Shown in pieces: positions 1 to 64,000 of a DNA stretch of 64,000 nt (its first letter is position 1; each line of letters opens with the position of its first letter). Under the pieces are notes generated by a model. The model did not search any database. It was not told where the DNA came from and worked only from the letters and a program-made list of their open reading frames with translations. This DNA is from Micromonospora sp. WMMA1947 (GTDB lineage: Bacteria; Actinomycetota; Actinomycetes; Mycobacteriales; Micromonosporaceae). Both the position numbers and the translations under genes were made by a program. Where the stretch lies: NCBI RefSeq assembly GCF_027497355.1, contig NZ_CP114909.1, positions 6,220,001 through 6,284,000 of the forward strand, read 5' to 3'.

Positions 1-1
1 G

Positions 2-1348
2 GCCGGGCCGAGCTGGCCGGTGCTGCGGCTGCCGCTGCTCGCGCTGTTCGCGGTCTTCCTGTGGCTGGCGTACCGGCTGACCCGCCGCCTGTTCTCCCCC
101 TGGCTCGCCGTCGCCGTGGTGGGCCTGCTCGCGCTCGGCTCGGAGCGGGTGGTCCGCGACCAGCTCACGGTGGTCGGCGGTCGCCCGGAGGTGAAGCCGG
201 CGGTGCTGGCGATGCTGCTGATCGCGGTCGCCCTCGGCGACCGGCGGATCCGGCACCACTGGCTGGCCACCGGCGCGTTCGGGCTGCTCGCCGGGCTGGC
301 CCTCTGGTCGGACTGGCTGATCGCGCCGTACCTGCTGGTGGCGGCCGTGGTGCTCGCGGTGGCGGTGCCCCGGGACCTGATCGGCTGGCCGGGCGTGCTG
401 CTGGTCGTGGGCTTCCTGGCCGGGATCGCCCCGGTGGTCAAGGACAACCTCGTCGCCCCGCCCGGACAGGACTCGCTGTCGGTGTTCCGCGAGATCAGCA
501 CCAAGGAGGGGGTCGCGCCGTCGCTCGCCGAGCGGCTGCGCGGCGGGCTGCTGGAGGGCGTGCCGCTGGCCTCCGGCATGTGCCCGATGGACGGCTGCGC
601 GCGCTGGGCGCAGTGGTTCGGCGTGCTCTACCCGGTGCTGCTGGTGGCCGCCGCCGCGCTCGGGCTGGTCGCCTACCGCCGGGCCGCCGACCACGCCGCG
701 CGGGTCCGGGCCGTGGCGATCATCGCCCTGGTCGTGGGCGCGGCGCTGACCCTTCTGGCGTACGTGCGCAGCCCGCTCGCCGCGACCGACCCGCTCGGCA
801 ACGCCCGCTACCTGTCGGTGCTCCAGATCTCGCTGCCGGCCGTGCTGTGGCCGCTCTGGCTGGCCGCCGCGCACGCGCTGCGGGCCACCGCCGGGTGGGC
901 GGCCCGGCTCGGCGGCGCCACGGCGGCGGTGGTGCTGGCCGCGCTGACCGCCGCCACGCTGGCCGGCACCGTGGCGTTCCTGGCCGGCGTGCCGGGCGTA
1001 CGGGACGAGGAACGCGCCGCCCGCCGCCTGGCCGACGCGGTGCGGGCGGCGGGTCTGCACGAGGTGTACGGGGACTACTGGACCTGCAACCGGATGATCT
1101 TCAACACCGGCGAGGCGGTGGCCTGCGGTGTGCTCGACGAACGGCTGACGCCGGGGCAGAACCGCTATCCGGCGTACTGGCGGCGGGTGGCGCGCGCGGA
1201 CCGGCCCGGGTACGTGCTGGCCGTCGGCTCCCCCGCCGAACGCACCCTGCGGCGGCTCCTGGGCGAGCGTGCCGACGCGGCGGTGGTGGCCGAGGTGGGT
1301 GGCAGTCGCGTGTACCACCCCGACCGTGCCGTGCGGCCGTGGCGCTGA
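2..1348 (+). CDS. Polytopic membrane protein, GT-C-like (5' end outside window)
   Basis: The reading frame is open from the first complete codon, so the true start lies upstream; the first in-window ATG-like start is at 20. The protein is mostly hydrophobic, with about eight to nine predicted membrane segments. A polar loop (KDNLVAPPGQDSLSVFREIS) follows the first group, and a soluble C-terminal part of about 110 residues contains Cys residues (YWTCNRM, VACGVL). This layout, several helices followed by an extracytoplasmic tail, resembles GT39/GT-C glycosyltransferases or related actinobacterial proteins of unknown function, but I see no certain catalytic DD/DE motif in the visible part. It is followed within 25 bases by yaaA, which has its own promoter-like box. 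Family assignment is tentative; membrane location is secure. Confidence 0.75.
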   Translation, partial: AGPSWPVLRLPLLALFAVFLWLAYRLTRRLFSPWLAVAVVGLLALGSERVVRDQLTVVGGRPEVKPAVLAMLLIAVALGDRRIRHHWLATGAFGLLAGLALWSDWLIAPYLLVAAVVLAVAVPRDLIGWPGVLLVVGFLAGIAPVVKDNLVAPPGQDSLSVFREISTKEGVAPSLAERLRGGLLEGVPLASGMCPMDGCARWAQWFGVLYPVLLVAAAALGLVAYRRAADHAARVRAVAIIALVVGAALTLLAYVRSPLAATDPLGNARYLSVLQISLPAVLWPLWLAAAHALRATAGWAARLGGATAAVVLAALTAATLAGTVAFLAGVPGVRDEERAARRLADAVRAAGLHEVYGDYWTCNRMIFNTGEAVACGVLDERLTPGQNRYPAYWRRVARADRPGYVLAVGSPAERTLRRLLGERADAAVVAEVGGSRVYHPDRAVRPWR

Positions 1349-1370
1349 GCCCGGCCCGTACGCTGTGCCG

Positions 1371-2168
1371 GTGCTCATCCTGCTGCCCCCGTCCGAGGGG
1401 AAGGCCGAGGCCGGCACCGGCCGCCGGCTGGACCTGTCCCGGCTGTCCCTGACCGAGCTGAACCCGGCCCGGGAGGCGGTCCTGACCGCGCTCGTCGACC
1501 TGTGCGCCGGGCCGGACGAGACGGCGGCCCGGACCGCGCTGGGCCTGACCGAGGGGCAGCGCGGCGAACTGCGGCGCAACGCCCGGCTGCGGGAGACGGC
1601 GACCGCACCGGCCGGGCGGCTCTACACCGGGGTGCTCTACGAGGCGCTCGGCCTGGACACGCTGCCGCCCGACGCGCAGCGGGCGGCCCGCCGCCAGGTG
1701 CTGATCAGCTCCGGCCTGTGGGGCGCGGTCCGCCTCGCCGACCGGATCCCGCCGTACCGCTGCCCGATCGGGGCGCGGCTGCCGGGGCTCGGGGCGCTGT
1801 CGGCGTACTGGCGGGAGGCGCTCGGCCCGGTGCTGGAGCCCGCCGCCGGACGCGGCCCGGTGCTGGACCTGCGCTCCGGGGCGTACGCGGCCACCTGGAC
1901 GCCGCGCGGCGCGCTCGCCGAACGCACGGTGACCGTACGGGTGCTCCACGAGCGGACCGTGGACGGCACGCCGACCCGGTCGGTGGTGAGTCACTTCAAC
2001 AAGGCGACGAAGGGCCGCCTGGTGCGGGACCTGCTGCTCGCCGACGCCCGGCCGCGCACCGCCGACGCGCTGGTGGGGGCGCTGCGGGAGCTGAAGTACA
2101 CGGTCGAGGAGGCGCCCCGGGCGACCGGCCGGCCCCGGCAGGTCGACCTGGTGGTCACCGAACTCTGA
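1371..2168 (+). CDS. yaaA: Peroxide stress protein YaaA (UPF0246/DUF328)
   Basis: The protein opens with LILLPPSEGK, the N-terminal signature of the YaaA/DUF328 family, and keeps the family's late block (VVSHFNKATKGRLVRDLL). Length (265 aa) fits. E. coli YaaA binds DNA and lowers free iron and oxidative damage during peroxide stress; the role here is taken from the family. A longer frame reaches upstream to 1269, but homologous sequence begins at LILLPP. GTG 1371 was chosen over GTG 1365 because a TACGCT box (1359-1364) ends exactly six bases before 1371, the leaderless arrangement found repeatedly in this window. GTG 1365 would begin right after that box. Confidence 0.85.
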   Translation: MLILLPPSEGKAEAGTGRRLDLSRLSLTELNPAREAVLTALVDLCAGPDETAARTALGLTEGQRGELRRNARLRETATAPAGRLYTGVLYEALGLDTLPPDAQRAARRQVLISSGLWGAVRLADRIPPYRCPIGARLPGLGALSAYWREALGPVLEPAAGRGPVLDLRSGAYAATWTPRGALAERTVTVRVLHERTVDGTPTRSVVSHFNKATKGRLVRDLLLADARPRTADALVGALRELKYTVEEAPRATGRPRQVDLVVTEL

Positions 2169-2275
2169 GGCGCGCGCTTCCCGCAAATTTTCCTCAAGGC
2201 TCGGGCGCAGCGGTTCCCGGTCCGGCGCTCGGCAGCGACGGTAGAGGTACCCCGACTCTGACCGAGGAGCGCGCC

Positions 2276-2923
2276 ATGCTCACCACGCTGCTCGACCGCC
2301 CGCGACCGTCGCCGCCGCCGCTGGACTGGCTGACCCTCACCGACGCCTTCGAGATCGCCTGCATGGTGCGCTGCACGCCGCCGCCGGCCGCCGACGTCCG
2401 CCGGCTCGACTCCGGACCGCACCGGGGTGGAATCGCCGAGTTCAACCGCGAGGACGCGGCGCAGCGGATGCGACAGCTGCTGGGACGCCTCGACGTACCT
2501 GTGGAACACGAGCTGACCACCGGTGGCCTGCGCCGCCGCTACGAGCTGCACCGGCTGTCTGTGCCGCCGCCGCACCGGGCGGCGTACGCGAATCTGCTGA
2601 CCGCGGGCTGGCGGCAGGGTCGCCGGGAACTGCTCGGCGGGCCGTTCCCCGGCGCCTCGACGGCGCGCCGGCTGTGGCGTCCCCGGCTGGCGGCGGCGGC
2701 CTGGCGGGCCGCGCTGCTGGCGGGCGGGCGGCACGTACGCCGGCACTGCCTCGGCATCCGGCTCGCCGACCGGGACCTGGCGGCGGTGCTGGTACGCGGC
2801 GCGGCGCTGCTGGACGTGCCGGCGGCGCTGCGGCCCGGTTCGGGCTGTTTCCTGGTGGTCGTGCCCAACGGCGAGCACCGGGAACGGATCACCGAGAGCG
2901 CGGAGCTGGCCCCGGCGAGCTGA
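2276..2923 (+). CDS. WhiA-like LAGLIDADG-fold protein lacking the HTH domain
   Basis: 215 aa, start ATG preceded by GAGGAG at a good distance. The order of recognisable elements parallels the N-terminal part of the sporulation regulator WhiA. There is a helix-rich block (EDAAQRMRQLLGRLDVPVE), a strand pair around TTGGLRRRYELHRL, then LAAAAWRAALLAGG, where WhiA has a similar AAWRGAFLAxGS segment, and finally a terminal strand pair ending VVPNGE. In WhiA this double LAGLIDADG-like region is followed by a DNA-binding HTH; here the protein ends about where that domain would begin. I infer a degenerate or stand-alone WhiA-N relative. It is not a homing endonuclease as far as I can see, since the acidic residues of the dodecapeptides are absent. 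The similarity is by eye only, so function remains unassigned. Confidence 0.7.
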   Translation: MLTTLLDRPRPSPPPLDWLTLTDAFEIACMVRCTPPPAADVRRLDSGPHRGGIAEFNREDAAQRMRQLLGRLDVPVEHELTTGGLRRRYELHRLSVPPPHRAAYANLLTAGWRQGRRELLGGPFPGASTARRLWRPRLAAAAWRAALLAGGRHVRRHCLGIRLADRDLAAVLVRGAALLDVPAALRPGSGCFLVVVPNGEHRERITESAELAPAS

Positions 2924-3003
2924 CCGGCCCGGTGCGGGCGCTCGGCGGTGCCCGCACCGTGCGGGCTTGCGCCGCGACGGGTGCACGGCGCAGAGTGCAG
3001 CCC

Positions 3004-3945
3004 GTGAGCCGACACTGGCCTGTGCGCGCCGCCGCCCCGCTCGTGCTGGTGCTGCTGCTCGTCGCCGGGCTGGCCGCATGCCGGGACGAGCCGTCCGAGC
3101 CGACCCGGATCCGCATCGCCACCGGCAGCCCGACCGCCGTCTACCACGCCTTCGGCCAGTCGCTGGCGTCCCTGCTCAACCGGGAGGTGCCCGGCGTACG
3201 GGCCGAGGTGGTGGTCACCGCCGCGTCGGCGCAGAACGTCCGGCTGGTCGGCGCCAGGGAGGCGGAGCTGGGCTTCACCCAGGCCGACGTGCTGCCGCCA
3301 CGCGAGCCCGAGCACCCGTCGGTGCTCGCCGTGGCCCGGGTCTACGACGACCTGCTGCACCTGGTCACCCGCGCCGGCGGGCCGATCCGCACACTCGGCG
3401 ACCTGCGCGGCCGGCGGGTGTCGGTGGGCGCCGACGGCTCCGGTACCGAGATCACCGCCAGCCGTCTGCTGGAGGTGGCCCAGCTCGGCGGGAACCGGGT
3501 CCGCCAGGAGCACCTGGGGCTGGACGACTCGGTGGCGGCCCTGCGGGAGGGGCGGATCGACGCGTTCTTCTTCTCCGGCGGGCTACCCGTACGCGGCGTC
3601 GCCGAGCTGGCCCAGCGGACCTCGCTGCGGATCGTGGACCTGGGCGACTGGACCGAGCCGCTGCGCCGGGCGTACGGGCAGGTCTACGTGACCCGGGACG
3701 TGCCGCGTTCGGTGTACCGGGCCGACCCGGTCAGCACCGTGGCGAACCCGAACTACCTGATCGTCCGCGCCGACCTGCCCGCCGCGCTGGTGCGGGAGGT
3801 GACCCGGCTGCTGATGGACCGCCGGCAGGAACTGGCCGCCGCACACCCGGCGGCGGGACGGATGAGTCCCCGGTCGGCGATCGTCACCACCCCGCTGCCG
3901 CTGCATCCGGGCGCGGCCCAGTGGTACCGCGCCGCGAAGCCCTGA
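3004..3945 (+). CDS. TAXI-family TRAP solute-binding lipoprotein
   Basis: 313 aa. The N-terminus is a lipoprotein signal peptide: positive residues, a leucine/valine core and lipobox LAAC with Cys26. The mature part begins with IRIATGSPTAVYHAFG, the typical opening of TAXI (TRAP-associated extracytoplasmic immunogenic) substrate-binding proteins, followed by VTAASAQNVRLV, GADGSGTEITA and DAFFFSGGLPV, all conserved positions in that family. Such proteins bind small organic acids or amino acids outside the membrane and normally feed a fused DctQM (4TM/12TM) permease. No TRAP permease gene is present in this window. It converges, with three bases between stop codons, on a histidine kinase gene, so the protein may act as the sensory binding partner of that kinase; this is inference from position only. 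Start GTG 3004 is chosen because it gives a complete signal peptide. Confidence 0.88.
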   Translation: MSRHWPVRAAAPLVLVLLLVAGLAACRDEPSEPTRIRIATGSPTAVYHAFGQSLASLLNREVPGVRAEVVVTAASAQNVRLVGAREAELGFTQADVLPPREPEHPSVLAVARVYDDLLHLVTRAGGPIRTLGDLRGRRVSVGADGSGTEITASRLLEVAQLGGNRVRQEHLGLDDSVAALREGRIDAFFFSGGLPVRGVAELAQRTSLRIVDLGDWTEPLRRAYGQVYVTRDVPRSVYRADPVSTVANPNYLIVRADLPAALVREVTRLLMDRRQELAAAHPAAGRMSPRSAIVTTPLPLHPGAAQWYRAAKP

Positions 3946-3948
3946 GGA

Positions 3949-5337
3949 TCAGCACCGCACCGGCACGTCGGCGGGCGCCGGGAACCACAGCTCGGCGACC
4001 AGGCCGCGGGGATCGCCCTGGCGCATGGTGAGCCGGCCGTCGGAGGCGTCCACGAGCACCGCCGCGATGGTCAGCCCCAGACCGGCGCCGTCCACGTTCT
4101 GCGCGTCCGGCGCCCGCCAGAACCGCTCGGTGGCCTGGTCGAGCTGACTCGCCGTCATGCCCGGACCGGTGTCGCTGACGGTCAGCACCGTCCCGCCGCC
4201 GTCGGCGCGTACGGTCACCGTCACCTCTCCCCCGGTTCCGCTGAACTTCACCGCGTTGTCGATCAGGGCGTCCAGCGCCTGGTCGATGGCGGTCGGCACG
4301 GTCCAGGCGTACACCGGCGCGCCCCCGGCGTCGAGGCGGAGCGTGACGTCGCGGTGCCGGGCCAGCGGCAACCAGGCCGACACCCGGGAGGCGGCGGTGG
4401 CGGTGGCGTCCACAGTCACCCGCTGGTTCTCCTCCCGCTCGGCGCGGGCCAGGGTGAGCAGCGCGTCGAGCACGGTGGCGAGCCGGTCGGTCTCCTCCAG
4501 CGCCAGCCGGTGCTCGGCGCGCCCGTCCGGGTCGGTCAGGCTCGGGCCCAGTTCCTCCACCCGCAGCCGCAGCGCGGTGAGCGGGTTGCGGAGCTGGTGG
4601 CTGGCGTGCGCGACGAAGGCGCGTTGCCGGTCCATCACGTCGGACACCGCGTCGGCCATGTCGTTGAAGCTGGTCGCCAGCCGGCGCAGCTCGGGCGGAC
4701 CGAGCCGGGCGCGGACCCGCGCGGTGCGGCGGCCCTCGGCGATCTCGTGGGTCACCGCGTCCAGCTCGGTGACCGGGCGCAGCACCCAGCCGGCCAGCCC
4801 GAACGCGGTCGAGACGCAGGCCAGCACCGCCAGCAGGCCGATGCCGGCGAGCAGCAGCCACCACACGGTGACGGTGCGGCGGACCCCGTCGGCCGGGCTG
4901 GTCGTGACGACGGCGCCGAGCACCTCGCCGCCGTCGTTGATCGGCACCGCCGTCACCACCGGGCCGCTGACCCAGGGCCAGACCGACTCCGGGCCGCTGA
5001 ACTGCTGCCCGGACAGCGCGGTGTCGAGCGCCGGCCCGCTGCCCGCGTCCGGCTCCCACCCGGACGAGGCCACCACGGTACGGCGTTCCCGGTCCACCAC
5101 CGCCGCGCCGATGCCGTAGAGCGCGTCGTAGGCGGCCAGTTCCCCGTCCAGCGGGCCGGGACCGCCGCCCCGCAACGCCGGCCCGGCCAGCGAGGCGAAG
5201 CGGGTGGCGTCGGCGAGGCGGTCGGCGCGTACCCGGTCGGTCTCCCGGGTCGCCAGCGTGGCCGCCAGCGGGGTCTCCAGGGCGATCAGGACCAGCACCA
5301 TCAGCAGCAGGTAGCTGATCACCAGCCGGCGGCGCAC
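3949..5337 (-). CDS. Sensor histidine kinase (HAMP-HisKA-HATPase)
   Basis: 462 aa. TM1 is at residues about 6-28 and TM2 at about 157-182, enclosing an extracytoplasmic sensor of about 125 residues. A HAMP linker follows (about 183-235), then the phospho-acceptor box with His247 (ASHQLRNPLTALRL). The ATPase domain shows an N box (DNAVKFS), G1 (DTGPGM) and G2 (GAGLGLTI). The protein therefore autophosphorylates and passes phosphate to the regulator encoded just upstream (ten bases between the genes, same strand, certainly one transcript). TctE/PrrB-like kinases have this architecture. The convergent TAXI binding protein gene suggests the signal could be a small carboxylate, which is not shown by the sequence. 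Confidence 0.93.
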   Translation of the reverse strand: MRRRLVISYLLLMVLVLIALETPLAATLATRETDRVRADRLADATRFASLAGPALRGGGPGPLDGELAAYDALYGIGAAVVDRERRTVVASSGWEPDAGSGPALDTALSGQQFSGPESVWPWVSGPVVTAVPINDGGEVLGAVVTTSPADGVRRTVTVWWLLLAGIGLLAVLACVSTAFGLAGWVLRPVTELDAVTHEIAEGRRTARVRARLGPPELRRLATSFNDMADAVSDVMDRQRAFVAHASHQLRNPLTALRLRVEELGPSLTDPDGRAEHRLALEETDRLATVLDALLTLARAEREENQRVTVDATATAASRVSAWLPLARHRDVTLRLDAGGAPVYAWTVPTAIDQALDALIDNAVKFSGTGGEVTVTVRADGGGTVLTVSDTGPGMTASQLDQATERFWRAPDAQNVDGAGLGLTIAAVLVDASDGRLTMRQGDPRGLVAELWFPAPADVPVRC

Positions 5338-5347
5338 GGCCCCCTCC

Positions 5348-6004
5348 TCACGCGTCGCGGAGCCGGTAGCCGACCCCGCGTACGGTCTCCACGAGCGTCG
5401 GGTCGCCGAGCTTGCCGCGCAGCGACCCGACGTGCACCTCCACGGTGTGCCGGTCGGCCCAGGTGGTGCCCCAGACGTCGAGCAGGATCCGCTCGCGCGG
5501 CACCGCCACCCCCGGCTGGCGGGCCAGGGACAACAGGATGTCGAACTCCTTGCGGGTGAGCGAGACGTCCCGGCCGGCCACCGTCACCGTCCGGCCGCCC
5601 ACGTCGATGCGGACCGTGCCGGCCTCGATCAGGCTGCGCTGCGGCGCGGTGTGTGCGGCCCGGCGCAGCACCGCCTCGATCCGCGCCTGCAACTCCACCA
5701 TCGAGAACGGCTTCACCACGTAGTCGTCGGCGCCCAGCCGCAGCCCCAGCACCCGGTCGCGTTCCTCGCCGCGCGCGGTCACCGCGATGATCCCGAGCCG
5801 GCTGCTGCGCCGCCGCAGCTCGCGGCACAGGTCGGTGCCGTCGCCGTCGGGCAGCCCCAGGTCGAGCAGCACCAGGTCGCAGGGGGCGGCGGAGAGCGCG
5901 GCGGCCACCGTCGCGGCGTGTTCCACCTGGTAGCCGCGCCTCGTCAGCGCGGACGACAACGCCGCGGCGACCCGGCGGTCGTCCTCGACCAGGAGGATCC
6001 GCAC
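5348..6004 (-). CDS. OmpR-family response regulator
   Basis: 218 aa. The receiver domain starts MRILLVEDDRRV, with acidic residues in VEDD, phospho-acceptor Asp48 in LVLLDLGLP, a conserved Thr in AVTARGE and Lys in VVKPFS. The C-terminal winged helix ends with the family signature TVEVHVGSLRGKL and VRGVGYRL. It is the first gene of a two-gene unit with the kinase at 3949-5337. Its targets cannot be read from the sequence; the facing TAXI lipoprotein gene is the obvious candidate. The divergent DUF952 gene begins 85 bases away. Confidence 0.95.
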   Translation of the reverse strand: MRILLVEDDRRVAAALSSALTRRGYQVEHAATVAAALSAAPCDLVLLDLGLPDGDGTDLCRELRRRSSRLGIIAVTARGEERDRVLGLRLGADDYVVKPFSMVELQARIEAVLRRAAHTAPQRSLIEAGTVRIDVGGRTVTVAGRDVSLTRKEFDILLSLARQPGVAVPRERILLDVWGTTWADRHTVEVHVGSLRGKLGDPTLVETVRGVGYRLRDA

Positions 6005-6088
6005 CCGTTGCCTCCCTCACTCGACGTGTTGCCCTGCGAATGGTGGCAGACGCGCCGCCGGGACGCGAGGCCGCTCTAGGCTGCTGCC

Positions 6089-6427
6089 GTGATCTACAAG
6101 ATTCTCTCCGACGACGAGTGGGCGCAGGCGCGGGCGGACGGACGGTTCGCCGGCACCGCGATGGACCGCCAGGACGGCTACGTCCACCTCTCCGCCGCCG
6201 ACCAGGTGGTGGAGACCGCCCGGCGCTTCTTCGCCGGGGTCACCGGCCTGACGGTGCTCGCTGTGGACGAGGCCCGGCTCGGTGACGCGCTGCGCTGGGA
6301 GGAGTCCCGCGGTGGCGCCCTGTTCCCGCACCTGTACGCGGCGCTGCCGGTGGACGCGGTCCTCGCCGCGCACCCGCTGCCGGCCGACCGGCCCGCCGCC
6401 GACGCGGTGGCCGAACTGCTCGGGTGA
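6089..6427 (+). CDS. DUF952 domain-containing protein
   Basis: 112 aa with the family's opening IYKI and its DGYVHLSAADQV block, FPHLYAALP near the centre and a short tail. DUF952 proteins are small cytoplasmic proteins of unknown activity, with a fold reminiscent of ADP-ribosyl-binding or transferase domains; no function is assigned. The start GTG has no Shine-Dalgarno, but a TAGGCT box at 6077-6082 lies six bases upstream, so the mRNA is probably leaderless. The ORF is complete, of normal family length, and stands alone between the divergent regulator and the sugar locus. Confidence 0.85.
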   Translation: MIYKILSDDEWAQARADGRFAGTAMDRQDGYVHLSAADQVVETARRFFAGVTGLTVLAVDEARLGDALRWEESRGGALFPHLYAALPVDAVLAAHPLPADRPAADAVAELLG

Positions 6428-6492
6428 GCGCTCGTTATGCTGCGTCGAGCCCGCCCGACGGCGCGACGCGCCCTGGCATGATGCGAGTTGAG

Positions 6493-7035
6493 ATGACTGA
6501 CAGCAACGACCGGTCCGCCTCCGTCTTCGTCCACCCGACGGCCGACGTGGAGGACGGCGCCCAGGTCGGGGACGGCACCAAGGTCTGGCACCTGGCGCAC
6601 ATCCGGTCCAGCGCCCAGGTCGGCGCCGGCTGCGTGATCGGCCGCAACGTCTACGTCGACGCGGGCGTCACCGTCGGCGACCTGGTGAAGATCCAGAACA
6701 ACGTCTCGGTCTACCAGGGCGTGACCATCGAGGACGAGGTGTTCGTGGGCCCGTGCGCGGTGTTCACGAACGACTTCCGGCCGCGCGCCCAGAATCCGGA
6801 CTGGACGATCACCCCGACGCTGGTCCGCCGGGGCGCGTCGATCGGCGCGAACGCCACGCTCGTGTGCGGCATCGAGGTCGGCGAGTACGCGATGATCGCG
6901 GCCGGCTCGGTGGTGACCCGCGACGTCAAGCCGTACCAGCTCGTGGCCGGCAACCCGGCCCGCCCGAAGGGCTGGGTCGACGCCAAGGGCGAGGTCATCT
7001 CCCGCGACGTCGACAACCCGCCGCAGCAGGGCTGA
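6493..7035 (+). CDS. wbpD: WbpD-type N-acetyltransferase (left-handed beta helix)
   Basis: 180 aa with repeated hexapeptides (VFVHPTADVEDGAQVGDGT, IGRNVYVDAGVTVGD, GASIGANATLVCG) that fold as a left-handed parallel beta helix. KIQNNVSVYQGVTIEDEVF and VFTNDFRPR match the WbpD/WlbB class, which N-acetylates the 3-amino group of UDP-GlcNAc3NA. It would be the fourth step towards UDP-diacetamido-mannuronate, with the other enzymes at 9.0, 17.3, 25.4 and 26.4 kb. A TATGCT box (6436-6441) could be its promoter. ATG 6493 is chosen because conserved sequence begins just after it; ATG 6478 is the alternative, and neither has a strong ribosome site. A hairpin terminator follows. Confidence 0.88.
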   Translation: MTDSNDRSASVFVHPTADVEDGAQVGDGTKVWHLAHIRSSAQVGAGCVIGRNVYVDAGVTVGDLVKIQNNVSVYQGVTIEDEVFVGPCAVFTNDFRPRAQNPDWTITPTLVRRGASIGANATLVCGIEVGEYAMIAAGSVVTRDVKPYQLVAGNPARPKGWVDAKGEVISRDVDNPPQQG

Positions 7036-7044
7036 ACGCGACGA

Positions 7045-7071
7045 GGGCGACGACCGCGCCGGTCGTCGCCC
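7045..7071 (+). terminator. Bidirectional hairpin between convergent genes
   Basis: An 11-base stem (GGGCGACGACC at 7045-7055 pairing with 7061-7071) encloses a five-base loop GCGCC. It lies between the stop of the acetyltransferase and the stop of the phosphotransferase on the other strand, so it can serve both. There is no U-tract, as is usual in this GC-rich DNA. Confidence 0.7.
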
Positions 7072-7086
7072 ACGCGTCGGTACGCC

Positions 7087-8841
7087 TCAGCCGCAGAGCC
7101 GGCCGATCTCGTCCCGGAACCGGTCCATCGGGTTCGACCCGGCCGGGCCGAGCAGGTACTCCTTCAGCTCCCGCCGCGCCCCGGCCATCGCGTCGTCAGC
7201 GGCCCGGGACACGTCGAGGATCTTCGCCAGCTCGCCGCAGTCCGCCGAGAGCAGGTACGCCGCCCGCGCGGTCGGGAACTGCCGCCGGAACTCGTCCTCG
7301 GGCAGGCCGGCCGGGTTGGCCACCACGTACGGGCGCTCGCTCTGCACGAAGTCGGAGACCACGCTGGACACGTCGCTGACCAGCAGGTCGGTGACGTTGA
7401 AGCAGTCGAACAGCCCCGGGGTGCGGCCGGTGACCACCAGGTGCGCGGCACCGTCCAGCGAGGACGGATCGGTCTCGGCGCCGGCAGCCTTGATCCGGGA
7501 CACGATCCGCTCGTGCACGGCGCGGGCCTTGGGCGAGCGTGTCCCGGTCAGCGGGTGCGGCTTGTAGATCACCCGCACGTCCCCGGCGGCGAGCAGACCG
7601 GACACGATCCGCTCCCCCATCAGCACCAGCGACGTGTGGTACGGGTCGTCGTCGAGCCAACCCTCCCAGGTGGGCGCGTACAGCACGGTGAAGCGGTGGT
7701 CGGCGGCCCCGGAACCGAACGTGTGCACCCCGGCCAGCTGCGGCCGGCCGATCTCCACGATGTCGCGGTCCAGCACGCCGACGTCGGCGCGGGCGTACCG
7801 TTCCCGCCCGGCCGGCCCGGCCACCCAGACCTCGTCGTACACCTTGCTGTACGGGTTGACGCTCGCCTGCTTGTCGCTGTCGCCGTGACCCACGAAGACG
7901 TGCTTGACGCCCGGCTCCCGCAGCAGGTGGATGTTGGCGCCGACGTTCGCGGCGTACAGCGCCACGCGCAGCGAACTCAGGTCCAGGTTCATGAAGTCCA
8001 CACCGGCCGGCACGCAGATCACCGGCAGCCGGGTGTCGGCGAGCTGCCCGAACGCGTCCGCGGCGCGCAGCAGCACGACCGCCCGGCGGCCGGTCGCCTC
8101 CACCGGGGCGAGCCACATGTTGGCCTGGTAGACGTCCTTGGCCGGGCCGGCGAAGTAGAGCGCCACCTCGGGCCGTTCCCGGGCCATCCAGTCGTGCACG
8201 GCGGGCAGCACACCCGGTGCCTTGCCCCGGCCGCGCAGCGCGGTGAGCGCCAGCACCGCGGCGGTGACCAGGCCGGCGGCGAGCGTGACCAGGCCGGTGA
8301 CCACCACCGGGGCGACCCGGTCGAGCGCGGCGGCCACCACCGCGGCCGGCACCAGCAGCACGTTCAGCAGCGGCATGCGCAGCCCGGCCAGCTGCCGCGC
8401 CCAGGCCGGCGGCACCGGGACCCGCCGCAGCGCGCCGAGGTCGATGTTGCGGGTGTACGCCGGGGGGTCGACCCGGCCGTCGATCACCTTGGTCACCGCG
8501 CCTGTGGCGACGGCCAGCGTCCACAGTGCGGCGGGCAGCAGCAGGACGGCGACGGTGCCCGCCACGCCGGGGCGCACCGCGGCGATCACCAGCAGCACCA
8601 CAGACAGGTCCCGCACCAGCCGCCGGAACGTCTCGCCGAGACCGGCCTTGTCGAGCAGCGTGGCGGTTCCGGTGTGCCGCCCGGCCAGGGCCAGCTCACC
8701 GGCGACGGCGGCCACGGCGGCCACCGCGTACGGGACCACCAGGCCGAGGACTCCGGCGAGGACCATGACCGCGTAGCCGAGGAGCGTCGCGCCGACCGCG
8801 GCGAGACCCTGCTGGCTGCGTACTCTGCTGAACAACGACAC
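7087..8841 (-). CDS. CDP-glycerol/ribitol phosphotransferase, TagF/TarL-like
   Basis: 584 aa from GTG 8841, which has AGGGAG just upstream; a longer frame to 8961 exists but starts without support. Residues about 15-205 hold five to six membrane helices in a region with no catalytic look. The C-terminal half is the glycerophosphotransferase domain with [42 protein letters not shown] and [15 protein letters not shown], the last two being nucleotide and acceptor site motifs of TagF-like enzymes. These enzymes add glycerol-P or ribitol-P from the CDP form to a lipid-linked wall teichoic acid primer. A paralogue with the same layout lies at 31803-33479. Polyol specificity cannot be read, but the CDP-ribitol-type enzyme nearby favours ribitol. 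Confidence 0.88.
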
Positions 8842-8981
8842 GCTCCCTGTCTGTCCCGCCGATGTCGGTCCGAGTCGATCTCCGACGGCTGCGACCCTAA
8901 ACGGGCCACATGACACAAGTATTGCCGGGGTGTCCGGCAGGTGAACTGCGGACGGCGTCATCCCGGCGACGGCATGCGACA

Positions 8982-9010
8982 GGCCCCGGCCGTTCGAGAC
9001 GGCCGGGGCC
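8982..9010 (-). terminator. Hairpin downstream of the UDP-sugar dehydrogenase
   Basis: An 11-base perfect stem (8982-8992 with 9000-9010, GGCCCCGGCCG) encloses a seven-base loop TTCGAGA. It follows the stop of the dehydrogenase gene and precedes the start of the phosphotransferase at 8841, so it probably separates two transcription units on the minus strand. Confidence 0.7.
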
Positions 9011-9027
9011 CGTGAAGCCGGTAGGGG

Positions 9028-10311
9028 TCAGCCCCCGATGACCACCCGGCGCACGCCGGTCCAGCGCGCCGGGTCGGTGACCCGGCGGCCGTCGACCAGC
9101 ACCGTCACGCCCGGCAGGTCGGCCGGGGCGAGGGTGCGGTACTCCGCGTGGTCGGCCTGGATCACCGCGGCGCCGACCGGCTCGCCGTCGTAGCCGGGCA
9201 GGCCGTGCGCGACCAGTTCCTCGTTCGTGTACATCGGGTCCGAGACGTACGGCACGGCGCCCCGGCGGCGCAGCGCGTCCACGGTCGGGAAGACGCCGGA
9301 GAACGCGGTCTCCTTGACGCCACCCCGGTAGGCGGCGCCCAGCACCAGCACACCCACACCGGTCAGGTCGCCGTACGCGGCGGCGAGCAGGTCCACCGCG
9401 TACTCCGGCATGGCCGCGTTGGCCTCGCGGGCCGAGCGGACCACGGTGGCGGCCGGGTCGTTCCACAGGTACATCCGCGGGTAGATCGGGATGCAGTGGC
9501 CGCCGACCGCGATACCGGGCGAGTGGATGTGGCTGTACGGCTGCGTGTTGCACGCCTCGATGACCTTGGTGACGTCCACGCCGACGGTGTCGGCGAAGCG
9601 GGCGAACTGGTTCGCCAGGCCGATGTTCACGTCCCGGTAGGTCGTCTCGGCGAGCTTGGCCAGCTCGGAGGCCTCGGCCGAGCCGAGGTCCCACACGCCG
9701 TTGGGGCGGTCCAGGTCGGGCCGCTCGTCGAAGTCGAGCACCGCCTCGTAGAACCGCACGCCGTGCGCGGCCGACGCCTCGTCGATGCCGCCGACCAGCT
9801 TCGGGTAGCGGCGCAGGTCGGCGAAGACCCGGCCGGTGAGCACCCGCTCCGGGCTGAACACCAGGTGGAAGTCGGTGCCGGCGGTCAGGCCGGAACCCTC
9901 GGCGAGCATCGACGCCCACCGGGTACGGGTGGTGCCGACCGGCAGCGTGGTCTCGTAGCTGACCAGCGTGCCCGGCTTCAGCCCGCGGGCGATGGCCCGG
10001 GTGGCGTCGTCCATCCAGCCGAAGTCCGGCACGCCCTCGGCGTCCACGAACAGCGGCACGACCACGACGACCGCCTCCGACTCGGCGACCGCGGCGGCGG
10101 TGTCGGTGGTGGCCGACAGCAGGCCGGCGGCCACCGTCTCCTTGAGCTTGACGTCCAGGTCGGCCTCGCCCGGGAAGGGCACGGCACCGTCGTTCACCAG
10201 CTGGACGACCCGCTCGGAGACGTCGGCGCCGATCACCCGGTGCCCCTTGGACGCGAACTGCACGGCCAGCGGCAGACCGATCTTGCCGAGCGCGACGACG
10301 CAGATGTTCAT
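9028..10311 (-). CDS. wbpA: UDP-HexNAc 6-dehydrogenase (WbpA/WecC type)
   Basis: 427 aa. It starts with the Rossmann segment MNICVVALGKIGLPLA and has the UDP-sugar dehydrogenase centre: YETTLPVGTTR, FSPERVLTGR, ELAKLAETTYRDVNIGLANQ and catalytic Cys273 in VGGHCIPIYP. It oxidises C6 of a UDP-N-acetylhexosamine to the uronic acid with two NAD+. Both the WecC (UDP-ManNAc) and WbpA/WbpO (UDP-GlcNAc) subgroups share these motifs. I favour WbpA because WbpB, D, E and I types are all present in the locus. It is the third gene of a minus-strand run with two glycosyltransferases (spacing three bases from the GT2 gene) and is followed by a terminator. Confidence 0.9.
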   Translation of the reverse strand: MNICVVALGKIGLPLAVQFASKGHRVIGADVSERVVQLVNDGAVPFPGEADLDVKLKETVAAGLLSATTDTAAAVAESEAVVVVVPLFVDAEGVPDFGWMDDATRAIARGLKPGTLVSYETTLPVGTTRTRWASMLAEGSGLTAGTDFHLVFSPERVLTGRVFADLRRYPKLVGGIDEASAAHGVRFYEAVLDFDERPDLDRPNGVWDLGSAEASELAKLAETTYRDVNIGLANQFARFADTVGVDVTKVIEACNTQPYSHIHSPGIAVGGHCIPIYPRMYLWNDPAATVVRSAREANAAMPEYAVDLLAAAYGDLTGVGVLVLGAAYRGGVKETAFSGVFPTVDALRRRGAVPYVSDPMYTNEELVAHGLPGYDGEPVGAAVIQADHAEYRTLAPADLPGVTVLVDGRRVTDPARWTGVRRVVIGG

Positions 10312-10314
10312 GAA

Positions 10315-11883
10315 CTACTTTCCTCCAGAGGGCCAGATTCGGCGCAGGCGGGCAAGGAACCGACCGGGGGTCACCGGCGTGATCGCGACGATCACCTGGC
10401 CCTTGTGGTTCGTGGTGGGCGTGACGAGGTGCCATCGGACACCGCGCCGGGCCACCAGCCGGGGTGCGGAGACCGGGCGGTCGGTGCGCATCGGCGACGA
10501 GCCCGTCCCACCCAGGGCGGAGACCTCGGCGCGTACGATACGACGCTCGTCCGTCCCCGCGACGACCGCCAGCAACCGGTCCACCGCGAAGTCCGTCCGT
10601 ACGACGGTACCGGGGCCGGACGCCTCGATCGACGTGGCACCCGTCAGGTCGCCCACGCTGACGCGCAGCGCCTCCGCGCTCAGCTCGGCCAGCTCGGCCC
10701 AGCGGCTGCGCGCGGTGACCACCAGGGCCCGCGCCCCGGCGGCGTCGCGTCCCCAGGCCAGCTCGGTCGCGGTCAGCTTGGCCAGTATCGCGGCGGCACG
10801 CTCGGTCACGTCGTACCAGTCGTCCGGGTAGCCGAACGCCGGGTCGCGGAAGCCGACCTGGTCGGCGTACCAGCGGTCGCCCTCGATGACGACATCGGAC
10901 AGCGACCGGTCGGACTGCTGGCCGACGAGCGTGCGCAGCGCGTCGAGGTCACCGTCGCGCGCCACCGCCAGCCGCACCCGCTCCTCGGGCGCCATCCGGG
11001 CGGTGACCCCCTCGGTCAGGTACGCCTCGGCGAGCTTGCGGATCCGGTCGTGGACGTGCCGCTGCACGTCCGGGGAGAGGGCGAGGAACTCCGCGCGGAG
11101 CAGCTTCGCCACCTCCCAGGTGAAGTGGCGCACCAGCACCGCGTCCCGCCGCGGGCCGGGCTCGATCAGCCCGGCGACGAAACCGACGAGTTCCTCGGCG
11201 CAGCGCAGCCGCTCGGAGAATCGGCTGGCGTACGTGATGTTCTGGGCGTTGTCCCGCTTGACCGCGTAGTAGTACTCGTAGTCGCCGAGGACCGACACCT
11301 TCTTCGCCCGGAAGCACGCCTCCAGCGTGAACGGCTGGTCGCTGCCCATCGGCATGTCGGTGCGGTACCGCAGGCCGTACCGCTCGATCAGGTCCCGGCG
11401 GAACAGCTTGGTGTTCGACAACGACCAGGGCAGGTCGCTGTCGAACAGGTCGAGCCGCTCCTGGGTGGTGGCGTAGACGGCCTGGTGCACGTAGCGCTTG
11501 TTGGTGCCGACCATCCGGCCCAGCACCACGTCGGAGTCCCACCGGTCGGCGGCGTCGACCAGGCGCTCCAGCGCCTCCGGGCCGAGGTGGTCGTCCGAGC
11601 CGATGAAGAAGACGTACCGGCCGCGGGCGTGGTCGAGCGCCACGTTGCTCGGCGCCGCCGGGCCGCCGGAGTTGGCCTGGTGCAGCACTCGGAACGTGCC
11701 GGGGTACCGCTTGGCGTAGCGGTCCAGTTCGGCGCCGCTGCCGTCGGTGGAGCCGTCGTCGACGGCGACGACCTCCAGCCGGTCCAGGCCGATGGTCTGC
11801 CCGACCAGCGAGTCCAGGCAGGCGGTCAGGTACGGCATGGTGTTGTAGACCGCGACCACCACTGTCACGTCCGGCCCGCTCAT
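10315..11883 (-). CDS. GT2 glycosyltransferase, large, TarS-like layout
   Basis: 522 aa. The N-terminal GT-A domain has VTVVVAVYNTMPYL, VVAVDDGSTDGS (DXD region) and GSDDHLGPEALERLV. The acceptor part has DMPMGSDQPFTLEAC, after which come about 300 residues of helical and beta-rich C-terminal sequence ending ARLRRIWPSGGK. The same arrangement, GT-A then linker then C-terminal modules, occurs in TarS/TarP, which glycosylate poly(ribitol phosphate), and in actinobacterial CPS enzymes; the comparison is by layout only. The ATG at 11881-11883 overlaps the TGA of the preceding gene (ATGA), so translation is coupled. It likely transfers a sugar, possibly the diacetamido-mannuronate, to the wall polymer. 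Confidence 0.88.
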   Translation of the reverse strand: MSGPDVTVVVAVYNTMPYLTACLDSLVGQTIGLDRLEVVAVDDGSTDGSGAELDRYAKRYPGTFRVLHQANSGGPAAPSNVALDHARGRYVFFIGSDDHLGPEALERLVDAADRWDSDVVLGRMVGTNKRYVHQAVYATTQERLDLFDSDLPWSLSNTKLFRRDLIERYGLRYRTDMPMGSDQPFTLEACFRAKKVSVLGDYEYYYAVKRDNAQNITYASRFSERLRCAEELVGFVAGLIEPGPRRDAVLVRHFTWEVAKLLRAEFLALSPDVQRHVHDRIRKLAEAYLTEGVTARMAPEERVRLAVARDGDLDALRTLVGQQSDRSLSDVVIEGDRWYADQVGFRDPAFGYPDDWYDVTERAAAILAKLTATELAWGRDAAGARALVVTARSRWAELAELSAEALRVSVGDLTGATSIEASGPGTVVRTDFAVDRLLAVVAGTDERRIVRAEVSALGGTGSSPMRTDRPVSAPRLVARRGVRWHLVTPTTNHKGQVIVAITPVTPGRFLARLRRIWPSGGK

Positions 11884-13496
11884 GCCCCCACCTCCACCTG
11901 TGCCGGCTCCACCGGGGCGAGTGCCGGCGCCGGCCGGGGCGGCGCACCGGGCAGCAGCCGGGAGTAGACCTCGTCGAGCACCCGGGCCTGTGCCTCCCAG
12001 GTCCATCCGGCCAGCAGGCCCGGCCGGTCGTACGCGGCGCGGTACCGCTGCGGGTCGGCGAGCACCGCGGTGACCGCGCGGACGAAGTCGGTCACGTCCT
12101 CGGCGCGGAACACCTCGCCCTGACCGGTCTCCCGGACAGTCTCGGCCATGGTGCGCACGTCGGAGACGACGAGCGGCAGGCGGGCGTGTGAATACTCGAA
12201 GAACTTGGTGATCAGCGCGATCTCGTGGTTCGGCCAGTGCTGGATCGGGATGACGCCGACCTGCGCGCCGCTGAGGAACCGGACCACCTGGTGGTGCGGC
12301 ACGTACGGCAGCACGTGCAGCCGGTCCGCCACGCCCAGTTCGCCGGCCCGGGTGACCAGGCCCCGGACGTACGCCGAGTCGGGCTTGTTGACCACGAACG
12401 CGACGTGCGCGCCGGGCAGCCGGGGCAGCGCCTCCACCATCACCCCGAGGCCGCGCTTGGCGGCGGCCACCCCGCTGTAGACCAGCAGTGGCTCGTCCGG
12501 CCCGAGTCCGCAGCGGGCGCGAATGTCCGGCACCGGCTCGGCCGGGTCGGCCGGCAGCTCGTCCACGGCCGGTGCGTTCAGGACGACCGCCGGCCGGTCG
12601 GTCAGCCCGTGCTCGGTGCGCAGCAGGTCGGCCAGGCCACCGGAGACGGTCATGGTGGCGTCGGCGTACGGCACGTACTCCCGCTCGTGCGCCACGTTGC
12701 CTGGTAGCCAGCGGGCGTTGTCGCGCCACGGCTGCACGCCGGGCAGGTATTCGTGGGCGTCCCACAGCAGGGCGATCCGGCGCCCCTTCGCGGCGGCCCG
12801 GACCTTCGCGCGGGCGCCGACGCCGAGCATCCGGAAGTCGTTGGCGTGGATCAGGTCCGGCGCCAGCTCGTCGACCACCGGGCCGTAGGCCAGTTCGTAG
12901 TCCCACAGGCCCGGTTCCAGGCGCCGCCACGCGCCGTCGCCGCGCAGGCGGCGCCAGAACAGCGTGTACGCGCGGTCCCAGGGGCCGTCCAGCTTGCGGC
13001 CCTTGCGGGCCCGGGTGAGCTGACGGTTGCGGAACCCGACCCACTTGCGGGTGAGGCCGGACAGCTTCTCCTCGGCGCGCAGCGCGGCCCAGGGCAGCCC
13101 GCCCGGCCGGCCCGCGCCGGACTCGCGGGCCGCGACGGTGAGCGCCGCCCGGCGGACCGCCAGGTCCGCGCGCCAGGCCTTGACCGCCTGGGTACGGTGC
13201 GCCGCGATGCCGCTGGGCGGGTAGGCGAGCGGGTGCCGCAGCCAGGCCCGGCGGAACTCGTGCCGGCGGCGGGCCAGCGGTTCGGGCATCGGCACGAGGC
13301 GTACCTCGGCGGCGCCGAGGCGCCAGGTCTGCGGGCTGCCGACCGGCGCCCGCCCGAGCAGCACCACGTCCCAGCCGGCGTCGGCGGCGGAACGGGCCGC
13401 CTTCTGCACCCGGGAGTCACCGATGACCCCGTTGTCCACCAGCATGACGACCCGTCCCCGGGTGCCCGTCGCTGCGGTCGTGCCGTCAGATCCCAT
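11880..13496 (-). CDS. GT4-like glycosyltransferase (paralogue A)
   Basis: 538 aa. A Rossmann start (RGRVVMLVDNGVIGDSRVQ) is followed by a middle region rich in Arg. The GT-B donor half contains DLIHANDFRMLGVGARA, LLWDAHEYLPG, PLLVYSGVAAAKRGLGVMVE and NHEIALITKFFEYSHARLPLVVSD. These are nucleotide-sugar binding motifs of GT4-like enzymes. It has a close paralogue at 21979-23616 that shares nearly every one of these blocks. ATG 13496 is preferred, since homology to the paralogue starts a few residues after it; GTG 13523 is an alternative. It is the first gene of the unit GT4, GT2, dehydrogenase. Substrate unknown. Confidence 0.85.
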   Translation of the reverse strand: MGSDGTTAATGTRGRVVMLVDNGVIGDSRVQKAARSAADAGWDVVLLGRAPVGSPQTWRLGAAEVRLVPMPEPLARRRHEFRRAWLRHPLAYPPSGIAAHRTQAVKAWRADLAVRRAALTVAARESGAGRPGGLPWAALRAEEKLSGLTRKWVGFRNRQLTRARKGRKLDGPWDRAYTLFWRRLRGDGAWRRLEPGLWDYELAYGPVVDELAPDLIHANDFRMLGVGARAKVRAAAKGRRIALLWDAHEYLPGVQPWRDNARWLPGNVAHEREYVPYADATMTVSGGLADLLRTEHGLTDRPAVVLNAPAVDELPADPAEPVPDIRARCGLGPDEPLLVYSGVAAAKRGLGVMVEALPRLPGAHVAFVVNKPDSAYVRGLVTRAGELGVADRLHVLPYVPHHQVVRFLSGAQVGVIPIQHWPNHEIALITKFFEYSHARLPLVVSDVRTMAETVRETGQGEVFRAEDVTDFVRAVTAVLADPQRYRAAYDRPGLLAGWTWEAQARVLDEVYSRLLPGAPPRPAPALAPVEPAQVEVGA

Positions 13497-13725
13497 TCCT
13501 GCCCGTTTCGTCGTCGCCAGCACCGCGCCCGCGGACCCGAGCGAGTCTACGACAGCGGATCGGGCCCGGACGCCCGCCGCCGCCGGTGCCCCCCGACCTG
13601 CTGTGACTGTTGCTACCCTCCACCCTGTTCAACGACCGGCGCCCGCTCCGGGTCGTTCGCCGGGTCGCCGGTCGCGCCACGCGGGCCTTCGGCCAACCCC
13701 AGCTCAGCGCGAACGGGACCGCACA

Positions 13726-14916
13726 ATGGACGTGGTGACCACCGAGGAACCCCGCCGGCCCGCACCAGCCCCGCCGACCGGGCCGGCCACAGCCGAGCGC
13801 GCCCGGCCGGGCCCCGTCCGACGGCTGCGCGACGCCGCCCGGGACGCGGCGCCCGCGCTGGCGGTGTACGCGGTGATCCGGCTCGTCGGCGTCCTTGCCG
13901 TCTACGTCTGGGCCCGCTCGCTCAACCTCTCCCCGGTGCGCGAGCTGACGCTGTCCGACGCCACGTACTACCTCGCCATCGCCCAGCGGGGCTACGACGG
14001 GTACGAACGGGTGCAGAGCGACATGGCGTTCTTCCCGCTCTACCCGGCCCTGATCGGCGTGGTCGAACGGGTCACCCCGCTCGGCCCGCGTACCGCCGGG
14101 CTCGCGGTGGCCGCGCTGGCCGGCCTGGCGGCGGCCTGGGCGCTGTACGCGATCGGCTCGTACCTGCACGACCGTCGCACCGGCGTGCTGCTCGCCGCGC
14201 TCTGGGCGGCGCTGCCGCACGCGATCGTGCAGTCGATGGCCTACAGCGAGACGCTGTTCACCGCCCTGGCCGCGTGGACGCTGTACGCGCTGCTGCGCCG
14301 CCACTGGCTGACCGCGGGCGTGCTCTGCCTGTTCGCCGGCCTGACCCGGCCCACCGCCTCGTCGCTGATCCCGGTGGTCGGCCTGGCCGCGCTGCTCGCC
14401 GTCATCCGGCGCCGGGACGGCTGGCGCCCGTGGGTGGCCATGCTGCTCGCCCCGGCCGGCTGGCTCGCCTACCTGGCCTGGGTGGGCGTCCAGACCGGGC
14501 GGCCGGACGGCTGGTTCCACATCCAGTCCGCCGGCTGGCGCAGCCACTTCGACTTCGGCGTGGACACGGTGCGGCGCGGACGCGAGGTGCTGGCGGTGTC
14601 CGCGACGCCGCAGATGCTCGTGGTGAGCCTGGTGCTGCTGCTGGCGCTGATGTTCTTCGTGCTGAGCGTGATCGACCGCCAGCCCTGGGAACTGCTGCTG
14701 TTCAGCGGGCTGATGCTGGTCACCACGATCGGCGCGGCGGGCTACTACCACTCGAAGGCGCGGTTCCTGGTGCCGGCGTTCGCGCTGCTGCTGCCGGCCG
14801 CCGTCGGCCTGGCCCGGGCCGGCCGGGCCCGGGCCGTCACGGTGCTGGTCGCGCTCACCGCGTTCTCGACCTACTTCGGCGGCTACCTGCTGCTCATCTG
14901 GACCAGGTCGCCGTGA
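13726..14916 (+). CDS. Membrane mannosyltransferase-like protein (PIG-V type, GT-C)
   Basis: 396 aa with about ten membrane helices. Close to the N-terminus are LSDATYYLAIAQRGYDG and MAFFPLYPALIGVVER, the pattern (Asp in the first external loop, then YxxIAxxGY and FFPLYP) seen in bacterial PIG-V-like GT-C mannosyltransferases. These use polyprenyl-phosphate sugars on the outer side of the membrane. A Pro-rich cytoplasmic leader of about 40 residues precedes the first helix. It runs opposite to both neighbours; the stop is three bases from that of the next membrane gene. Start ATG 13726 lacks a clear ribosome site. It could add an outer sugar to the wall polymer, which is inference. Confidence 0.82.
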   Translation: MDVVTTEEPRRPAPAPPTGPATAERARPGPVRRLRDAARDAAPALAVYAVIRLVGVLAVYVWARSLNLSPVRELTLSDATYYLAIAQRGYDGYERVQSDMAFFPLYPALIGVVERVTPLGPRTAGLAVAALAGLAAAWALYAIGSYLHDRRTGVLLAALWAALPHAIVQSMAYSETLFTALAAWTLYALLRRHWLTAGVLCLFAGLTRPTASSLIPVVGLAALLAVIRRRDGWRPWVAMLLAPAGWLAYLAWVGVQTGRPDGWFHIQSAGWRSHFDFGVDTVRRGREVLAVSATPQMLVVSLVLLLALMFFVLSVIDRQPWELLLFSGLMLVTTIGAAGYYHSKARFLVPAFALLLPAAVGLARAGRARAVTVLVALTAFSTYFGGYLLLIWTRSP

Positions 14917-14919
14917 CGC

Positions 14920-16827
14920 TCACCGGGTGAGCGGGCGGACGTCCCACAGCCAGACGTCCGCCACCCGCTGCCCCGGCCCGTAGAGCGCGTCGAGCACCAC
15001 CTTGAGGTCGTCGTGGCGGCGGGCCCGGTCCGGCAGCGCCACCGCGTCGGCCTTCCAGTGCCGCACGTCGGCGCGGGCCTGCTCGACGTCGGCCGGGCCG
15101 ACCGCGGTGTCCCGCTGGCCCCGCGACACGGCGGTGAGCAGCTTCGCGGTCGGCTGCGGCTCGACGCCCCACCGGCCGGTGTTGTCGGTCTTGGAGACCG
15201 GCGCGAGGAAGTACCCCTCCGGGACGGCGAAGCCGGCCAGCGCCGCGGAACTCCAGTACAGCGACGTCATGCCGTCGACCGGGACCGGCACCAGGGTGCG
15301 GCCGGGAGCGACGTGGTCCTTCCAGACGCCGGCGGTGACGAAGTCCGGCACCGGGTTGCGCCCGCGCGCCTCCAGCGGGGTCGGCAGGATCGGCAGCAGC
15401 GCGGCGAGCAGCGCCACAGCGGCCAGGCGGGGCACCAGCCGGCCGGCCTCGCCGACCCGTACCCGGGCCACCCGGTCCCCGGCGACCGCGAACAGCACGC
15501 CGAGCGCCACCGTGGTGATCAGCGCGAACCGGGACACCACCACCGAGTCGAACACCGGCAGCTCGGACACCAGCGCGAACGGCGCCGGCACGTCGGTGCG
15601 CCGGGTGCCGACGGTCCAGGTGGTGCCGATCGAGAACACGGCCGAGATCAGCGCGACCACGGCGAGCACCCGGACCACGATCTCGCGGCGCAGCCACCAG
15701 GCGGCGCCGACCGCGAGGATCACCACCGACCAGCCGTAGAAGCTGGCCTGCTCGGTGGTGTTCGGGCCCCAGCGCAGGGCGCTGGTGGGGCTGCCGGCCA
15801 CGGACTCGGTGGCGTACCGCACGAACGACCCGAGGGTCAGCGCGTAGACGTCCGGGTTGCCCGGGTGACCGACCCGGTGCTGCGGGCCGGCGAACTGCAT
15901 CCACAGCGGGTACGCGGCGGCGGCCCCGACCAGTACACCGGTCACGGCGAGGCCGCCGAGCATCGGCCGGGCCCGGCGCAGCGCCTCGCGCGGCCGGAAG
16001 ATCACGTAGCCGATCACCATCATCAGGCAGCCGAGCGCGGTCAGGAACAGGATCTCCAGGCTGACGAAGAACTGCGCCGTCACGAGCGCGCCCAGCACCA
16101 GGCCGTCGCGTACCGGGCGGCCGTCCCGGGCCAGCCGGATCACCCGCCAGAGGATGAACGGCACCAGCCACTGGGCGGTGATGTGCGGGTGGCCGTTGCT
16201 GTGCGACACCAGCGCCGGCGCGAAGGCGCAGAACAGGCCACCGGCGAACGCCGCCACCCGGGACGAGACCAGGTTCCGGGACAGCACGTGGTACCAGGCG
16301 TACGCGGTGCCGGCCAGGTTGAGCGTGATGAACAGCAGGTACGCGAACGGCGCCCCGAACAGCAGGGTGACCGGGGACAGCACCAGCCCGGGCAGCTGCA
16401 TGCCGACGTTCGTCATCAGGTTCACGCCGTCCGGGGCGTTCTGCAACGTGGTGAAGAACGGGTTCTCCAGGTTGCTGACCGCGTGCGCGGCGTACGCCAG
16501 CATCCACTCGTTGAAGCCCTGGTCGTTGGGGCGGCTGCCGAGCAGCCGGCCGTCCGGATTCACCCAGCCCCGGCCGGTCACCCAGAACGCGCCGGCCAGG
16601 AAGATCGCCGCGACCAGCAGGTCCGGCCGCATCCGGCGCCAACGCGACGGGCGGTCGGTGTCCTCCGCCGTGGCGGCCTCCGGCTGCGCCGGGCGCGGCG
16701 GCGTGGCCTCGGCGGGCCGGTCCGCGCCGTCGGCGGCCGGCGGCTTCGCGGTCTCGTCGGTGGCGTCGGCCACCGATCCACCGGCGTCTGCGGTGCGGGT
16801 ACGGGTCTCGGGCCCGGGGGCGGTCAT
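14920..16827 (-). CDS. Large polytopic membrane protein, GT-C-like, unknown
   Basis: 635 aa from ATG 16827. A charged, Pro/Ala-rich cytoplasmic leader of about 65 residues precedes about eleven membrane helices, and a soluble C-terminal domain of about 150 residues follows (from VPVPVDGMTSLYW to the end). The first external loop contains FNEWMLAYAAHAVSNLENPFF and SNGHPHITAQWLVPF lies further on; similar loops occur in actinobacterial GT-C/YfhO-like membrane proteins. I do not recognise a defined family. A TACACT box at 16836-16841 lies eight bases before ATG 16827, so a leaderless transcript is likely and longer upstream frames are not needed. Its place inside the locus suggests polymer modification. 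Confidence 0.8.
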   Translation of the reverse strand: MTAPGPETRTRTADAGGSVADATDETAKPPAADGADRPAEATPPRPAQPEAATAEDTDRPSRWRRMRPDLLVAAIFLAGAFWVTGRGWVNPDGRLLGSRPNDQGFNEWMLAYAAHAVSNLENPFFTTLQNAPDGVNLMTNVGMQLPGLVLSPVTLLFGAPFAYLLFITLNLAGTAYAWYHVLSRNLVSSRVAAFAGGLFCAFAPALVSHSNGHPHITAQWLVPFILWRVIRLARDGRPVRDGLVLGALVTAQFFVSLEILFLTALGCLMMVIGYVIFRPREALRRARPMLGGLAVTGVLVGAAAAYPLWMQFAGPQHRVGHPGNPDVYALTLGSFVRYATESVAGSPTSALRWGPNTTEQASFYGWSVVILAVGAAWWLRREIVVRVLAVVALISAVFSIGTTWTVGTRRTDVPAPFALVSELPVFDSVVVSRFALITTVALGVLFAVAGDRVARVRVGEAGRLVPRLAAVALLAALLPILPTPLEARGRNPVPDFVTAGVWKDHVAPGRTLVPVPVDGMTSLYWSSAALAGFAVPEGYFLAPVSKTDNTGRWGVEPQPTAKLLTAVSRGQRDTAVGPADVEQARADVRHWKADAVALPDRARRHDDLKVVLDALYGPGQRVADVWLWDVRPLTR

Positions 16828-17266
16828 GGCGCCGTAGTGTACGCAAGCCGGGCAGCGGCGCCGGGCCAGGCTCGCCCGGCCCGGTGAAGAGTCGGCGACG
16901 ATCCGCCGACGGCGGGACGTACCCGCGGTGACCGGGCCGCGCCGCGGCGGGCGCACCCCGCCGGCCGGGCACCCGGCGGGCCGGGGTGATCCGGCCGGTT
17001 CGGTTAGGCTGGTCCCTCGTGTCCCGTTCCATGCCACCGGTCACCGTGCTCCCCGTCGGGGCGGCGGCGTCCGGTGACGGCGGGTGGCCCGGCCCACCAT
17101 CGCGCACCGGCCGTGTCCGCGTACGTCGTCCGGCGGCGGCCGGGGCACTACTATTCCTAGGGCCTGCGGGCACCGGCCCGGCCACCCGGCCGGGGTCCAC
17201 GGCCTCCCGACTCGGGCGGCGGCCGGTCCGCACCGAGAATCCGTCGCAGATCACGAGGAGTCACGT
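16828..17266 (+). promoter_or_regulatory. 439-base intergenic region with a promoter-like TACTAT box
   Basis: This gap separates divergent genes. Next to the left gene is the TACACT box described there. TACTAT at 17149-17154 is a very good -10 for the epimerase gene and would give a leader of about 105 bases with GAGGAG before GTG 17267. A second box, TAGGCT (17005-17010), lies eight bases before a GTG at 17019 that opens an 83-codon frame ending in the overlap with the epimerase start; the peptide is low-complexity and I do not call it a gene. No riboswitch was recognised. Confidence 0.45.
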
Positions 17267-18352
17267 GTGAAGGTCGTCAGCATCGTCGGCGCCCGACCGC
17301 AGTTGGTGAAGCTGGCGCCCATCGCGGCGGCGTTCGCCGAGGACGGGTGCGAGCACGTGATCGTGCACACCGGCCAGCACTACGACGCCGACCTGTCCGA
17401 CGTCTTCTTTTCCGGTCTCGGCATCCCCGACCCGGACGTGCACCTCGGGATCGGCTCCGGCAGCCACGGCGTGCAGACCGGCAACACGCTGGCCGCCCTG
17501 GACCCGGTACTCGCCGCCGAGGCCCCGGACTGGGTGCTGGTGTACGGCGACACCAACTCGACGCTGGCCGGCACGCTCTCGGCGGTCAAGCAGCACCTGC
17601 GGGTGGCGCACCTGGAGGCCGGGCTGCGGTCGTTCAACCGGCGGATGCCGGAGGAGCACAACCGGGTGCTCACCGACCACGCCGCCGACCTGCTGCTCGC
17701 CCCCACCGAGGAAGCCGTCCGGCACCTGGCCACGGAGGGCCTGGCCGCCCGTACCGAACTGGTCGGCGACGTCATGGTGGACGTCTGCCTGCGGGTCCGC
17801 GACGACGTGGCCCGGGGTGGGCAGCCCCGCCCGGCGCTGCCCGACGGCATCGACCCGGACGCGCCGTACCTGCTCGCCACCCTGCACCGCGCGGAGAACA
17901 CCGACGACCCGACGCGGCTCGCCGCGCTGCTCGACGCGCTCGCCGACCTGCCCGTGCCGGTCGCGCTGCTGGCCCACCCGCGGCTGGTCGCCCGCGCCGA
18001 CGAGCACGGCCTGAAGCTGACCCGGGGCGCGCTGCACGCCGGCCGGCCGCTGCCGTACGCCGCGATGGTGGCCGCCGTGGTCGGCTCCGCCGGCGTGGTC
18101 ACCGACTCGGGCGGCCTGCAGAAGGAGGCGTACCTGCTGGACCGGCCGTGCACCACGCTGCGCACCGAGACGGAGTGGGTCGAGACGCTCGCCGACGGCT
18201 GGAACGTGCTGGTGCCGGACCCGCGCGAGCTGGGCGCCCGGTGGGCGGCCACCGCGACGCGGCCCGCCCCGGACGCGCCGCGCGGCACCCCGTACGGTGA
18301 CGGCCGGGCGGCCCGGCGGGTCGCCGAGACGCTGCGACGGCACCTGGCATGA
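17267..18352 (+). CDS. wecB: UDP-N-acetylglucosamine 2-epimerase, WbpI/WecB type
   Basis: 361 aa, GTG start with GAGGAG ribosome site. The family motifs are all there: VSIVGARPQLVKLAPI, HTGQHYDADLSDVFF, VYGDTNSTLAG, HLEAGLRSFNRRMPEEHNR, TLHRAENTD and VTDSGGLQKEA. It is a non-hydrolysing 2-epimerase acting on a UDP-GlcNAc derivative. The SDVFFSGLGIPDP stretch and the following SHGVQTG resemble WbpI, which epimerises UDP-GlcNAc3NAcA to the manno form, more than E. coli WecB. With WbpA, B, D and E types in the same locus, the WbpI role is favoured but not proved. It leads a plus-strand run with two glycosyltransferases. Confidence 0.9.
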   Translation: MKVVSIVGARPQLVKLAPIAAAFAEDGCEHVIVHTGQHYDADLSDVFFSGLGIPDPDVHLGIGSGSHGVQTGNTLAALDPVLAAEAPDWVLVYGDTNSTLAGTLSAVKQHLRVAHLEAGLRSFNRRMPEEHNRVLTDHAADLLLAPTEEAVRHLATEGLAARTELVGDVMVDVCLRVRDDVARGGQPRPALPDGIDPDAPYLLATLHRAENTDDPTRLAALLDALADLPVPVALLAHPRLVARADEHGLKLTRGALHAGRPLPYAAMVAAVVGSAGVVTDSGGLQKEAYLLDRPCTTLRTETEWVETLADGWNVLVPDPRELGARWAATATRPAPDAPRGTPYGDGRAARRVAETLRRHLA

Positions 18353-18386
18353 CGACGCGCTCCCTCCTCACGATCGGTTATCCGCG

Positions 18387-19799
18387 ATGACCAACCGCCC
18401 TGTCCCGCTCCCCCGCTCGCGCGGCGGGAAGCGGCCGCACGCCATCTACCTCGCGATCGGCTTCCCGCCCGCGGCGAAGAGCAGCGCGTACCGGCTGCGC
18501 GAGACGGCGAACCAGTTCGTCGCCCAGGGCTGGGACATCACCGTCATCACGATCTGCCAGCAGGCGTGGGAGCGGGAGTACGGCCTGGACCACACGCTGT
18601 CGGAGAAGGTCGACCCGCGGGTGCGGGTGGTCGAGCTGCCGCTGATCCGGGAGGATCTGGAGACCGACATCCGGGCGTTCTCCGAGGAGCGCTCGCTGGA
18701 CCCGGCGGGCTGGATCAAGCGGCTGCGCAAGCGCGAGCAGCAGGCGTTCCCGGAGCCGGTGTTCGGCGGCTGGCGGTACGAGCTGGAGAAGGCGGTGCTG
18801 CGGCTGCACCGCGAGCACCCGGCCGACCTGCTGCTCGCCTCCTGCGCCCCGTACGTGAACCTGGCCGCCACCCGGAAGCTGTGGGAGGAGCACAAGGTCC
18901 CGTACGCGGTCGACTTCCGCGACGGCTGGTCGCTCGACGTGATCGGCGGCGGCGAGGCGTTCACCCGCGACTCGGTCTCCGGCCGGTGGGAGTCCTCCGT
19001 GCTCGAACACGCGCTCGCGGTGTGGTGCGTCAACGACCCGATCGCCGGCTTCTACCGGGAGCGGTATCCGCACCTGGCCGACCGGGTGCACGTGGTGCGC
19101 AACGGCTACGACGAGGACAGCCTGCCGGACATCTCCGGCCGCTCGCCGGACCCGGCGGCCGGGCTGACCTTCGGCTACCTGGGCTCGGTCAACTTCAGCC
19201 CGGCGTTCCTGGAGTCGGTGCTGGACGCCTGGCGCATCGCCCGCCGCGACGACCCGTTGCTGGCCCGTTCCCGGTTCGAGGTGCGCGGCCACATCGGCGC
19301 GGGCGCGTCGCGTGAGGCCAACCGGCACATGGACCTGCTCAAGGAGGCCGCCGTCGACGGGGTCAGCTTCGGCGGCCCGGTGCCGAAGGCGGAGCTGGCG
19401 GCGACGTACGGCTCCTGGGACGCGCTGGTGCTGATGCTCGTCGGCGGGCGGTTCGTCACCTCCGGCAAGGTGTACGAGTTCATGGCCAGCGGCCTGCCCG
19501 TGCTCTCCGCCCACGACGTCGACCACGACGCCAGCAACGTGCTGGCCGGGCATCCGCTGTGGACCGGGGCGGTCGGGCTCGACCCGCACCGCCTCGCCGG
19601 CTCCTTCGTGGAGGCCGGCCGGCTGGCCCTGAAGGCGACCGACGCGGACCGGGCCGCCGCCCGGGAACTGGCCCGCCGTTACGCCCGGCCCGCCGTGCTC
19701 GCCCCGGCGGTCCGCCGCCTCACCGAACTCGTCCGGCCCACCGGCGCCGGCGCGGCCACCCCGGCCACGACCTCCTCGACGGGAGATGCCCGACAGTGA
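18387..19799 (+). CDS. GT4-like glycosyltransferase
   Basis: 470 aa. The N-terminal Rossmann half starts YLAIGFPPAAKSSAYRLRET, and a DFRDGWSLDVIG block lies near the hinge. The donor half has VRNGYDED, LTFGYLGSVNFSPAFL and SGKVYEFMASGLPVL, the usual GT-B features for nucleotide-sugar binding. It is cytoplasmic, with no membrane segment. The gene follows the epimerase by 34 bases and overlaps the next one by four (GTGA), so the three are cotranscribed and the last two translationally coupled. Donor and acceptor are unknown; transfer of a sugar onto the lipid-linked wall polymer is the natural reading. Confidence 0.85.
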   Translation: MTNRPVPLPRSRGGKRPHAIYLAIGFPPAAKSSAYRLRETANQFVAQGWDITVITICQQAWEREYGLDHTLSEKVDPRVRVVELPLIREDLETDIRAFSEERSLDPAGWIKRLRKREQQAFPEPVFGGWRYELEKAVLRLHREHPADLLLASCAPYVNLAATRKLWEEHKVPYAVDFRDGWSLDVIGGGEAFTRDSVSGRWESSVLEHALAVWCVNDPIAGFYRERYPHLADRVHVVRNGYDEDSLPDISGRSPDPAAGLTFGYLGSVNFSPAFLESVLDAWRIARRDDPLLARSRFEVRGHIGAGASREANRHMDLLKEAAVDGVSFGGPVPKAELAATYGSWDALVLMLVGGRFVTSGKVYEFMASGLPVLSAHDVDHDASNVLAGHPLWTGAVGLDPHRLAGSFVEAGRLALKATDADRAAARELARRYARPAVLAPAVRRLTELVRPTGAGAATPATTSSTGDARQ

Positions 19800-21919
19800 C
19801 CACAGTGCTCATCGTGGCCGCCGCCGCACCGAAGCAGCCGGCCGTGCTGATCGAGGCGCTGGAACGTTTCCGCAGCCGTGGCGCCCGCGTCACCGTCGCC
19901 TGCTTCTTCGACAGCGCGGAACTCCCGGTCGACCCGGCGCTGGCCGAGGTGCGGTCGTTCGTCGTACCCGCCGAGAAGCGCGACGCCCGGCTGCGGCGCG
20001 CGCTCGGCCGGGCACAGGCCAACCGCAAGATCTGGCTGCACGCACAGCGCCACTCCTGGCTGCGGCAGCGGTTCCGGTCGGCCGACCTGCTGGTGGCCCT
20101 CGACCCGCGGTCGGTCTACACGGTGTGGGAGATGGCCCAGCGCAACACCCGGGCCGGCGCGCACTACGGGCTCGTGCCGGCGCAGCGGGCGCTCGACGCG
20201 CCGCGTACCGAGCCGGTCGGCAAGCGGCTGGAGCGGCAGGTCGCGGCCGCTGCCGGCATCGGCACCCGGGGCGCCAAGCGGGCGGCGGTGGAGACGGTGC
20301 GCACCACCGTCCAGAAGGCGACCGGCCAGCGGATCATGAGCAACCCGGCGGGTGCCTGGTTCTGGTCCCGCGCGGTGGCCGCGCCCCGCGTACCGGACCG
20401 GCTGCGCAGCAAGCTGGCGGTACGGCTGCACGACAGCGCGGTCAAGGCGGGGCGCCCGGCGGTCGCCGCCCGCACCGCCGCGGCCGCGGTCAGCCGGATC
20501 AACAGCGCCGCCACCCGCGCGGACGTGCTCACCAAGGCCGCGCAGGGCGAACTGGCCCTCGGGCACGTCCCGTCCGGCCTGCACGACGCGATCCGCGCCC
20601 AGCTCGCGCTGGCCGACGCCCGGCTGCCGAAGGACCCGAAGAAGGCCGCCGCGGCGGTGTCGCGGGCGTGGAGCCTGGCGTCCAACCGGGTGCTGCACTT
20701 CGACCGGCTCTCCTCGCCGATGAGCGACGACCCGGGCGCCTTCCTGGCGCCGTTCCGGGAGAGCGCGGCGGCGCGGAAGCTGTCGCAGCCGCGGGGCCGG
20801 CTCGCCCCGGCCGCCCCGGCGCCGACCGACCGGCCGCTGCGGCTGCTGGTCACCACGCTGATCAACGACAACTTCCTCCAGGAGATCCTGGAGCGCTACC
20901 GGGCCATGCCGAACGTGGAGGTCCGTTTCCTGGACCTGTACGAGGACCCGGTGACCCGCCCGCTGGCGCTCAGCGGCAGCACGGTGATGGAGCACCTGCT
21001 CGGCGCCGAGTCGACGTACGGCGCCAAGATCGAGGAGTGGCTGCGGCCGCACCTGGACTGGGCCGACACCGTCTTCGTCGACTGGTGCCAGGCCACCGCC
21101 GCGCTGTTCACGCTGCACGACCCCGGGACGGCCAGGATCATCGTCCGGCTGCACAGCTTCGAGGCGTTCAACTTCTGGCCGCACCTGGTGGACTTCTCCC
21201 GGGTCGACGACGTCGTCTTCGTCTCCGAGCACCTGCGGGACCTGTCCACCGCGGTGCTGCCCCAGCTCACCGGCGAAGGCGCGCCCCGGCTGTGGGTGGT
21301 CGACAACGCGATGGACCTGCAGCGCTACCCCCGGGCCAAGCCGGCCGACGCCCGGTTCACGCTGGGACTGGTCGGGTTCAGCTCGGTGGCGAAGGACCCG
21401 CGGTGGGCGATCGACGTCCTGCGGAAGCTGCGCGAGCACGACGAGCGGTACAACCTGACGCTCATCGGCAGCAACTTCAACAACCGGACCAGCAAGCCGG
21501 CGAAGGACTACGGCCGGCAGCTCGCCAAGGACCTGGCCGAACTGGAGCCGCTGGGCGCGGTCCGGCGCTACGGGCAGACCGACGACGTGCCGGGCGCCCT
21601 CCAGGAGGTCGGCGTCATCCTCAGCACCTCGGTGCGGGAGAGCTTCCACTGCGGCCTGGTGGAGGGCGCGGCGAGCGGCGCGGTGCCGGTGGTGCGGGAC
21701 TGGCCGTTCTTCGCCGGCAAGCCGCACGGCGCCCGTACCCTGTTCCCCGCCGACTGGGTGGTGGACACCCCGGCGGAGGCGGCGGAGCGGATCCTGGCCG
21801 TCACCGCGACCGAGCAGGCGTGGGCGGAGGCCGGCCGGGCCGCCTCGGAGCACGTGCTGAAGACCTGGGACTGGGGTGTCAGCCAGGCCGACTACGACCG
21901 GTTGCTGCTGGGCGACTGA
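19796..21919 (+). CDS. Large two-part glycosyltransferase (GT4-like C-terminus)
   Basis: 707 aa from GTG 19796, overlapping the previous stop. The first about 340 residues are Ala/Arg-rich and helical: an N-terminal Rossmann-like strand (TTVLIVAAAAPKQ), then many short basic helices that look like a bundle rather than a catalytic domain. From about residue 345 on there is a GT-B enzyme with LLVTTLINDNFLQEIL, VDWCQATAALFTL, IIVRLHSFEAFNFWP, TLGLVGFSSVAKDPRWAIDV, TLIGSNFNN and VRESFHCGLVEGAASGAVPV. Similar two-part enzymes are encoded in actinobacterial capsule or teichoic loci, but I cannot name a specific reaction. A strong terminator hairpin follows at once. Confidence 0.85.
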   Translation: MTTVLIVAAAAPKQPAVLIEALERFRSRGARVTVACFFDSAELPVDPALAEVRSFVVPAEKRDARLRRALGRAQANRKIWLHAQRHSWLRQRFRSADLLVALDPRSVYTVWEMAQRNTRAGAHYGLVPAQRALDAPRTEPVGKRLERQVAAAAGIGTRGAKRAAVETVRTTVQKATGQRIMSNPAGAWFWSRAVAAPRVPDRLRSKLAVRLHDSAVKAGRPAVAARTAAAAVSRINSAATRADVLTKAAQGELALGHVPSGLHDAIRAQLALADARLPKDPKKAAAAVSRAWSLASNRVLHFDRLSSPMSDDPGAFLAPFRESAAARKLSQPRGRLAPAAPAPTDRPLRLLVTTLINDNFLQEILERYRAMPNVEVRFLDLYEDPVTRPLALSGSTVMEHLLGAESTYGAKIEEWLRPHLDWADTVFVDWCQATAALFTLHDPGTARIIVRLHSFEAFNFWPHLVDFSRVDDVVFVSEHLRDLSTAVLPQLTGEGAPRLWVVDNAMDLQRYPRAKPADARFTLGLVGFSSVAKDPRWAIDVLRKLREHDERYNLTLIGSNFNNRTSKPAKDYGRQLAKDLAELEPLGAVRRYGQTDDVPGALQEVGVILSTSVRESFHCGLVEGAASGAVPVVRDWPFFAGKPHGARTLFPADWVVDTPAEAAERILAVTATEQAWAEAGRAASEHVLKTWDWGVSQADYDRLLLGD

Positions 21920-21935
21920 GCAGGCGCAACGACAG

Positions 21936-21963
21936 CGGGGCCCGGCCGGTCGGCCGGGCCCCG
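21936..21963 (+). terminator. Bidirectional hairpin between convergent glycosyltransferase genes
   Basis: A perfect 12-base stem (CGGGGCCCGGCC at 21936-21947 with 21952-21963) and tetraloop GGTC lie between the stop codons of the convergent genes; outer CAACG/CGTTG bases extend the pairing potential. Confidence 0.8.
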
Positions 21964-21978
21964 CCGCGTTGTCGCCGG

Positions 21979-23616
21979 TCAGCGCGCCGGCACCGTGGCC
22001 CGCTGGTTCGGCACCGGCACGACGGCGGTGTCCGCCGGCGCGACGGGCCCGGGGTGGTGCGGCAGCAGCCGGGTGTAGACCTCGTCCATCACCCGGGCCT
22101 GGGCCTCCCACGTCCACTGCTCCAGCACGCCCGGCCGGTCGTACGCGGCCCGGTAGCGCTGCGGGTCGGCCAGCACGGTACGCACCGCCCGGACGTAGTC
22201 GGCCAGGTCCTCGGCCCGGAAGACCTCGCCGTGCCCGGTGGCCCGGGTCGCCTCGGCCATCGTCCGCACGTCGCTGACCACCATCGGCAGGCCACCGTGG
22301 GCGTACTCGAAGAACTTGGTGATCAGCGCGATCTCGTGGTTCGGCTTGTGGTGGATCGGGATGACGCCGAGGTCGGCCGGGGAGACGAACGCGGACACCT
22401 GCCAGTGCGGCACGTACGGCAGCAGGTGCACCCGGTCCGCCACGCCCAGCTCGGCGGCCAGCTCCTCCAGCTCGTACATGATCGGGGCCTTGCCGTTGGG
22501 GTGCACCGAGACCAGCGCGACGTGCGCCTCGGGCATCTCGGTGAGCCCGCGGATCATGATGTCCACGCCCCGCGACGGGTTGATGCCGCCGCAGTAGACC
22601 AGCAGCGGCGTGGCGGCGCCGATCCCGCACATCGCCCGGATGTCCGGCACCGGCGTCGCCCGCTGTTCCGGCGTGAGCGCGCGCGGCGGCGCGTTCAGCA
22701 CCACGGCCGGCTGCTCGGGCAGGTCGTGGCTCTCCCGCAGCAGGTCGGCCAGGGTGGACGAGACGGTGATGACCGCGTCGGCGTACGGCGCGTGCTCCCG
22801 CACGTAGGCGATCTGGGCGGGCAGCCAGCGCAGGTTGGCGGGCCGGCCGATGATGCCGGGGACGAACTCGTGCGCGTCCCAGAGCAGCTTGACATCGCGA
22901 CCGCCGGCCCGGGCCCGCATCACCGCCCGCGCGCCCACGCCGAGCATCCGGAAGTCGTGCGCGTGGATCAGATCCGGCCGCAGCTCATCCACCACCGAGG
23001 CGAAGGCCAGCTCGAAGTCCCACAGCTCCGGGTCCAGCCGGCGCCAGGCCCGGTCGCCGTGCACCCGCTGCCAGAACCGCAGCGCGGCGCGGTCGAGCCG
23101 GGAGTTCGGGTCCTGCTGGCTCTCCTGGAGCCGCCGCAGCTGCGCCGAGCGGAACTTGACCCACTGGAACATCGCCCTGTTGAGGAAGTACGGCGCGGCC
23201 AGCCGGGCCTTGCCGGCCAGCTCGGCGAAGCGGGGGCCGCCCGCCGCCCGGTTCACCTTGATCTCGGAGAGGCGGAACGTCAGGTCGTCCCGGCGGGCCC
23301 GCAGCGTGTTCAGCCGCCGCTTGGCGTCCGGCCCCGGCTTGTACGCCAGCGGCCGGCGCAGCAGCGCGCGGCGGTACGCGACCGGATGCGTCAGCCGCCG
23401 GGGCATCCGGATCAGGCGGACCTCGGCGTCGCCGATGCGCCAGCTGTCCTCGGTCGCCGCGCCCTTGAGGATGCCGACCAGGATCACCTCCCAACCGGCC
23501 TCGGCGGCGGAGCGGGCGGCCTTCTGCACCCGGGAGTCGCCGTGGACCCCGTTGTCGACCAGCATCACCACCCGTCCCCGGGTCGGTCGGGCATCGCTAC
23601 TCGGGACAGCTTGCAT
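21979..23616 (-). CDS. GT4-like glycosyltransferase (paralogue B)
   Basis: 545 aa from ATG 23616, which has GAGGAG upstream; the extra 17 codons to 23667 are not needed. The protein parallels paralogue A (11880-13496) throughout: RGRVVMLVDNGVHGDSRVQ, DLIHAHDFRMLGVGARA, LLWDAHEFVPG, PLLVYCGGINPSRGVDIMI, NHEIALITKFFEYAHGGLP and the tail EAQARVMDEVYTRLLP. Both are soluble GT-B enzymes with a long basic insert between the first strand and the DLIHA motif. It lies 47 bases after the gene at 23664-25355 and on the same strand, so it is the last gene of a unit that begins with wbpE. Specificity unknown. Confidence 0.87.
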   Translation of the reverse strand: MQAVPSSDARPTRGRVVMLVDNGVHGDSRVQKAARSAAEAGWEVILVGILKGAATEDSWRIGDAEVRLIRMPRRLTHPVAYRRALLRRPLAYKPGPDAKRRLNTLRARRDDLTFRLSEIKVNRAAGGPRFAELAGKARLAAPYFLNRAMFQWVKFRSAQLRRLQESQQDPNSRLDRAALRFWQRVHGDRAWRRLDPELWDFELAFASVVDELRPDLIHAHDFRMLGVGARAVMRARAGGRDVKLLWDAHEFVPGIIGRPANLRWLPAQIAYVREHAPYADAVITVSSTLADLLRESHDLPEQPAVVLNAPPRALTPEQRATPVPDIRAMCGIGAATPLLVYCGGINPSRGVDIMIRGLTEMPEAHVALVSVHPNGKAPIMYELEELAAELGVADRVHLLPYVPHWQVSAFVSPADLGVIPIHHKPNHEIALITKFFEYAHGGLPMVVSDVRTMAEATRATGHGEVFRAEDLADYVRAVRTVLADPQRYRAAYDRPGVLEQWTWEAQARVMDEVYTRLLPHHPGPVAPADTAVVPVPNQRATVPAR

Positions 23617-23663
23617 CGGGTGCTTCTCCTCGTCGAGGGGGCGGTGCACGGGCGGTCGGCGGG

Positions 23664-25355
23664 TCACCGCAGGAAGGCGTCGAACACCTCAGCGGTCCGC
23701 CGGCCGTCGTGGTGGTCACGGACGTAACGGGCGCCCTCCGCGGCCAGGGCGACCGCGGCGGGTCTGTCGTCGAGCAGCGACTCGATCGTCTTGACCAGCG
23801 TGCCGGGTGTGGCGTTGGCGATCGGCGGCTGGACCCCGGCGGCCCGGTGCGGCCCTTCACTCACGTACGCCACCACGACCTTGCCGGCGGCCATCCCCTC
23901 GCAGGAGAACGTGCCGTAGCTGCCCATCACCAACTGGTCGACCACGATGTCGCAGTCCTGCACCAGGCGGCGCATCTCGCTGTGCGGCAGACCCTCCACC
24001 AGGCGCAGTTCGATGATCCGTCGATCGTGCAGCTCCTGCAACCGGGGCAGCAGCCGGTCGGTGCCCTTGGTCCAGCGGTTGGACGGGGCGTGCAGCACCA
24101 CCGGCCGGGTGCGTTCCAGCACCGGACGGTCGCAGGCCCAGGCGTCCACGTCCACGATCAGCGGCGCCCAGGTGGCGAACGGCACGTCGTCCAGCAGGTC
24201 CGGAGTGGTCACGAAGAACGGCAGGCCGCTCTCCTGCGCGGTACGCCGGTTCCGCTCGGTCACCACGGTGAGCCGCTCGCGCAGCTCCTCCGGGGCGTCC
24301 CGGAACGCGGACTCGGCGTGCCGCTCCAGGTGCGCGCCGGGGTGGCGGATCTCACTGCCGTGCGCCAGCAGCGCGACCTTGATCCGGGCCCGGCGCAGCG
24401 CGGGCAGGTCCCCGGCGATGTCGTCGCCGTTGAGCCGGCCGAGCACCGGGCGGAAGGCGTCCACGATCAGGTGCGTGTACCAGCCGAGCACCCGCGCGGC
24501 CTGCTGCATCTGCACGTCGAGCCGGTGTTCGCCGGGGAAGTGCAGATAGCGGTCGGCCGGGTAGCGGTAGGTGGCCGGCGGCTTGGCCACGACCAGTTCG
24601 ATGCCGACGTCCGTCCGCGCGGCGCTGATGGCCGCCGCGAGGGCGGAGAGCTGACCGGCGTAGTTCGCCGTGCCCAGTCCCAGCCGGACCGGCCCGGCGC
24701 CGAGCGCCCGCCACCGGCCCGGTGTGCCGGCCTCGACCGGCGCGACCGGCGGGTCCTGCTGCTCCGGCGTCTCGGGGGCCTCGTCGCCGCCCCGCTGCCA
24801 GGCCCGTTCCACCGCCTTGGCGAAGGAGGGCACCGAGCCGGAGGCGAAGAAGTCGCCGGCCCGGTGCCGGGTCAGGTGCTCGCGGACCGCCCGGCTGTCG
24901 GCCGCGACGATCCGCAGCCCGGCGGCGAGGCAGGTGTCGAGCAGCCCGAGACCGGCGTCCGGCGTGAACCCGACCACGGCCACGTCGGCCGAGGCGAGGA
25001 ACGTGGCAGTCACCGTGCGGGGGCGCGGGACCGGGTGGACCCGGCGGCGGGCCTTGCCGGCCCGGCGGACCAGGTCCTGGGCGGTCGTCTGCTCCGCCGG
25101 GTCGCAGACCAGCGCCAGGTGGAACTCGGGCAACCGGGCCAGGGCGCGCAGCACGCCGTCCAGCGCCCGGTCACCGGTGATCCCGCCGGCATGCACCAGC
25201 AGCGGCGTGCCGGCGGGAAGTTCACACAGTTCGCGTACCGAAGGGGTCTCCCAGGGCCGCGCGCCGGCGGCGGCCCGGCGGAGCGCGATGCGCCACCGCC
25301 GGGGAATCCGCCGTCGCACCGCGGAGACCGTCCGCCGCACCGGCGCCGGGCTCAT
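23664..25355 (-). CDS. Glycosyltransferase with an extra N-terminal half GT-B module
   Basis: 563 aa from ATG 25355, which overlaps the stop of the oxidoreductase gene (ATGA). Residues about 30-220 look like the C-terminal, donor-binding half of a GT4 enzyme (GTPLLVHAGGITGDRALDGVL, LASADVAVVGFTPDAG). A second and complete GT-B pair follows (RLGLGTANYAGQLSALAAAI; SNRWTKGTDRLLPRLQ; MGSYGTFSCEGMAAGKVVV). So the protein is one and a half GT-B units; the first half lacks its acceptor partner. The module resembles the same region of the neighbouring paralogue B, which suggests domain capture by duplication. No membrane segment is seen. Its substrate is unknown; it sits between the wbpB-type gene and paralogue B. 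Confidence 0.82.
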   Translation of the reverse strand: MSPAPVRRTVSAVRRRIPRRWRIALRRAAAGARPWETPSVRELCELPAGTPLLVHAGGITGDRALDGVLRALARLPEFHLALVCDPAEQTTAQDLVRRAGKARRRVHPVPRPRTVTATFLASADVAVVGFTPDAGLGLLDTCLAAGLRIVAADSRAVREHLTRHRAGDFFASGSVPSFAKAVERAWQRGGDEAPETPEQQDPPVAPVEAGTPGRWRALGAGPVRLGLGTANYAGQLSALAAAISAARTDVGIELVVAKPPATYRYPADRYLHFPGEHRLDVQMQQAARVLGWYTHLIVDAFRPVLGRLNGDDIAGDLPALRRARIKVALLAHGSEIRHPGAHLERHAESAFRDAPEELRERLTVVTERNRRTAQESGLPFFVTTPDLLDDVPFATWAPLIVDVDAWACDRPVLERTRPVVLHAPSNRWTKGTDRLLPRLQELHDRRIIELRLVEGLPHSEMRRLVQDCDIVVDQLVMGSYGTFSCEGMAAGKVVVAYVSEGPHRAAGVQPPIANATPGTLVKTIESLLDDRPAAVALAAEGARYVRDHHDGRRTAEVFDAFLR

Positions 25356-26377
25356 CGCAGTGCCGGCTCCGCGTCGCTGCCGCTGGCCGTGACGGACACG
25401 ACCTTGCCGTCGGCGGACGACTCCAGGAGAGCCGCCGCGACCTGCACGGTACGCAGGCCCTGCCGCAGCGTGACGATGTCGCTCTGCTTGCCCTCGACCG
25501 CGTCCCGGAAGCGCTCGTGCTCGACCAGCAGCGGCTCCCGCTTCGGGATGGCGTATCGGACCATGTCGCCCTCGGCCACGCCGCGGAACGCGCGCAGCGC
25601 CTCCCACTCGGTGTCGATGGCGGCGTTGGCGTAGAACGTCAGGTCGGCGGTGAGCGTGTCGGCCACGAAGCAGCCCTTGTCACCGGTGACCACAGTCGAC
25701 CGCTCCTTGAGCGGGCTGAGCCAGTTCACCAGGTGGTTGACCATCGTGCCGTCGGCGAGCTGGCCGACCACGGCGACCATGTCCTCGTGCAGCCGGCCGC
25801 TGCGCGAGACGGTGCGGGCCGCGACCGAGGCGTACTGCTGGCCGGTGACCCAGGCGGTCAGGTCGATGTCGTGGGTGGCCAGGTCCATCACCACGCCGAC
25901 GTCGGCGATCCGGTGCGGGAACGGGCCCTGGCGCCGGGTCACGACCTGGAACACCTCGCCCAGTTCGCCCGCCTCGAGCCGGGTACGCAGGCTCTGCAGC
26001 GCCGGGTTGTAGCGCTCGATGTGCCCGACGCCCGCGACCAGGCCGGCGTTCTCGAACGCCTCGACCAGCCGGTTGGCGGCGTCGACGGACTGGGCCAGCG
26101 GCTTCTCGATGAGCGCGCAGACGCCGTTGGCGGCCAGCTCCATGCCGATCGGCTCGTGCAGCGCGGTCGGGCAGGCCACCACCGCGTAGTCGACGCCGAT
26201 GGCGAGCAGGTCGCTCAGCTCGGGTACGACCGGCGCGCGCAGCGTGCCGGTCACGTCGCCGGCCGGGTCGACCACGCCGACCAGCTCGACGCCGTCCAGG
26301 TTGGACAGCACGCGGGCGTGGTTGCGCCCCATCGCGCCGAGGCCGATCAGGCCGGCCCGCAGCTTCCGTCCGCTCAC
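25352..26377 (-). CDS. wbpB: Gfo/Idh/MocA oxidoreductase, WbpB type
   Basis: 341 aa, GTG start with AAGGAG six bases upstream. The Rossmann motif is LIGLGAMGRNHARVLSN, the catalytic Lys lies in ALIEKPLAQS, and HIERYNPA and DLATHDIDLTAW follow. Proteins of this type next to DegT aminotransferases and WbpD-type acetyltransferases are usually the 3-dehydrogenases of UDP-GlcNAcA (WbpB), which use NAD and hand the 3-keto sugar to WbpE. That assignment rests on context. It is translationally coupled to the downstream glycosyltransferase (ATGA) and preceded by wbpE at 56 bases. Confidence 0.88.
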   Translation of the reverse strand: MSGRKLRAGLIGLGAMGRNHARVLSNLDGVELVGVVDPAGDVTGTLRAPVVPELSDLLAIGVDYAVVACPTALHEPIGMELAANGVCALIEKPLAQSVDAANRLVEAFENAGLVAGVGHIERYNPALQSLRTRLEAGELGEVFQVVTRRQGPFPHRIADVGVVMDLATHDIDLTAWVTGQQYASVAARTVSRSGRLHEDMVAVVGQLADGTMVNHLVNWLSPLKERSTVVTGDKGCFVADTLTADLTFYANAAIDTEWEALRAFRGVAEGDMVRYAIPKREPLLVEHERFRDAVEGKQSDIVTLRQGLRTVQVAAALLESSADGKVVSVTASGSDAEPALR

Positions 26378-26433
26378 TGCGCTCTCCTTCGTTCGCGACT
26401 GCGGGGCTCGCAGACCCGGCTCACTCCTCGCGC

Positions 26434-27540
26434 TCACCGGGCACCGGCGGCCAGGTTCGCAGCCTCGGCGATCCGCTCCAGCTCGGCCTGGGTCAGCGAC
26501 GGGTGCACCGGCAGCGAGACCACCTCGGCGGCGGCCCGCTCGGTCTCCGGCAGGTCCCACGCGCCGGGCTTGCCGTCGACGAGGTACGGCTTGAGCCGGT
26601 GGATCGGGGTCGGGTAGTAGACCGCGTTGCCGATGCCCAGCTCGGTGAGGCGGGCCTGGGCGGCGTCACGGTCGCCCCGCACCCGCACCGTGTACTGGTG
26701 GTAGACGTGCTTGGCGCCGTCGGCGACCGGCGGGGTGACCATGCCGGTGATCGCCGAGTCGAGGAACTTGGCGTTGGCGCGGCGCTGCTCGGTCCAGTCG
26801 GCGAGCTGGGTGAGCTGCACCCGGCCGATGGCGGCGGCCACGTCGGTCATCCGCATGTTGGCACCGACGATCTCGTTGGCGTACCGCTGCTCCATGCCCT
26901 GGTTGCGCAGCAGCCGCAGGGTGCGGGCGAGGTCCGCGTCGGCGGTGGTGATCATGCCGCCCTCGAGGGAGTGCATGTTCTTCGTCGGGTAGAAGCTGAA
27001 GCAGCCGGCGGTGCCGAACGCGCCGACCGGGGTGCCGTTGCGCTCGGCGCCGTGCGCCTGCGCGGCGTCCTCGACCACGGCGAGGCCGTGCTGCTGCGCG
27101 ATCTCCATGATCCGGTCCATGGCGGCCGGGTGGCCGTAGAGGTGCACCGGCATGATCGCGACGGTCTTCGGCGTGATCGCCGCGGCGACCGCCTCCGGGT
27201 CGATGCAGAAGCTGCCCGGCTCGATGTCCACGAAGACCGGCTCGGCGCCGACCAGCCGGACCGCGTTGCCGCTGGCGGCGAAGGAGAACGACGGGACAAT
27301 GATCTCGTCGCCCGGGCCGAAGCCGAGCGCCATCAGCGTCAGCTGCAGCGCGGAGGTGCCGGAGTTGACGGCGACGCAGTGCCGGCCGCCGACCAGGTCA
27401 CCGAACTCCTCCTCGAACGCGGCGACCTCGGGGCCCTGCACGACCCGGCCGCTCCGCAGCACCCGGACGGCCGCCTCGATCTCGGCTTCGCCGATGATCG
27501 GCCGTGCGGGGGGAATGAACTCTGGATGCGGCCCGACCAT
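26434..27540 (-). CDS. wbpE: DegT/DnrJ/EryC1/StrS aminotransferase, WbpE type
   Basis: 368 aa, ATG 27540 with AGGAGGA ribosome site. Sequence marks are FIPPARPIIGEAEIEA, VAVNSGTSALQLTLMALG, EDAAQAHGAE and the PLP lysine in SFYPTKNMHSLEGGM, followed by RMTDVAAAIGRVQL. It is a PLP-dependent sugar aminotransferase using glutamate. The WbpE role, amination of the 3-keto UDP-GlcNAcA, follows from the neighbouring WbpB-type gene. It heads a four-gene unit (wbpE, wbpB, two glycosyltransferases). A TACGAT -10 box (27588-27593, minus strand) would give a leader of about 40 bases. A longer frame to 27657 exists but the ribosome site fixes the start. Confidence 0.9.
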   Translation of the reverse strand: MVGPHPEFIPPARPIIGEAEIEAAVRVLRSGRVVQGPEVAAFEEEFGDLVGGRHCVAVNSGTSALQLTLMALGFGPGDEIIVPSFSFAASGNAVRLVGAEPVFVDIEPGSFCIDPEAVAAAITPKTVAIMPVHLYGHPAAMDRIMEIAQQHGLAVVEDAAQAHGAERNGTPVGAFGTAGCFSFYPTKNMHSLEGGMITTADADLARTLRLLRNQGMEQRYANEIVGANMRMTDVAAAIGRVQLTQLADWTEQRRANAKFLDSAITGMVTPPVADGAKHVYHQYTVRVRGDRDAAQARLTELGIGNAVYYPTPIHRLKPYLVDGKPGAWDLPETERAAAEVVSLPVHPSLTQAELERIAEAANLAAGAR

Positions 27541-27691
27541 GGGGCTTCCTCCTGTCGACGCGTGGTTCATGAGAGACATTTCGGGGGATCGTAGCGGTCT
27601 GTCGGGAGAAACCGCGTATCGCACGGATTGTCCGACCGGTTGTGACCTTCTGTTCATGATCGACGACGGCCCTCCGGGGGCGGCCCGGGGT

Positions 27692-28324
27692 TCAGACTTC
27701 CACCTCGTCGCGCACAGGCCCCACGCATGCTACCCGCAGGGCGGCGACGATCGCGGCCGCCATCCGGGGCACCTCGGCGGGTTCCAGCGGGGCCCGGGAG
27801 ATCGCCATCCGCCAGTAGACCGGGCCGACGATCAGGTCGACCGCGGCGCGCCGGTCGGTGTCCGGGGACAGCTCACCGCGCTCGACCGCCCGGCCGATCA
27901 GGATCCGGCCCACGGCCTGCTGGTAGTCGTCCAGGGCGGCCTGCAACTTCTCCGCGATCTGCGGGTTGCGCGCCGCTTCGGCCAGCAGATCCGGGATGAT
28001 CTGCGCGGCCAGCCGGTGACGCAGTGCGCGCGCCATCACGTGCAGCAGAATCTCCAGGTCACCGAGAAGGCTGCCGGTGTCCAGCAGCGGGATGTTGCGC
28101 CCCGCCACCGCCGAGACCATGTCCAGCACCAGGTCGAGCTTGGAACGCCAGCGGCGGTAGATGGCGGTCTTGCTCACACCGGCCCGGCGGGCCACCGCCT
28201 CGATGGAGAGGCGACCGTAGCCCACCTCGGCCAACTCCTGCATCACGGCGGCGCGGATGGCACTGGTGATCTCCCCGCGCAGCACCGCCGCGCCGGCCGG
28301 AGCACGCCTCTTCTCGGTCGTCAC
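27692..28324 (-). CDS. TetR/AcrR-family transcriptional regulator
   Basis: 210 aa. The N-terminal HTH spans residues about 18-58 with YGRLSIEAVARRAGVSKTAIYRRWRSK, typical TetR recognition helices. The C-terminal part is the ligand-binding and dimer domain, with a late VDLIVGPVYWRM block shared with actinobacterial TetR_C domains. GTG 28324 is chosen because a TACATT box at 28332-28337 lies seven bases upstream (leaderless); a frame to 28387 would start inside the operator region. It is transcribed away from the TagGH-type exporter genes, and a palindrome between them is a likely operator for both directions. The ligand is unknown, perhaps a polymer precursor or an envelope-acting compound. 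Confidence 0.9.
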   Translation of the reverse strand: MTTEKRRAPAGAAVLRGEITSAIRAAVMQELAEVGYGRLSIEAVARRAGVSKTAIYRRWRSKLDLVLDMVSAVAGRNIPLLDTGSLLGDLEILLHVMARALRHRLAAQIIPDLLAEAARNPQIAEKLQAALDDYQQAVGRILIGRAVERGELSPDTDRRAAVDLIVGPVYWRMAISRAPLEPAEVPRMAAAIVAALRVACVGPVRDEVEV

Positions 28325-28331
28325 GTGGAAC

Positions 28332-28383
28332 AATGTAGCGCAACGACGGTACGGTTGCGTCCCGACGTTCGGTGGACTACCTT
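28332..28383 (+). promoter_or_regulatory. Divergent promoters with a candidate TetR operator
   Basis: Palindrome CGCAAC-N9-GTTGCG at 28339-28359. To the right, TTGCGT (28355-28360), 17 bases, and TACCTT (28378-28383) form a -35/-10 pair for the exporter genes. To the left, TACATT (28332-28337, minus strand) is the -10 of the leaderless TetR gene. A repressor on the palindrome would cover the -35 of the exporter promoter and the spacer of its own. Confidence 0.6.
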
Positions 28384-28479
28384 CCATGCAGCAGCGAGGC
28401 GGCTCCTCCCCGCCCGGCCACGCTGGATCTCTTTCACCGCACTGCTCCCCATCAGCACGAAAGATCGGAGCGCCTGAAC

Positions 28480-29382
28480 ATGGCCAACACCGCGGTGGCC
28501 GACCCCGAATCCGGGCTGACCCGGGCCGAACTGGCCCGGCGGTACGGGCTACGGGTGGCCGGGGAACGACCCGCCCTGGGCGAGTACGCCCGCCGGTTGT
28601 GGGCGTACCGGCACTTCATGACCGCGTACTCCCGGGCGAAGGTCGCCTCCTCGCTGAGCAACACCCAGCTCGGCCAGCTCTGGCAGGTGCTGACACCGCT
28701 CACCAACGCGGCCGTCTACTTCCTGATCTTCGGCGTCATCCTGGGCCAGCACCGGAACGTGCCGAACTTCATCGCGTACCTGTGCACCGGCGTCTTCATC
28801 TTCATCTTCACGCAGACCGCCGCCTCGAACGGCGTCAGCGCGATCACCGGCAACCTGGGCCTGATCCGGGCGCTCCAGTTCCCCCGGGCGGCGCTGCCGA
28901 TCACGGTCACGCTGGTGCAGCTCCAGCAGCTGCTCATGTCGATGGTGGTGCTGGCCGGCATCGTGCTCGTCACCGGCGAGCCGCTCACCTTCCGCTGGGT
29001 CCTGATCGTCCCGATGCTGCTGCTCCAGACGATCTTCAACGTCGGGCTGAGCATGGTCATGGCCCGCCTCGGCTCCAAGGTCACCGACCTCAAGCAGGTC
29101 ATGCCGTTCGTGATGCGCACCTGGCTGTACGCCTCCGGCGTGCTCTACCCGGTGACGCTCATCCGCGAGCACCTGCCGAACTGGGCGGCCAACGTCCTGG
29201 AGTGGAACCCACCGCTGGTCTTCATCGAGCTGGCCCGCTACGCGCTGCTCGACTCGCACCAGGCGCACCTGGTGAGCTCCCCGGCGAAGCTCTGGGCGCT
29301 CGGGTTGTTCTGGGCGGTCGTGGCGGGCGTCGGCGGGTTCGTCTACTTCTGGCGCGGAGAGAAGGAGTACGGCCGTGGCTGA
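28480..29382 (+). CDS. ABC-2 polysaccharide exporter permease, TagG/Wzm type
   Basis: 300 aa. A cytoplasmic N-terminus of about 60 residues ends in YSRAKVASSLSNTQLGQLWQVLTPL, the amphipathic entry of ABC-2 exporters of the TagG/RfbA/Wzm group. Six membrane helices follow, and the C-terminus has WNPPLVFIELARYALLD. Together with the ATPase it would move the lipid-linked polymer across the membrane. ATG 28480 has GGAG upstream; the frame could be extended to 28372 but that region carries the promoter. The gene overlaps the ATPase gene by eight bases. Confidence 0.9.
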   Translation: MANTAVADPESGLTRAELARRYGLRVAGERPALGEYARRLWAYRHFMTAYSRAKVASSLSNTQLGQLWQVLTPLTNAAVYFLIFGVILGQHRNVPNFIAYLCTGVFIFIFTQTAASNGVSAITGNLGLIRALQFPRAALPITVTLVQLQQLLMSMVVLAGIVLVTGEPLTFRWVLIVPMLLLQTIFNVGLSMVMARLGSKVTDLKQVMPFVMRTWLYASGVLYPVTLIREHLPNWAANVLEWNPPLVFIELARYALLDSHQAHLVSSPAKLWALGLFWAVVAGVGGFVYFWRGEKEYGRG

Positions 29383-30175
29383 GCAGACCCTGCCGCTGAA
29401 CGCCGGCCCGGTGACCGACTCGGGTCGCGTCCCCACCGTGGTGGTGGACGACGTGCACGTGATCTACCGGATCCACAAGGGCGCGACTGGCGGCACCAGC
29501 CCGGTCTCCGCGCTCAAGCGGATCGTCTCCCGCACCAAGGCGCCGAACATCCGCGAGGTGCACGCGGTCAAGGGCGTGAGCTTCACCGCGTACGAGGGTG
29601 AGGCGATCGGCCTGATCGGCAGCAACGGCTCCGGCAAGTCCACACTGCTGCGGGCCATCGCCGGGCTGCTCCCGCCGGCCCGCGGCGCCGTCTACACCCA
29701 GGGCCAGCCGTCGCTGCTCGGCGTGAACGCCGCGCTGCTCAACGACCTGTCCGGCGAGCGCAACGTGGTGCTCGGCTGCCTCGCCATGGGCATGCACCCG
29801 GACGAGGTCAAGAAGATCGCCCCGGAGATCATCGAGTTCTCCGGGATCAACGAGCGCGGCGACTTCGCCTCGCTGCCGATGCGCACCTACTCCTCCGGCA
29901 TGGGCGCGCGGCTGCGCTTCGCGATCTCCTCGGCGAAGAAGCACGACGTGCTGCTCATCGACGAGGCGCTGGCCACCGGCGACCGCAAGTTCCGGGTCCG
30001 CAGCGAGCAGCGGGTCCGCGAACTGCGCGACAGCGCCGGCACCGTCTTCCTGGTCAGCCACTCGATCGGCTCGATCCGGGACACCTGTGAGCGGACCATC
30101 TGGCTGGAGAGCGGCGTCCTGAAGATGGACGGCCCCACCAAGGAGGTCTGCGACGCGTACGAGAACCAGAAGTAG
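29375..30175 (+). CDS. ABC-type polysaccharide exporter ATPase, TagH/Wzt type
   Basis: 266 aa. Walker A is GLIGSNGSGKSTLL, signature TYSSGMGARLRFA and Walker B DVLLIDEALATGD, with the His switch in LVSHSIGSI. The sequence between strand one and Walker A (VIYRIHKGATGG, KRIVSRTKAPNIREVHAVKG) is typical of TagH/RfbB-like teichoic acid and O-antigen exporters. It lacks the long C-terminal carbohydrate-binding domain of Wzt proteins that select capped chains. It starts inside the permease gene (eight-base overlap), which couples the two subunits, and is followed by a strong terminator, so the two form their own unit. Confidence 0.92.
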   Translation: MAEQTLPLNAGPVTDSGRVPTVVVDDVHVIYRIHKGATGGTSPVSALKRIVSRTKAPNIREVHAVKGVSFTAYEGEAIGLIGSNGSGKSTLLRAIAGLLPPARGAVYTQGQPSLLGVNAALLNDLSGERNVVLGCLAMGMHPDEVKKIAPEIIEFSGINERGDFASLPMRTYSSGMGARLRFAISSAKKHDVLLIDEALATGDRKFRVRSEQRVRELRDSAGTVFLVSHSIGSIRDTCERTIWLESGVLKMDGPTKEVCDAYENQK

Positions 30176-30181
30176 CGCCCC

Positions 30182-30223
30182 GGAGCGCACCGCACCGGGT
30201 TTCCGCCCGGAGCGGTGCGCTCC
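30182..30223 (+). terminator. Strong hairpin after the exporter genes
   Basis: A 12-base outer stem (GGAGCGCACCGC at 30182-30193 with 30212-30223) contains an inner five-base stem (CCGGG/CCCGG) around a six-base loop. It lies seven bases after the ATPase stop. A TAAGGT box (30235-30240) just beyond can serve as -10 for the next gene. Confidence 0.8.
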
Positions 30224-30280
30224 CGCGTACGCGTTAAGGTTTTCGGACCCATCCCCTTTCACCCAGAGTGAGGTACGGCA

Positions 30281-31783
30281 ATGACGCAGGACCACACCAC
30301 CGCACCGGACGCCGCGCCGGCGAGCCCGGCACCCTGGCGCCCCGCGCGTACGGTGGCCGTGATCCTCGCCGGGGGGACCGGCACGCGCCTGGGGCTGGGC
30401 ATCCCGAAGCAGCTCCTCAAGATCGCCGGCAAGCCGATCATCGAGCACACCCTGGCCGTCTTCGAGGCCGCACCGGAGATCGACGAGATCATCGTGCTGA
30501 TGGCCACCGGTCACGTGGACGACGCGCGGCGCATCGTCGCCGACGCCGGCTTCCGCAAGGTCACCAAGGTGATCGAGGGCGGCGAGACCCGCAACGACAC
30601 CACCCGGATCGCGCTCGACGCGGTCGGCGAGGGCGACGTCAACATCCTCTTCCACGACGCGGTCCGCCCGCTGGTCAGCGCCCGGATCGTGCGCGAGTGC
30701 GTGAACGCGCTCTGGACCTACTCGGCGGTCGACGTGGCCATCCCGTCCGCCGACACGATCATCCAGGTCGACGCGGACGACTGCATCACCGACATCCCGG
30801 TCCGGTCCCGGCTGCGCCGCGGCCAGACCCCGCAGGCGTTCCGCTCCGGCACCATCCGCGAGGCGTACCGGCGGGCCGAGGGCGACCCCGACTTCGCCGC
30901 CACCGACGACTGCGGCGTGGTGCTGCGCTACCTGCCCGGCACGCCGATCAAGGTGATCGACGGCTCGGACGAGAACATCAAGGTCACCCACCCGGTCGAC
31001 GTGCACCTGGCCGACAAGCTGTTCCAGCTCGCCGCCGCCCAGGCGCCCCGCCTGACCGACCACCGCAGCTACGCCGAGGAGCTGACCGGCCGGACCATCG
31101 TGGTCTTCGGGGGCAGCTACGGCATCGGCCACGACCTGGCCGAACTGGCCCGCTCCTACGGCGCCCAGGTCTTCCCGTTCAGCCGCTCCACCACCGGCAC
31201 GCACGTCGAGCGCGCCGAGGACGTGGCCGCCGCGCTGAAGACCGCGTTCGAGGCGACCGGCCGGATCGACCACGTGGTGGTCACCGCCGGCATCCTGGAG
31301 AAGGGCGCGCTGGCCGAGATGGACTCGGAGACGATGGACCGTCTCCTGCACGTCAACTTCGTCGGCCCGGTCACCATCGCGCGCCAGTCGCTGCCGTACC
31401 TGCAGCAGACGAAGGGCCAGCTGCTGCTCTACACGTCCAGCTCGTACACCCGGGGCCGGGCCCGCTACGCGCTCTACTCCGCCACCAAGGCCGCGCTGGT
31501 CAACCTCACCCAGGCGCTCGCCGACGAGTGGGCCGAATTCGGGGTACGCGTCAACTGCGTCAACCCGGAGCGCACCGCCACCCCGATGCGGACGCGGGCG
31601 TTCGGCGAGGAGCCGGAGCACACGCTGCTCTCCTCCGAGGCGGTCGCGCAGGCGTCCCTGGACGTGCTGATCTCCGAGCTGACCGGCCAGGTGGTCGACG
31701 TGCGCCGGTCCCCCGGCGAGCCGGTGGCCGCCGTACCGGCCCAGCCCGGCGCCGACCGGTCCGAGCTGTCCACCGGCGCCTGA
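30281..31783 (+). CDS. Bifunctional cytidylyltransferase-SDR (Bcs1-like, CDP-ribitol synthesis)
   Basis: 500 aa fusion. Residues about 22-250 are an IspD/TarI-type cytidylyltransferase: VILAGGTGTRLGLGIPKQLL, EGGETRNDTTRIAL, FHDAVRPLVS and TDDCGVVLRYLPG. Residues about 268-475 are a short-chain dehydrogenase: VVFGGSYGIGHDLA for the cofactor, a YALYSATKAAL catalytic YxxxK and NCVNPERTATPM. In H. influenzae Bcs1 the same order gives ribulose-5-P reduction and CDP-ribitol formation; Gram-positives use separate TarJ and TarI. It would supply CDP-ribitol to the phosphotransferases at 7.1 and 31.8 kb. Its own promoter (TAAGGT) lies behind the exporter terminator. The nucleotide product is inferred from the fusion family. 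Confidence 0.9.
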   Translation: MTQDHTTAPDAAPASPAPWRPARTVAVILAGGTGTRLGLGIPKQLLKIAGKPIIEHTLAVFEAAPEIDEIIVLMATGHVDDARRIVADAGFRKVTKVIEGGETRNDTTRIALDAVGEGDVNILFHDAVRPLVSARIVRECVNALWTYSAVDVAIPSADTIIQVDADDCITDIPVRSRLRRGQTPQAFRSGTIREAYRRAEGDPDFAATDDCGVVLRYLPGTPIKVIDGSDENIKVTHPVDVHLADKLFQLAAAQAPRLTDHRSYAEELTGRTIVVFGGSYGIGHDLAELARSYGAQVFPFSRSTTGTHVERAEDVAAALKTAFEATGRIDHVVVTAGILEKGALAEMDSETMDRLLHVNFVGPVTIARQSLPYLQQTKGQLLLYTSSSYTRGRARYALYSATKAALVNLTQALADEWAEFGVRVNCVNPERTATPMRTRAFGEEPEHTLLSSEAVAQASLDVLISELTGQVVDVRRSPGEPVAAVPAQPGADRSELSTGA

Positions 31784-31802
31784 ACCCGACGGGACGTGTC
31801 CG

Positions 31803-33479
31803 ATGCGTGGTGACCTGGTCCGCAAGCTGCTCGCCCGGGTACTGACCACCGGGCTGGCGGTGCTGGCCTTCCTCGTCGTGGCGCTCACCGGGGCCACCGG
31901 CTGGGGCCTGGCGCTGGCGGTGGCCGCGCTGGCCGCCACCGCCTGGGAGCGCCGGGTCCGGCCGTCGGCCGACGGTCTCGCCGAGACGGTGCTCGTCGCC
32001 GCCGGCATCCTGGTCGGCTACGCCCGGCGCCTCGACGACGGTTTCGACCCGGCGCTGACCGCCACCGCGCTGGTGCTGCTCGGCCTGGTGCTGCTGGTCG
32101 GCCCGCTGCGGCAGGCCGGCGCGCTGGAGATCCGCGCGGCGAACCTCCCGGTCCGCACGTGGGCACCCGTGGTCGCCGCCCGGCTGGGCGACGCGCTGCT
32201 GGTGCTGCTCGCCGTGGTGGCGCTCGCCGCCGCCCTGACGCTGCCGGCCTGGACGGCGCTGGCCGCCGCGCTGCTGGTCGGCGCCGGATGCGGGGCGGTC
32301 GCGCTCGACCTCGCCCGGCGCCGGTTCCGGCCGCCCGCCGGAGGTGGACCGGTCGGCCGGGCGCTGCGCCACCACCGGCCCGAGTTCGTGCTGCACTTCT
32401 CCGCGCCGCCCGGCTCGGAGTATCAGGTCACCATGTGGCTGCCCTACCTGGAACGGATCGGCCGCCCGTTCCTGGTGGTGCTGCGCGAGCCGGAGCTCCT
32501 GCCCGCGGTGGCCGCCGCCACCCGCGCCCCGGTGGTCCTCTGCCCCACGCTGAAGGCGCTGGACGAGGCGCTGGTGCCCAGCCTACGGGTCGCCTTCTAC
32601 GTCAACCACGGCGCGAAGAACGCCCACCTGATCCGGTTCAACCAGCTCACCCACGTGCAGCTGCACCACGGCGACAGCGACAAGGCACCGAGCGCCAACC
32701 CGGTCTCGGCCATCTTCGACAAGATCTTCGTGGCCGGGCAGGCGGCGATCGACAGGTACGCCCGCGCCGGCGTGGAGATCCCCGCCGACAAGTTCGTCGT
32801 GGTCGGCCGTCCCCAGGTCGAGGCCATCGAGGTACGCCGGGAGCCGGTCACCCCGTCGGCGCACCCGACGGTCCTCTACACCCCGACCTGGACCGGGCAC
32901 CACGCCGACGCCAACTACTGCTCGCTGCCGGTGGCCGAGACGCTGATCCGCCGGTTGATCGACAGGGGGGCCACGGTGATCCTGCGCGCCCACCCGTACA
33001 CCGGCAAGAACCCGGCCTCGGCCCGCCAGCTCGCCCGCCTCACCGAACTGCTCGCCGCCGACCGGGCCAGGACCGGCCGGCCGCACCTGTTCGGCGCCGC
33101 CGCGAGCCGCGAGCTGACGCTCACCGAATGCGTCAACCGCGCCGACGCGCTGGTCTCCGACGTCTCCGGGGTCATCTCCGACTGGCTGTACTCCGGCAAG
33201 CCGTACGCGGTCACCGACACCGGCGCCGACGGCGAGCACTTCGTCGAGCGGTTCCCGCTGGCGGCGTCCGGCTACGTGCTGCGGCGCGACATGTCCAACG
33301 TGGACGAGGTGCTCACCGACCTGCTCGACGCCGACCCGAAGGCGGCGCAGCGCTGGGCGGCCCGGACCCGCTACCTGGGCGACTTCCCCGCCGACGGCTA
33401 CGCCGAGGCGTTCCTCACCGCCGCCCGCCGCGAGCTGGAACCCGAATGGTCGGTCCCGGCGCCGCGCGCCGTGGTGTAG
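31803..33479 (+). CDS. CDP-polyol phosphotransferase, TagF/TarL-like (second copy)
   Basis: 558 aa from ATG 31803, 19 bases after the fusion enzyme. About five membrane helices occupy residues 10-170. The rest is the glycerophosphotransferase domain: VAFYVNHGAKNAHLI, LHHGDSDKAPSANPVSAIF, VVVGRPQVEA, VLYTPTWTGHHADAN, ILRAHPYTGKNPAS and DALVSDVSGVISDWLYSG. Compared with the copy at 7087-8841 it has the same architecture but moderate identity; the pair could be a primase and a polymerase (as TarK/TarL or TagB/TagF), or serve two chains. It is the last gene of the locus and converges on an alpha/beta hydrolase gene six bases away. Confidence 0.9.
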   Translation: MRGDLVRKLLARVLTTGLAVLAFLVVALTGATGWGLALAVAALAATAWERRVRPSADGLAETVLVAAGILVGYARRLDDGFDPALTATALVLLGLVLLVGPLRQAGALEIRAANLPVRTWAPVVAARLGDALLVLLAVVALAAALTLPAWTALAAALLVGAGCGAVALDLARRRFRPPAGGGPVGRALRHHRPEFVLHFSAPPGSEYQVTMWLPYLERIGRPFLVVLREPELLPAVAAATRAPVVLCPTLKALDEALVPSLRVAFYVNHGAKNAHLIRFNQLTHVQLHHGDSDKAPSANPVSAIFDKIFVAGQAAIDRYARAGVEIPADKFVVVGRPQVEAIEVRREPVTPSAHPTVLYTPTWTGHHADANYCSLPVAETLIRRLIDRGATVILRAHPYTGKNPASARQLARLTELLAADRARTGRPHLFGAAASRELTLTECVNRADALVSDVSGVISDWLYSGKPYAVTDTGADGEHFVERFPLAASGYVLRRDMSNVDEVLTDLLDADPKAAQRWAARTRYLGDFPADGYAEAFLTAARRELEPEWSVPAPRAVV

Positions 33480-33485
33480 GCCCGC

Positions 33486-34232
33486 TCAGAGGTACGGGTC
33501 GAGCAGGGCGAGCACCGCGGCCGGGTCCTCGACGTGCGCGTTGTGGCCCAGCCCGGGCAGCGTGGCCACCGGCACACCCAGTTCCTTGAGCTGCGCGTCG
33601 GTCACCATCGGGTCCTGCTCGCCCCGGGCCAGCAGCACCGGCACGTCGGTGGCGGCCAGCAGCGCCGCCAGCCGGGGCTCCCCGACCGCGAACGCCGCCG
33701 GATCCATGGCGAGCCGCCAGCGGCCGTCCTCCCGCCGCAGCCCCGCCTCCACCACGGGATGGTCCGGGGCGAACAGCCCGGCGAGCCCTGACACCCGCAG
33801 GTAGCGGCGAGCCGCCTCGTCGCGGGTGGCGAACCAGGTGACCGGCCGGGCGGCCAGTTCCTGCGACTTCGCCAGCTCGGCCGGGGACCAGACCGCCTTG
33901 ATGCCGAGCCCCACCACCGCGTCGACCGGAAGGGCCCGCTGCCGGGCGGCGAGCGCCAGCGCCACCACCCCGCCGAGCGAGTGCCCGAGCAGCACCAGCC
34001 GGTCGGTGGGGCCGAGCCGTACCGGGCCGAGCCCGTCGGCCACGCGTTGGGCGAGGGCCTCGAACGAGTAGCCGGGCAGCGGCGGCGACCAGCCGTGACC
34101 GGCGAGGTCGGGGGCGAGCCAGCGGCCGGGCCAGCGGCGCTCCAGCAGCGGCGCCCAGGGCAGCCACACCTCGCCGGTGGCACCCATGCCGTGCAGGAGA
34201 ATCAGGTGCCGCTTCCCCGTCGTATCGCCCAT
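33486..34232 (-). CDS. Alpha/beta hydrolase
   Basis: 248 aa. The oxyanion region is LILLHGMGATGEVW, the nucleophile elbow GHSLGGVVAL holds the catalytic Ser, and the late GLGHNAHVEDP block carries the catalytic His, with an Asp in the LLARGEQDPMV segment. It is a soluble enzyme of the esterase/haloperoxidase superfamily; substrate unknown. ATG 34232 starts at the conserved N-terminus, and a CAGACT box seven bases upstream could allow a leaderless message. The frame could extend to 34262, but nothing supports that. Confidence 0.87.
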   Translation of the reverse strand: MGDTTGKRHLILLHGMGATGEVWLPWAPLLERRWPGRWLAPDLAGHGWSPPLPGYSFEALAQRVADGLGPVRLGPTDRLVLLGHSLGGVVALALAARQRALPVDAVVGLGIKAVWSPAELAKSQELAARPVTWFATRDEAARRYLRVSGLAGLFAPDHPVVEAGLRREDGRWRLAMDPAAFAVGEPRLAALLAATDVPVLLARGEQDPMVTDAQLKELGVPVATLPGLGHNAHVEDPAAVLALLDPYL

Positions 34233-34299
34233 TGGCGCAGTCTGCCACCGCCCGCCCCGCACACGCGAGACCGAACCCGCCGCCTCCGGCCCCCACCAG

Positions 34300-34378
34300 C
34301 CCGTCGATCTTGCGGTTTCGGCCCCCGGGATGCCCGGCTCACCCGTTATGCCGGGGCCACAACTGCAAGATCAACGGG
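34300..34378. repeat. Palindromic intergenic element (copy 1 of a GATC-ended family)
   Basis: An imperfect inverted repeat: 34300-34325 (containing GTCGATCTTGCGGTT) pairs with 34353-34378 (AACTGCAAGATCAACGGG). The loop is 27 bases. Its TTGATC-like ends and stem length match three copies at 42.2-42.5 kb. Confidence 0.65.
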
Positions 34379-34395
34379 GCGAGGTGAGGCGGGCC

Positions 34396-34415
34396 GGGGT
34401 GGGGTGGGGTGGGGT
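34396..34415 (+). repeat. Four tandem GGGGT units
   Basis: Four perfect GGGGT repeats in a row, then GGGAC and GGGG. The plus strand could form a G-quadruplex. It lies just beyond the terminator of the peptidase gene. Confidence 0.8.
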
Positions 34416-34424
34416 GGGACGGGG

Positions 34425-34457
34425 AAGGCCGGCACCCCGGGGTGGGGTGCCGGCCTT
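34425..34457 (-). terminator. Hairpin downstream of the C39-like peptidase gene
   Basis: A 14-base perfect stem (AAGGCCGGCACCCC at 34425-34438 with 34444-34457) and five-base loop lie 18 bases after the stop of the minus-strand gene, ending its transcript. Confidence 0.8.
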
Positions 34458-34474
34458 CGGGGCTGCGGGACTGC

Positions 34475-35317
34475 TCAGGCGGAGTAGCCGCGGCTGGCGA
34501 TCCAGTGCGCCAGGTCGATCGTGGTGAGCCAGTACGAGGGCAGGGACGGGTCGGCCGAGTCGGCGATCCGTACGGTCCGGCCGTCGTCCTTGTAGCCGAC
34601 CACGGCGACGTAGTGGCCGCCCGGGAACGAGTGCCAGCCGCCGTTGGTGTCGGTGGCGGTACCGGCGACGTTCGCGACGACCGCGCGGCCGTTGCTGATC
34701 GCCTCGACGACGTCGGCCTGGAGCCGGTCCATCTGGGCCGGGGTGGCGGTGCCGGGAATCATGCGGGTCCGGTACGGGTTGCCCTTGACCTGCTGGTTGA
34801 GCACCCGGGTGGTGTCCTCGGCGGAGTTGGTGCCCATCTCGGTGGTGCCGAGCGGGCCGGCGAGCGCGTCCTGGCTGCGCTCGATGCCGGCGGCGCTGAG
34901 CGCGTTGCGCACGGCGGCCGGGCCGCAGTAGAAGTAGTTGATCTGCGCCTGGTAGTCGTAGTCGAGCGACTTGCTCGACGGCGGCTTCGGCTTGGCCTTC
35001 CGGGTGAGGTCCGGGTCCGCCGCCGCCTTGGCCGACGGGGAGGCGCTCGCCGACGCGCTGGGCGCGGCCGAGGCGCTGGGCGACGCCGGCGGTACGGCGA
35101 TGCGGGCCTCGCCGCGGCTGGCGGGCTGCTCGCCGAGGCGGGCGGCGCCGAGATCGGCGACCGCCGCGGTGTTCTCCTGGACCGGGGCGTCGTCACCGGC
35201 GGCGGCGACGGTGCCGGCACCGGCGGCCAGCACGAGCGCGGCGGCCGATCCGGCGATGATCTGGTACGGGCGTTCGGTGACGATCCGTCGCAGCTGACGC
35301 TTCAGGTGGTGCTTCAC
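34475..35317 (-). CDS. Secreted/anchored C39-like cysteine peptidase family protein
   Basis: 280 aa from GTG 35317, with GGAGG six bases upstream. A basic N-terminus and one hydrophobic segment (residues about 18-41) export or anchor it. A low-complexity Ser/Ala/Pro linker (about 75-115) leads to a papain-like C39 domain with Cys131 in YFYCGPAAVRNAL, His235 in GGHYVAVVGY and Asp253 in VRIADSADP. The fold is that of bacteriocin-processing or peptidoglycan-related C39 peptidases; the real substrate is not known. The long leader carries a c-di-AMP riboswitch, the usual company of actinobacterial cell-wall hydrolases, which points to a wall or osmotic role. Confidence 0.87.
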   Translation of the reverse strand: MKHHLKRQLRRIVTERPYQIIAGSAAALVLAAGAGTVAAAGDDAPVQENTAAVADLGAARLGEQPASRGEARIAVPPASPSASAAPSASASASPSAKAAADPDLTRKAKPKPPSSKSLDYDYQAQINYFYCGPAAVRNALSAAGIERSQDALAGPLGTTEMGTNSAEDTTRVLNQQVKGNPYRTRMIPGTATPAQMDRLQADVVEAISNGRAVVANVAGTATDTNGGWHSFPGGHYVAVVGYKDDGRTVRIADSADPSLPSYWLTTIDLAHWIASRGYSA

Positions 35318-35524
35318 GAAATCCTCCACGGGGCGTGAGCGGCACACGCCGGCCCGGCACGCGGAGGAACTCACACGTGCTGGCGGGGCCGGATGGCCGG
35401 GGGATCCGGGAACGCCCGTGATGCCGGGCGCCCAGGGGGCGGTTGCCGGTCGCGCGTCAGGCGAGCGCGGGCACCGCGGTGCCGTGGAGGCGGGGGGACG
35501 ATCGAGGGGTGGGCAAGAGGGGTA

Positions 35525-35650
35525 ACTCCTTCCGTGGCCGCCGACCGGGTTAGCTGACGGATTCGGGCGGGAAGTACGCCCTACCGCGGGCCGTGGGCTC
35601 GCGGATTCACCCCGATGGTGCTCATGGGTCCCCGGTTCGTGGAACTCGAT
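35525..35650 (-). ncRNA. c-di-AMP riboswitch (ydaO/yuaA leader type)
   Basis: On the minus strand the region reads through conserved cores of the ydaO family in the right order: GGGGTGAATC (around 35604-35613), an AGGGC segment, CCGAATCCGTCAGCTAACCCGG (its AGCTAACCCGG part at 35545-35555), then GGAAGGAG (35527-35534) closing the element. In actinobacteria these leaders stand before rpf, NlpC/P60 and other wall hydrolase genes and shut expression down at high cyclic di-AMP. Here the downstream gene is the C39-like peptidase at 34475-35317. Boundaries are approximate. Confidence 0.85.
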
Positions 35651-35706
35651 TAGGCGGGTCGGTGCGGCGTCGCCGTCGGCGATCGATTACCGCATCGGAC
35701 GCGCCG

Positions 35707-35735
35707 ACACTACCGGTGGGTATGTCCCATGCCAA
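35707..35735 (-). promoter_or_regulatory. Promoter of the riboswitch transcript
   Basis: Minus strand: TTGGCA at 35730-35735, spacer of 17 bases, TAGTGT at 35707-35712. Both hexamers fit the housekeeping consensus well and transcription would begin near 35700, some 50 bases before the riboswitch. The -35 lies in an AGCGCT-centred imperfect palindrome (35731-35744). Confidence 0.6.
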
Positions 35736-35975
35736 GCGCTCCCACCTGCGTAAACGTGATCCGCGGTAACGGATTTCGGAACACCCGGTTACTGACTTCA
35801 CTCAATGGGACAAGCAGTTTCGACGGCACCCGGCGGCGGAAACCGGACAGACGGCGAGCAGCCGACCGGCAATTGCGCGGCTCGATGACCCGTTCTGCGC
35901 CCCGCGCCCGATTCGGCGGCCTGGGTGACCGGGCTCACCACATTGCGGGTAACAATTCGGTCGAGACGGGGCGCC

Positions 35976-36737
35976 TCAGCCGACCCGGGCCGGGCGCCAC
36001 CGCGCGTTCCGGGCCGCCGCGGGCACCGGCAGGGCGCTCGTCGTCGTGCTCCGGTACGGCAGGGCGGGCCGCAGGGCCACGGTTGCCGCGTACGCCTCGG
36101 CGGCGAGGGTCCGGGCGGCCTCGGCGGCCAGTTCCGCGTCCCGCCAGGCCGTCCGCTCCCGCGCGGCGGCGCGCTCCCATCCGGCCCGGCGCCCGTCCCG
36201 AACCGTGCGGGCCAGCACGATCTCCTGCTCGGCCGGGTGCCGGCGCGGATCCCATCCGTTGCGGTGCGCCAGCACGTCGGCGAGCTGACGGGCGGTCAGG
36301 TCGCCCCGCCAGTGGGCCGTCATGGCGGCGTGGTGCAGCCAGCGCTCCCGGGCCGCGTACTCGCCCGGGGTGCGCGGGGTGCGCGGGGCACCCAGCGCGG
36401 CGGCGCCGGCCAGGCGGCGGGCGGCGCTGTCCGCCTCGTCGTACGCGGTCCAGGCCCGGTCCGCCTCGTCCTGCGCGGCCAGCCACCGCTCCCGGCGGCG
36501 ACGGGCCGTCTGGGCGGCCCCGGCGGCGGCCACCGCCACCTCCTCGGCGTAGCGGACCAGATCGTCGCGGCGGGCGGCATCGGCGTCCGGCTCGGGGGCG
36601 GCGTCCGGCTCGGGGTCGCGTTCCGGCCGGGCGACGAGCGCGGCGAGCAGGCCCAGGGCGAGCAGCAGCAGGAAGGACCAGATGGCGGCGGCCTCGGGCA
36701 CCGCGGTGAGGAAGTGGTACAGAGCGGTCTGCGACAT
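35976..36737 (-). CDS. Hypothetical single-pass membrane protein with helical tail
   Basis: 253 aa. After a short N-terminus there is one membrane helix (residues about 15-36, IWSFLLLLALGLLAALVA), an acidic stretch rich in Asp/Pro/Glu, then about 180 residues of Ala/Arg/Glu-rich helix with the look of coiled coil (RYAEEVAVAAAGAAQTARRRR, ELAAEAARTLAAEAYAATVA). GAGGTG precedes ATG 36737. No family is recognised. The composition is normal for the genome and the codon third positions are GC-rich, so it is likely a real gene. Its place after a riboswitch-controlled unit appears accidental. Confidence 0.7.
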   Translation of the reverse strand: MSQTALYHFLTAVPEAAAIWSFLLLLALGLLAALVARPERDPEPDAAPEPDADAARRDDLVRYAEEVAVAAAGAAQTARRRRERWLAAQDEADRAWTAYDEADSAARRLAGAAALGAPRTPRTPGEYAARERWLHHAAMTAHWRGDLTARQLADVLAHRNGWDPRRHPAEQEIVLARTVRDGRRAGWERAAARERTAWRDAELAAEAARTLAAEAYAATVALRPALPYRSTTTSALPVPAAARNARWRPARVG

Positions 36738-36874
36738 GGTCGGCACCTCACGGGAAGAACCTGGCGGGAGGACCCGCACGACCTCGCCGGGGCGGGCCGG
36801 TGGAACGGGCCGCCGGGGCGGGTGCGGGGATGACGTTCGGTGGGTGCGGTGAACGGGCGTGGCCCGTGGGCGGA

Positions 36875-37219
36875 TCAGCGGGCGGGCGGGGCCCGCGGGC
36901 CGGCCGGCGCGGCGACCCGGCCGGCCGGGACCGGCTGCGGTGCGGCCGGGTCGACGGCCCGGGGAGCGGGCGCCGGGACACCGGCGGGAAGGGCCTGCCG
37001 CTCGGCCGCGCGGTCGGCCTCCGGCCGCGCGGTGGCCGAGGCACCGGCGACGGGGTACGCCGGGACGGCCGCCGCCGGAGCCGGGGCGGCAGCGGCGACA
37101 CCGGACGGCAGCGTGGCGGCGCCGAACGAGCAGGCGACGACCACGGCGAGACTGGCGAGCATCCGGGCGGTCCAGCGCGCCACCCACCACACGGGGCAGG
37201 TGAGCGCGATCGGAAGCAC
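36875..37219 (-). CDS. Small putative secreted Ala/Pro-rich protein
   Basis: 114 aa from GTG 37219. Residues about 18-44 form a signal peptide with a probable AAA-type cleavage site, after which the mature part is almost only Ala, Pro, Arg and Val with no domain. The start could also be Met20. It is 137 bases upstream of the single-pass membrane protein on the same strand. The hydrophobic segment and its position argue for a gene; the low complexity argues for caution. Confidence 0.45.
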   Translation of the reverse strand: MLPIALTCPVWWVARWTARMLASLAVVVACSFGAATLPSGVAAAAPAPAAAVPAYPVAGASATARPEADRAAERQALPAGVPAPAPRAVDPAAPQPVPAGRVAAPAGPRAPPAR

Positions 37220-37299
37220 GGGTACAAATTACCGCCGAACCCCCACGAACGCACCGCCGCACGGCGTGTCGCGAATCGACCGGCCGAGGGGTGCGCGTG

Positions 37300-38529
37300 T
37301 CAGTCCGGGCGACGCCGCCCGGCGTACTCGATGCCCTCGCCCGGACCGGCGACGGACGTCGCGCCGCCGTCGGCGGCCGGGCCGGCGGCGTCGTCGGCGG
37401 CCCGGCGCGGAGCCGGCACCGCCGGCGCGGCGGCCGGCATGCGGGACGCGGCGCGGGCCCGGCGGGACGGGCCGAGCAGGCGCATCATCGGCACCTCCAC
37501 CCAGCGGTGCAGCGCGGCGGCCAGCGCGAGCGTGACCACCAGGAAGCCGAGGACCGCGAGCGGGCCGCGCCAGCCGGGCAGGCCGCTCCCCCAGTGCCCG
37601 GTCAGCCGCAGCACGGTGACCATGACCAGCACGTGCACCAGGTAGAAGGCGAACGACACCTCGCCGAGCCAGACCATGGCGCGGGACCGCCAGGGGGTGG
37701 GCCGGCCGCGCACGTCGGCGTCCGCCGCGGCGGCGATGACCAGCAGGTATGCGACCGCGAGCAGCGCCGCCCAGAACTCGGCCGGGATCCACAGCGCGGC
37801 GACGACCCAGGTGGTGACGAAGACGCCGGTGGCGACGGTGAGGTTCGGGCCGCGCCAGCGGTGCCGGCGCATCAGCTCGGCGGCGGCCACACCCATCCAG
37901 AACTCCAGCGACCGGGTCACCGGGAAGATCTGCGTGAACCACCACCGCTGCTCCTCCGGCACGAGCTGCTGGCCGGGCCACAGCGCCAGGATGAGCAGCG
38001 GCGCCGCGACCAGCACGGTCCGCAGCACGCCGGTACGGGCCCGGCGCAGCCACGGCACCACGAGCGGCAGGCACAGGTAGAAGGCCAGCTCGCAGGAGAG
38101 CGACCAGCTCACGTTGTTGACGCTGTAGAAGTAGCCGCCCAGCGGGATCCACGCCTGGACCAGGAAGAAGTTGGCGATCGCGGCCCACGGGACGATCGGG
38201 TCGGCGAACCAGGCCGCGACCGTCACCGCCGCGACGAACGTCACCACGTGGTTCGGGTAGATCTTGGCGAACCGGCGGCGCAGGAACGTCCACGCGCGTT
38301 CCCCGTCCCGGTACGACCAGACCAGCACGAACCCGCTGAGGATGAAGAAGAACTCGACGCCGGACAGGCCGAGGCTGAACGCCTTGTCGATCAGGGGCTT
38401 CAGGTGCGGCTCGGCGACGATGCCCATGGTCCCGGCGTGGAAGCCGAAGACGAGCAGCGCGGCGACCCACCGCAATCCGGTCAGCGACGGCAGTCGTGGG
38501 GCACGGGTGACGGTCGGCGCGCTGGTCAT
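37300..38529 (-). CDS. Acyltransferase family 3 membrane protein
   Basis: 409 aa. It begins near LPSLTGLRWVAALLVFGFHAG, the hallmark start of acyltransferase-3 proteins (catalytic His in the first helix), has a second motif FFFILSGFVLVWSYR, and about ten membrane helices. A disordered Ala/Pro tail of about 60 residues ends the protein. Such enzymes O-acylate sugars of polysaccharides, peptidoglycan, lipids or antibiotics using acyl-CoA. Divergent from the pyruvyltransferase gene, it may decorate the surface polymer. ATG 38529 is preferred; a GTG three codons upstream is possible. Confidence 0.87.
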   Translation of the reverse strand: MTSAPTVTRAPRLPSLTGLRWVAALLVFGFHAGTMGIVAEPHLKPLIDKAFSLGLSGVEFFFILSGFVLVWSYRDGERAWTFLRRRFAKIYPNHVVTFVAAVTVAAWFADPIVPWAAIANFFLVQAWIPLGGYFYSVNNVSWSLSCELAFYLCLPLVVPWLRRARTGVLRTVLVAAPLLILALWPGQQLVPEEQRWWFTQIFPVTRSLEFWMGVAAAELMRRHRWRGPNLTVATGVFVTTWVVAALWIPAEFWAALLAVAYLLVIAAAADADVRGRPTPWRSRAMVWLGEVSFAFYLVHVLVMVTVLRLTGHWGSGLPGWRGPLAVLGFLVVTLALAAALHRWVEVPMMRLLGPSRRARAASRMPAAAPAVPAPRRAADDAAGPAADGGATSVAGPGEGIEYAGRRRPD

Positions 38530-38689
38530 TCCGGGCACCCTACCCCGGGGGAACCGGGACGTTCCCGGCGAGCCGACGTCCGCCGGGTCTCTCAGGGGCG
38601 GCGGATAGGATTTCCGTTCCTGCACGCGCGGGCACCCCACCACGGCCCCCGCCCGGACGCCGTGCCGTACGGAAGGTGAGCGAAACCGG

Positions 38690-40015
38690 ATGCACCAGCG
38701 GATCCTGCTCCGCGCCCGCAAGGGCCCGTTCGACGTCCTCACGCCGGAGGAGACGTTCGCCGGCAACTGGATCGGCGACAACAGCGGCAACCTGGTCTTC
38801 AGCCACGCCGCGCACAAGCTGCTCGCCACCTCCACGGCCGAGATCACAGCGACCCGCACCCCGGCCGACCCGCGGCTCGCCGACGAGATCAACGAGCGGC
38901 ACGACGTCTTCGTGGTGCCGCTGGCGAACGCGTTCCGGCGCAGCTTCATCCACCGGCTCACGCCGCTGACCCGGCTGATCGAACGGCTGAAGATCCCGGT
39001 GGTGGTGCTCGGCGTCGGCGTGCAGACGAACGTCGACGGCGACCGCGAGTACCTACGCCCGATCGACGAACCGGTCCGCGCGTTCTGCAAGGCCGTGCTG
39101 GACCGGTCGCACAGCATCGGCGTCCGCGGCGAGGTGACCGAGAGCTACCTCAACACGCTGGGCTTCTCCGACGTGGAGCAGATCGGCTGCCCGTCGATGT
39201 TCCTGCACGGCGACACGTTCCGGCTCGAGAAGGACCGCCCGGAGCTGACCGCCGACTCGAAGGTCGCGCTCACCATCTCCCCGTACGTCCGCTCGATGGC
39301 CGCCGTGGTCCGCCACCACCAGGAGCGCTACCCGAACCTCTGCTACGTGCCGCAGGACCTGCGCACGCTCGGCACCCTGCTCTACGGCGACGCGCCCGAG
39401 CACCGGGGCCAGAGCAGCGACATCCCGCTGCACACCTCGCACCCGCTGTTCGCCGAGGACAAGGTGCGCATGTTCGTCGACCCGTGGACCTGGATGTCGC
39501 ACCTGTCCGGGTACGACTTCGCGTTCGGCACCCGCATCCACGGCACCATCACCGCGCTCGTCGCCGGCACGCCCGGCTACCTGTTCGCGCACGACTCGCG
39601 CACGCTGGAACTGGCCCGCTACTTCGGCATCCCGCACCGGATCATGCGGGACGTGCCGGCCGACGTCGACGCCGCCGACCTCTACGCGGAGGCCGACTAC
39701 ACCGCGCTCAACGACGGCCACAAGGCCCGCTTCGAGACCATCACCGCGTTCCTGCGCAAGCACGACCTCGGCACCTCGTTCGCCGACGGTGACAGCGCCG
39801 CGCGCTTCGACCGGCAGGTCGCCGAGACGGTGTTCCCGCCGGCCGTCCGGCCCGCCGCCGCCACCCCGCCGGCCGAACTGCTGACCCGCATCGAGCGGCT
39901 GCGCGACGAGAACGCCAAGCTCACCGCCACCATCGACGCGCTGCGGTCGCAGCAGCTCCGGGAGCGGATCAAGCAGGCCGTCCCGGGCACCGTCCGCCGG
40001 ATGCTGCGGCGCTGA
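38690..40015 (+). CDS. Polysaccharide pyruvyltransferase family protein
   Basis: 441 aa. The PF04230 fold is indicated by FAGNWIGDNSGNLVF at the start, VVVLGVGVQTN, SIGVRGEVTESYL, IGCPSMFL and the late GTRIHGTITALVAGTPGYL. These enzymes add a pyruvyl ketal from phosphoenolpyruvate to surface glycans (CsaB, ExoV), although some members have other substrates. The last about 45 residues are a predicted coiled coil (RIERLRDENAKLTATIDAL) followed by a basic tail. TAGGAT near 38606 may be its -10. It stands divergent to the acyltransferase gene, which suits a pair of polymer-decorating enzymes. Confidence 0.87.
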   Translation: MHQRILLRARKGPFDVLTPEETFAGNWIGDNSGNLVFSHAAHKLLATSTAEITATRTPADPRLADEINERHDVFVVPLANAFRRSFIHRLTPLTRLIERLKIPVVVLGVGVQTNVDGDREYLRPIDEPVRAFCKAVLDRSHSIGVRGEVTESYLNTLGFSDVEQIGCPSMFLHGDTFRLEKDRPELTADSKVALTISPYVRSMAAVVRHHQERYPNLCYVPQDLRTLGTLLYGDAPEHRGQSSDIPLHTSHPLFAEDKVRMFVDPWTWMSHLSGYDFAFGTRIHGTITALVAGTPGYLFAHDSRTLELARYFGIPHRIMRDVPADVDAADLYAEADYTALNDGHKARFETITAFLRKHDLGTSFADGDSAARFDRQVAETVFPPAVRPAAATPPAELLTRIERLRDENAKLTATIDALRSQQLRERIKQAVPGTVRRMLRR

Positions 40016-40055
40016 CCGTCGTACGCCTGTTCGAGAGCGCGGTACGATCGGCGAC

Positions 40056-40691
40056 GTGTCCGACGCGTACCAGCCCTCGATGCTCGACCTGGCCGAGCAG
40101 GGCCCGGCCCTGGGCCCGCTCGCCGGGGCGCTGCGCCGGCACGAGCTGAGCCGGGGCGCCTGGGTCGACCACCTGCCCGGCTGGGTCCGGGGCTCCGACG
40201 AGGTGCTCGACACGCTGCGCCACGACGTGCCGTGGCGGGCCGAACGCCGCACCATGTACGACACCGCTGTCGACGTACCCCGGCTGCTCTGCTGGTACGC
40301 CGCCGGCCGGCCCCTGCCGCACCCGGTGCTCACCGCGGCCCGGGACGCACTCACCCGGCACTACGCGCCCGAACTGGGCGAGCCGTTCGTCACCGCCGGC
40401 ATGTGCCTGTACCGCGACGGGCGCGACAGCGTCGCCTGGCACGGCGACACCCTGGGCCGCTCCGCGCACACCGACACCATGGTGGCGATCGTGTCGTTCG
40501 GCTCCCCGCGCGCGCTGCTGCTGCGCCCCCGCGGCGGAGGCGGCGGCAGCCTGCGGTTCCCGCTCGGCCACGGCGACCTCGTGGTCATGGGCGGCTCCTG
40601 CCAGCGCACCTGGGAACACGCGGTGCCGAAGACCACCCGGCCGGTCGGCCCCCGCGTCAGCGTCCAGTTCCGTCCCACCGGCGTCGCCTGA
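40056..40691 (+). CDS. alkB: AlkB-family Fe(II)/2-oxoglutarate dioxygenase
   Basis: 211 aa. The iron triad is His129 and Asp131 in AWHGD and His188 in TWEHAVPK; the 2-oxoglutarate arginine is Arg200 in GPRVSVQFR. The nucleotide-recognition lid has CLYRDGRDS. The family removes alkyl groups from damaged bases by oxidation; a subgroup acts on RNA or other molecules. GTG 40056 has a TACGAT box seven bases upstream, so the message is probably leaderless. No damage-responsive operator is evident. A short stem (40697-40715) follows the stop. Confidence 0.9.
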   Translation: MSDAYQPSMLDLAEQGPALGPLAGALRRHELSRGAWVDHLPGWVRGSDEVLDTLRHDVPWRAERRTMYDTAVDVPRLLCWYAAGRPLPHPVLTAARDALTRHYAPELGEPFVTAGMCLYRDGRDSVAWHGDTLGRSAHTDTMVAIVSFGSPRALLLRPRGGGGGSLRFPLGHGDLVVMGGSCQRTWEHAVPKTTRPVGPRVSVQFRPTGVA

Positions 40692-40696
40692 GCCGG

Positions 40697-40715
40697 GGCG
40701 GGACCACGTCCCGCC
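40697..40715 (+). terminator. Short hairpin after the AlkB gene
   Basis: A seven-base stem GGCGGGA/TCCCGCC with a five-base loop CCACG starts six bases after the stop. Without a U-tract it is a weak candidate. Confidence 0.4.
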
Positions 40716-40785
40716 AGGGCACGTGCTAGAAACAACTCCCAGGGTCGATCACGCCCCCGTCACCCGATGACGCGAAGGGCGACCG

Positions 40786-42123
40786 ATGACCCAGTCCCCC
40801 ACCTCCCGCTGGTCCCCGTGGACCCTGCACGGCGACGGCCGCCAGGTACGCCCCGGCGACGTGGTCGCGCCCGACGAGCGGCTCTCCTGGCCGCGCACCA
40901 TCGGCGTGGGCGTGCAGCACGTGGTCGCCATGTTCGGCGCCACCTTCACCGTCCCGCTGATCACCGGGTTCCCGCCCGCCACCACGCTGCTGTTCTCCGG
41001 CCTCGGCACGCTGCTGTTCCTGCTGATCACCGGCAACCGGCTGCCCTCGTACCTCGGTTCGTCGTTCGCGTTCATCGCGCCGGTGCTGGCGGCGAAGACC
41101 GACGGCGGCATCGGCGCGGCCCTCGGCGGCATCGTGGTCGCGGGCGTCGCGCTGGCGCTCGTCGGCGTGGTGGTGCAGGTGGCCGGTTCCCGCTGGATCG
41201 ACGCGCTGATGCCGCCGGTGGTGACCGGCGCGATCGTCATGCTGATCGGCCTCAACCTCGCGCCGGTGGCCTGGGACGGCGACGGCTCCGGCACCGGCGT
41301 CAAGGCGCAGCCGCTGATCGCCGTGGTCACGCTCCTCGCGATCCTGCTCACGACGGTGCTGTTCCGGGGCTTCGTGGCGCGGCTGTCGATCCTCGTCGGC
41401 GTGGTGGTCGGGTGGGTGCTCGCCGCGCTCACCGGCAACCTCGACCAGCAGGCGGTCAGCGGCCTGCGCCAGGCGGCCTGGGTCGGTTTCCCCGAGTTCC
41501 ACACGCCGAGCTTCGACGCGCGCGCCGTCGTGCTGGTCATCCCGGTGATCCTGGTGCTGATCGCGGAGAACGCCGGGCACGTCAAGGCGGTCGCCGCGAT
41601 GACCGGCCGCAACCTGGACCGCGACATGGGCCGGGCGCTGCTCGGCGACGGCGTCGCCACGGTGCTGGCCGGCTCCGGCGGCGGTTCCGGCACCACCACG
41701 TACGCGGAGAACATCGGCGTGATGGCCGCGACCCGCGTCTACTCCACCGCCGCGTACTGGATCGCCGGCGGAACGGCGATCCTGCTCGGGCTGTGCCCGA
41801 AGTTCGGCGCGCTGATCCTGACCGTCCCGGCCGGTGTGCTCGGCGGCGCCACCACGGCCCTGTACGGCCTGATCGCCATCCTCGGCGCCCGGATCTGGAT
41901 CGAGAGCCGGGTCGACTTCCACGACCCGATCAACCTGTTCACCGCGGCGGTGGCGGTGATCATCGGGGCCGCCAACTACACGTTGACGGCCGGCGACCTG
42001 TCGTTCAACGGCATCGCGCTGGGCACCGCCGCCGCCTTGGCGATCTACCACGGCATGCGCCTGATCGCCCGCCTGCGCGGCACCACTCCCGAGTCCCGCC
42101 AATCCCCCGACCCCGAACTCTGA
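40786..42123 (+). CDS. Uracil/xanthine permease (NCS2, UraA type)
   Basis: 445 aa, about 14 membrane helices. Family features include VGVQHVVAMFGATFTVPL in the first helix, LPSYLGSSFAFIAPV, GSGGGSGTTTYAENIGVMAATRVYS (helix 10 region with the QN/T-type substrate contacts) and PAGVLGGATTALYGLIA. It imports a nucleobase, probably uracil or xanthine, with protons. No PyrR attenuator or purine riboswitch is visible in the 94-base upstream gap. The gene has no operon partner, and three repeats separate it from the convergent topoisomerase gene. Confidence 0.92.
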   Translation: MTQSPTSRWSPWTLHGDGRQVRPGDVVAPDERLSWPRTIGVGVQHVVAMFGATFTVPLITGFPPATTLLFSGLGTLLFLLITGNRLPSYLGSSFAFIAPVLAAKTDGGIGAALGGIVVAGVALALVGVVVQVAGSRWIDALMPPVVTGAIVMLIGLNLAPVAWDGDGSGTGVKAQPLIAVVTLLAILLTTVLFRGFVARLSILVGVVVGWVLAALTGNLDQQAVSGLRQAAWVGFPEFHTPSFDARAVVLVIPVILVLIAENAGHVKAVAAMTGRNLDRDMGRALLGDGVATVLAGSGGGSGTTTYAENIGVMAATRVYSTAAYWIAGGTAILLGLCPKFGALILTVPAGVLGGATTALYGLIAILGARIWIESRVDFHDPINLFTAAVAVIIGAANYTLTAGDLSFNGIALGTAAALAIYHGMRLIARLRGTTPESRQSPDPEL

Positions 42124-42174
42124 CCCCTCACCCCACCCGCCCCGCCGCCTTTTGCCCCGCCGCCCCGTCGCTCC

Positions 42175-42235
42175 GTCGATCATGAAGTTAGCGGCACAAA
42201 TTGCCCGATTCACGCCCGCCAACTTCATGGTCAAC
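42175..42235. repeat. Palindromic intergenic element (copy 2)
   Basis: Arms 42175-42194 (containing GATCATGAAGTTAGCGG) and 42216-42235 (CCGCCAACTTCATGGTCAAC) match at 17 of 20 positions; loop of 21 bases. Confidence 0.75.
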
Positions 42236-42277
42236 AGACGGTCGGGGCGCGATCGGGACACCCGAGGGCCCGACCGC

Positions 42278-42338
42278 GTCGATCATGAAGTTGACGGCGA
42301 TCGGTGTCCGTTTTGCCGCCGCCAACCTCATGATCAAC
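42278..42338. repeat. Palindromic intergenic element (copy 3)
   Basis: Arms 42278-42298 (containing GATCATGAAGTTGACGGC) and 42318-42338 match at 18 of 21 positions. The arm core ATCATGAAGTT is shared with copy 2. Confidence 0.75.
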
Positions 42339-42402
42339 CGCGCAGGACGGGGGGCGAGTGCCCACACACCCGCAACTCGCCAGCCACCCGGGCGCCCGCT
42401 GC

Positions 42403-42463
42403 GGTGATCAAGGAGTTTGTGGTCGGCGGGAGGCGTGAAAGGGCCGCAAACTCCTTGATCAAC
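42403..42463. repeat. Palindromic intergenic element (copy 4)
   Basis: Arms 42403-42424 (GATCAAGGAGTTTG core) and 42442-42463 (CAAACTCCTTGATC core) match at 19 of 22 positions, loop of 17 bases. It has the same GATC-bearing end as the other copies but a different stem core (AAGGAGTTTG). Confidence 0.75.
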
Positions 42464-42576
42464 GGGGTCGGGCAGTGCCGAGATGGGCAGGGTCGCCGGG
42501 TGCGCGGGCGCGGGCGGGAGACGAGCGGGCGCGACTGAGCGGTAGGGCGGGTGCGCCAGGCGCCCGCCCTACCTCG

Positions 42577-45500
42577 TCAGTCGCGGTCGATGTGGTGGCC
42601 CACCACCGTCGGGCCGAGCATGACGGCGAAACCGGAGCCGTCTCGGCGCGGGTCAGCAGGGGGCAGTTCCACCGGGTCGCCGGTGGCCGTCGCACCCACC
42701 GGCCGCGGACCGATCCACGCCACCGACAGCTCCACCTCACCCTTGAGGAACCGCTGCGCGCGGACGCCGCCGGTCGCCCTCCCCTTCGCCGGGTACGCCT
42801 TGAACGGCGTCACCTTCACCGTGGCTCCGGTCGAGGTGACCACCATCGGCTCACCGTGCTTCGCGTCGTCGGTGCGGATCGCGCCGAAGAAGACCGCCCG
42901 GGCGTCGCCTGGCAGGTTGATGCCGGCCATGCCGCCGCCCTTGAGCCCCTGCGGGCGTACCACCGATGCGGCGAAGCGCAGCAGCGACGCCTCCGAGGAG
43001 ACGAACGCCAGCGTCTCGGCGCCGTCGGTCAGCCAGGTCGCGCCGATCACCTCGTCGCCGTCGCGCAACGAGATCACCTCGAACTCGTCGGAGCGGACCG
43101 GCCAGTCCGGGGCGCACACCTTCACCACGCCGGCCCGGGTGCCGAGCGCCAGACCGGGCGAACCCTGCGCGGACGGACCCAGCGGGGCGAGCCCCACCAC
43201 CGTCTCGCCCGGCTCCAGCGGCACCAGTTCCGCCGCCGACATGCCACCGCGCAGTGACACCGTGCCGGACTGCTCCGGCAGCACCGGCAACGGCAACACG
43301 TCGATCTTGAACGCGCGCCCGGCGCTGGTCACCAGCAGCACCCGGCCGCGGGCGGTGGAGTGCACGAGCGCGCGTACCGCGTCGTGCTTGACCCGGCCGC
43401 TGCGCCGGCGCGCCTCGGCGGCCTCCTCCGACTCGGCCGCGGTCCGCGCCACCAGCCCGGTGGCGGAGAGGATCACCTGGCACGGGTCGTCGGCGACCTC
43501 CAGCGGACCGGCGGGCACCGAGGCGGCGAGCACCTCCTTGAGGTCGCCGTCGACGAGCGTGGTGCGCCGCGGCGCGCCGAACTGCTTGACCACGGCGGCC
43601 AGCTCGTCGGAGACGACCTTCCGCAGCACCTTGGGATCGTCCAGGATCTTCGACAGCTCGGCGATCTCGCCGCGCAGCTTCTCCTGCTCGGCCTCCAGCT
43701 CCAGCCGGTCGTACTTGGTCAGCCGGCGCAGCGGAGTGTCCAGGATGTAGCTCGCCTGGATCTCGGAGAGCTTGAACTTCTGCATCAGGCCGTCCTTGGC
43801 GGCCTGCGCGTCCTCGCTGGCGCGGATCAGCTTGACCACCCGGTCGATGTCGAGCAGGGCGATCAGCAGACCGTCGACCAGGTGCAGGCGCTCCTCCCGC
43901 TTGCGCTTGCGGTACGCGCTGCGCCGGGTCACCACCTCGTAGCGGTGCGCCAGGAACACGTCGAGCAGTTCCTTGAGCCCGAGCGTGCGGGGCTGGCCGT
44001 CGACGAGCACCAGGTTGTTCACGCCGAAGGACTGCTCCAGCGGGGTGAGCCGGTAGAGGTCCGCGAGCAGCGCCTGCGGGTTCACGCCGACCTTGCACTC
44101 CACCACCAGGCGGGTGCCGTTCTCCCGGTCGGTGAGGTCCTTGACGTCGGCGATGCCGGTCAGCCGCTTGGTCTTGTTCACCTCGTTGGTGATGGCCGCG
44201 ATGACCTTCTCGGCGCCGACGCCGTACGGCAGCTCGGTCACGGTGATGGCCTGCCGGCCGCGGCTGCCCTCCAGCGGGCCGATCTCCACCCGCCCGCGCA
44301 TGCGCACCACGCCGCGCCCGGTCTCGTACGCGCGGCGCACCTCGTCCAGGCCGAGCAGCAGCCCGCCGGTGGGCAGGTCGGGGCCGGGGACGAACTCCAT
44401 GAGCTTGTCGAGCGTGGCGTCCGGGTGGTTGATCAGCCAGCGGGCGGCCTGGACCACCTCACCGAGGTTGTGCGGGATCATGTTGGTCGCCATGCCGACG
44501 GCGATGCCGGACGCGCCGTTGACGAGCAGGTTCGGGAACGCCGCCGGCAGCACGGTGGGCTGGGTCAGCGAGCCGTCGTAGTTCGGCTCGTAGTCGACGG
44601 TGTCCTCACCCAGCTCGCCGGTGAGCAGCATCGCCTCGCGGGACATCCGGGCCTCGGTGTTGTGGTTGACGAAACCACCGGCCAGGAAAGAGTGGTCCGC
44701 GGATTCGACTCGAACGGAAAAGACCTCCGCCGGCTCGTCGGGAGCAACCGCGACGACCTTCTCGTACCGATAGCCCGCATCCATGACGGGCAGGATCGTG
44801 GCAAGGATCTCGGTGTCCTTGATGCGGTCGATGATGCGGAGTCGTTCGGTTTCCCACCGCTCGACACGATCGAAGTTGTGGCTGGTGAGCCACTTGCGTC
44901 CGCTGCCCCGACGATCGAAGTCGATGCTGCTGCGCACGTAGTCGGCCACAAAGGGGACATGGTCCTGACTGAGCCGATGCGGGCGCAGCGGCGCGTGCCG
45001 CAGCATCTTGGCCAGCACCGCCTGCTTGGTACGGAGAAAGCCGACACGAGTTGCGAAAGCCCTGATGTTTCGCGTCCCGGAAACCACCAAGCGGTGCTCC
45101 ACCGAGCCACTGGGCCGGGTGTAGTGGCGTCGACAGGCGATCACACCGAACTCCGCGAGCAGTTCTTGCACCTCCCGAGTCAGACGCTCGCTGTAGCTGG
45201 TGTACTGGATGGTGAAGCTGCTGTTGGCGACGCGGACTCCGCCGTCACCTTCGAAGAGGGCCATCAGGAAGGCCCTCTTGATGCCCCACCCCCCTGCCCA
45301 GACGAATTCGGGCACGAACTTGTCTCTCGCCTGGTGACCGATGAGCTCGGCGAGTGGACTCGCCCGGAAGGCGTCCATCCCGCCGGCGACGTCTTGGACG
45401 TCAAGTTCGTGAATACGGCGACGGTCTCGGCGCGTGTGCCGGTCGTTGACGTAGCGGCGTCCAGCCACGACCTGGTCGTAGGCATGCAGGACCTCGCCGA

Positions 45501-46353
45501 AGAAGTGCTCATCGGTATTGCTGAATCCTGCCCGCGACTCGCTGGCGAAGCCTTCAGAGACCCAGGCGCCGCCGAGCACGCCGAGCATGTATTCACGAGC
45601 GGTGGGGACGACCTGGTTCCATGCGTTCCGCGCGATACAGACCACGGAGCCCGGCGTCACCTCATCGAGCCGACGCCATTGGAAGACAGGGACGCCCATC
45701 GGAGCTTCGAGGCAGAGAACCAGATGATTCTCACTACCACGGAGGGAGAATCCGGTCTCAGTCGTGAACCGGATCGTCGGGTGGACACCCGAGTTGAAGA
45801 CCTTGTTGACGCGAACCGCTTTGCCGTCCTTGTCGAGGACTTCGAAATCGGCCTCCGCCTCGCTGTTCGGCGGCAGGTCGACCACATCACCGATCCGTGG
45901 GCTGCTGCCATCGGCCAGGCGGATCCGGGTGTCACCGACGACGCAGTAGCGCGCCGCGGCCGGTCCGTCGTCCGGGGAACCGAAGTTGCCGTGCCCGTCG
46001 ATGAGCGGGACGTTGAGCGAGAAGTCCTGCGCCAGCCGCACCATCGCGTCGTAGATGGCGGTGTCGCCGTGCGGATGGTACTTGCCCATTGTGTCGCCGA
46101 CGATGCGGGCGCTCTTGACGTGGCCGCGGTCCGGGCGGTGGCCCTGCTCGTGCATCGACCACAGGATGCGCCGGTGCACCGGCTTGAGCCCGTCGCGCGC
46201 GTCGGGCAGGGCGCGGGAGTGGATGACCGAGAACGCGTACTCCAGGTAGGAGTCCGAGACCTCGGTGACCAGCGGGTTGTCGAAGACGCGGGCGCCGGCC
46301 TGGTCGAAGGCGGCGAGGTCCGCCTTCGCGCGGTCGTCCTTGCGGCGTGCCAT
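42577..46353 (-). CDS. parC: DNA topoisomerase IV-type subunit A with intein
   Basis: 1258 aa precursor from ATG 46353 (AAGGGA upstream). The extein N-part has PLVTEVSDSYLEYAFSVI, ALPDARDGLKPVHRR, HPHGDTAIYDAMVRL and, at residue 136, the catalytic tyrosine in AAARY. An intein of 429 residues (137-565) then interrupts, and the extein resumes TEARMSREAMLLTGEL, FPNLLVNGASGIAVGMATN. A C-terminal beta-pinwheel follows, with a degenerate box QGLKGGG. The spliced protein would be about 829 aa. It cuts and rejoins DNA together with the ParE-like subunit encoded 32 bases upstream. Whether it is decatenase or gyrase-like cannot be told; actinomycetes carry a separate gyrBA near the origin. Confidence 0.92.
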   Translation of the reverse strand: MARRKDDRAKADLAAFDQAGARVFDNPLVTEVSDSYLEYAFSVIHSRALPDARDGLKPVHRRILWSMHEQGHRPDRGHVKSARIVGDTMGKYHPHGDTAIYDAMVRLAQDFSLNVPLIDGHGNFGSPDDGPAAARYCVVGDTRIRLADGSSPRIGDVVDLPPNSEAEADFEVLDKDGKAVRVNKVFNSGVHPTIRFTTETGFSLRGSENHLVLCLEAPMGVPVFQWRRLDEVTPGSVVCIARNAWNQVVPTAREYMLGVLGGAWVSEGFASESRAGFSNTDEHFFGEVLHAYDQVVAGRRYVNDRHTRRDRRRIHELDVQDVAGGMDAFRASPLAELIGHQARDKFVPEFVWAGGWGIKRAFLMALFEGDGGVRVANSSFTIQYTSYSERLTREVQELLAEFGVIACRRHYTRPSGSVEHRLVVSGTRNIRAFATRVGFLRTKQAVLAKMLRHAPLRPHRLSQDHVPFVADYVRSSIDFDRRGSGRKWLTSHNFDRVERWETERLRIIDRIKDTEILATILPVMDAGYRYEKVVAVAPDEPAEVFSVRVESADHSFLAGGFVNHNTEARMSREAMLLTGELGEDTVDYEPNYDGSLTQPTVLPAAFPNLLVNGASGIAVGMATNMIPHNLGEVVQAARWLINHPDATLDKLMEFVPGPDLPTGGLLLGLDEVRRAYETGRGVVRMRGRVEIGPLEGSRGRQAITVTELPYGVGAEKVIAAITNEVNKTKRLTGIADVKDLTDRENGTRLVVECKVGVNPQALLADLYRLTPLEQSFGVNNLVLVDGQPRTLGLKELLDVFLAHRYEVVTRRSAYRKRKREERLHLVDGLLIALLDIDRVVKLIRASEDAQAAKDGLMQKFKLSEIQASYILDTPLRRLTKYDRLELEAEQEKLRGEIAELSKILDDPKVLRKVVSDELAAVVKQFGAPRRTTLVDGDLKEVLAASVPAGPLEVADDPCQVILSATGLVARTAAESEEAAEARRRSGRVKHDAVRALVHSTARGRVLLVTSAGRAFKIDVLPLPVLPEQSGTVSLRGGMSAAELVPLEPGETVVGLAPLGPSAQGSPGLALGTRAGVVKVCAPDWPVRSDEFEVISLRDGDEVIGATWLTDGAETLAFVSSEASLLRFAASVVRPQGLKGGGMAGINLPGDARAVFFGAIRTDDAKHGEPMVVTSTGATVKVTPFKAYPAKGRATGGVRAQRFLKGEVELSVAWIGPRPVGATATGDPVELPPADPRRDGSGFAVMLGPTVVGHHIDRD
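44659..45945 (-). mobile_element. Intein in parC with LAGLIDADG homing endonuclease
   Basis: 429 residues inserted exactly between the catalytic Tyr and the following Thr of ARY/TEARM. Splicing residues are Cys1 (block A CVVGDTRIRLADG), a block B His in GSENHLVL, the C-terminal block GGFVNHN with terminal Asn, and a +1 Thr. Endonuclease dodecapeptides are LGVLGGAWVSEG and FLMALFEGDGGV, each with an acidic residue, so it may be active. GyrA inteins of mycobacteria sit at the equivalent place. The DNA is less GC-rich than the extein: 38 of 60 bases on the line at 44701 against 44 of 60 at 43201. That fits lateral spread. Confidence 0.93.
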
Positions 46354-46385
46354 GGTGCGGTTCCCTTCCGAGAAGAACCCGTTGG

Positions 46386-48500
46386 TCAGGCGTCGATGGC
46401 GTCGCGGTCGACGCGGTCGGCGGAGTCGATCAGCCAGTTGCGGCGGGGTTCGACCTTCTCCCCCATGAGCAGTTCGAGGATCCGCTCGGCAGCGTCGACG
46501 TCGTCGAGCGTGATCCGGCGGACCGCCCGGGTGGCCGGGTTCATGGTCGTCTCCCACAGCTCGTCGGCGTCCATCTCACCGAGGCCCTTGAAGCGCGGGA
46601 TCGGCGTGACGATCTGCTTGCCGGCCTTCTCCAGCTTGCGCACCGTCGCCTCCATCTCCGCCTGCGTGTAGGTGTAGACGGTCTGCGGGTTGCGCCCCTT
46701 CGTGGTGATCTTGTGCAGGGGCGGCATCGCCGCGTAGAGCCGCCCGGCCTCGATCAGCGGCCGCATGTAGCGGGCGAACAGCGTGATCAGCAGGGTACGG
46801 ATGTGCGCGCCGTCGACGTCCGCGTCGGCCATGATGAGCACCCGGCCGTACCGCAGCGCCGACAGGTCGAACGTCCGGCCGGAGCCGGCGCCGAGCACCT
46901 GCACGATGGCGGCGCACTCGGCGTTGTCCAGCACCTGCTGGAGGTTCGCCTTCTGCACGTTGAGGATCTTGCCCCGGATCGGCAGCAGCGCCTGGTATTC
47001 CGACGAGCGGGCCATCCGGCTGGTACCGAGGGCGCTGTCGCCCTCCACGATGAACAGCTCGCTGCGCTCCACACCGGTGGCCCGGCAGTCGACGAGCTTG
47101 GCCGGCATGGCCGCGCCCTCCAGCGCGGTCTTGCGGCGGGCGGCGTCCTTCTGCTGCTTCTGGGTGAGCCGCACCCGGGCCGCGTCGACGATCTTCTGGA
47201 GCACCGTCCGGGCCTCGGCCTTGGTGCGGCGGTCGTCCAGCCAGCTCTTGAGGTGCGCCTCGACCAGGCCCTGAAGCACCTTGGTGATGCCGGCGGTGGA
47301 CAGTTCGTCCTTGGTCTGCGAGGTGAACTGCGGCTCGGGGATGCGCACGTGCACCACCGCGGTCATGCCCTCCAGGACGTCGTCCAGGGTGGGCGCGTCC
47401 TCCTTGGGCTTGAGCAGGCCGCGGGCGTTGCGGGCGGCGTCGGCGAGGGTACGGGCCAGCGCCCGCTCGAAGCCCTTGCGGTGCGTGCCGCCGTGGGCGT
47501 TGCGGATGGTGTTGGTGAAGCACTCGACGGTGCGCTCGTAGCCGGTGCCCCAGCGGAAGGCCACCTCGACCTCGGCGCGCCGCTGCACGTTGGACTGCAT
47601 GACGCCGTTGGCGTCGGCGGCGTTCTCCCGGTAGGTGCCCTCGCCGGTGACCAGCAGCGTGCCGGAGACGGGCCGGTCGCCGGCCGGGGCGAGGTATTCC
47701 ACCATGTCGGTGAGCCCGTTGGGGAAGTGGAAGCGCTCCTCGACGGATTCCTCGCCGGTGTCGTCGCGCAGCCGGTAGGCCACGCCGGGGACGAGGAACG
47801 CGGTGTTGCGCAGCTTGAGCCGGACCGCCTCGGTGTCGAGCGCGGCACCGGTCTCGAAGTAGCGCGGGTCGTGCCACCAGCGGATCGAGGTGCCGGTGCG
47901 CTGGCCGCGCTTCATCGCGCCGACGATCTGCAGGCCGGGACCGGGGGTGAACGGCGCGTCCGGGCCGTCGCCGTCGAAGACGCCCGGTACGCCGTGACGG
48001 AACGACATGGCGTGGACCTTGCCGCCCCGCCGGACCGTGACGTCGAAGCGGCGGGACAGCGCGTTGACCGCCGACGCGCCGACGCCGTGCAGGCCGCCGG
48101 AGGTCTTGTAGCCGGAGCCGCCGAACTTGCCGCCCGCGTGCAGGCGGGTCAGCACCAGCTCGACGCCGGAGATGCCGGACTTGGCGTGCACGTCGGTGGG
48201 GATGCCCCGGCCGTCGTCGTCGACCTGGACCGAGCCGTCGGCGTGCAGGATCACGTCGACTCTGGTGGCGTGACCGGCGACACCCTCGTCGGTCGAGTTG
48301 TCGAGGATCTCGTTGACGAGGTGACCCACGCCACGGCTGTCGGTCGAGCCGATGTACATGCCCGGGCGCTTGCGGACGGCGTCGAGGCCTTCCAGGTGCG
48401 TCAGGTCGTCGGCCCCGTAGAGGGTGTCAGGCTGTGCGGTCAACTGGTCGTACTCCCAGGTCTCGGCGGTGTGGTGCCGTTCACCGTGTGATCCCCCCAC
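46386..48500 (-). CDS. parE: DNA topoisomerase IV-type subunit B
   Basis: 704 aa from GTG 48500. The GHKL ATPase motifs are LVNEILDNSTDE, VDDDGRGIP and GLHGVGASAVNALS, the transducer follows, and the TOPRIM domain has LFIVEGDSALG and MADADVDGAHI. The C-terminus has PRFKGLGEMDADELWETTMNP. It pairs with the ParC-like gene downstream. The start is uncertain: conserved sequence begins at the TTG codon 48443 (TAQPDTLYGADDLTHLEG), which has GGGAG at normal distance, whereas GTG 48500 has none. The shorter protein (685 aa) may be the true one. Confidence 0.92.
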   Translation of the reverse strand: MGGSHGERHHTAETWEYDQLTAQPDTLYGADDLTHLEGLDAVRKRPGMYIGSTDSRGVGHLVNEILDNSTDEGVAGHATRVDVILHADGSVQVDDDGRGIPTDVHAKSGISGVELVLTRLHAGGKFGGSGYKTSGGLHGVGASAVNALSRRFDVTVRRGGKVHAMSFRHGVPGVFDGDGPDAPFTPGPGLQIVGAMKRGQRTGTSIRWWHDPRYFETGAALDTEAVRLKLRNTAFLVPGVAYRLRDDTGEESVEERFHFPNGLTDMVEYLAPAGDRPVSGTLLVTGEGTYRENAADANGVMQSNVQRRAEVEVAFRWGTGYERTVECFTNTIRNAHGGTHRKGFERALARTLADAARNARGLLKPKEDAPTLDDVLEGMTAVVHVRIPEPQFTSQTKDELSTAGITKVLQGLVEAHLKSWLDDRRTKAEARTVLQKIVDAARVRLTQKQQKDAARRKTALEGAAMPAKLVDCRATGVERSELFIVEGDSALGTSRMARSSEYQALLPIRGKILNVQKANLQQVLDNAECAAIVQVLGAGSGRTFDLSALRYGRVLIMADADVDGAHIRTLLITLFARYMRPLIEAGRLYAAMPPLHKITTKGRNPQTVYTYTQAEMEATVRKLEKAGKQIVTPIPRFKGLGEMDADELWETTMNPATRAVRRITLDDVDAAERILELLMGEKVEPRRNWLIDSADRVDRDAIDA

Positions 48501-48790
48501 GATGATCGCCGGGCGCGGCGCGCCGGAGCGAGCCTAGCCGGGTGCCCCGACAGGTCGGCGGCACCGGGGCGGTGCGTTGCGCGATCGGCCTGCCGGCCGG
48601 GTCCGCGCCGAGGCCGCGTACGGCGGTCCGGCGGGACGGGTGGGGCGTCCAGGCGGCACAACGATCCGCGCGCCCGGTGTCTTCCCCGGCGAGGGGCTCT
48701 GGATGTCGGGGCATTGACGTCCGTCACACGCGCGTGATCTGATCGCCATCCCAAAGAATCTTTCACATTTCGATGTCTGGGAGGTCGGGC

Positions 48791-50047
48791 ATGTCCGTGT
48801 TCCGTCGTTCCGTGCTCGCGGCGGCGCTGGCGCTCGCCACGGTGGCGTTACCCGCCGCCGCGGCGCCCGCCCGGCCGGCCGCCGCCGCACTGCCCACCGC
48901 CGCCGTGGCGCTGGGTGACAGCTTCATCAGCGGTGAGGGCGCCGGGGCGTACGCGCCGGTGGCGGACGTCAACGGGGTGGCCCAGGGCTTCCCCGGCTGG
49001 TCCGCCGCCAACGCCAACGCCTACTTCTGCCACCGCTCACCGAACGCCTCGCTGTTCCAGGCCGACCTGCCCGGCATCTCCGCGCGGTTCAACCTGGCCT
49101 GCTCGGGCGGCCAGCCGTACGACATCGCCAACGCGTCCGCCACCCGGGCCAAGGGGCGGCAGGTGGCCGCCCAGCTCGACCAGCTCCGGGCGGTGGCGCG
49201 GACCCACGACATCGACCTGGTGCTCGTCGGGCTCGGCTCGAACAACAGCTCGTTCACCTTCGGCAGCGTGGCGGAGAAGTGCGCCAACCGGTTCATCGCC
49301 GACGCGTGGACCGGCTGGTGGGAGTTCTGGGCGTACCTGGGCGGGCCGGTGGAGCAGAAGCCGTGCACGGACGCCGACCTGGGCACCGCCGCCCAGTTCG
49401 CCGCCGCGACCGCGGAGACCACCACGGCGCTGCGGCAACTGCTGGCCACGCTGGACGAGGTCGACGCCGACGGCCGGCACCGGGTGGTCTTCCAGGACTA
49501 CACCAACCCGCTGCCGTACGAGCTGGACCAGACCTACTGGACCGAGGACAGCCGCGACGACACCCGGGACAAGTTCCGCGCGCTGGGCGCCGAGCGGTAC
49601 GCGGCCGGCTGCCCGATCCACCGGGCCAGCCTGGCGCCCGGCCACCGCTTCTCGCAGGGGCTCGGCACGCTCGTCAGCTCGGTGCGCGGCACGCTCGCCG
49701 GTGAGTTCCCGCAGGACGACCTCGTCTACCTGAACGTGCAGCGCGCGTTCGACGGCGCGCGGCTCTGCGAGTCGACGGGCAGCCCGGGCAACGCCCTGGC
49801 CACCCCGATCCGGCTGATGGACGGCCCGACCGGCACGTTCGTCACCAGCCTCTCCGGATACGACAAGCTCGACATCCAGCGGATCGCCAACGCCTGCGGC
49901 ACGTACTTCCAGACCTGCCAGGAGTCGTGGCACCCGAACGCCGCCGGGCACAAGGTGCTCGGCCGGTGCCTGGCCGGGGCGGCGACGACCGGCGCCCGTA
50001 CCGTCTCCTGCGTCCGCGCCCCGGACGGCACGGTGAGCGTGAGCTGA
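48791..50047 (+). CDS. Secreted SGNH/GDSL-type hydrolase
   Basis: 418 aa, ATG 48791 with GGGAGG nine bases upstream (an ATG at 48773 lies before that site). A signal peptide of about 35 residues (three Arg-free core of Ala/Leu, AAA sites) is followed by block I AVALGDSFISGEG with Ser44, a Gly-containing block III GLGSNNSSF and block V SWHPNAAGH with the Asp/His pair replaced by His/Pro/Asn context. Eight or more Cys in the mature part suggest disulfides. It is an exported esterase or lipase-like enzyme with unknown substrate. The 290-base gap to parE has a CACGCGCGTG palindrome at 48727-48736 but no recognisable promoter. Confidence 0.87.
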   Translation: MSVFRRSVLAAALALATVALPAAAAPARPAAAALPTAAVALGDSFISGEGAGAYAPVADVNGVAQGFPGWSAANANAYFCHRSPNASLFQADLPGISARFNLACSGGQPYDIANASATRAKGRQVAAQLDQLRAVARTHDIDLVLVGLGSNNSSFTFGSVAEKCANRFIADAWTGWWEFWAYLGGPVEQKPCTDADLGTAAQFAAATAETTTALRQLLATLDEVDADGRHRVVFQDYTNPLPYELDQTYWTEDSRDDTRDKFRALGAERYAAGCPIHRASLAPGHRFSQGLGTLVSSVRGTLAGEFPQDDLVYLNVQRAFDGARLCESTGSPGNALATPIRLMDGPTGTFVTSLSGYDKLDIQRIANACGTYFQTCQESWHPNAAGHKVLGRCLAGAATTGARTVSCVRAPDGTVSVS

Positions 50048-50055
50048 CCGCGCGA

Positions 50056-50083
50056 GGACCGGGCCGGATCTCCGGCCCGGTCC
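50056..50083 (+). terminator. Bidirectional hairpin between convergent genes
   Basis: A 12-base stem GGACCGGGCCGG (50056-50067) with 50072-50083 and tetraloop ATCT lies between the SGNH hydrolase stop and the methyltransferase stop. Confidence 0.8.
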
Positions 50084-50093
50084 GGCGTCAGGG

Positions 50094-50726
50094 TCAGGGC
50101 CGGATCGCGGCGCCGAGGACGTGCGGCGAGGCCGGGGCGGGCAGCCCGGTCGGCGGGAAGCGGAAGCGGTCCAGTTCGGTCACCTCGAAACCGGCCGCCC
50201 GGATCGCTGCCACCGTGTCCCGGGCGGTGTGGCAGCCGGCGCAGAACAGCGGCCAGAGCGTGGCGTCGGCCAGGCGCTGGGCCCGCCGCAGGCCGGGGGT
50301 CTGCGCCACCACATGTTCGTAGAAGCGCAGTTCGCCGCCGGGCCGCAGCACCCGGTGCGCCTCGCGCAGCGCCACCGCCTGGTCCGGCACCGAGCAGAGG
50401 ACGAGCGACAGCACCACCGCGTCGGCCGCGCCGTCGGCGACCGGCAGCGCCTCGGCCAGCCCGGCGGTGACGGTGACCGGCACCGGGGCGCCCGGTGCGG
50501 CGGCGCGGGCCAGGGCGCGCAGGCGCGGCTCCGGCTCGACGGCGAGCACCCGGGTCACGCCCGGCGGGTAGTGCGCCAGGTTGCGCCCGTTTCCGGCGCC
50601 GACCTCCACCACCCGACCGCGCAGCCCGGTGACGAGGCGGGAGCGGTGCGCGGCCATGCCGGCCTGGTCCATGGCGACGCTGGCGCGGGCGAAGAGCCGG
50701 GAGAAGACGGGATGCGAGACGGCCAT
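50094..50726 (-). CDS. SAM-dependent methyltransferase (class I)
   Basis: 210 aa. Motif I is VVEVGAGNGRNLAHY, the acidic loop AVEPEPRL, and VLSLVLCSVPDQAVALRE with VLRPGGELRFYEHV is post-I and motif III sequence. This combination is seen in UbiE/METTL7-like enzymes. Its ATG shares one base with the stop of the NsrR-type gene, so the two are coupled in one message. The substrate is unknown; being under a nitric-oxide-sensing regulator, it may modify a thiol or other stress metabolite, which is conjecture. Confidence 0.87.
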   Translation of the reverse strand: MAVSHPVFSRLFARASVAMDQAGMAAHRSRLVTGLRGRVVEVGAGNGRNLAHYPPGVTRVLAVEPEPRLRALARAAAPGAPVPVTVTAGLAEALPVADGAADAVVLSLVLCSVPDQAVALREAHRVLRPGGELRFYEHVVAQTPGLRRAQRLADATLWPLFCAGCHTARDTVAAIRAAGFEVTELDRFRFPPTGLPAPASPHVLGAAIRP

Positions 50727-51163
50727 CAGCGACCGGCCGGTGGCGCGCCGAGGCTGAGCAGGAGCGGGCCGGCGGATCCGTGGACCAGGTCACCGAGGCG
50801 TACGCCGTCGAGCACGGCGAGGAACGCGGCCTGCGCGCGGCGCAGCTCACCGCGCAGCCGGCACTCCGCGACCAGCGGGCAGACCGGCCGCGCGCAGTCG
50901 ACCACCTCGCCGTCGCCCTCGAAGGCGCGGACCACCTCACCGACGGTGATGTCCGCGGCGTGTTCGGCGAAGGCCACACCGCCGGAGCGGCCCCTGATGG
51001 TCACCAGGACACCGATGCGTTGCAGCCGTTGCACCACCTTGGCGACGTGGCTGCGGGGCAGCGCGAGCCGGTTGGCGAGTTCGTCGACGGTGGCCCGGAC
51101 CGGGGCCGCGGCGGTCAGCATGGCGATCCGCAGCGCCATGTCGGTCGACCGGTTGAGCCTCAC
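50726..51163 (-). CDS. nsrR: Rrf2-family NsrR-type nitric oxide sensor
   Basis: 145 aa. A winged helix (TVDELANRLALPRSHVAKVVQ) is followed by the cluster cysteines Cys90, Cys95 and Cys101 in VVDCARPVCPLVAECRL. Asp8 in NRSTDMALRI corresponds to the fourth cluster ligand known in Streptomyces NsrR. NsrR holds a [4Fe-4S] cluster, represses hmp and releases DNA when NO attacks it. The divergent flavohemoglobin gene supports this strongly. The start GTG has a TAGGGT box (51170-51175) six bases upstream and no Shine-Dalgarno, so translation is probably leaderless. Confidence 0.92.
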   Translation of the reverse strand: MRLNRSTDMALRIAMLTAAAPVRATVDELANRLALPRSHVAKVVQRLQRIGVLVTIRGRSGGVAFAEHAADITVGEVVRAFEGDGEVVDCARPVCPLVAECRLRGELRRAQAAFLAVLDGVRLGDLVHGSAGPLLLSLGAPPAGR

Positions 51164-51235
51164 GCACCGACCCTAGCCATTCGGTGCCGTCCGCGACACC
51201 GACAGATTCACGGTGACCCATGCCACCCCGGCGGC

Positions 51236-51275
51236 GGGACCTTCGGCCCTAAAAGAGGAATCTAGGAATCCTGTT
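51236..51275 (+). promoter_or_regulatory. Candidate NsrR operator and upstream box of hmp
   Basis: 51253-51275 is a 23-base imperfect inverted repeat, AAGAGGAAT-CTAGG-AATCCTGTT (7 of 9 arm positions agree), the length and A-ended arms expected for NsrR. It covers a TAGGAAT -10-like box. Directly upstream GGGACCTTCGGCCC (51236-51249) resembles a DevR/OsdR box with one altered half. Confidence 0.5.
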
Positions 51276-51318
51276 TCGTGGGGATCGACCTGTTCGAGTC
51301 CCAGAAGGAGATTCGGTA

Positions 51319-52530
51319 GTGCTCACGCAATCCTCAGCAGCTGTGGTGACCGCCACCCTGCCCGTCGTACGGGCGCACGGCGAGGCCATCACCGGCCGCT
51401 TCTACCAGCGCATGTTCGACGCCCACCCGGACCTGCTGGACCTGTTCAACCGGGGCAACCAGGCCACCGGGGCGCAGAAGGCGGCGCTCGCCTCGGCGGT
51501 GGTCGCGTACGCGGCGCACCTGACCGGCGAGACCGGCATGCCGTGGGGGCCGGTCCTGGACCGGATCGCGCACAAGCACGCCTCGCTCGGCATCACCGCC
51601 ACCCAGTACCCGATCGTCGGCCGGCACCTGCTCGCCGCCGTCGGCGAGGTGCTCGCCGACGCCGTCACCCCGGAGGTGGCCGCTGCCTGGGACGAGGTCT
51701 ACTGGCTGCTGGCCTGCGAGCTGATCGCCCGCGAGGCGCGGCTCTACGCGGGCGCCGGCGTGCCCGAGGGCGGTCCGGTGTGGCAGGACTGGCGGGTGAC
51801 CGGCCGGGCCCGGGAGAGCGCCGACGTCGTCTCGCTCACCCTCGCGCCGGCCGGCGGCGGCGCCGCGCCCGGCTTCACCCCCGGCCGGTACGTCTCGGTC
51901 GCTGTCGACCTGGACGGAGGCCGGGGACAGCAGATCCGCCAGTACAGCCTCTCCGGCCGCCCCGGCGCCGACACCTGGCGGATCACCGTGAAGCGGGTAC
52001 GCGGCGAGGGCGGCGCGCCCGACGGCATGGTCTCCGGCCACCTGCACGAGCGGGTGTCCGTCGGCGACACGCTGCGGCTGAGCCCGGCGTTCGGCGAGGT
52101 CGACGCCACCGGCGGCGACGGGCCGCTGCTGCTGGTCAGCGCCGGTATCGGGCTCACCCCGGCGATGGCGGCGCTGGCCCACCTGGCCGACCGGGACCCC
52201 GGACGCCGGGTGACGCTGGCGCACGCCGACCGGGACGCCGAGGCGCACGCGCTGCGCGCGGAACTGCCCGCGCTGCAGCAACGGCTGCCGAACCTGGCCG
52301 TCCACCTCTGGTACCTCGACGCCGCCGGTGCCGACCTGCCCGGCCTGAAGGCGGAGGTGTCCGCCGGGCTGATCGACCCCGACCGGCTCCCGCTGCCCAC
52401 CGGGGTCGCCGCGCACCTGTGCGGCCCGGTCGCGTTCATGAACCTGGTCCGGGGCAACCTGCTGCGCCGGGGTGTGCCGGCCGAGCGGATCGCCTACGAG
52501 GTGTTCGGCCCCGGGATGCTGCCGGGCTGA
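51319..52530 (+). CDS. hmp: Flavohemoglobin, nitric oxide dioxygenase
   Basis: 403 aa from GTG 51319 with AAGGAG upstream. In the globin domain Tyr29, Gln53 and proximal His85 (IAHKHASLG) are in the positions of E. coli Hmp. The reductase has the FAD motif RQYSLSG, the NAD(P)H site GIGLTPAMAAL and the C-terminal CGPVAFMNLV and YEVFGPGM. It turns NO and O2 into nitrate with electrons from NAD(P)H. It is divergent from the nsrR-type gene and almost certainly its target. Confidence 0.96.
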   Translation: MLTQSSAAVVTATLPVVRAHGEAITGRFYQRMFDAHPDLLDLFNRGNQATGAQKAALASAVVAYAAHLTGETGMPWGPVLDRIAHKHASLGITATQYPIVGRHLLAAVGEVLADAVTPEVAAAWDEVYWLLACELIAREARLYAGAGVPEGGPVWQDWRVTGRARESADVVSLTLAPAGGGAAPGFTPGRYVSVAVDLDGGRGQQIRQYSLSGRPGADTWRITVKRVRGEGGAPDGMVSGHLHERVSVGDTLRLSPAFGEVDATGGDGPLLLVSAGIGLTPAMAALAHLADRDPGRRVTLAHADRDAEAHALRAELPALQQRLPNLAVHLWYLDAAGADLPGLKAEVSAGLIDPDRLPLPTGVAAHLCGPVAFMNLVRGNLLRRGVPAERIAYEVFGPGMLPG

Positions 52531-52564
52531 CGCCCCGCGGTGAAGTCGACGATCTCCTGGTTAG

Positions 52565-52831
52565 GGGCGCAAGCCGAGGGTAGGGGTCCTCCATGCGCAT
52601 CCCCGGCATCAACGCGACCTTCCGGCCACCACGGAAGCGGTGGACGCCGCCCCACCGGACGCCGGGGCGCCGGCCACCCGAGTCGACACGCTCGTGGCGG
52701 TCGCGCGCCGGCTGACCGGGGACGCCGACGCCGCGTACCGGCTCGGCGCACGGGCACGCGAGGTGGCGAAGGAGCGGTCCGGTCCGGACCGCTTCCTCGC
52801 CGACTGGGACCGGATCCTGGAGGACGAGAAC
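52565..52831 (+). pseudogene. Apparent C-terminal remnant of a glycosyltransferase gene
   Basis: In the same frame as the next gene, an open stretch from 52565 encodes LVAVARRLTGDADAAYRLGA and then REVAKERSGPDRFLADWDRIL. That is how GT4 glycosyltransferases commonly end (dimerising helix, then ERYGxDRFLxDWD). No start codon with a ribosome site or N-terminal domains precede it. The next gene begins at its end with its own GGAGG. I read it as the tail of a lost upstream glycosyltransferase; a small genuine protein from GTG 52640 cannot be excluded. Confidence 0.5.
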
Positions 52832-54049
52832 ATGCGCATCGCGATGATTTCCCAGCACGCCAGCCCGCTCGCCGCCCCCGGCGAGGAGGACGCGGGCGGC
52901 CAGAACACGCACGTGGCGGAACTCGCGTCCGCGCTCACCGTTGCCGGCCACGACGTCCGCGTCTACACCCGCCGCGACTCCCCGGCGCTGCCCGAGGTGG
53001 TCAGCGCGGCGGACGGCTACCAGGTGTGCCACGTGCCGGCCGGTCCCGCCCGGCGGGTGCCGAAGGACGACCTGCTGCCGTACATGGGCGAGTTCGGCAG
53101 CCGGCTGGCCGACACCTGGCGGCACGGCGGCTGGACCCCGGACGTGGCGCACGCGCACTTCTGGATGAGCGGACTGGCCACTGTGCACGCCGGCCGCCGC
53201 ACCGGGGTGCCGACGGTGCTGACGTACCACGCGCTCGGCACCGTCAAGCGCCGTCACCAGAGCACCCGGGACACCAGTCCACCGGGGCGCGCCGGTTACG
53301 AGCGGGCACTCGGCCGGGCGGTGGACCGGGTCGTCGTGCAGGGCTCGGACGAGGTCGCCGAACTGGTCCGGATGGGCGTACCCCGGTCCCGGATGGCCCT
53401 GGTCCCGTCCGGCGTCAACGAGGCGGTGTTCCGCCCGAACGGTCCGGTCGCGCCCCGCGACCCGGCCCGCCCGCGCATCCTCACCGTCGGGCGGATGGTC
53501 GAGCGCAAGGGCTTCCTGGACGTGGTCCGGGCGCTGCCCGCGGTGCCGGACGCGGAGTGTGTGATCGTCGGCGGCCCGCCGGCCCACCTGCTGCCCGCCG
53601 ACACGTTCGCCCGCCGGCTGTCCGCGCTCGCCGACTCGTGCGGCGTGGCCGACCGGGTACGGCTGCTCGGCGGCGTGCCGCGCGAGGAGATGGCCGCCTG
53701 GTACCGGTCGGCGGACGTGCTCGTGGCCGCACCCTGGTACGAGCCGTTCGGGCTCACCCCGTTGGAGGGCATGGCCTGCGGCGTGCCGGTGATCGGCACG
53801 AACGTGGGCGGCATCGCCGACAGCGTGGTGGACGGGCTCACCGGCGACCTAGTGCCGCCGCGTGACCCCCGCGCGCTCGGCACCGCGCTGCGCCGGCTGC
53901 TCGGCGACAACGTGCGCCGGTTCGCGTACGCCACCGCCGCGCTCGACCGCGTCCGCAGCCGGTACTCCTGGAAACGCTGCGCCGAGCAGCTCGGTGCGGT
54001 CTACGGTGCGCTGACCAGCGCGGCCCGGCCCGCACCGGCGGTGGCGTGA
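52832..54049 (+). CDS. GT4 glycosyltransferase
   Basis: 405 aa from ATG 52832, with GGAGG upstream; the in-frame upstream sequence is treated separately. N-terminal IAMISQHASPLAAPGEEDAGGQNTHVAE is the MshA/sucrose synthase-like glycine-rich loop. The donor site has RILTVGRMVERKGFLDVVRAL, VVAAPWYEPFGLTPLEGMA with the acidic pair of GT4 retaining enzymes, and GTNVGGIADSV. It is soluble, so the acceptor is cytoplasmic (lipid-linked glycan, sugar phosphate or metabolite). Its neighbours (hmp before, alpha/beta hydrolase after) give no further hint. Not MshA by any feature I can see beyond the family level. Confidence 0.9.
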   Translation: MRIAMISQHASPLAAPGEEDAGGQNTHVAELASALTVAGHDVRVYTRRDSPALPEVVSAADGYQVCHVPAGPARRVPKDDLLPYMGEFGSRLADTWRHGGWTPDVAHAHFWMSGLATVHAGRRTGVPTVLTYHALGTVKRRHQSTRDTSPPGRAGYERALGRAVDRVVVQGSDEVAELVRMGVPRSRMALVPSGVNEAVFRPNGPVAPRDPARPRILTVGRMVERKGFLDVVRALPAVPDAECVIVGGPPAHLLPADTFARRLSALADSCGVADRVRLLGGVPREEMAAWYRSADVLVAAPWYEPFGLTPLEGMACGVPVIGTNVGGIADSVVDGLTGDLVPPRDPRALGTALRRLLGDNVRRFAYATAALDRVRSRYSWKRCAEQLGAVYGALTSAARPAPAVA

Positions 54050-54147
54050 GGCGGGCGCGCACCCGCTGCACGCGTGCCGGCCGCGACGCACCGGGGCCGT
54101 CGGCCGCCGCGCAGGCGTGCCGGCGCAGCGGACGCGGACACCCCTTA

Positions 54148-54177
54148 CTACCCGTCGGTAGGTTAGGGCCGTAGGCT
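54148..54177 (+). promoter_or_regulatory. Palindrome and leaderless promoter of the alpha/beta hydrolase gene
   Basis: CTACC-CGTC-GGTAG (54148-54161) is a five-base perfect inverted repeat. It lies where the -35 of the TAGGCT box (54172-54177) should be. The GTG at 54185 follows that box by seven bases. A TetR- or MarR-like repressor site is plausible. Confidence 0.45.
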
Positions 54178-54184
54178 GGTCCGG

Positions 54185-55042
54185 GTGAGCGGGGACTACA
54201 CCCAGGAGTTCGTGGACGTCGACGGCGCACGCATCGGCGTGCAGGTCTACCCGGAGCCGGCCGGTCCGCCCGGCGCGCCGGTGGTGCTGATCTGGCCCGC
54301 GATGGGCGTGCGCGCCCGCTACTACCGGCCGTTCGCCGCGGCGCTGCGCGACGCCGGGCTCGCGGTGATCGTCGCCGACCTGCGCGGCACCGGCGAGAGC
54401 ACCCCGACCCCGTCGCGCGCCTGCCGGTACGGCTACCAGGAGATGGCCACCGACATCGGCGCCGTGCTCGACGCGCTCAAGCCCCGGCTGGACGGCCGTA
54501 CCCGGCTGCTGCTCGGGCACTCCCTCGGCGGCCAGGTCGCGGTGCTGCACCAGGCGCTGCACGACGCCGACCGGGTGGACGGGCTGGCCCTGGTGGCGGT
54601 GGGGCTGCCGTGGTGGCGGCGGTACCCGGGTCTGCGCGGGTGGGGCGTGCTGCCGTACACCCAGGGGATCGCGGCGACGGCCCGGCTCCTCGGCGTCTGG
54701 CCCGGCTGGGGCTTCGGCGGCCGACAGGCCGCCGGCGTGATCCGGGACTGGGCGCACACCGCCCGCACCGGCCGGTTCCCGGCGCTGGACGGGGTGGACA
54801 CGGAGGCCGCCGTGCGGCGGATCCGGACGCCGGTGCTCGCGGTCAGCGTCGACGACGACCAGTACACGCCGCACGAGACGCTCGACCACCTCTGCGAGAA
54901 GCTGGCCGAGGCACCCGTGACGAGGCACCGCTACACGGTCGCCGAGGCGGGGGCGCCGCTGGACCACTTCACCTGGGTACGCGCGTCGGCGCCGCTGGCC
55001 GCCCGGATCGCCGCGTTCGCGGGCACGCTCCCCCGGCGCTGA
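54185..55042 (+). CDS. Alpha/beta hydrolase
   Basis: 285 aa. The oxyanion strand is VVLIWPAMGVRARYYRPFA, an Asp/Gly loop is DLRGTGESTP, the nucleophile elbow is LLLGHSLGGQVAVLH, an acidic residue lies in SVDDDQYTPHET and the His comes in APLDHFTWVRA. The WPAMGV beginning matches a subgroup of putative esterases of the YheT/BEM46-like or serine aminopeptidase S33 type with unknown substrates. No signal peptide. Leaderless translation from GTG 54185 is likely. A palindrome upstream suggests a dedicated repressor. Confidence 0.87.
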   Translation: MSGDYTQEFVDVDGARIGVQVYPEPAGPPGAPVVLIWPAMGVRARYYRPFAAALRDAGLAVIVADLRGTGESTPTPSRACRYGYQEMATDIGAVLDALKPRLDGRTRLLLGHSLGGQVAVLHQALHDADRVDGLALVAVGLPWWRRYPGLRGWGVLPYTQGIAATARLLGVWPGWGFGGRQAAGVIRDWAHTARTGRFPALDGVDTEAAVRRIRTPVLAVSVDDDQYTPHETLDHLCEKLAEAPVTRHRYTVAEAGAPLDHFTWVRASAPLAARIAAFAGTLPRR

Positions 55043-55126
55043 GCTCCCGACGGGGAGCCACGCCCGGGCGTGAGTCGCCCGATCGTGGGTATGCCGCACC
55101 GCCCGAACACGGCGGAGGGGGATCTG

Positions 55127-55756
55127 ATGTCAGAACGGCACACCACGCTGCGCTCGATGCACGACCTGGGCCTGGCGGCCTGGTTCGGCGGCTCCCTGAT
55201 GGGGGCGCTGGGCGTCAACGGCGCGGCGGCGCGGATCAACGACACGACCGAGCGGCTGCCGGTGGCCTCGGCCGGGTGGGCGCGGTGGACACCGGTCAAC
55301 GCGGCGGCGATCGGCGCGCACCTGGCCGGCGCGGTCGGCGAGCTGGTCACCGAGAGCCCGCGCATGGCCCGCCAGGCAGGCGTGGGGAAGATGAGCGCGG
55401 TGAAGACCGCGCTGACGCTCGGCGCGCTGGCGGTGACCGGCTACAGCCGGCTGGTGGGCATGCGGCTGGAGAAGGCCGGCGGGCCGCCGGTCGAGGGGAC
55501 CACCGAGCCCAACCACCACACCCCGGCGAACGTCGCCGCCAGTCAGCGGCAGATGAAGCTGCTCCAGTGGGCGGTGCCGGCGATGACCGGCGCGCTCGTC
55601 GTGGTGTCGGCGTACATGGGCGAGCAGCAGAAACCGGGGCAGGTGTTCCGGGGCATGCTGGACCGCGCGGGCGGCATCATGTCGGCGCCGAAGAACATCG
55701 GCAAGGTGGCCGCCGTGGGCGCGGCCGGACGTTCCCTGGTCGGGGCCGCCCGTTGA
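55127..55756 (+). CDS. Hypothetical membrane protein
   Basis: 209 aa from ATG 55127, with GGAGGGGG upstream; a longer frame to 55070 exists. It has about four hydrophobic stretches: near residues 14-30 (LGLAAWFGGSLMGALGV), 47-65, 93-105 and 145-165. The C-terminal tail is basic and Gly-rich. The look, including MHDLGLAAWFGGS, recalls DUF4149-like or other small actinobacterial membrane proteins, but I cannot name a family. It forms a short plus-strand series with the next gene and ends in an unusually long perfect hairpin. Confidence 0.78.
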   Translation: MSERHTTLRSMHDLGLAAWFGGSLMGALGVNGAAARINDTTERLPVASAGWARWTPVNAAAIGAHLAGAVGELVTESPRMARQAGVGKMSAVKTALTLGALAVTGYSRLVGMRLEKAGGPPVEGTTEPNHHTPANVAASQRQMKLLQWAVPAMTGALVVVSAYMGEQQKPGQVFRGMLDRAGGIMSAPKNIGKVAAVGAAGRSLVGAAR

Positions 55757-55757
55757 C

Positions 55758-55807
55758 CACCGCGCGGCCGGCGACCCACATCGGGGTGGGTCGCCGGCCG
55801 CGCGGTG
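55758..55807 (+). terminator. Perfect 22-base-pair hairpin
   Basis: Bases 55758-55779 are fully complementary to 55786-55807, with a six-base loop ATCGGG. It begins two bases after the stop of the membrane protein gene. The stem is nearly twice as long as the other terminators in the window. Confidence 0.8.
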
Positions 55808-55867
55808 CACCGGAACCGGACCGGCCGCCGACGGGCGGCGCGGGCACAGCAGCCAGGTGAGGTGACC

Positions 55868-56245
55868 ATGACCAGCAGGAACCGGCCGGGTGCCGGGCGC
55901 GGGCCGGAGTCGGCCGCGCCGTGGGGCAGCACCGGCGGCTTCGACGCCGACGCGCCGTGGGGCGCGGGCGACGACGACCCGATGGACGAGGGCAGCGAGG
56001 AGACCGCCGTGCCCGAGGGCCGGCTCGGTGAGCGGCGGGCGGCCGGCGCCGGGCCGGGTGGGCCGAAGGCGGGCCGGCACGGGTTCGGAAACGTCGAACC
56101 GACCCGGACGCCGGTGGCCGGGCCGGGCGCGCCGCCGGATCCGGCGCCGTCGGGACGGACGTTCCCGGACGACCGCGCGGACGGCGACCTCGGCGACAAC
56201 GCGCTGGAGGAGGCGACCGGGATGCGCCCGGAGACGCGTCCCTAG
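55868..56245 (+). CDS. Hypothetical disordered acidic protein
   Basis: 125 aa from ATG 55868 (GAGGTG upstream). The whole chain is Gly/Pro/Asp/Arg-rich and should be disordered; no hydrophobic core, no signal peptide, no repeat beyond the short DADAPWG-type echo (AAPWGSTGGFDADAPWGAG). Such small proteins are common and uncharacterised in actinomycetes. A real gene is likely because of the ribosome site and its reasonable spacing, but there is no functional clue. Confidence 0.6.
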   Translation: MTSRNRPGAGRGPESAAPWGSTGGFDADAPWGAGDDDPMDEGSEETAVPEGRLGERRAAGAGPGGPKAGRHGFGNVEPTRTPVAGPGAPPDPAPSGRTFPDDRADGDLGDNALEEATGMRPETRP

Positions 56246-56249
56246 GCCG

Positions 56250-56450
56250 TCAGGAGCCGGTGCCGTCCTCGCCCGGCGCCGACGGCTCGTTGTCCGGCAC
56301 CGGTGACTCGGCCACCGGGTGCCCGGTGTCGTCCACCAGGCCCGGCGCCATGCTGCCGCCGTGCGCCTCCTCGGCCTCCCGGGTCGCTCGCGGGTCCCGC
56401 TCGTCCTCGCCGCGCCGCTGCTCCACAGATCCCCCTTCGCGGTCGTCCAT
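56250..56450 (-). CDS. Small hypothetical acidic protein
   Basis: 66 aa, very rich in Asp, Glu, Gly and Pro, convergent with the preceding disordered protein (stop codons four bases apart). There is no clear ribosome site before ATG 56450 and no recognisable domain. It is listed because the composition resembles small conserved actinobacterial proteins and no other frame in this stretch is better. Confidence 0.4.
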   Translation of the reverse strand: MDDREGGSVEQRRGEDERDPRATREAEEAHGGSMAPGLVDDTGHPVAESPVPDNEPSAPGEDGTGS

Positions 56451-56486
56451 GAACCCGGCGGTACCCGGGAGGCGGCCGGGAAAACC

Positions 56487-57377
56487 TCAGGCGCGCGCGG
56501 CGGCGGGCGCGACGCCGAGCAGGCCGGCCAGGCGGGCGGCGTCCCGCTGGGCCTGGTCGCCGCAGCAGTTGTTCATCAGCACGTGCAGCTCGGCGCAGTC
56601 GTCGGCCAGCTCGCGCAGCAGCACCGACCAGTGCCGCAGTTCCTGCTCGCCGTAGGCGTAGCGGAACCGCTCCTGCTTGTCCCCGCTCTCCCAGGCCGCG
56701 CTGTGCCCGTGGAACCGGATCACGGCCAGATCGGTGGTGGCGACAAGGACCGGCGGCACCGAGGAGACGTGCCCCTGCGGCATGTCCACACAGGCGTACC
56801 CGAGGTCGTGCTCGCGCAGGAACGTCACGGTCTCGGCCATCGCGTCCCCGTCGAACCAGGACGAGTGCCGCAGCTCGACGGTGACCGGCCAGGGACGGCA
56901 ACGCCGTGCGGCGTCCAGGATCCGCCGCCGGGCCGCCTCACCGCGGGCCAGCCACGGCGGGAACTGCAACAGCACGGCGCCGAGCCGGTCGGCCGCCGCG
57001 AGCGGCGCCAGCGCCGCGTGGAACCGGTCCCACAGCTCGTCGTACGCCCCGGCGGGCAGGTCGCGCCAGCGGATCCGGCTCGGGCCGCCGACCGGACGCA
57101 GGTCCTTCGGCAACGCGTCGATCGGCGTGTGGTGGCCGGTGAACAGGCGGAACGCCTTGACGTCGAAGGTGAACCCGTCCGGGGTGGCGTCCGCCCACGC
57201 CGCGGTGGTCTCCGGCACCGGCACGGCGTAGTACGACGTGTCCACCTCGACCAGTCCGAAGCGCTCGGCGTAGAAGCCCAGCCGGCCGGCTGGCGTGTTC
57301 ACACCGCGCGGATACCAACCGGAGCGGACCAGCATCTGGTCGGCCCACGAGGACGTGCCCACCTTGATGACACCCAT
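56487..57377 (-). CDS. DUF72 domain-containing protein
   Basis: 296 aa from ATG 57377. The family start is IKVGTSSWADQMLV with a W-Y-P context, followed by FVEVDTSYYAVPVPET-like sequence (LVEVDTSYYAVP), FDVKAFRLFTGH, AVLLQFPPWL, VELRHSSWF, FHGHSAAW and the C-terminal VLMNNCCGDQAQRDA. DUF72 proteins (YecE) are TIM-barrel-like, cytoplasmic and of unknown activity. The longer frame to 57518 has no conserved sequence. It stands alone. Confidence 0.9.
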   Translation of the reverse strand: MGVIKVGTSSWADQMLVRSGWYPRGVNTPAGRLGFYAERFGLVEVDTSYYAVPVPETTAAWADATPDGFTFDVKAFRLFTGHHTPIDALPKDLRPVGGPSRIRWRDLPAGAYDELWDRFHAALAPLAAADRLGAVLLQFPPWLARGEAARRRILDAARRCRPWPVTVELRHSSWFDGDAMAETVTFLREHDLGYACVDMPQGHVSSVPPVLVATTDLAVIRFHGHSAAWESGDKQERFRYAYGEQELRHWSVLLRELADDCAELHVLMNNCCGDQAQRDAARLAGLLGVAPAAARA

Positions 57378-57521
57378 GTAATTCAGTTCACCGCGACCGC
57401 CGGACATCGGCAACCGGAGATGCGATCCGGGTCGTGACCGGCGCGGGGTGACCGGGCTCACCAGGGTTCCGCCGGGCCGGGGTGTGACGCGGGGCCGGGT
57501 GGCGGCGCTGAGGGTCACGAG

Positions 57522-58232
57522 ATGGACGCATCCGGCCTGGACCAGGAAACCGTCGAGCGGCTGCTCGCCGGGCGCCCCGGCGACACCTCGTCCGCTCCGC
57601 CGCGGCTGGTGGCCGTACTGGCCGCGGTCCGGGCCGCGCCCGGCGCGGGCGAACTCGACGGGGAGGCGGCAGCGGTCGCGGCGTTCAGGTCGGGCCGGCG
57701 GTCGGGCCGTCGTCGCGGCGCCCGGTTCGGCGTCCCGGCCCGGCTCGGCGTCCGGGTAGCGGTGACCGCGCTCGCCGCGTCCCTGACCGGCGGCGTCGCG
57801 CTCGCCGCCACCGGGAACCTGCCGCGCGCCGTCCGCCCGGCGGCGCCGCCGGTCGTCACCGCACCGCCCACGCCGCCGGACCGCCCCAGTCGACCGGCCG
57901 TCTCACCGGCGCCCGGGGAACCACAGCCGTCCGAACCGTCCGGCCTGTGCGTCGCGTACCGGGCCGTCGCCGAACCGGAACGGGGCCGCGCCCTGAGCAC
58001 GCCCGCCTTCGGCGACCTCGTCAGCGCCGCCGGCGGCCGCGACCGGGTGCCGGACTACTGCGCCGGGCTCCTGGGCGACGACGATCCGCCGGGAAAGGCC
58101 GGCGACGAGCGGGGCGGCGGCAGGACCGAGCGTCCGGTCCACCCGTCCGGCGGCCCGCCGGGCCCGGACGTGCTCCCGTCGGGGCAGGCCAAGCGGCCGT
58201 CCGGCACCCCGCCCGGGCGGCGTACCGGCTGA
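57522..58232 (+). CDS. Hypothetical membrane-anchored protein, anti-sigma-like layout
   Basis: 236 aa. An N-terminal cytoplasmic helix pair (DQETVERLLAGR, PPRLVAVLAAVRAAP) is followed by a basic stretch, one membrane helix (residues about 74-96) and a Pro-rich external tail with two Cys (GLCVAYRAV, PDYCAGLL) that might pair. This plan is common for proteins encoded after ECF sigma factors in actinomycetes, but no sigma factor gene adjoins it here. GTG-rich upstream sequence; ATG 57522 chosen. No function is assigned. Confidence 0.68.
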   Translation: MDASGLDQETVERLLAGRPGDTSSAPPRLVAVLAAVRAAPGAGELDGEAAAVAAFRSGRRSGRRRGARFGVPARLGVRVAVTALAASLTGGVALAATGNLPRAVRPAAPPVVTAPPTPPDRPSRPAVSPAPGEPQPSEPSGLCVAYRAVAEPERGRALSTPAFGDLVSAAGGRDRVPDYCAGLLGDDDPPGKAGDERGGGRTERPVHPSGGPPGPDVLPSGQAKRPSGTPPGRRTG

Positions 58233-58255
58233 CAACCGGCTGGTAGCTTGCCCCC

Positions 58256-59008
58256 GTGACCCCCCGGCGCCGTCTACCGGCGATCCTCCTCCGCCTCACC
58301 CTGGTGCTCGCCGTGCTGGCCGGCATCGTGCTCACCGCGCTCGGCCCGGCCACGGTGACCGGCCTGCTGCCGTACTTCACCATCCAGAGCAACGTCGCGG
58401 TCGGCGTCCTCGCCGGGTACGCCGCCTGGTGCGCGCTGCGCGGCCGGCCGGAGCCGCCGAGCGTCCTCAAGGGAGCGGTGACCCTCTACATCACCATCAC
58501 CGGCACCGTCTACCACCTGGTGCTGGCCAACCCGGCCAGCCCGTTCGCCATGACCCAGCCGGACCGGCAACCGGGCGAGTGGTGGGGCAACCAGTTCCTG
58601 CACACGGTGGTGCCGCTGCTGGCGGTCGCCGACTGGGCGCTGTTCGACAGGCGCGGCTGGCTGCGCCCCCGGTACGCCGCCTGGTGGCTGGTGTTCCCGC
58701 TCGGGTACCTCGGGTTCGCGCTGGTACGTGGCCTGATCGTGGACCGCTACCCGTACCCGTTCATCGACGCGGGCGAGCTGGGCTACGCCGGGGTGGCGAT
58801 CAGCGCGACCGGGTTCGCCGCGGTGTTCTGGCTGCTGGGCCTGCTGTTCGTGGGCGTGGACCGGCTGCTCGCCCGGATCGGGCGCGCCGATCCGTCGGCG
58901 GCCGGGCCGGCGCAGCCGCCGATGTCCGAGCCGACCGGGTCCGATCCGGCCGACTCCGGACCGGCCGGGTCCGAGCCGGCGATGCGGGAGACCACCGGCT
59001 CGGGCTGA
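58256..59008 (+). CDS. Pr6Pr family membrane protein
   Basis: 250 aa with six membrane helices and the family marks FTIQSNVAVGVLAGY, TLYITITGTVYHLVL, FLHTVVPLLAVADWAL (His-containing helix) and YPYPFIDAGELGYAGV. Pr6Pr (FAR-17a/AIG1-like) proteins are related to fatty-acid ester hydrolases such as androgen-induced AIG1, whose conserved Thr and His are present here too. No bacterial role is established. GTG 58256 lies six bases after a TAGCTT box (leaderless). A C-terminal Pro/Ser/Glu-rich tail of about 45 residues with PAGSEPA/PTGSDPA echoes is probably disordered. Confidence 0.87.
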   Translation: MTPRRRLPAILLRLTLVLAVLAGIVLTALGPATVTGLLPYFTIQSNVAVGVLAGYAAWCALRGRPEPPSVLKGAVTLYITITGTVYHLVLANPASPFAMTQPDRQPGEWWGNQFLHTVVPLLAVADWALFDRRGWLRPRYAAWWLVFPLGYLGFALVRGLIVDRYPYPFIDAGELGYAGVAISATGFAAVFWLLGLLFVGVDRLLARIGRADPSAAGPAQPPMSEPTGSDPADSGPAGSEPAMRETTGSG

Positions 59009-59029
59009 GCGGCCCGTCGGGTCAGCGGG

Positions 59030-61108
59030 TCAGGCGGCCCGGTGGGCCGGCTCCCCCACGCGCATCCGCCGGCCCGCGCCGCGTTCCCGGCCGTACGAGT
59101 CGGCCCGTCCCCACCGGCCCGGCACGTCCAGCAGCTCGATCCGTCCGAAACCGGCCGGGACGGACGGATTCACCAGCAGGTTCTCCCCGCACGGCCGCAG
59201 CCCCAGCATGGTCGCCAGCAGCATCAGCAGCCCGCCCGAGGCCCACGACTGCGGTCGCCCGGCGTCCGGCAACTGGACCGGATACTTGGTCAGCGTGCGG
59301 GGATAGCCGGCGATGGACTCCGGGACCGAACCGCCGAGCGTCTCCGCCATCGCGAACACGCCGGCGACGACGTCGGCCGCCTCCTCGTCGTAGCCGTACC
59401 GCCGCAGGCCCGCCGCGACGATCGCGTTGTCCGACGGCCACACCGCGCCGAGGTGCGCGCCGACCGGGTTGTACGGCAGTTGCCCCTGCGCGTACGTGCG
59501 CACGCCCCAGCCGGAGAACAGGTCCTCCCCGCACAGGTGCCCGGCCACCGCGTCGGCCCGGTCCGGCTCCACGATGCCGCTCCACAGCAGGTGCCCGAGG
59601 TGCGAGGTGAGCGCGTCGACCGGCTCGCCGTCCGGGGTGAGCGCGAGCGCGTAGTAGCCCCGCTGCGGCAGCCAGAAGTCGCTGTTGAACCGTTCCCGCA
59701 GCCGCGCGGCGTCGGCCTCCAGGCGCTCGGCGTAGGCCGGGTCACCCCAGAACTCCCGGGCCAGGCGGGCGCCCCGGATCCGCGCGTCGTACGCGTACCC
59801 CTGAAGCTCGCAGGTGGCGCGCGGGTACGGCGGCTGGACGCCGTGCCGGTCGACGATGGCCTCGGGCGAGTTGCGCCAGGTCTGGTTCGCCACCCCGTTG
59901 ACCGTGTTGCGCGGCAGGTAGCGCAGGTAGCCGTCGCCGCACAGGTCGCCGTACCGGGTCAGCCAGTCCAGCGCCATCCGGGCCGGGTGCCGCAACTCGT
60001 GGATCAGGTCGGCGTCGCCGGTCCAGCGTTCGTACTCGTCGAGCAGGATCACGAACAGCGGCGTGGTGTCGGCCGCGCCGTAGTAGAGCGCCGTCGGCTG
60101 CTCGTCGAACGCGGCCGCCTCGCCGTACCGCAGCTCGGCGACGATCTTGCCGGGCTCCTCCTCACGCCGGTCGTCGAGCCGGCCGCCCTGCAGCATCGCC
60201 AGCATGCGCAGCGTGCCCGGGGTCAGCTCGGGCGTGAACGCGAGCGTCTGGAGGCAGGTGATCAGCGCGTCCCGCCCGTACAGCGTCATCGCCCACGGCA
60301 TCCCGCCGACCGGCACCCGGTCGGTGTAGGCCAGCGGCATGTAGCGCAGGGCGGCCAGGTCGGTCAGCGCCTGCCGGTACACGGCGGACAGCGCGGGCCG
60401 GTCGGCGAACAGGTGCGGCGCCCGGTCGAGCCACCGCTCGAGCTCGTCGCGCATGTCCTGCCGGACGTGCCGGCGGTGCGACTCGATGCCGGCCCGCAGG
60501 TCCCGCCCTCCGGCACCCTGGATGATCATGACGACGTGCAGGTCGACGTGCCACTTGCCCTGCGGTTCGACACGGATCCGGAAGGTCATCCCCCGCGGGT
60601 CCACCTCGGCCGGGACGGTGCTGGAGACACACGTCTCCCGCGCGAACCGTCCGCGCTCGTACCGGATCCGCAGCCGCTGGTGCTCCGGCTCCGGGACGAC
60701 CGTCGGGCGCCGCGGGCCGGGCCGCAGGATCTCGGAGGTGTCGGCGAAGTCGGCAGCCATCTCCACCCGCACCGTGTACTGGGCGGGTTCGGCCGAGTGG
60801 TTCAGCACCGTGAGGCTCTCGTGGTACGCCTCGTCGATCGAGCGGTGCCGGATCACCGAGACGTCGGCGTCCACGTAGTGGCTGGCCGCGCCGGGCACCA
60901 GCACGAAGCGGGTCTCGAAGTAGGTCAGGTCGTCGCGGGACAGCGCGTGCAGCCGCTCGCCGTCGACGGTGAGCACCCAGTGGGACAGGAACCGGGTGTC
61001 GAAGGAGAACAGGCCGATCGGGGCGGACGGGTCGCGCTCCATGTCGCCCTGCGCGTCGCTCATCGCGAACGCGTTGCCGGCGACGACGTGGACCAGCTCC
61101 TGCCTCAT
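59030..61108 (-). CDS. Amylo-alpha-1,6-glucosidase-like protein (glycogen debranching N-terminal domain)
   Basis: 692 aa. The N-terminal module starts with VHVVAGNAFAMSDAQGDM and GLFSFDTRFLSHW, typical of the glycogen-debranching N-terminal domain. An (alpha/alpha)6 barrel of the GH63/MGH1 kind follows: PVGGMPWAMTLYGRDALIT, GYAYDARIRGARLAREFW, LTSHLGHLLWSGI and LGAVWPSDNAIVAAGL. Related enzymes act on alpha-linked glucans or trehalose-like glucosides; exact substrate unknown. There is no signal peptide. The ATG overlaps the stop of the SCP2 gene (ATGA), so they are translated together. A longer antisense frame here is a shadow. Confidence 0.9.
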   Translation of the reverse strand: MRQELVHVVAGNAFAMSDAQGDMERDPSAPIGLFSFDTRFLSHWVLTVDGERLHALSRDDLTYFETRFVLVPGAASHYVDADVSVIRHRSIDEAYHESLTVLNHSAEPAQYTVRVEMAADFADTSEILRPGPRRPTVVPEPEHQRLRIRYERGRFARETCVSSTVPAEVDPRGMTFRIRVEPQGKWHVDLHVVMIIQGAGGRDLRAGIESHRRHVRQDMRDELERWLDRAPHLFADRPALSAVYRQALTDLAALRYMPLAYTDRVPVGGMPWAMTLYGRDALITCLQTLAFTPELTPGTLRMLAMLQGGRLDDRREEEPGKIVAELRYGEAAAFDEQPTALYYGAADTTPLFVILLDEYERWTGDADLIHELRHPARMALDWLTRYGDLCGDGYLRYLPRNTVNGVANQTWRNSPEAIVDRHGVQPPYPRATCELQGYAYDARIRGARLAREFWGDPAYAERLEADAARLRERFNSDFWLPQRGYYALALTPDGEPVDALTSHLGHLLWSGIVEPDRADAVAGHLCGEDLFSGWGVRTYAQGQLPYNPVGAHLGAVWPSDNAIVAAGLRRYGYDEEAADVVAGVFAMAETLGGSVPESIAGYPRTLTKYPVQLPDAGRPQSWASGGLLMLLATMLGLRPCGENLLVNPSVPAGFGRIELLDVPGRWGRADSYGRERGAGRRMRVGEPAHRAA

Positions 61109-61482
61109 CGGGCCGCCGCCCGCCGGTCGGCCACGTCGCGGGGATCCCGCGCGTCCGGCGGGCCGGGGAAGATCCGGCGCAGCGTCATCAACAGTCTGAG
61201 GTCGCCCTGCGCGACGAGGTCGTTGCGCAGCAGCGCGGCGGCCGGGTGCAGGCACCCCGCCGCGATCCGGTCGAACACCTCCCGGTTCGCGCCGACCACC
61301 AGGTCGGCCTCGTCGGCCAGGCGGTCCACCCGGACGTCCTGCCGGTCGACGGTCAGGTACCAGTGCTCGGTGTGTCCGTCGTCGCGCAGGTCCAGGCGGA
61401 TGGTGCCGGAGGTGGTCTCGGGCAGCTCCGGGTGCCGGCCGGCGGTCCCGCGGGTCAGGTGTTCCACGGCCGAGACACTCAT
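61105..61482 (-). CDS. SCP2 sterol-binding domain protein
   Basis: 125 aa, ATG 61482 with GGAGG upstream. The SCP2 fold is indicated by TIRLDLRDDGHTEHWYLTVD, DLVVGANREVFDRIAAG and the end ALLRNDLVAQGDLRLLMTLRRIF. SCP2 domains bind lipids or hydrophobic ligands in a groove; in actinomycetes they are often linked to enzymes of unrelated kind. It is coupled to the glucosidase gene, which suggests a common process, perhaps handling a glycolipid; that is an inference. Confidence 0.87.
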   Translation of the reverse strand: MSVSAVEHLTRGTAGRHPELPETTSGTIRLDLRDDGHTEHWYLTVDRQDVRVDRLADEADLVVGANREVFDRIAAGCLHPAAALLRNDLVAQGDLRLLMTLRRIFPGPPDARDPRDVADRRAAAR

Positions 61483-61603
61483 CGGGCCTCCTCGTCGGTG
61501 GTGCGGCCGACGCCGCTCGTCCCGCAGCGTCCCCGTCCTGGGGGTGAGACGAACTCACCCGGTCCGGGTGAGGCGCGGCGCCGCGGCGGGTATCCCTGCG
61601 GCC

Positions 61604-62581
61604 ATGCCGACGACCGGGGACGCCACCGCCGACCGGGTGCTGCTCGCGTTGCTGACCATGCAGCGTGAGTCCTGGGAGCAGGGGATCCTCGGGCAGGCGC
61701 TGCTCGACCTGGGCCTGGACGAGGCCGCCGTGCTGGTCGCCGACGCCGCGGTGACCCGGCAACGGCCGGACGGGCGGCTCGGCGAGCCGGCCGGTTCGGT
61801 GGGCGCGGTGAACGGCGCCGCCTGCGGCGAGGTGGTCCGGCACGCCGCGCGCAGCACCGGCGACCGGCGGTACGCGGCGGCGCTGGACGCCCAGCTCGAC
61901 TGGCTGGCCCGCCGGGCGCCGAGGGCGGCCGACGGCACGCTGTTCCACCTGCTCGACGGCCGCCAGGTGTGGGCGGACACGGTCTACATGGTGGTGCCGC
62001 TGCTGGCGCTCACCGGCCGGACCGAGGCGGCCGCCGCGCAGGTCGAGGGGCACCGGCGACGGCTGCACGACGCACGTACCGGCCTGTACGCCGCCCGCTG
62101 GGACGAGGACCGGGACGAGCTGGACCGGCCCGGGCCCTGGGGCACCGGCAACGGCTGGGTGGTCGCCGGGATCGCCCGCGCGCTGCGGCTCGCGCCGGAC
62201 CGGCCGGGCGACCTCCGCGCCGAGCTGGCCGGGCACGCCGAGGAGGTGTTGCGCGCCTGCCTCGCGTACCGGGGCGCGGACGGCCTGTTCCCCGACGTGC
62301 TGGACGAGCCGGACGCGTTCCGCGAGGCGAACACCGCCCAGCTGCTCGGGTACGCGGCCCTCAGCGGGGTGGCCGACGGGTGGCTGGCCCGGTCGTGGTT
62401 CGAGGTCGGGGCGGACCTGCTCGCGGCCGCCGCCCGGGGCATCGACGCGTACGGGCGGGTGACCGGGGTCAGCGGGGCGCCGGACTTCGAGCGCCCCGGT
62501 ACCTCGCCCGAGGCGCAGGCGTGTCACCTGCTCGGGCACGCCGCGCTGCGCCGGGCCGGTGCGGCACTCAGCGCAGGATGA
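61604..62581 (+). CDS. Glycoside hydrolase family 88/105-like protein
   Basis: 325 aa. Seven-hairpin (alpha/alpha)6 features include LTMQRESWEQGILGQALLD, LFHLLDGRQVWADTVYMVVPLL with the catalytic Asp region, PWGTGNGWVVAGIARAL and GTSPEAQACHLLGHAALR. GH88/GH105 enzymes hydrolyse unsaturated glucuronyl or rhamnogalacturonyl ends produced by lyases; some members act on other sugars. No signal peptide, so it would work on an imported oligosaccharide. The gene is divergent from the SCP2-glucosidase pair, completing a small carbohydrate island. Its stop overlaps that of the DinB gene by 14 bases. Confidence 0.87.
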   Translation: MPTTGDATADRVLLALLTMQRESWEQGILGQALLDLGLDEAAVLVADAAVTRQRPDGRLGEPAGSVGAVNGAACGEVVRHAARSTGDRRYAAALDAQLDWLARRAPRAADGTLFHLLDGRQVWADTVYMVVPLLALTGRTEAAAAQVEGHRRRLHDARTGLYAARWDEDRDELDRPGPWGTGNGWVVAGIARALRLAPDRPGDLRAELAGHAEEVLRACLAYRGADGLFPDVLDEPDAFREANTAQLLGYAALSGVADGWLARSWFEVGADLLAAAARGIDAYGRVTGVSGAPDFERPGTSPEAQACHLLGHAALRRAGAALSAG

Positions 62582-63074
62582 GCCCGCGCACGTACGCGGC
62601 CTGACCGACGTGCTGGAAGTCGTCGTCGAGCACGCTCACCAGCCGCACGCCGAGCGTCACCGGCGGATCCCAGTTCTCGTCCACGATCCGGTCCAGGTCG
62701 GCCGCGCTCAGCCCGCGCAGGTACGCGAGGCTCCGGTCCACCACCGCCCGGTGGTAGTCCAGCAGAACGTCGCCGTTCTCGGGGCGTACCGCGGCGATCT
62801 GCTCCGGGCCGTGCCCGAAGCCGGTGTCGGCGGGATCGGGCCGCAGGCCGCACTTCGGCGCCCAGTCGCCGGTGGCCCAGAGCTGCGGCTCGCCCATCAC
62901 GTCGGCCACGTGGTCGTCCTGGATCCGGGTCAGGTGCCAGACCAGCCAGCCGACCGGGTTCGCCCCGTCGGCCGGCGCCTGCCGCAGCTGGGCCGCGTCG
63001 AGCCCGTCGAGCGCCCCGGCCACCAGATCGGGCAACCGCCCGTACGCCTCGGTCAGCACGTCCTTCGCGTCCAC
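62568..63074 (-). CDS. DinB/DUF664 family protein
   Basis: 168 aa from GTG 63074, with AGGGGAG upstream. DinB-type four-helix bundle features are LLTEAYGRLPDL-like start (VLTEAYGRLPDLVAGAL), NPVGWLVWHLTRIQDDHVAD with a metal-binding His, and DDFQHVGQAAYVRGL with the second. DinB proteins are putative metal-dependent thiol or bacillithiol/mycothiol S-transferases. No partner gene is linked. The start is set at the family N-terminus; a much longer frame to 63788 is spurious. Confidence 0.87.
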   Translation of the reverse strand: MDAKDVLTEAYGRLPDLVAGALDGLDAAQLRQAPADGANPVGWLVWHLTRIQDDHVADVMGEPQLWATGDWAPKCGLRPDPADTGFGHGPEQIAAVRPENGDVLLDYHRAVVDRSLAYLRGLSAADLDRIVDENWDPPVTLGVRLVSVLDDDFQHVGQAAYVRGLILR

Positions 63075-63173
63075 GCGCGCCTCACTCCCCTGCCGTCTCG
63101 TGCGTACCCTCGGGCAGTACCGCGCAGCGTGCCCGGCAAACCTCGGCGCGGGCCCCGCCTCTAGGGTGATCGC

Positions 63174-63689
63174 GTGGTCGCGGCGCTGGAGCTGTATCTG
63201 GACACCGACGCCACCCGGCGGATCCGGGTGCTGTGGGATCTGCTGGAGTCCGACGGGGTGCCGAGCATGCGGTCGCTGCTGGCGCAGCGGCACCGTCCGC
63301 ACCTCTCGCTGGCGGTCGCGCCCCGCCTGGACCCGCACCGCGTCGCCGAGGCGCTTGCCGGAACCGTGGTGGCCGCGCCGCTGCGGCTGGAGTTCCAGCA
63401 CGCCGGGCAGTTCCTCGGGCGGGTGCTCTGGCTCGGTCCGGCGCCGACGGCCGAGCTGCTGGCGCACCACGCCGCGGTGCACGAGCGGCTGGCACGGGCC
63501 GGCGTCGAGGTGGTGGAGCACTACCGCCCCGGCCGCTGGGTGCCGCACTGCACGCTGTCCATGCGGGTGCCGAACCCGCTGATGGGCGCGGCGGTGCGGC
63601 GCTGCCTGGAGGTGCTGCCGCTGACCGCGACGGTGGTCGGCGCGGCGGTGGCCGACCACGCCCGCGACATCTCCCACCCCCTGCCCTGA
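63174..63689 (+). CDS. 2'-5' RNA ligase / 2H phosphoesterase family protein
   Basis: 171 aa. The two 2H motifs are HLSLAVAP (from PHLSL) and HCTLSMRV, spaced as in LigT/ThpR-like phosphoesterases; a conserved RVLWLGPAPTAEL lies between them. The family acts on 2',3'-cyclic phosphates or 2'-5' bonds in RNA. GTG 63174 follows a TAGGGT box (63162-63167) by six bases, so it is likely leaderless. Single gene, divergent from DinB by 99 bases. Confidence 0.9.
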   Translation: MVAALELYLDTDATRRIRVLWDLLESDGVPSMRSLLAQRHRPHLSLAVAPRLDPHRVAEALAGTVVAAPLRLEFQHAGQFLGRVLWLGPAPTAELLAHHAAVHERLARAGVEVVEHYRPGRWVPHCTLSMRVPNPLMGAAVRRCLEVLPLTATVVGAAVADHARDISHPLP

Positions 63690-63902
63690 CCACCGGTACG
63701 CGCAGGTCCCGCACGATGATCGGCATCGGACCAGGATGTGGGCGGGACAGCTCGGCGGCGAGGCGGGTTTCGCGCCATCTGCGGCCACCCTGACGATCGG
63801 GGCCGAACCGACGCAAGCTGGTAAAAGCGCAGGTCAGAGCCATTCTGGCCCCCCGAAGACGTGCGGCCGGAGCGGCAGCGAAGCACGTCGAAGGAGAGCC
63901 TC

Positions 63903-64000
63903 ATGGCCGCACCCGTCGTCCGTTCCGTCACCGCCGACCACACCGTCCTGCTGCCCGGGCAGTCGACCACCGTCCGGGTTGACGCCTACCACCCCGACTC
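63903..64000 (+). CDS. Start of an unidentified gene (3' end outside window)
   Basis: ATG 63903 with AAGGAGAG eight bases upstream begins a frame that stays open to the window end. The visible 32 residues include VVRSVTADHTVLLPGQST, a Val/Thr-rich beta-like sequence without signal peptide. Nothing more can be said. The 213 bases before it hold no gene that I can support. Confidence 0.6.
   Translation, partial: MAAPVVRSVTADHTVLLPGQSTTVRVDAYHPD

Follow-up and report, generated by a model that had tools for sequence, protein, structure and literature searches.

The closest described relatives of the intein reported here are the mycobacterial GyrA-a inteins, represented by the Mxe GyrA mini-intein (PDB 1am2) and the intein of M. 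leprae gyrA, which are inserted between the catalytic Tyr and a Thr and carry the class 1 residues. The deletion primers given for the M. leprae gyrA intein in PMC6658535 are read here as abutting at this Tyr|Thr junction, in agreement with the initial annotation, which had proposed that the insertion site is common to mycobacterial GyrA inteins. The GyrA inteins of the Staphylococcus jumbo phages PALS_2, DC4, MarsHill and Madawaska also interrupt the A subunit of a type IIA topoisomerase, and a LAGLIDADG_3 domain has been reported for that of DC4 (PMC10638138), but they share only ~21–30% identity with the intein described below, mostly over its first 103 residues; phage records returned only eight distant relatives, at ~21–30% identity. 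Paralogous enzymes are likewise intein hosts among the eukaryotic RNA polymerase subunits, although those inteins, as described in passages of PMC1635734, occupy mostly different sites and are generally not closely related, whereas those of gyrA and parC share both site and lineage. Among the open-access papers listed in literature searches, judged by title and opening of the abstract, none describes a ParC intein, and the element is an ordinary intein whose host gene is apparently undescribed.

The locus is located in a 64-kb stretch of the genome of Micromonospora sp. WMMA1947 (the window), where a minus-strand frame was found to be open throughout positions 42577–46557. With the start placed at MARRK (46353), an insert of exactly 1287 nt is delimited, and reading of the codons identified residue 136 as Tyr, the first residue of the insert as Cys, its last two as His-Asn and the next residue as Thr (Table 1). 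The initial annotation, which had placed a 429-residue intein directly after Tyr136, with Thr at +1 and an acidic residue in each dodecapeptide, is matched to the base. Its observation of a GC content lower than that of the extein also holds (63.5% vs 71.7%, with GC3 at 78% vs 96%), which supports a likely transfer.

Table 1. Features of the interrupted parC gene and of its upstream neighbour in the window.
Feature	Coordinates	Strand	Description and evidence
parC with intein	42577..46353	(-)	1258-aa precursor, 829-aa ParC after predicted splicing; PF00521 E 1.9e-144
ParC N-extein, residues 1-136, catalytic Tyr136 last (codon 45946-45948)	45946..46353	(-)	codons read
Intein, 429 aa (CVVGD ... 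FVNHN)	44659..45945	(-)	codons, profile matches, alignment, predicted structure
N-terminal splicing half, residues 1-112 (Cys1, block B Asn73-His74)	45610..45945	(-)	Mxe GyrA intein alignment (query residues 2-110), conservation; boundary approximate
LAGLIDADG endonuclease region, residues ~113-322	44980..45609	(-)	PF14528 at 223-302; model range 112-324 in LAGLIDADG matches; boundaries approximate
First LAGLIDADG helix, residues 116-131, acidic Glu131	45553..45600	(-)	motif, conservation, predicted structure
Second LAGLIDADG helix, residues 220-234, acidic Asp234	45244..45288	(-)	motif, conservation, predicted structure
C-terminal splicing half, residues 380-429 (His418, His428, Asn429)	44659..44808	(-)	Mxe GyrA intein alignment, conservation
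ParC C-extein, +1 Thr first (codon 44656-44658), stop included	42577..44658	(-)	codons read
parE, 704 aa, no intein seen, upstream of parC	46386..48500	(-)	ORF and profile matches; assigns host to topoisomerase IV

The classification as a LAGLIDADG intein is borne out by profile searches and by the predicted structure. The intein matches Pfam LAGLIDADG_3 (PF14528) with an E-value of 8e-19 and NCBIfam intein_Nterm above its cut-off, while the match to Pfam Intein_splicing (E 5.8e-5) lies under the curated cut-off. The NCBIfam model for intein-containing GyrA matches intein residues 1–429 with an E-value of 2.8e-112, a score that remains under the cut-off because the model describes the whole protein, of which the insert is only one part. 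On this sequence evidence, chance is excluded as the source of the intein match. A confident predicted model of the ParC intein exhibits the Hint (horseshoe) fold and matches intein-endonuclease structures, with predicted helices at residues 116–130 and 220–234 running up to E131 and D234, the acidic residues in the first and second dodecapeptide, respectively. The first LAGLIDADG motif usually ends in Asp, a position occupied here by Glu131. The set of class 1 residues is complete (C1, N73-H74, H428-N429 and Thr+1), and the splicing domain is homologous to that of the Mxe GyrA intein (36% identity over 177 residues), although the Mxe chain comprises 199 residues and the ParC intein instead possesses a full-length nuclease domain. 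With the GyrA-a allele group the intein thus shares insertion between the catalytic Tyr and Thr, whereas it differs in residing in parC rather than gyrA, in belonging to a clade separate from the GyrA-type clade, and in having eight instead of nine residues in the loop that precedes Arg-Tyr.

The element is therefore very probably a GyrA-a-type intein of class 1, both bifunctional and mobile, that resides in parC; topoisomerase IV thereby joins the hosts of this insertion site. What this analysis establishes is how the intein is built, which residues are conserved, its predicted fold, which gene hosts it, its patchy occurrence, the purifying selection acting on its nuclease domain, and that a crossing has occurred between parC and gyrA; splicing, DNA cleavage and homing are what we infer. 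Cys1 would attack the peptide bond after Tyr136 with the assistance of block B His74, Thr+1 would take over the N-extein, and Asn429 would cyclise, assisted by His418 and His428, so that Tyr136 and Thr would be rejoined in a mature ParC with its active site restored. These steps are modelled on the established chemistry of class 1 inteins. The central LAGLIDADG domain would cleave, at the insertion point, parC alleles that lack the intein, and repair of the cut would then copy the intein in.

As to the host, the parC product matches PRK05561 above its cut-off, while the NCBIfam gyrA and parC equivalog models both fall under theirs. A gyrB-gyrA pair is located elsewhere in the genome, separate from parE-parC, and the extein tree divides ParC from GyrA with an SH-aLRT of 100. 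As judged from sequence, the host is ParC and not GyrA, as had been annotated. Its description as an 'essential-type' protein was too strong, however, since topoisomerase IV is reported in PMC3905888 as dispensable in S. coelicolor with its linear chromosome, yet required for circular replicons.

The ParC intein is patchily distributed, being present in 14 of 151 Micromonospora genomes, whose parC and gyrA loci (~302) were read in about 100 cases, and 14 presence changes were counted on a 51-locus extein tree, on which presence is not clustered. A considerably less probable reading is that the intein splices while its endonuclease no longer cuts, and that the patchiness is due not to homing but to ordinary homologous recombination replacing entire parC alleles. 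Among the window copy and the two closest relatives that bear the intein, nucleotide identities of intein (95.5–96.4%) and extein (94.1–96.3%) are alike, which is consistent with descent within this small clade together with allele replacement. There is also no clear conversion footprint around the site: sliding windows around empty alleles revealed some excess divergence just upstream of it in several pairs, but empty–empty pairs displayed this too. Against a dead nuclease stand the unclustered presence, the retention of D234 in every one of the 47 full-length ParC inteins, from which the existing shortened forms are distinct, and strong purifying selection on the endonuclease domain (NG86), where the extein dS is depressed by a GC3 near 0.96 and rates are thus not strictly comparable. 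Five of the 47 lack an acid at the Glu131 position, and some are thus probably dead.

The gyrA gene of WMMA1947 was also shown to carry a full-length intein at the matching site (C1:1970462-1971721). The two inteins are alike in site, size (420 aa for the GyrA intein), domain order and LAGLIDADG motifs with Glu and Asp, but are only 45% identical, and the GyrA intein belongs to the GyrA-type clade. The annotated use of the GyrA site in a topoisomerase IV host thus stands with respect to host and site, but the implied contrast, parC here instead of gyrA, falls, both genes being occupied. No third A subunit was found in the WMMA1947 genome at E ≤ 0.001; with both A subunits interrupted at the catalytic Tyr, gyrase and topoisomerase IV appear to depend on protein splicing, as would both type II topoisomerases of other two-intein genomes. 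This arrangement, present in 8 of the 151 Micromonospora genomes, could be taken as a regulatory switch by which stress (e.g., oxidation of Cys1) slows splicing and so, in WMMA1947, jointly controls both enzymes, but such a role is improbable, since co-occurrence is not above chance (8 genomes vs ~5.7 expected; Fisher p 0.25) and close relatives of WMMA1947 lack one or the other intein.

On the intein tree, the window's intein falls outside the GyrA-type clade and within a ParC-type clade of 35 parC and two gyrA rows (support 100/100). The latter two derive from gyrA genes of metagenome-assembled genomes (MAGs), L192 and L193, whose inteins are a median 68.7% identical to the main ParC inteins (52 pairs), while the host cores reach 52.7%. 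Intein identity exceeds core identity by 10.7 points or more in each of the 52 pairs, compared to an excess that never goes beyond 8.4 among 1441 same-gene pairs; these inteins are too ParC-like for co-descent, and an intein has thus crossed between the paralogues, in a direction that we infer. That the intein predates the divergence of GyrA and ParC, with only inheritance and loss since then, is accordingly very improbable, even though the intein tree divides almost by host gene (two host changes), a single ParC intein clade is not rejected (AU p 0.243) and the median intein identity over 1334 GyrA–ParC pairs (43.6%) is near that of the extein core (48.5%), for two host changes also lie in the 5–95% range across bootstrap trees. 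Furthermore, the Spirilliplanes ParC intein groups with Actinokineospora on the intein tree (95/96) but with Actinoplanes on the extein tree, which is suggestive of transfer between families; as the AU test does not reject a tree in which the 12 Micromonosporaceae ParC rows are constrained to one clade (p 0.313), such transfer is not proven. No intein relative was found on plasmids, or on viral contigs in one scan with two patterns from a six-sequence alignment, both results being weak as evidence of absence.

The gyrA/parC pair offers a natural test of whether gene identity or the local site limits intein spread. The gyrA lineage of L192 and L193 possesses a short, ParC-like loop preceding the catalytic tyrosine, and among 30 gyrA loci read from relatives empty at the site, the loop is of eight residues in 20 and longer in 10. 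Co-conversion from parC to gyrA was considered as a source of the ParC-like flank (such as GSPDDPPAAARY), but this flank is native to the empty gyrA genes of relatives, and the idea was therefore dropped. A DNA-level preference for parC-like targets was likewise rejected: over positions -24 to +12, ungapped, L192 resembles parC sites (mean 0.654) no more than it does the remaining gyrA sites (0.673), and only L193 is closer to parC (0.687 vs 0.58). The idea of a site preference, for which loop length in two MAGs is the basis, is thus weak, these two cases giving a hint of the local site as a limit on spread. An unlikely, broader reading is that one intein lineage is specialised on the active-site Tyr loop in type IIA topoisomerases, passing from gyrase to topoisomerase IV or back where loop length fits, so that, with both occupied, splicing would gate all type II topoisomerase activity; if true, stress or a splicing inhibitor could halt DNA unlinking by acting on this one step.

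Finally, parC was found to possess a second intein site (b). A second, hidden lineage at site a had been considered for 18 Micromonospora parC long frames without a full-length match, but all proved empty at a, their intein being a different one inserted elsewhere in the gene. Close relatives within Micromonospora thus present parC alleles that are empty, a-occupied or b-occupied, a system in which intein gain and loss could be measured.

The parC gene of the window, which is read from the start MARRK (46353), encodes a 1258-residue protein in which residues 137-565 constitute an insert that begins with Cys, ends with His-Asn and is followed by a host Thr. Removal of the insert leaves an 829-residue ParC with the junction ...FGSPDDGPAAARY/TEARMS.... 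Frame and junction thus bear out the initial annotation, which had placed a 429-residue intein behind catalytic Tyr136 with Thr at +1; its claims of an acidic residue in both dodecapeptides (Glu131 and Asp234) and of a GC content below that of the extein also hold, the insert having 63.5% GC (GC3 78%) versus 71.7% (96%). A GC3 gap of like kind was found in all 14 Micromonospora ParC inteins read (0.74-0.86 versus 0.92-0.98 for the exteins), and the closest intein records, which are 98% identical, are from Micromonospora sp. C41 and M. chalcea DSM 43026.

Coordinates of the features discussed (C1, the contig of the own genome; L-numbers, loci read; P-numbers, protein records)
Feature	Location	Strand	Length (aa)	Remark
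parC reading frame	window 42577-46557	(-)		open throughout
ParC intein	window 44659-45945	(-)	429	Tyr/Thr site (site a)
parE	window 46386-48500			directly upstream of parC
Own GyrA intein, LAGLIDADG	L002:3388-4647 = C1:1970462-1971721	(-) in L002	420	Tyr/Thr site as in ParC
Radical SAM-like protein intein	C1:1271377-1271601 (L332)			behind C..YC motif
GyrA-hosted, ParC-type intein	L192:4001-5281
GyrA-hosted, ParC-type intein	L193:4001-5275
Site-b intein	L062:2335-3633	(-)		further cases L063-L079; P0015, P0018, P0022, P0056

The host had been proposed to be a topoisomerase IV subunit unless it proved to be GyrA itself, and its identity as ParC is upheld by the neighbouring parE, by a separate gyrA and by an extein tree. 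Exactly two loci of this genome, a single contig of 6.31 Mb, matched an A subunit at E ≤ 0.001: the parC of the window and, at C1:1.97 Mb next to a gyrB for 648 aa, a gyrA for 1259 aa. A tree quickly built from 80 exteins (four empty alleles and 76 of the 87 intein-tree rows, the remaining rows being too short or unparsed) parted GyrA (43) from ParC (37) in a single change with SH-aLRT 100, the program issuing a long-branch warning that included L139, a locus beside the ParC side. The check for an intein in the own gyrA was positive, at the same Tyr/Thr point, and the two inteins are 45% identical. A search with an intein N-terminal model returned three inteins in this genome, those of GyrA, ParC and a radical SAM protein; the boundaries of the last, read by eye, are ACVYC/LGGDTP...VVSHN/CFARN.

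Among 151 Micromonospora genomes sampled, 61 gave a whole-length match to the intein-bearing GyrA and 14 to the intein-bearing ParC, and eight have both, in keeping with the 5.7 expected by chance (Fisher p 0.25). Each of these eight genomes has two A-subunit matches at E ≤ 1e-100, both interrupted, and all type IIA A-subunit activity should therefore depend on the predicted splicing. Whether topoisomerase IV is essential, as the initial annotation's 'essential-type' host implied, is a separate matter: according to PMC3905888, Streptomyces coelicolor is viable without parE, and circular replicons do need the enzyme.

The proposed phylogeny against GyrA inteins comprised 87 rows, hand-picked from 116 non-redundant inteins and the GyrA intein of this genome, with 30 near-duplicates or very short sequences excluded. 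A branch with 100/100 support set 35 ParC-hosted and two GyrA-hosted inteins against the remaining 50, all of them GyrA-hosted. The pair of GyrA-hosted exceptions (L192 and L193) derives from separate MAGs titled 'Actinobacteria bacterium', and their exteins group with GyrA; a second A subunit was not found at E ≤ 1e-30 in either genome (one match each, in MAGs that may be incomplete). Host labels required two changes in bootstrap trees (5-95% range 2-2), and an AU test did not reject the ParC inteins as a single clade (p 0.243). The case for a crossing is carried mainly by identities rather than by the exact branching of the tree. In 52 pairs of L192/L193 with the main ParC inteins, a set without the three most distant ParC rows, the inteins are 68.7% identical and the host cores 52.7%; the excess of intein over host is at least 10.7 points in all 52 pairs, compared with a maximum of 8.4 in 1441 same-gene pairs. 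With the three distant rows added, the intein exceeds the host in 56 of 58 pairs. Because intein identity surpasses that of the host cores, a transfer of the intein from one of the two genes to the other, in one direction or the other, most likely took place after gyrA and parC had parted.

A loop between Gly-Ser and Arg-Tyr ahead of the insertion site differs between the two types, having 8 residues ahead of all 54 unique ParC-hosted inteins and 9 ahead of the 103 GyrA-hosted inteins of GyrA type; both GyrA hosts of ParC-type inteins have 8. In the gyrA lineage of L192/L193 the 8-residue loop is native: of the 30 closest gyrA loci read, all empty at the site, 20 possess it. Loop length matching intein type and this native loop together suggest the hypothesis, from two cases, that what the nuclease follows may be the site and not the gene. 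Around the insertion point, ungapped DNA identity favours this reading in L193; in L192 it does not. One more GyrA intein, that of L197 (Dormiibacterota, 9-residue loop), is slightly nearer the ParC intein by score (1038 versus 1015), yet lies on the GyrA side of the tree.

A working nuclease is likely in the intein of the window, given the conserved acidic residues and a low dN/dS in the nuclease region. Among the full-length ParC-hosted inteins, Glu131 is kept in 42 of 47 (otherwise three Gly, one Ala and one Gln) and Asp234 in all 47. Across 78 pairs drawn from 13 Micromonospora ParC inteins (the fourteenth, of 430 aa, was excluded), median dN/dS (NG86) was 0.073 for the nuclease region (range 0.022-0.12), compared with 0.092 for the splicing part; the extein value of 0.165 is barred from strict comparison, since GC3 near 0.96 depresses dS. 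Cys1, His74, His418 and His428 are invariant across 160 unique inteins (106 from GyrA, 54 from ParC), as is the terminal Asn, which the parsing required. Seven shorter site-a inteins of ParC (188-381 aa; L237-L241, L191 and L194), from two Amycolatopsis genomes and five more within the same order, show partial loss of the nuclease and look like a degeneration series. In one gyrA locus (L145, genome G599), a TAG stop breaks the intein frame, which may point to a damaged gene or to an error in the sequence.

On a C-extein DNA tree of 51 Micromonospora parC loci, whose empty members were chosen non-randomly by similarity to the window or a long frame, intein presence requires 14 changes, one per bearer, 12 of them forced by well-supported branches; presence shows no more clustering than labels do when shuffled (mean 12.4 changes). 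Relatives were detected in 71 of 397 genomes of the order (E ≤ 1e-20), 19 of these with a parC host in the loci read (14 nearly full-length and five shortened inteins), and in 23 of 396 genomes of the phylum (E ≤ 1e-15). Named ParC hosts, among the 80 of 179 relatives kept, include Micromonospora, Actinoplanes, Spirilliplanes, Lentzea, Saccharothrix, Amycolatopsis, Prauserella, Kutzneria, Actinokineospora, Umezawaea, Nocardioides and Quadrisphaera. Eight phage records, MW218148.1 and LC680885.1 among them, are distant relatives (about 21-30% identity): GyrA inteins of Staphylococcus jumbo phages, together with a match in the terminase of a Psychrobacillus phage.

GyrA inteins at the Tyr/Thr site are well known, and no description of a ParC intein was seen among the open-access papers listed by the searches. 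The ParC intein is therefore ranked as a variant of the GyrA-a kind with an ordinary mechanism, its parC host and two-gene occupancy being new to that literature. Databases label intein-bearing ParC proteins as, for example, DNA gyrase subunit A or DNA topoisomerase IV. Deletion primers for the M. leprae gyrA intein (PMC6658535) abut on the present reading at Tyr/Thr, the same point as in ParC. Paralogous eukaryotic RNA polymerases also carry inteins, but according to PMC1635734 these for the most part occupy different sites and are in general not close relatives of one another.

A different LAGLIDADG intein occupies a second site, site b (VGD/C...HN/CMGKYHPHGD), in the parC of 18 or more of the 151 Micromonospora genomes, site a being empty in these 18. 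It measures 433 aa in the two cases measured, and the L062 copy shares only 24% identity with the intein of the window, along no more than a part of its length. In some genera outside Micromonospora both inteins reside in one parC, the site-b forms there measuring between 130 aa (mini) and 436 aa. The site-b helix is the region associated with quinolone resistance. Database records such as P0314, P0327 and P0332 (about 894-929 aa) match the site-b intein over only one third to two fifths, approximately, of its length, and their annotated starts may lie inside it.
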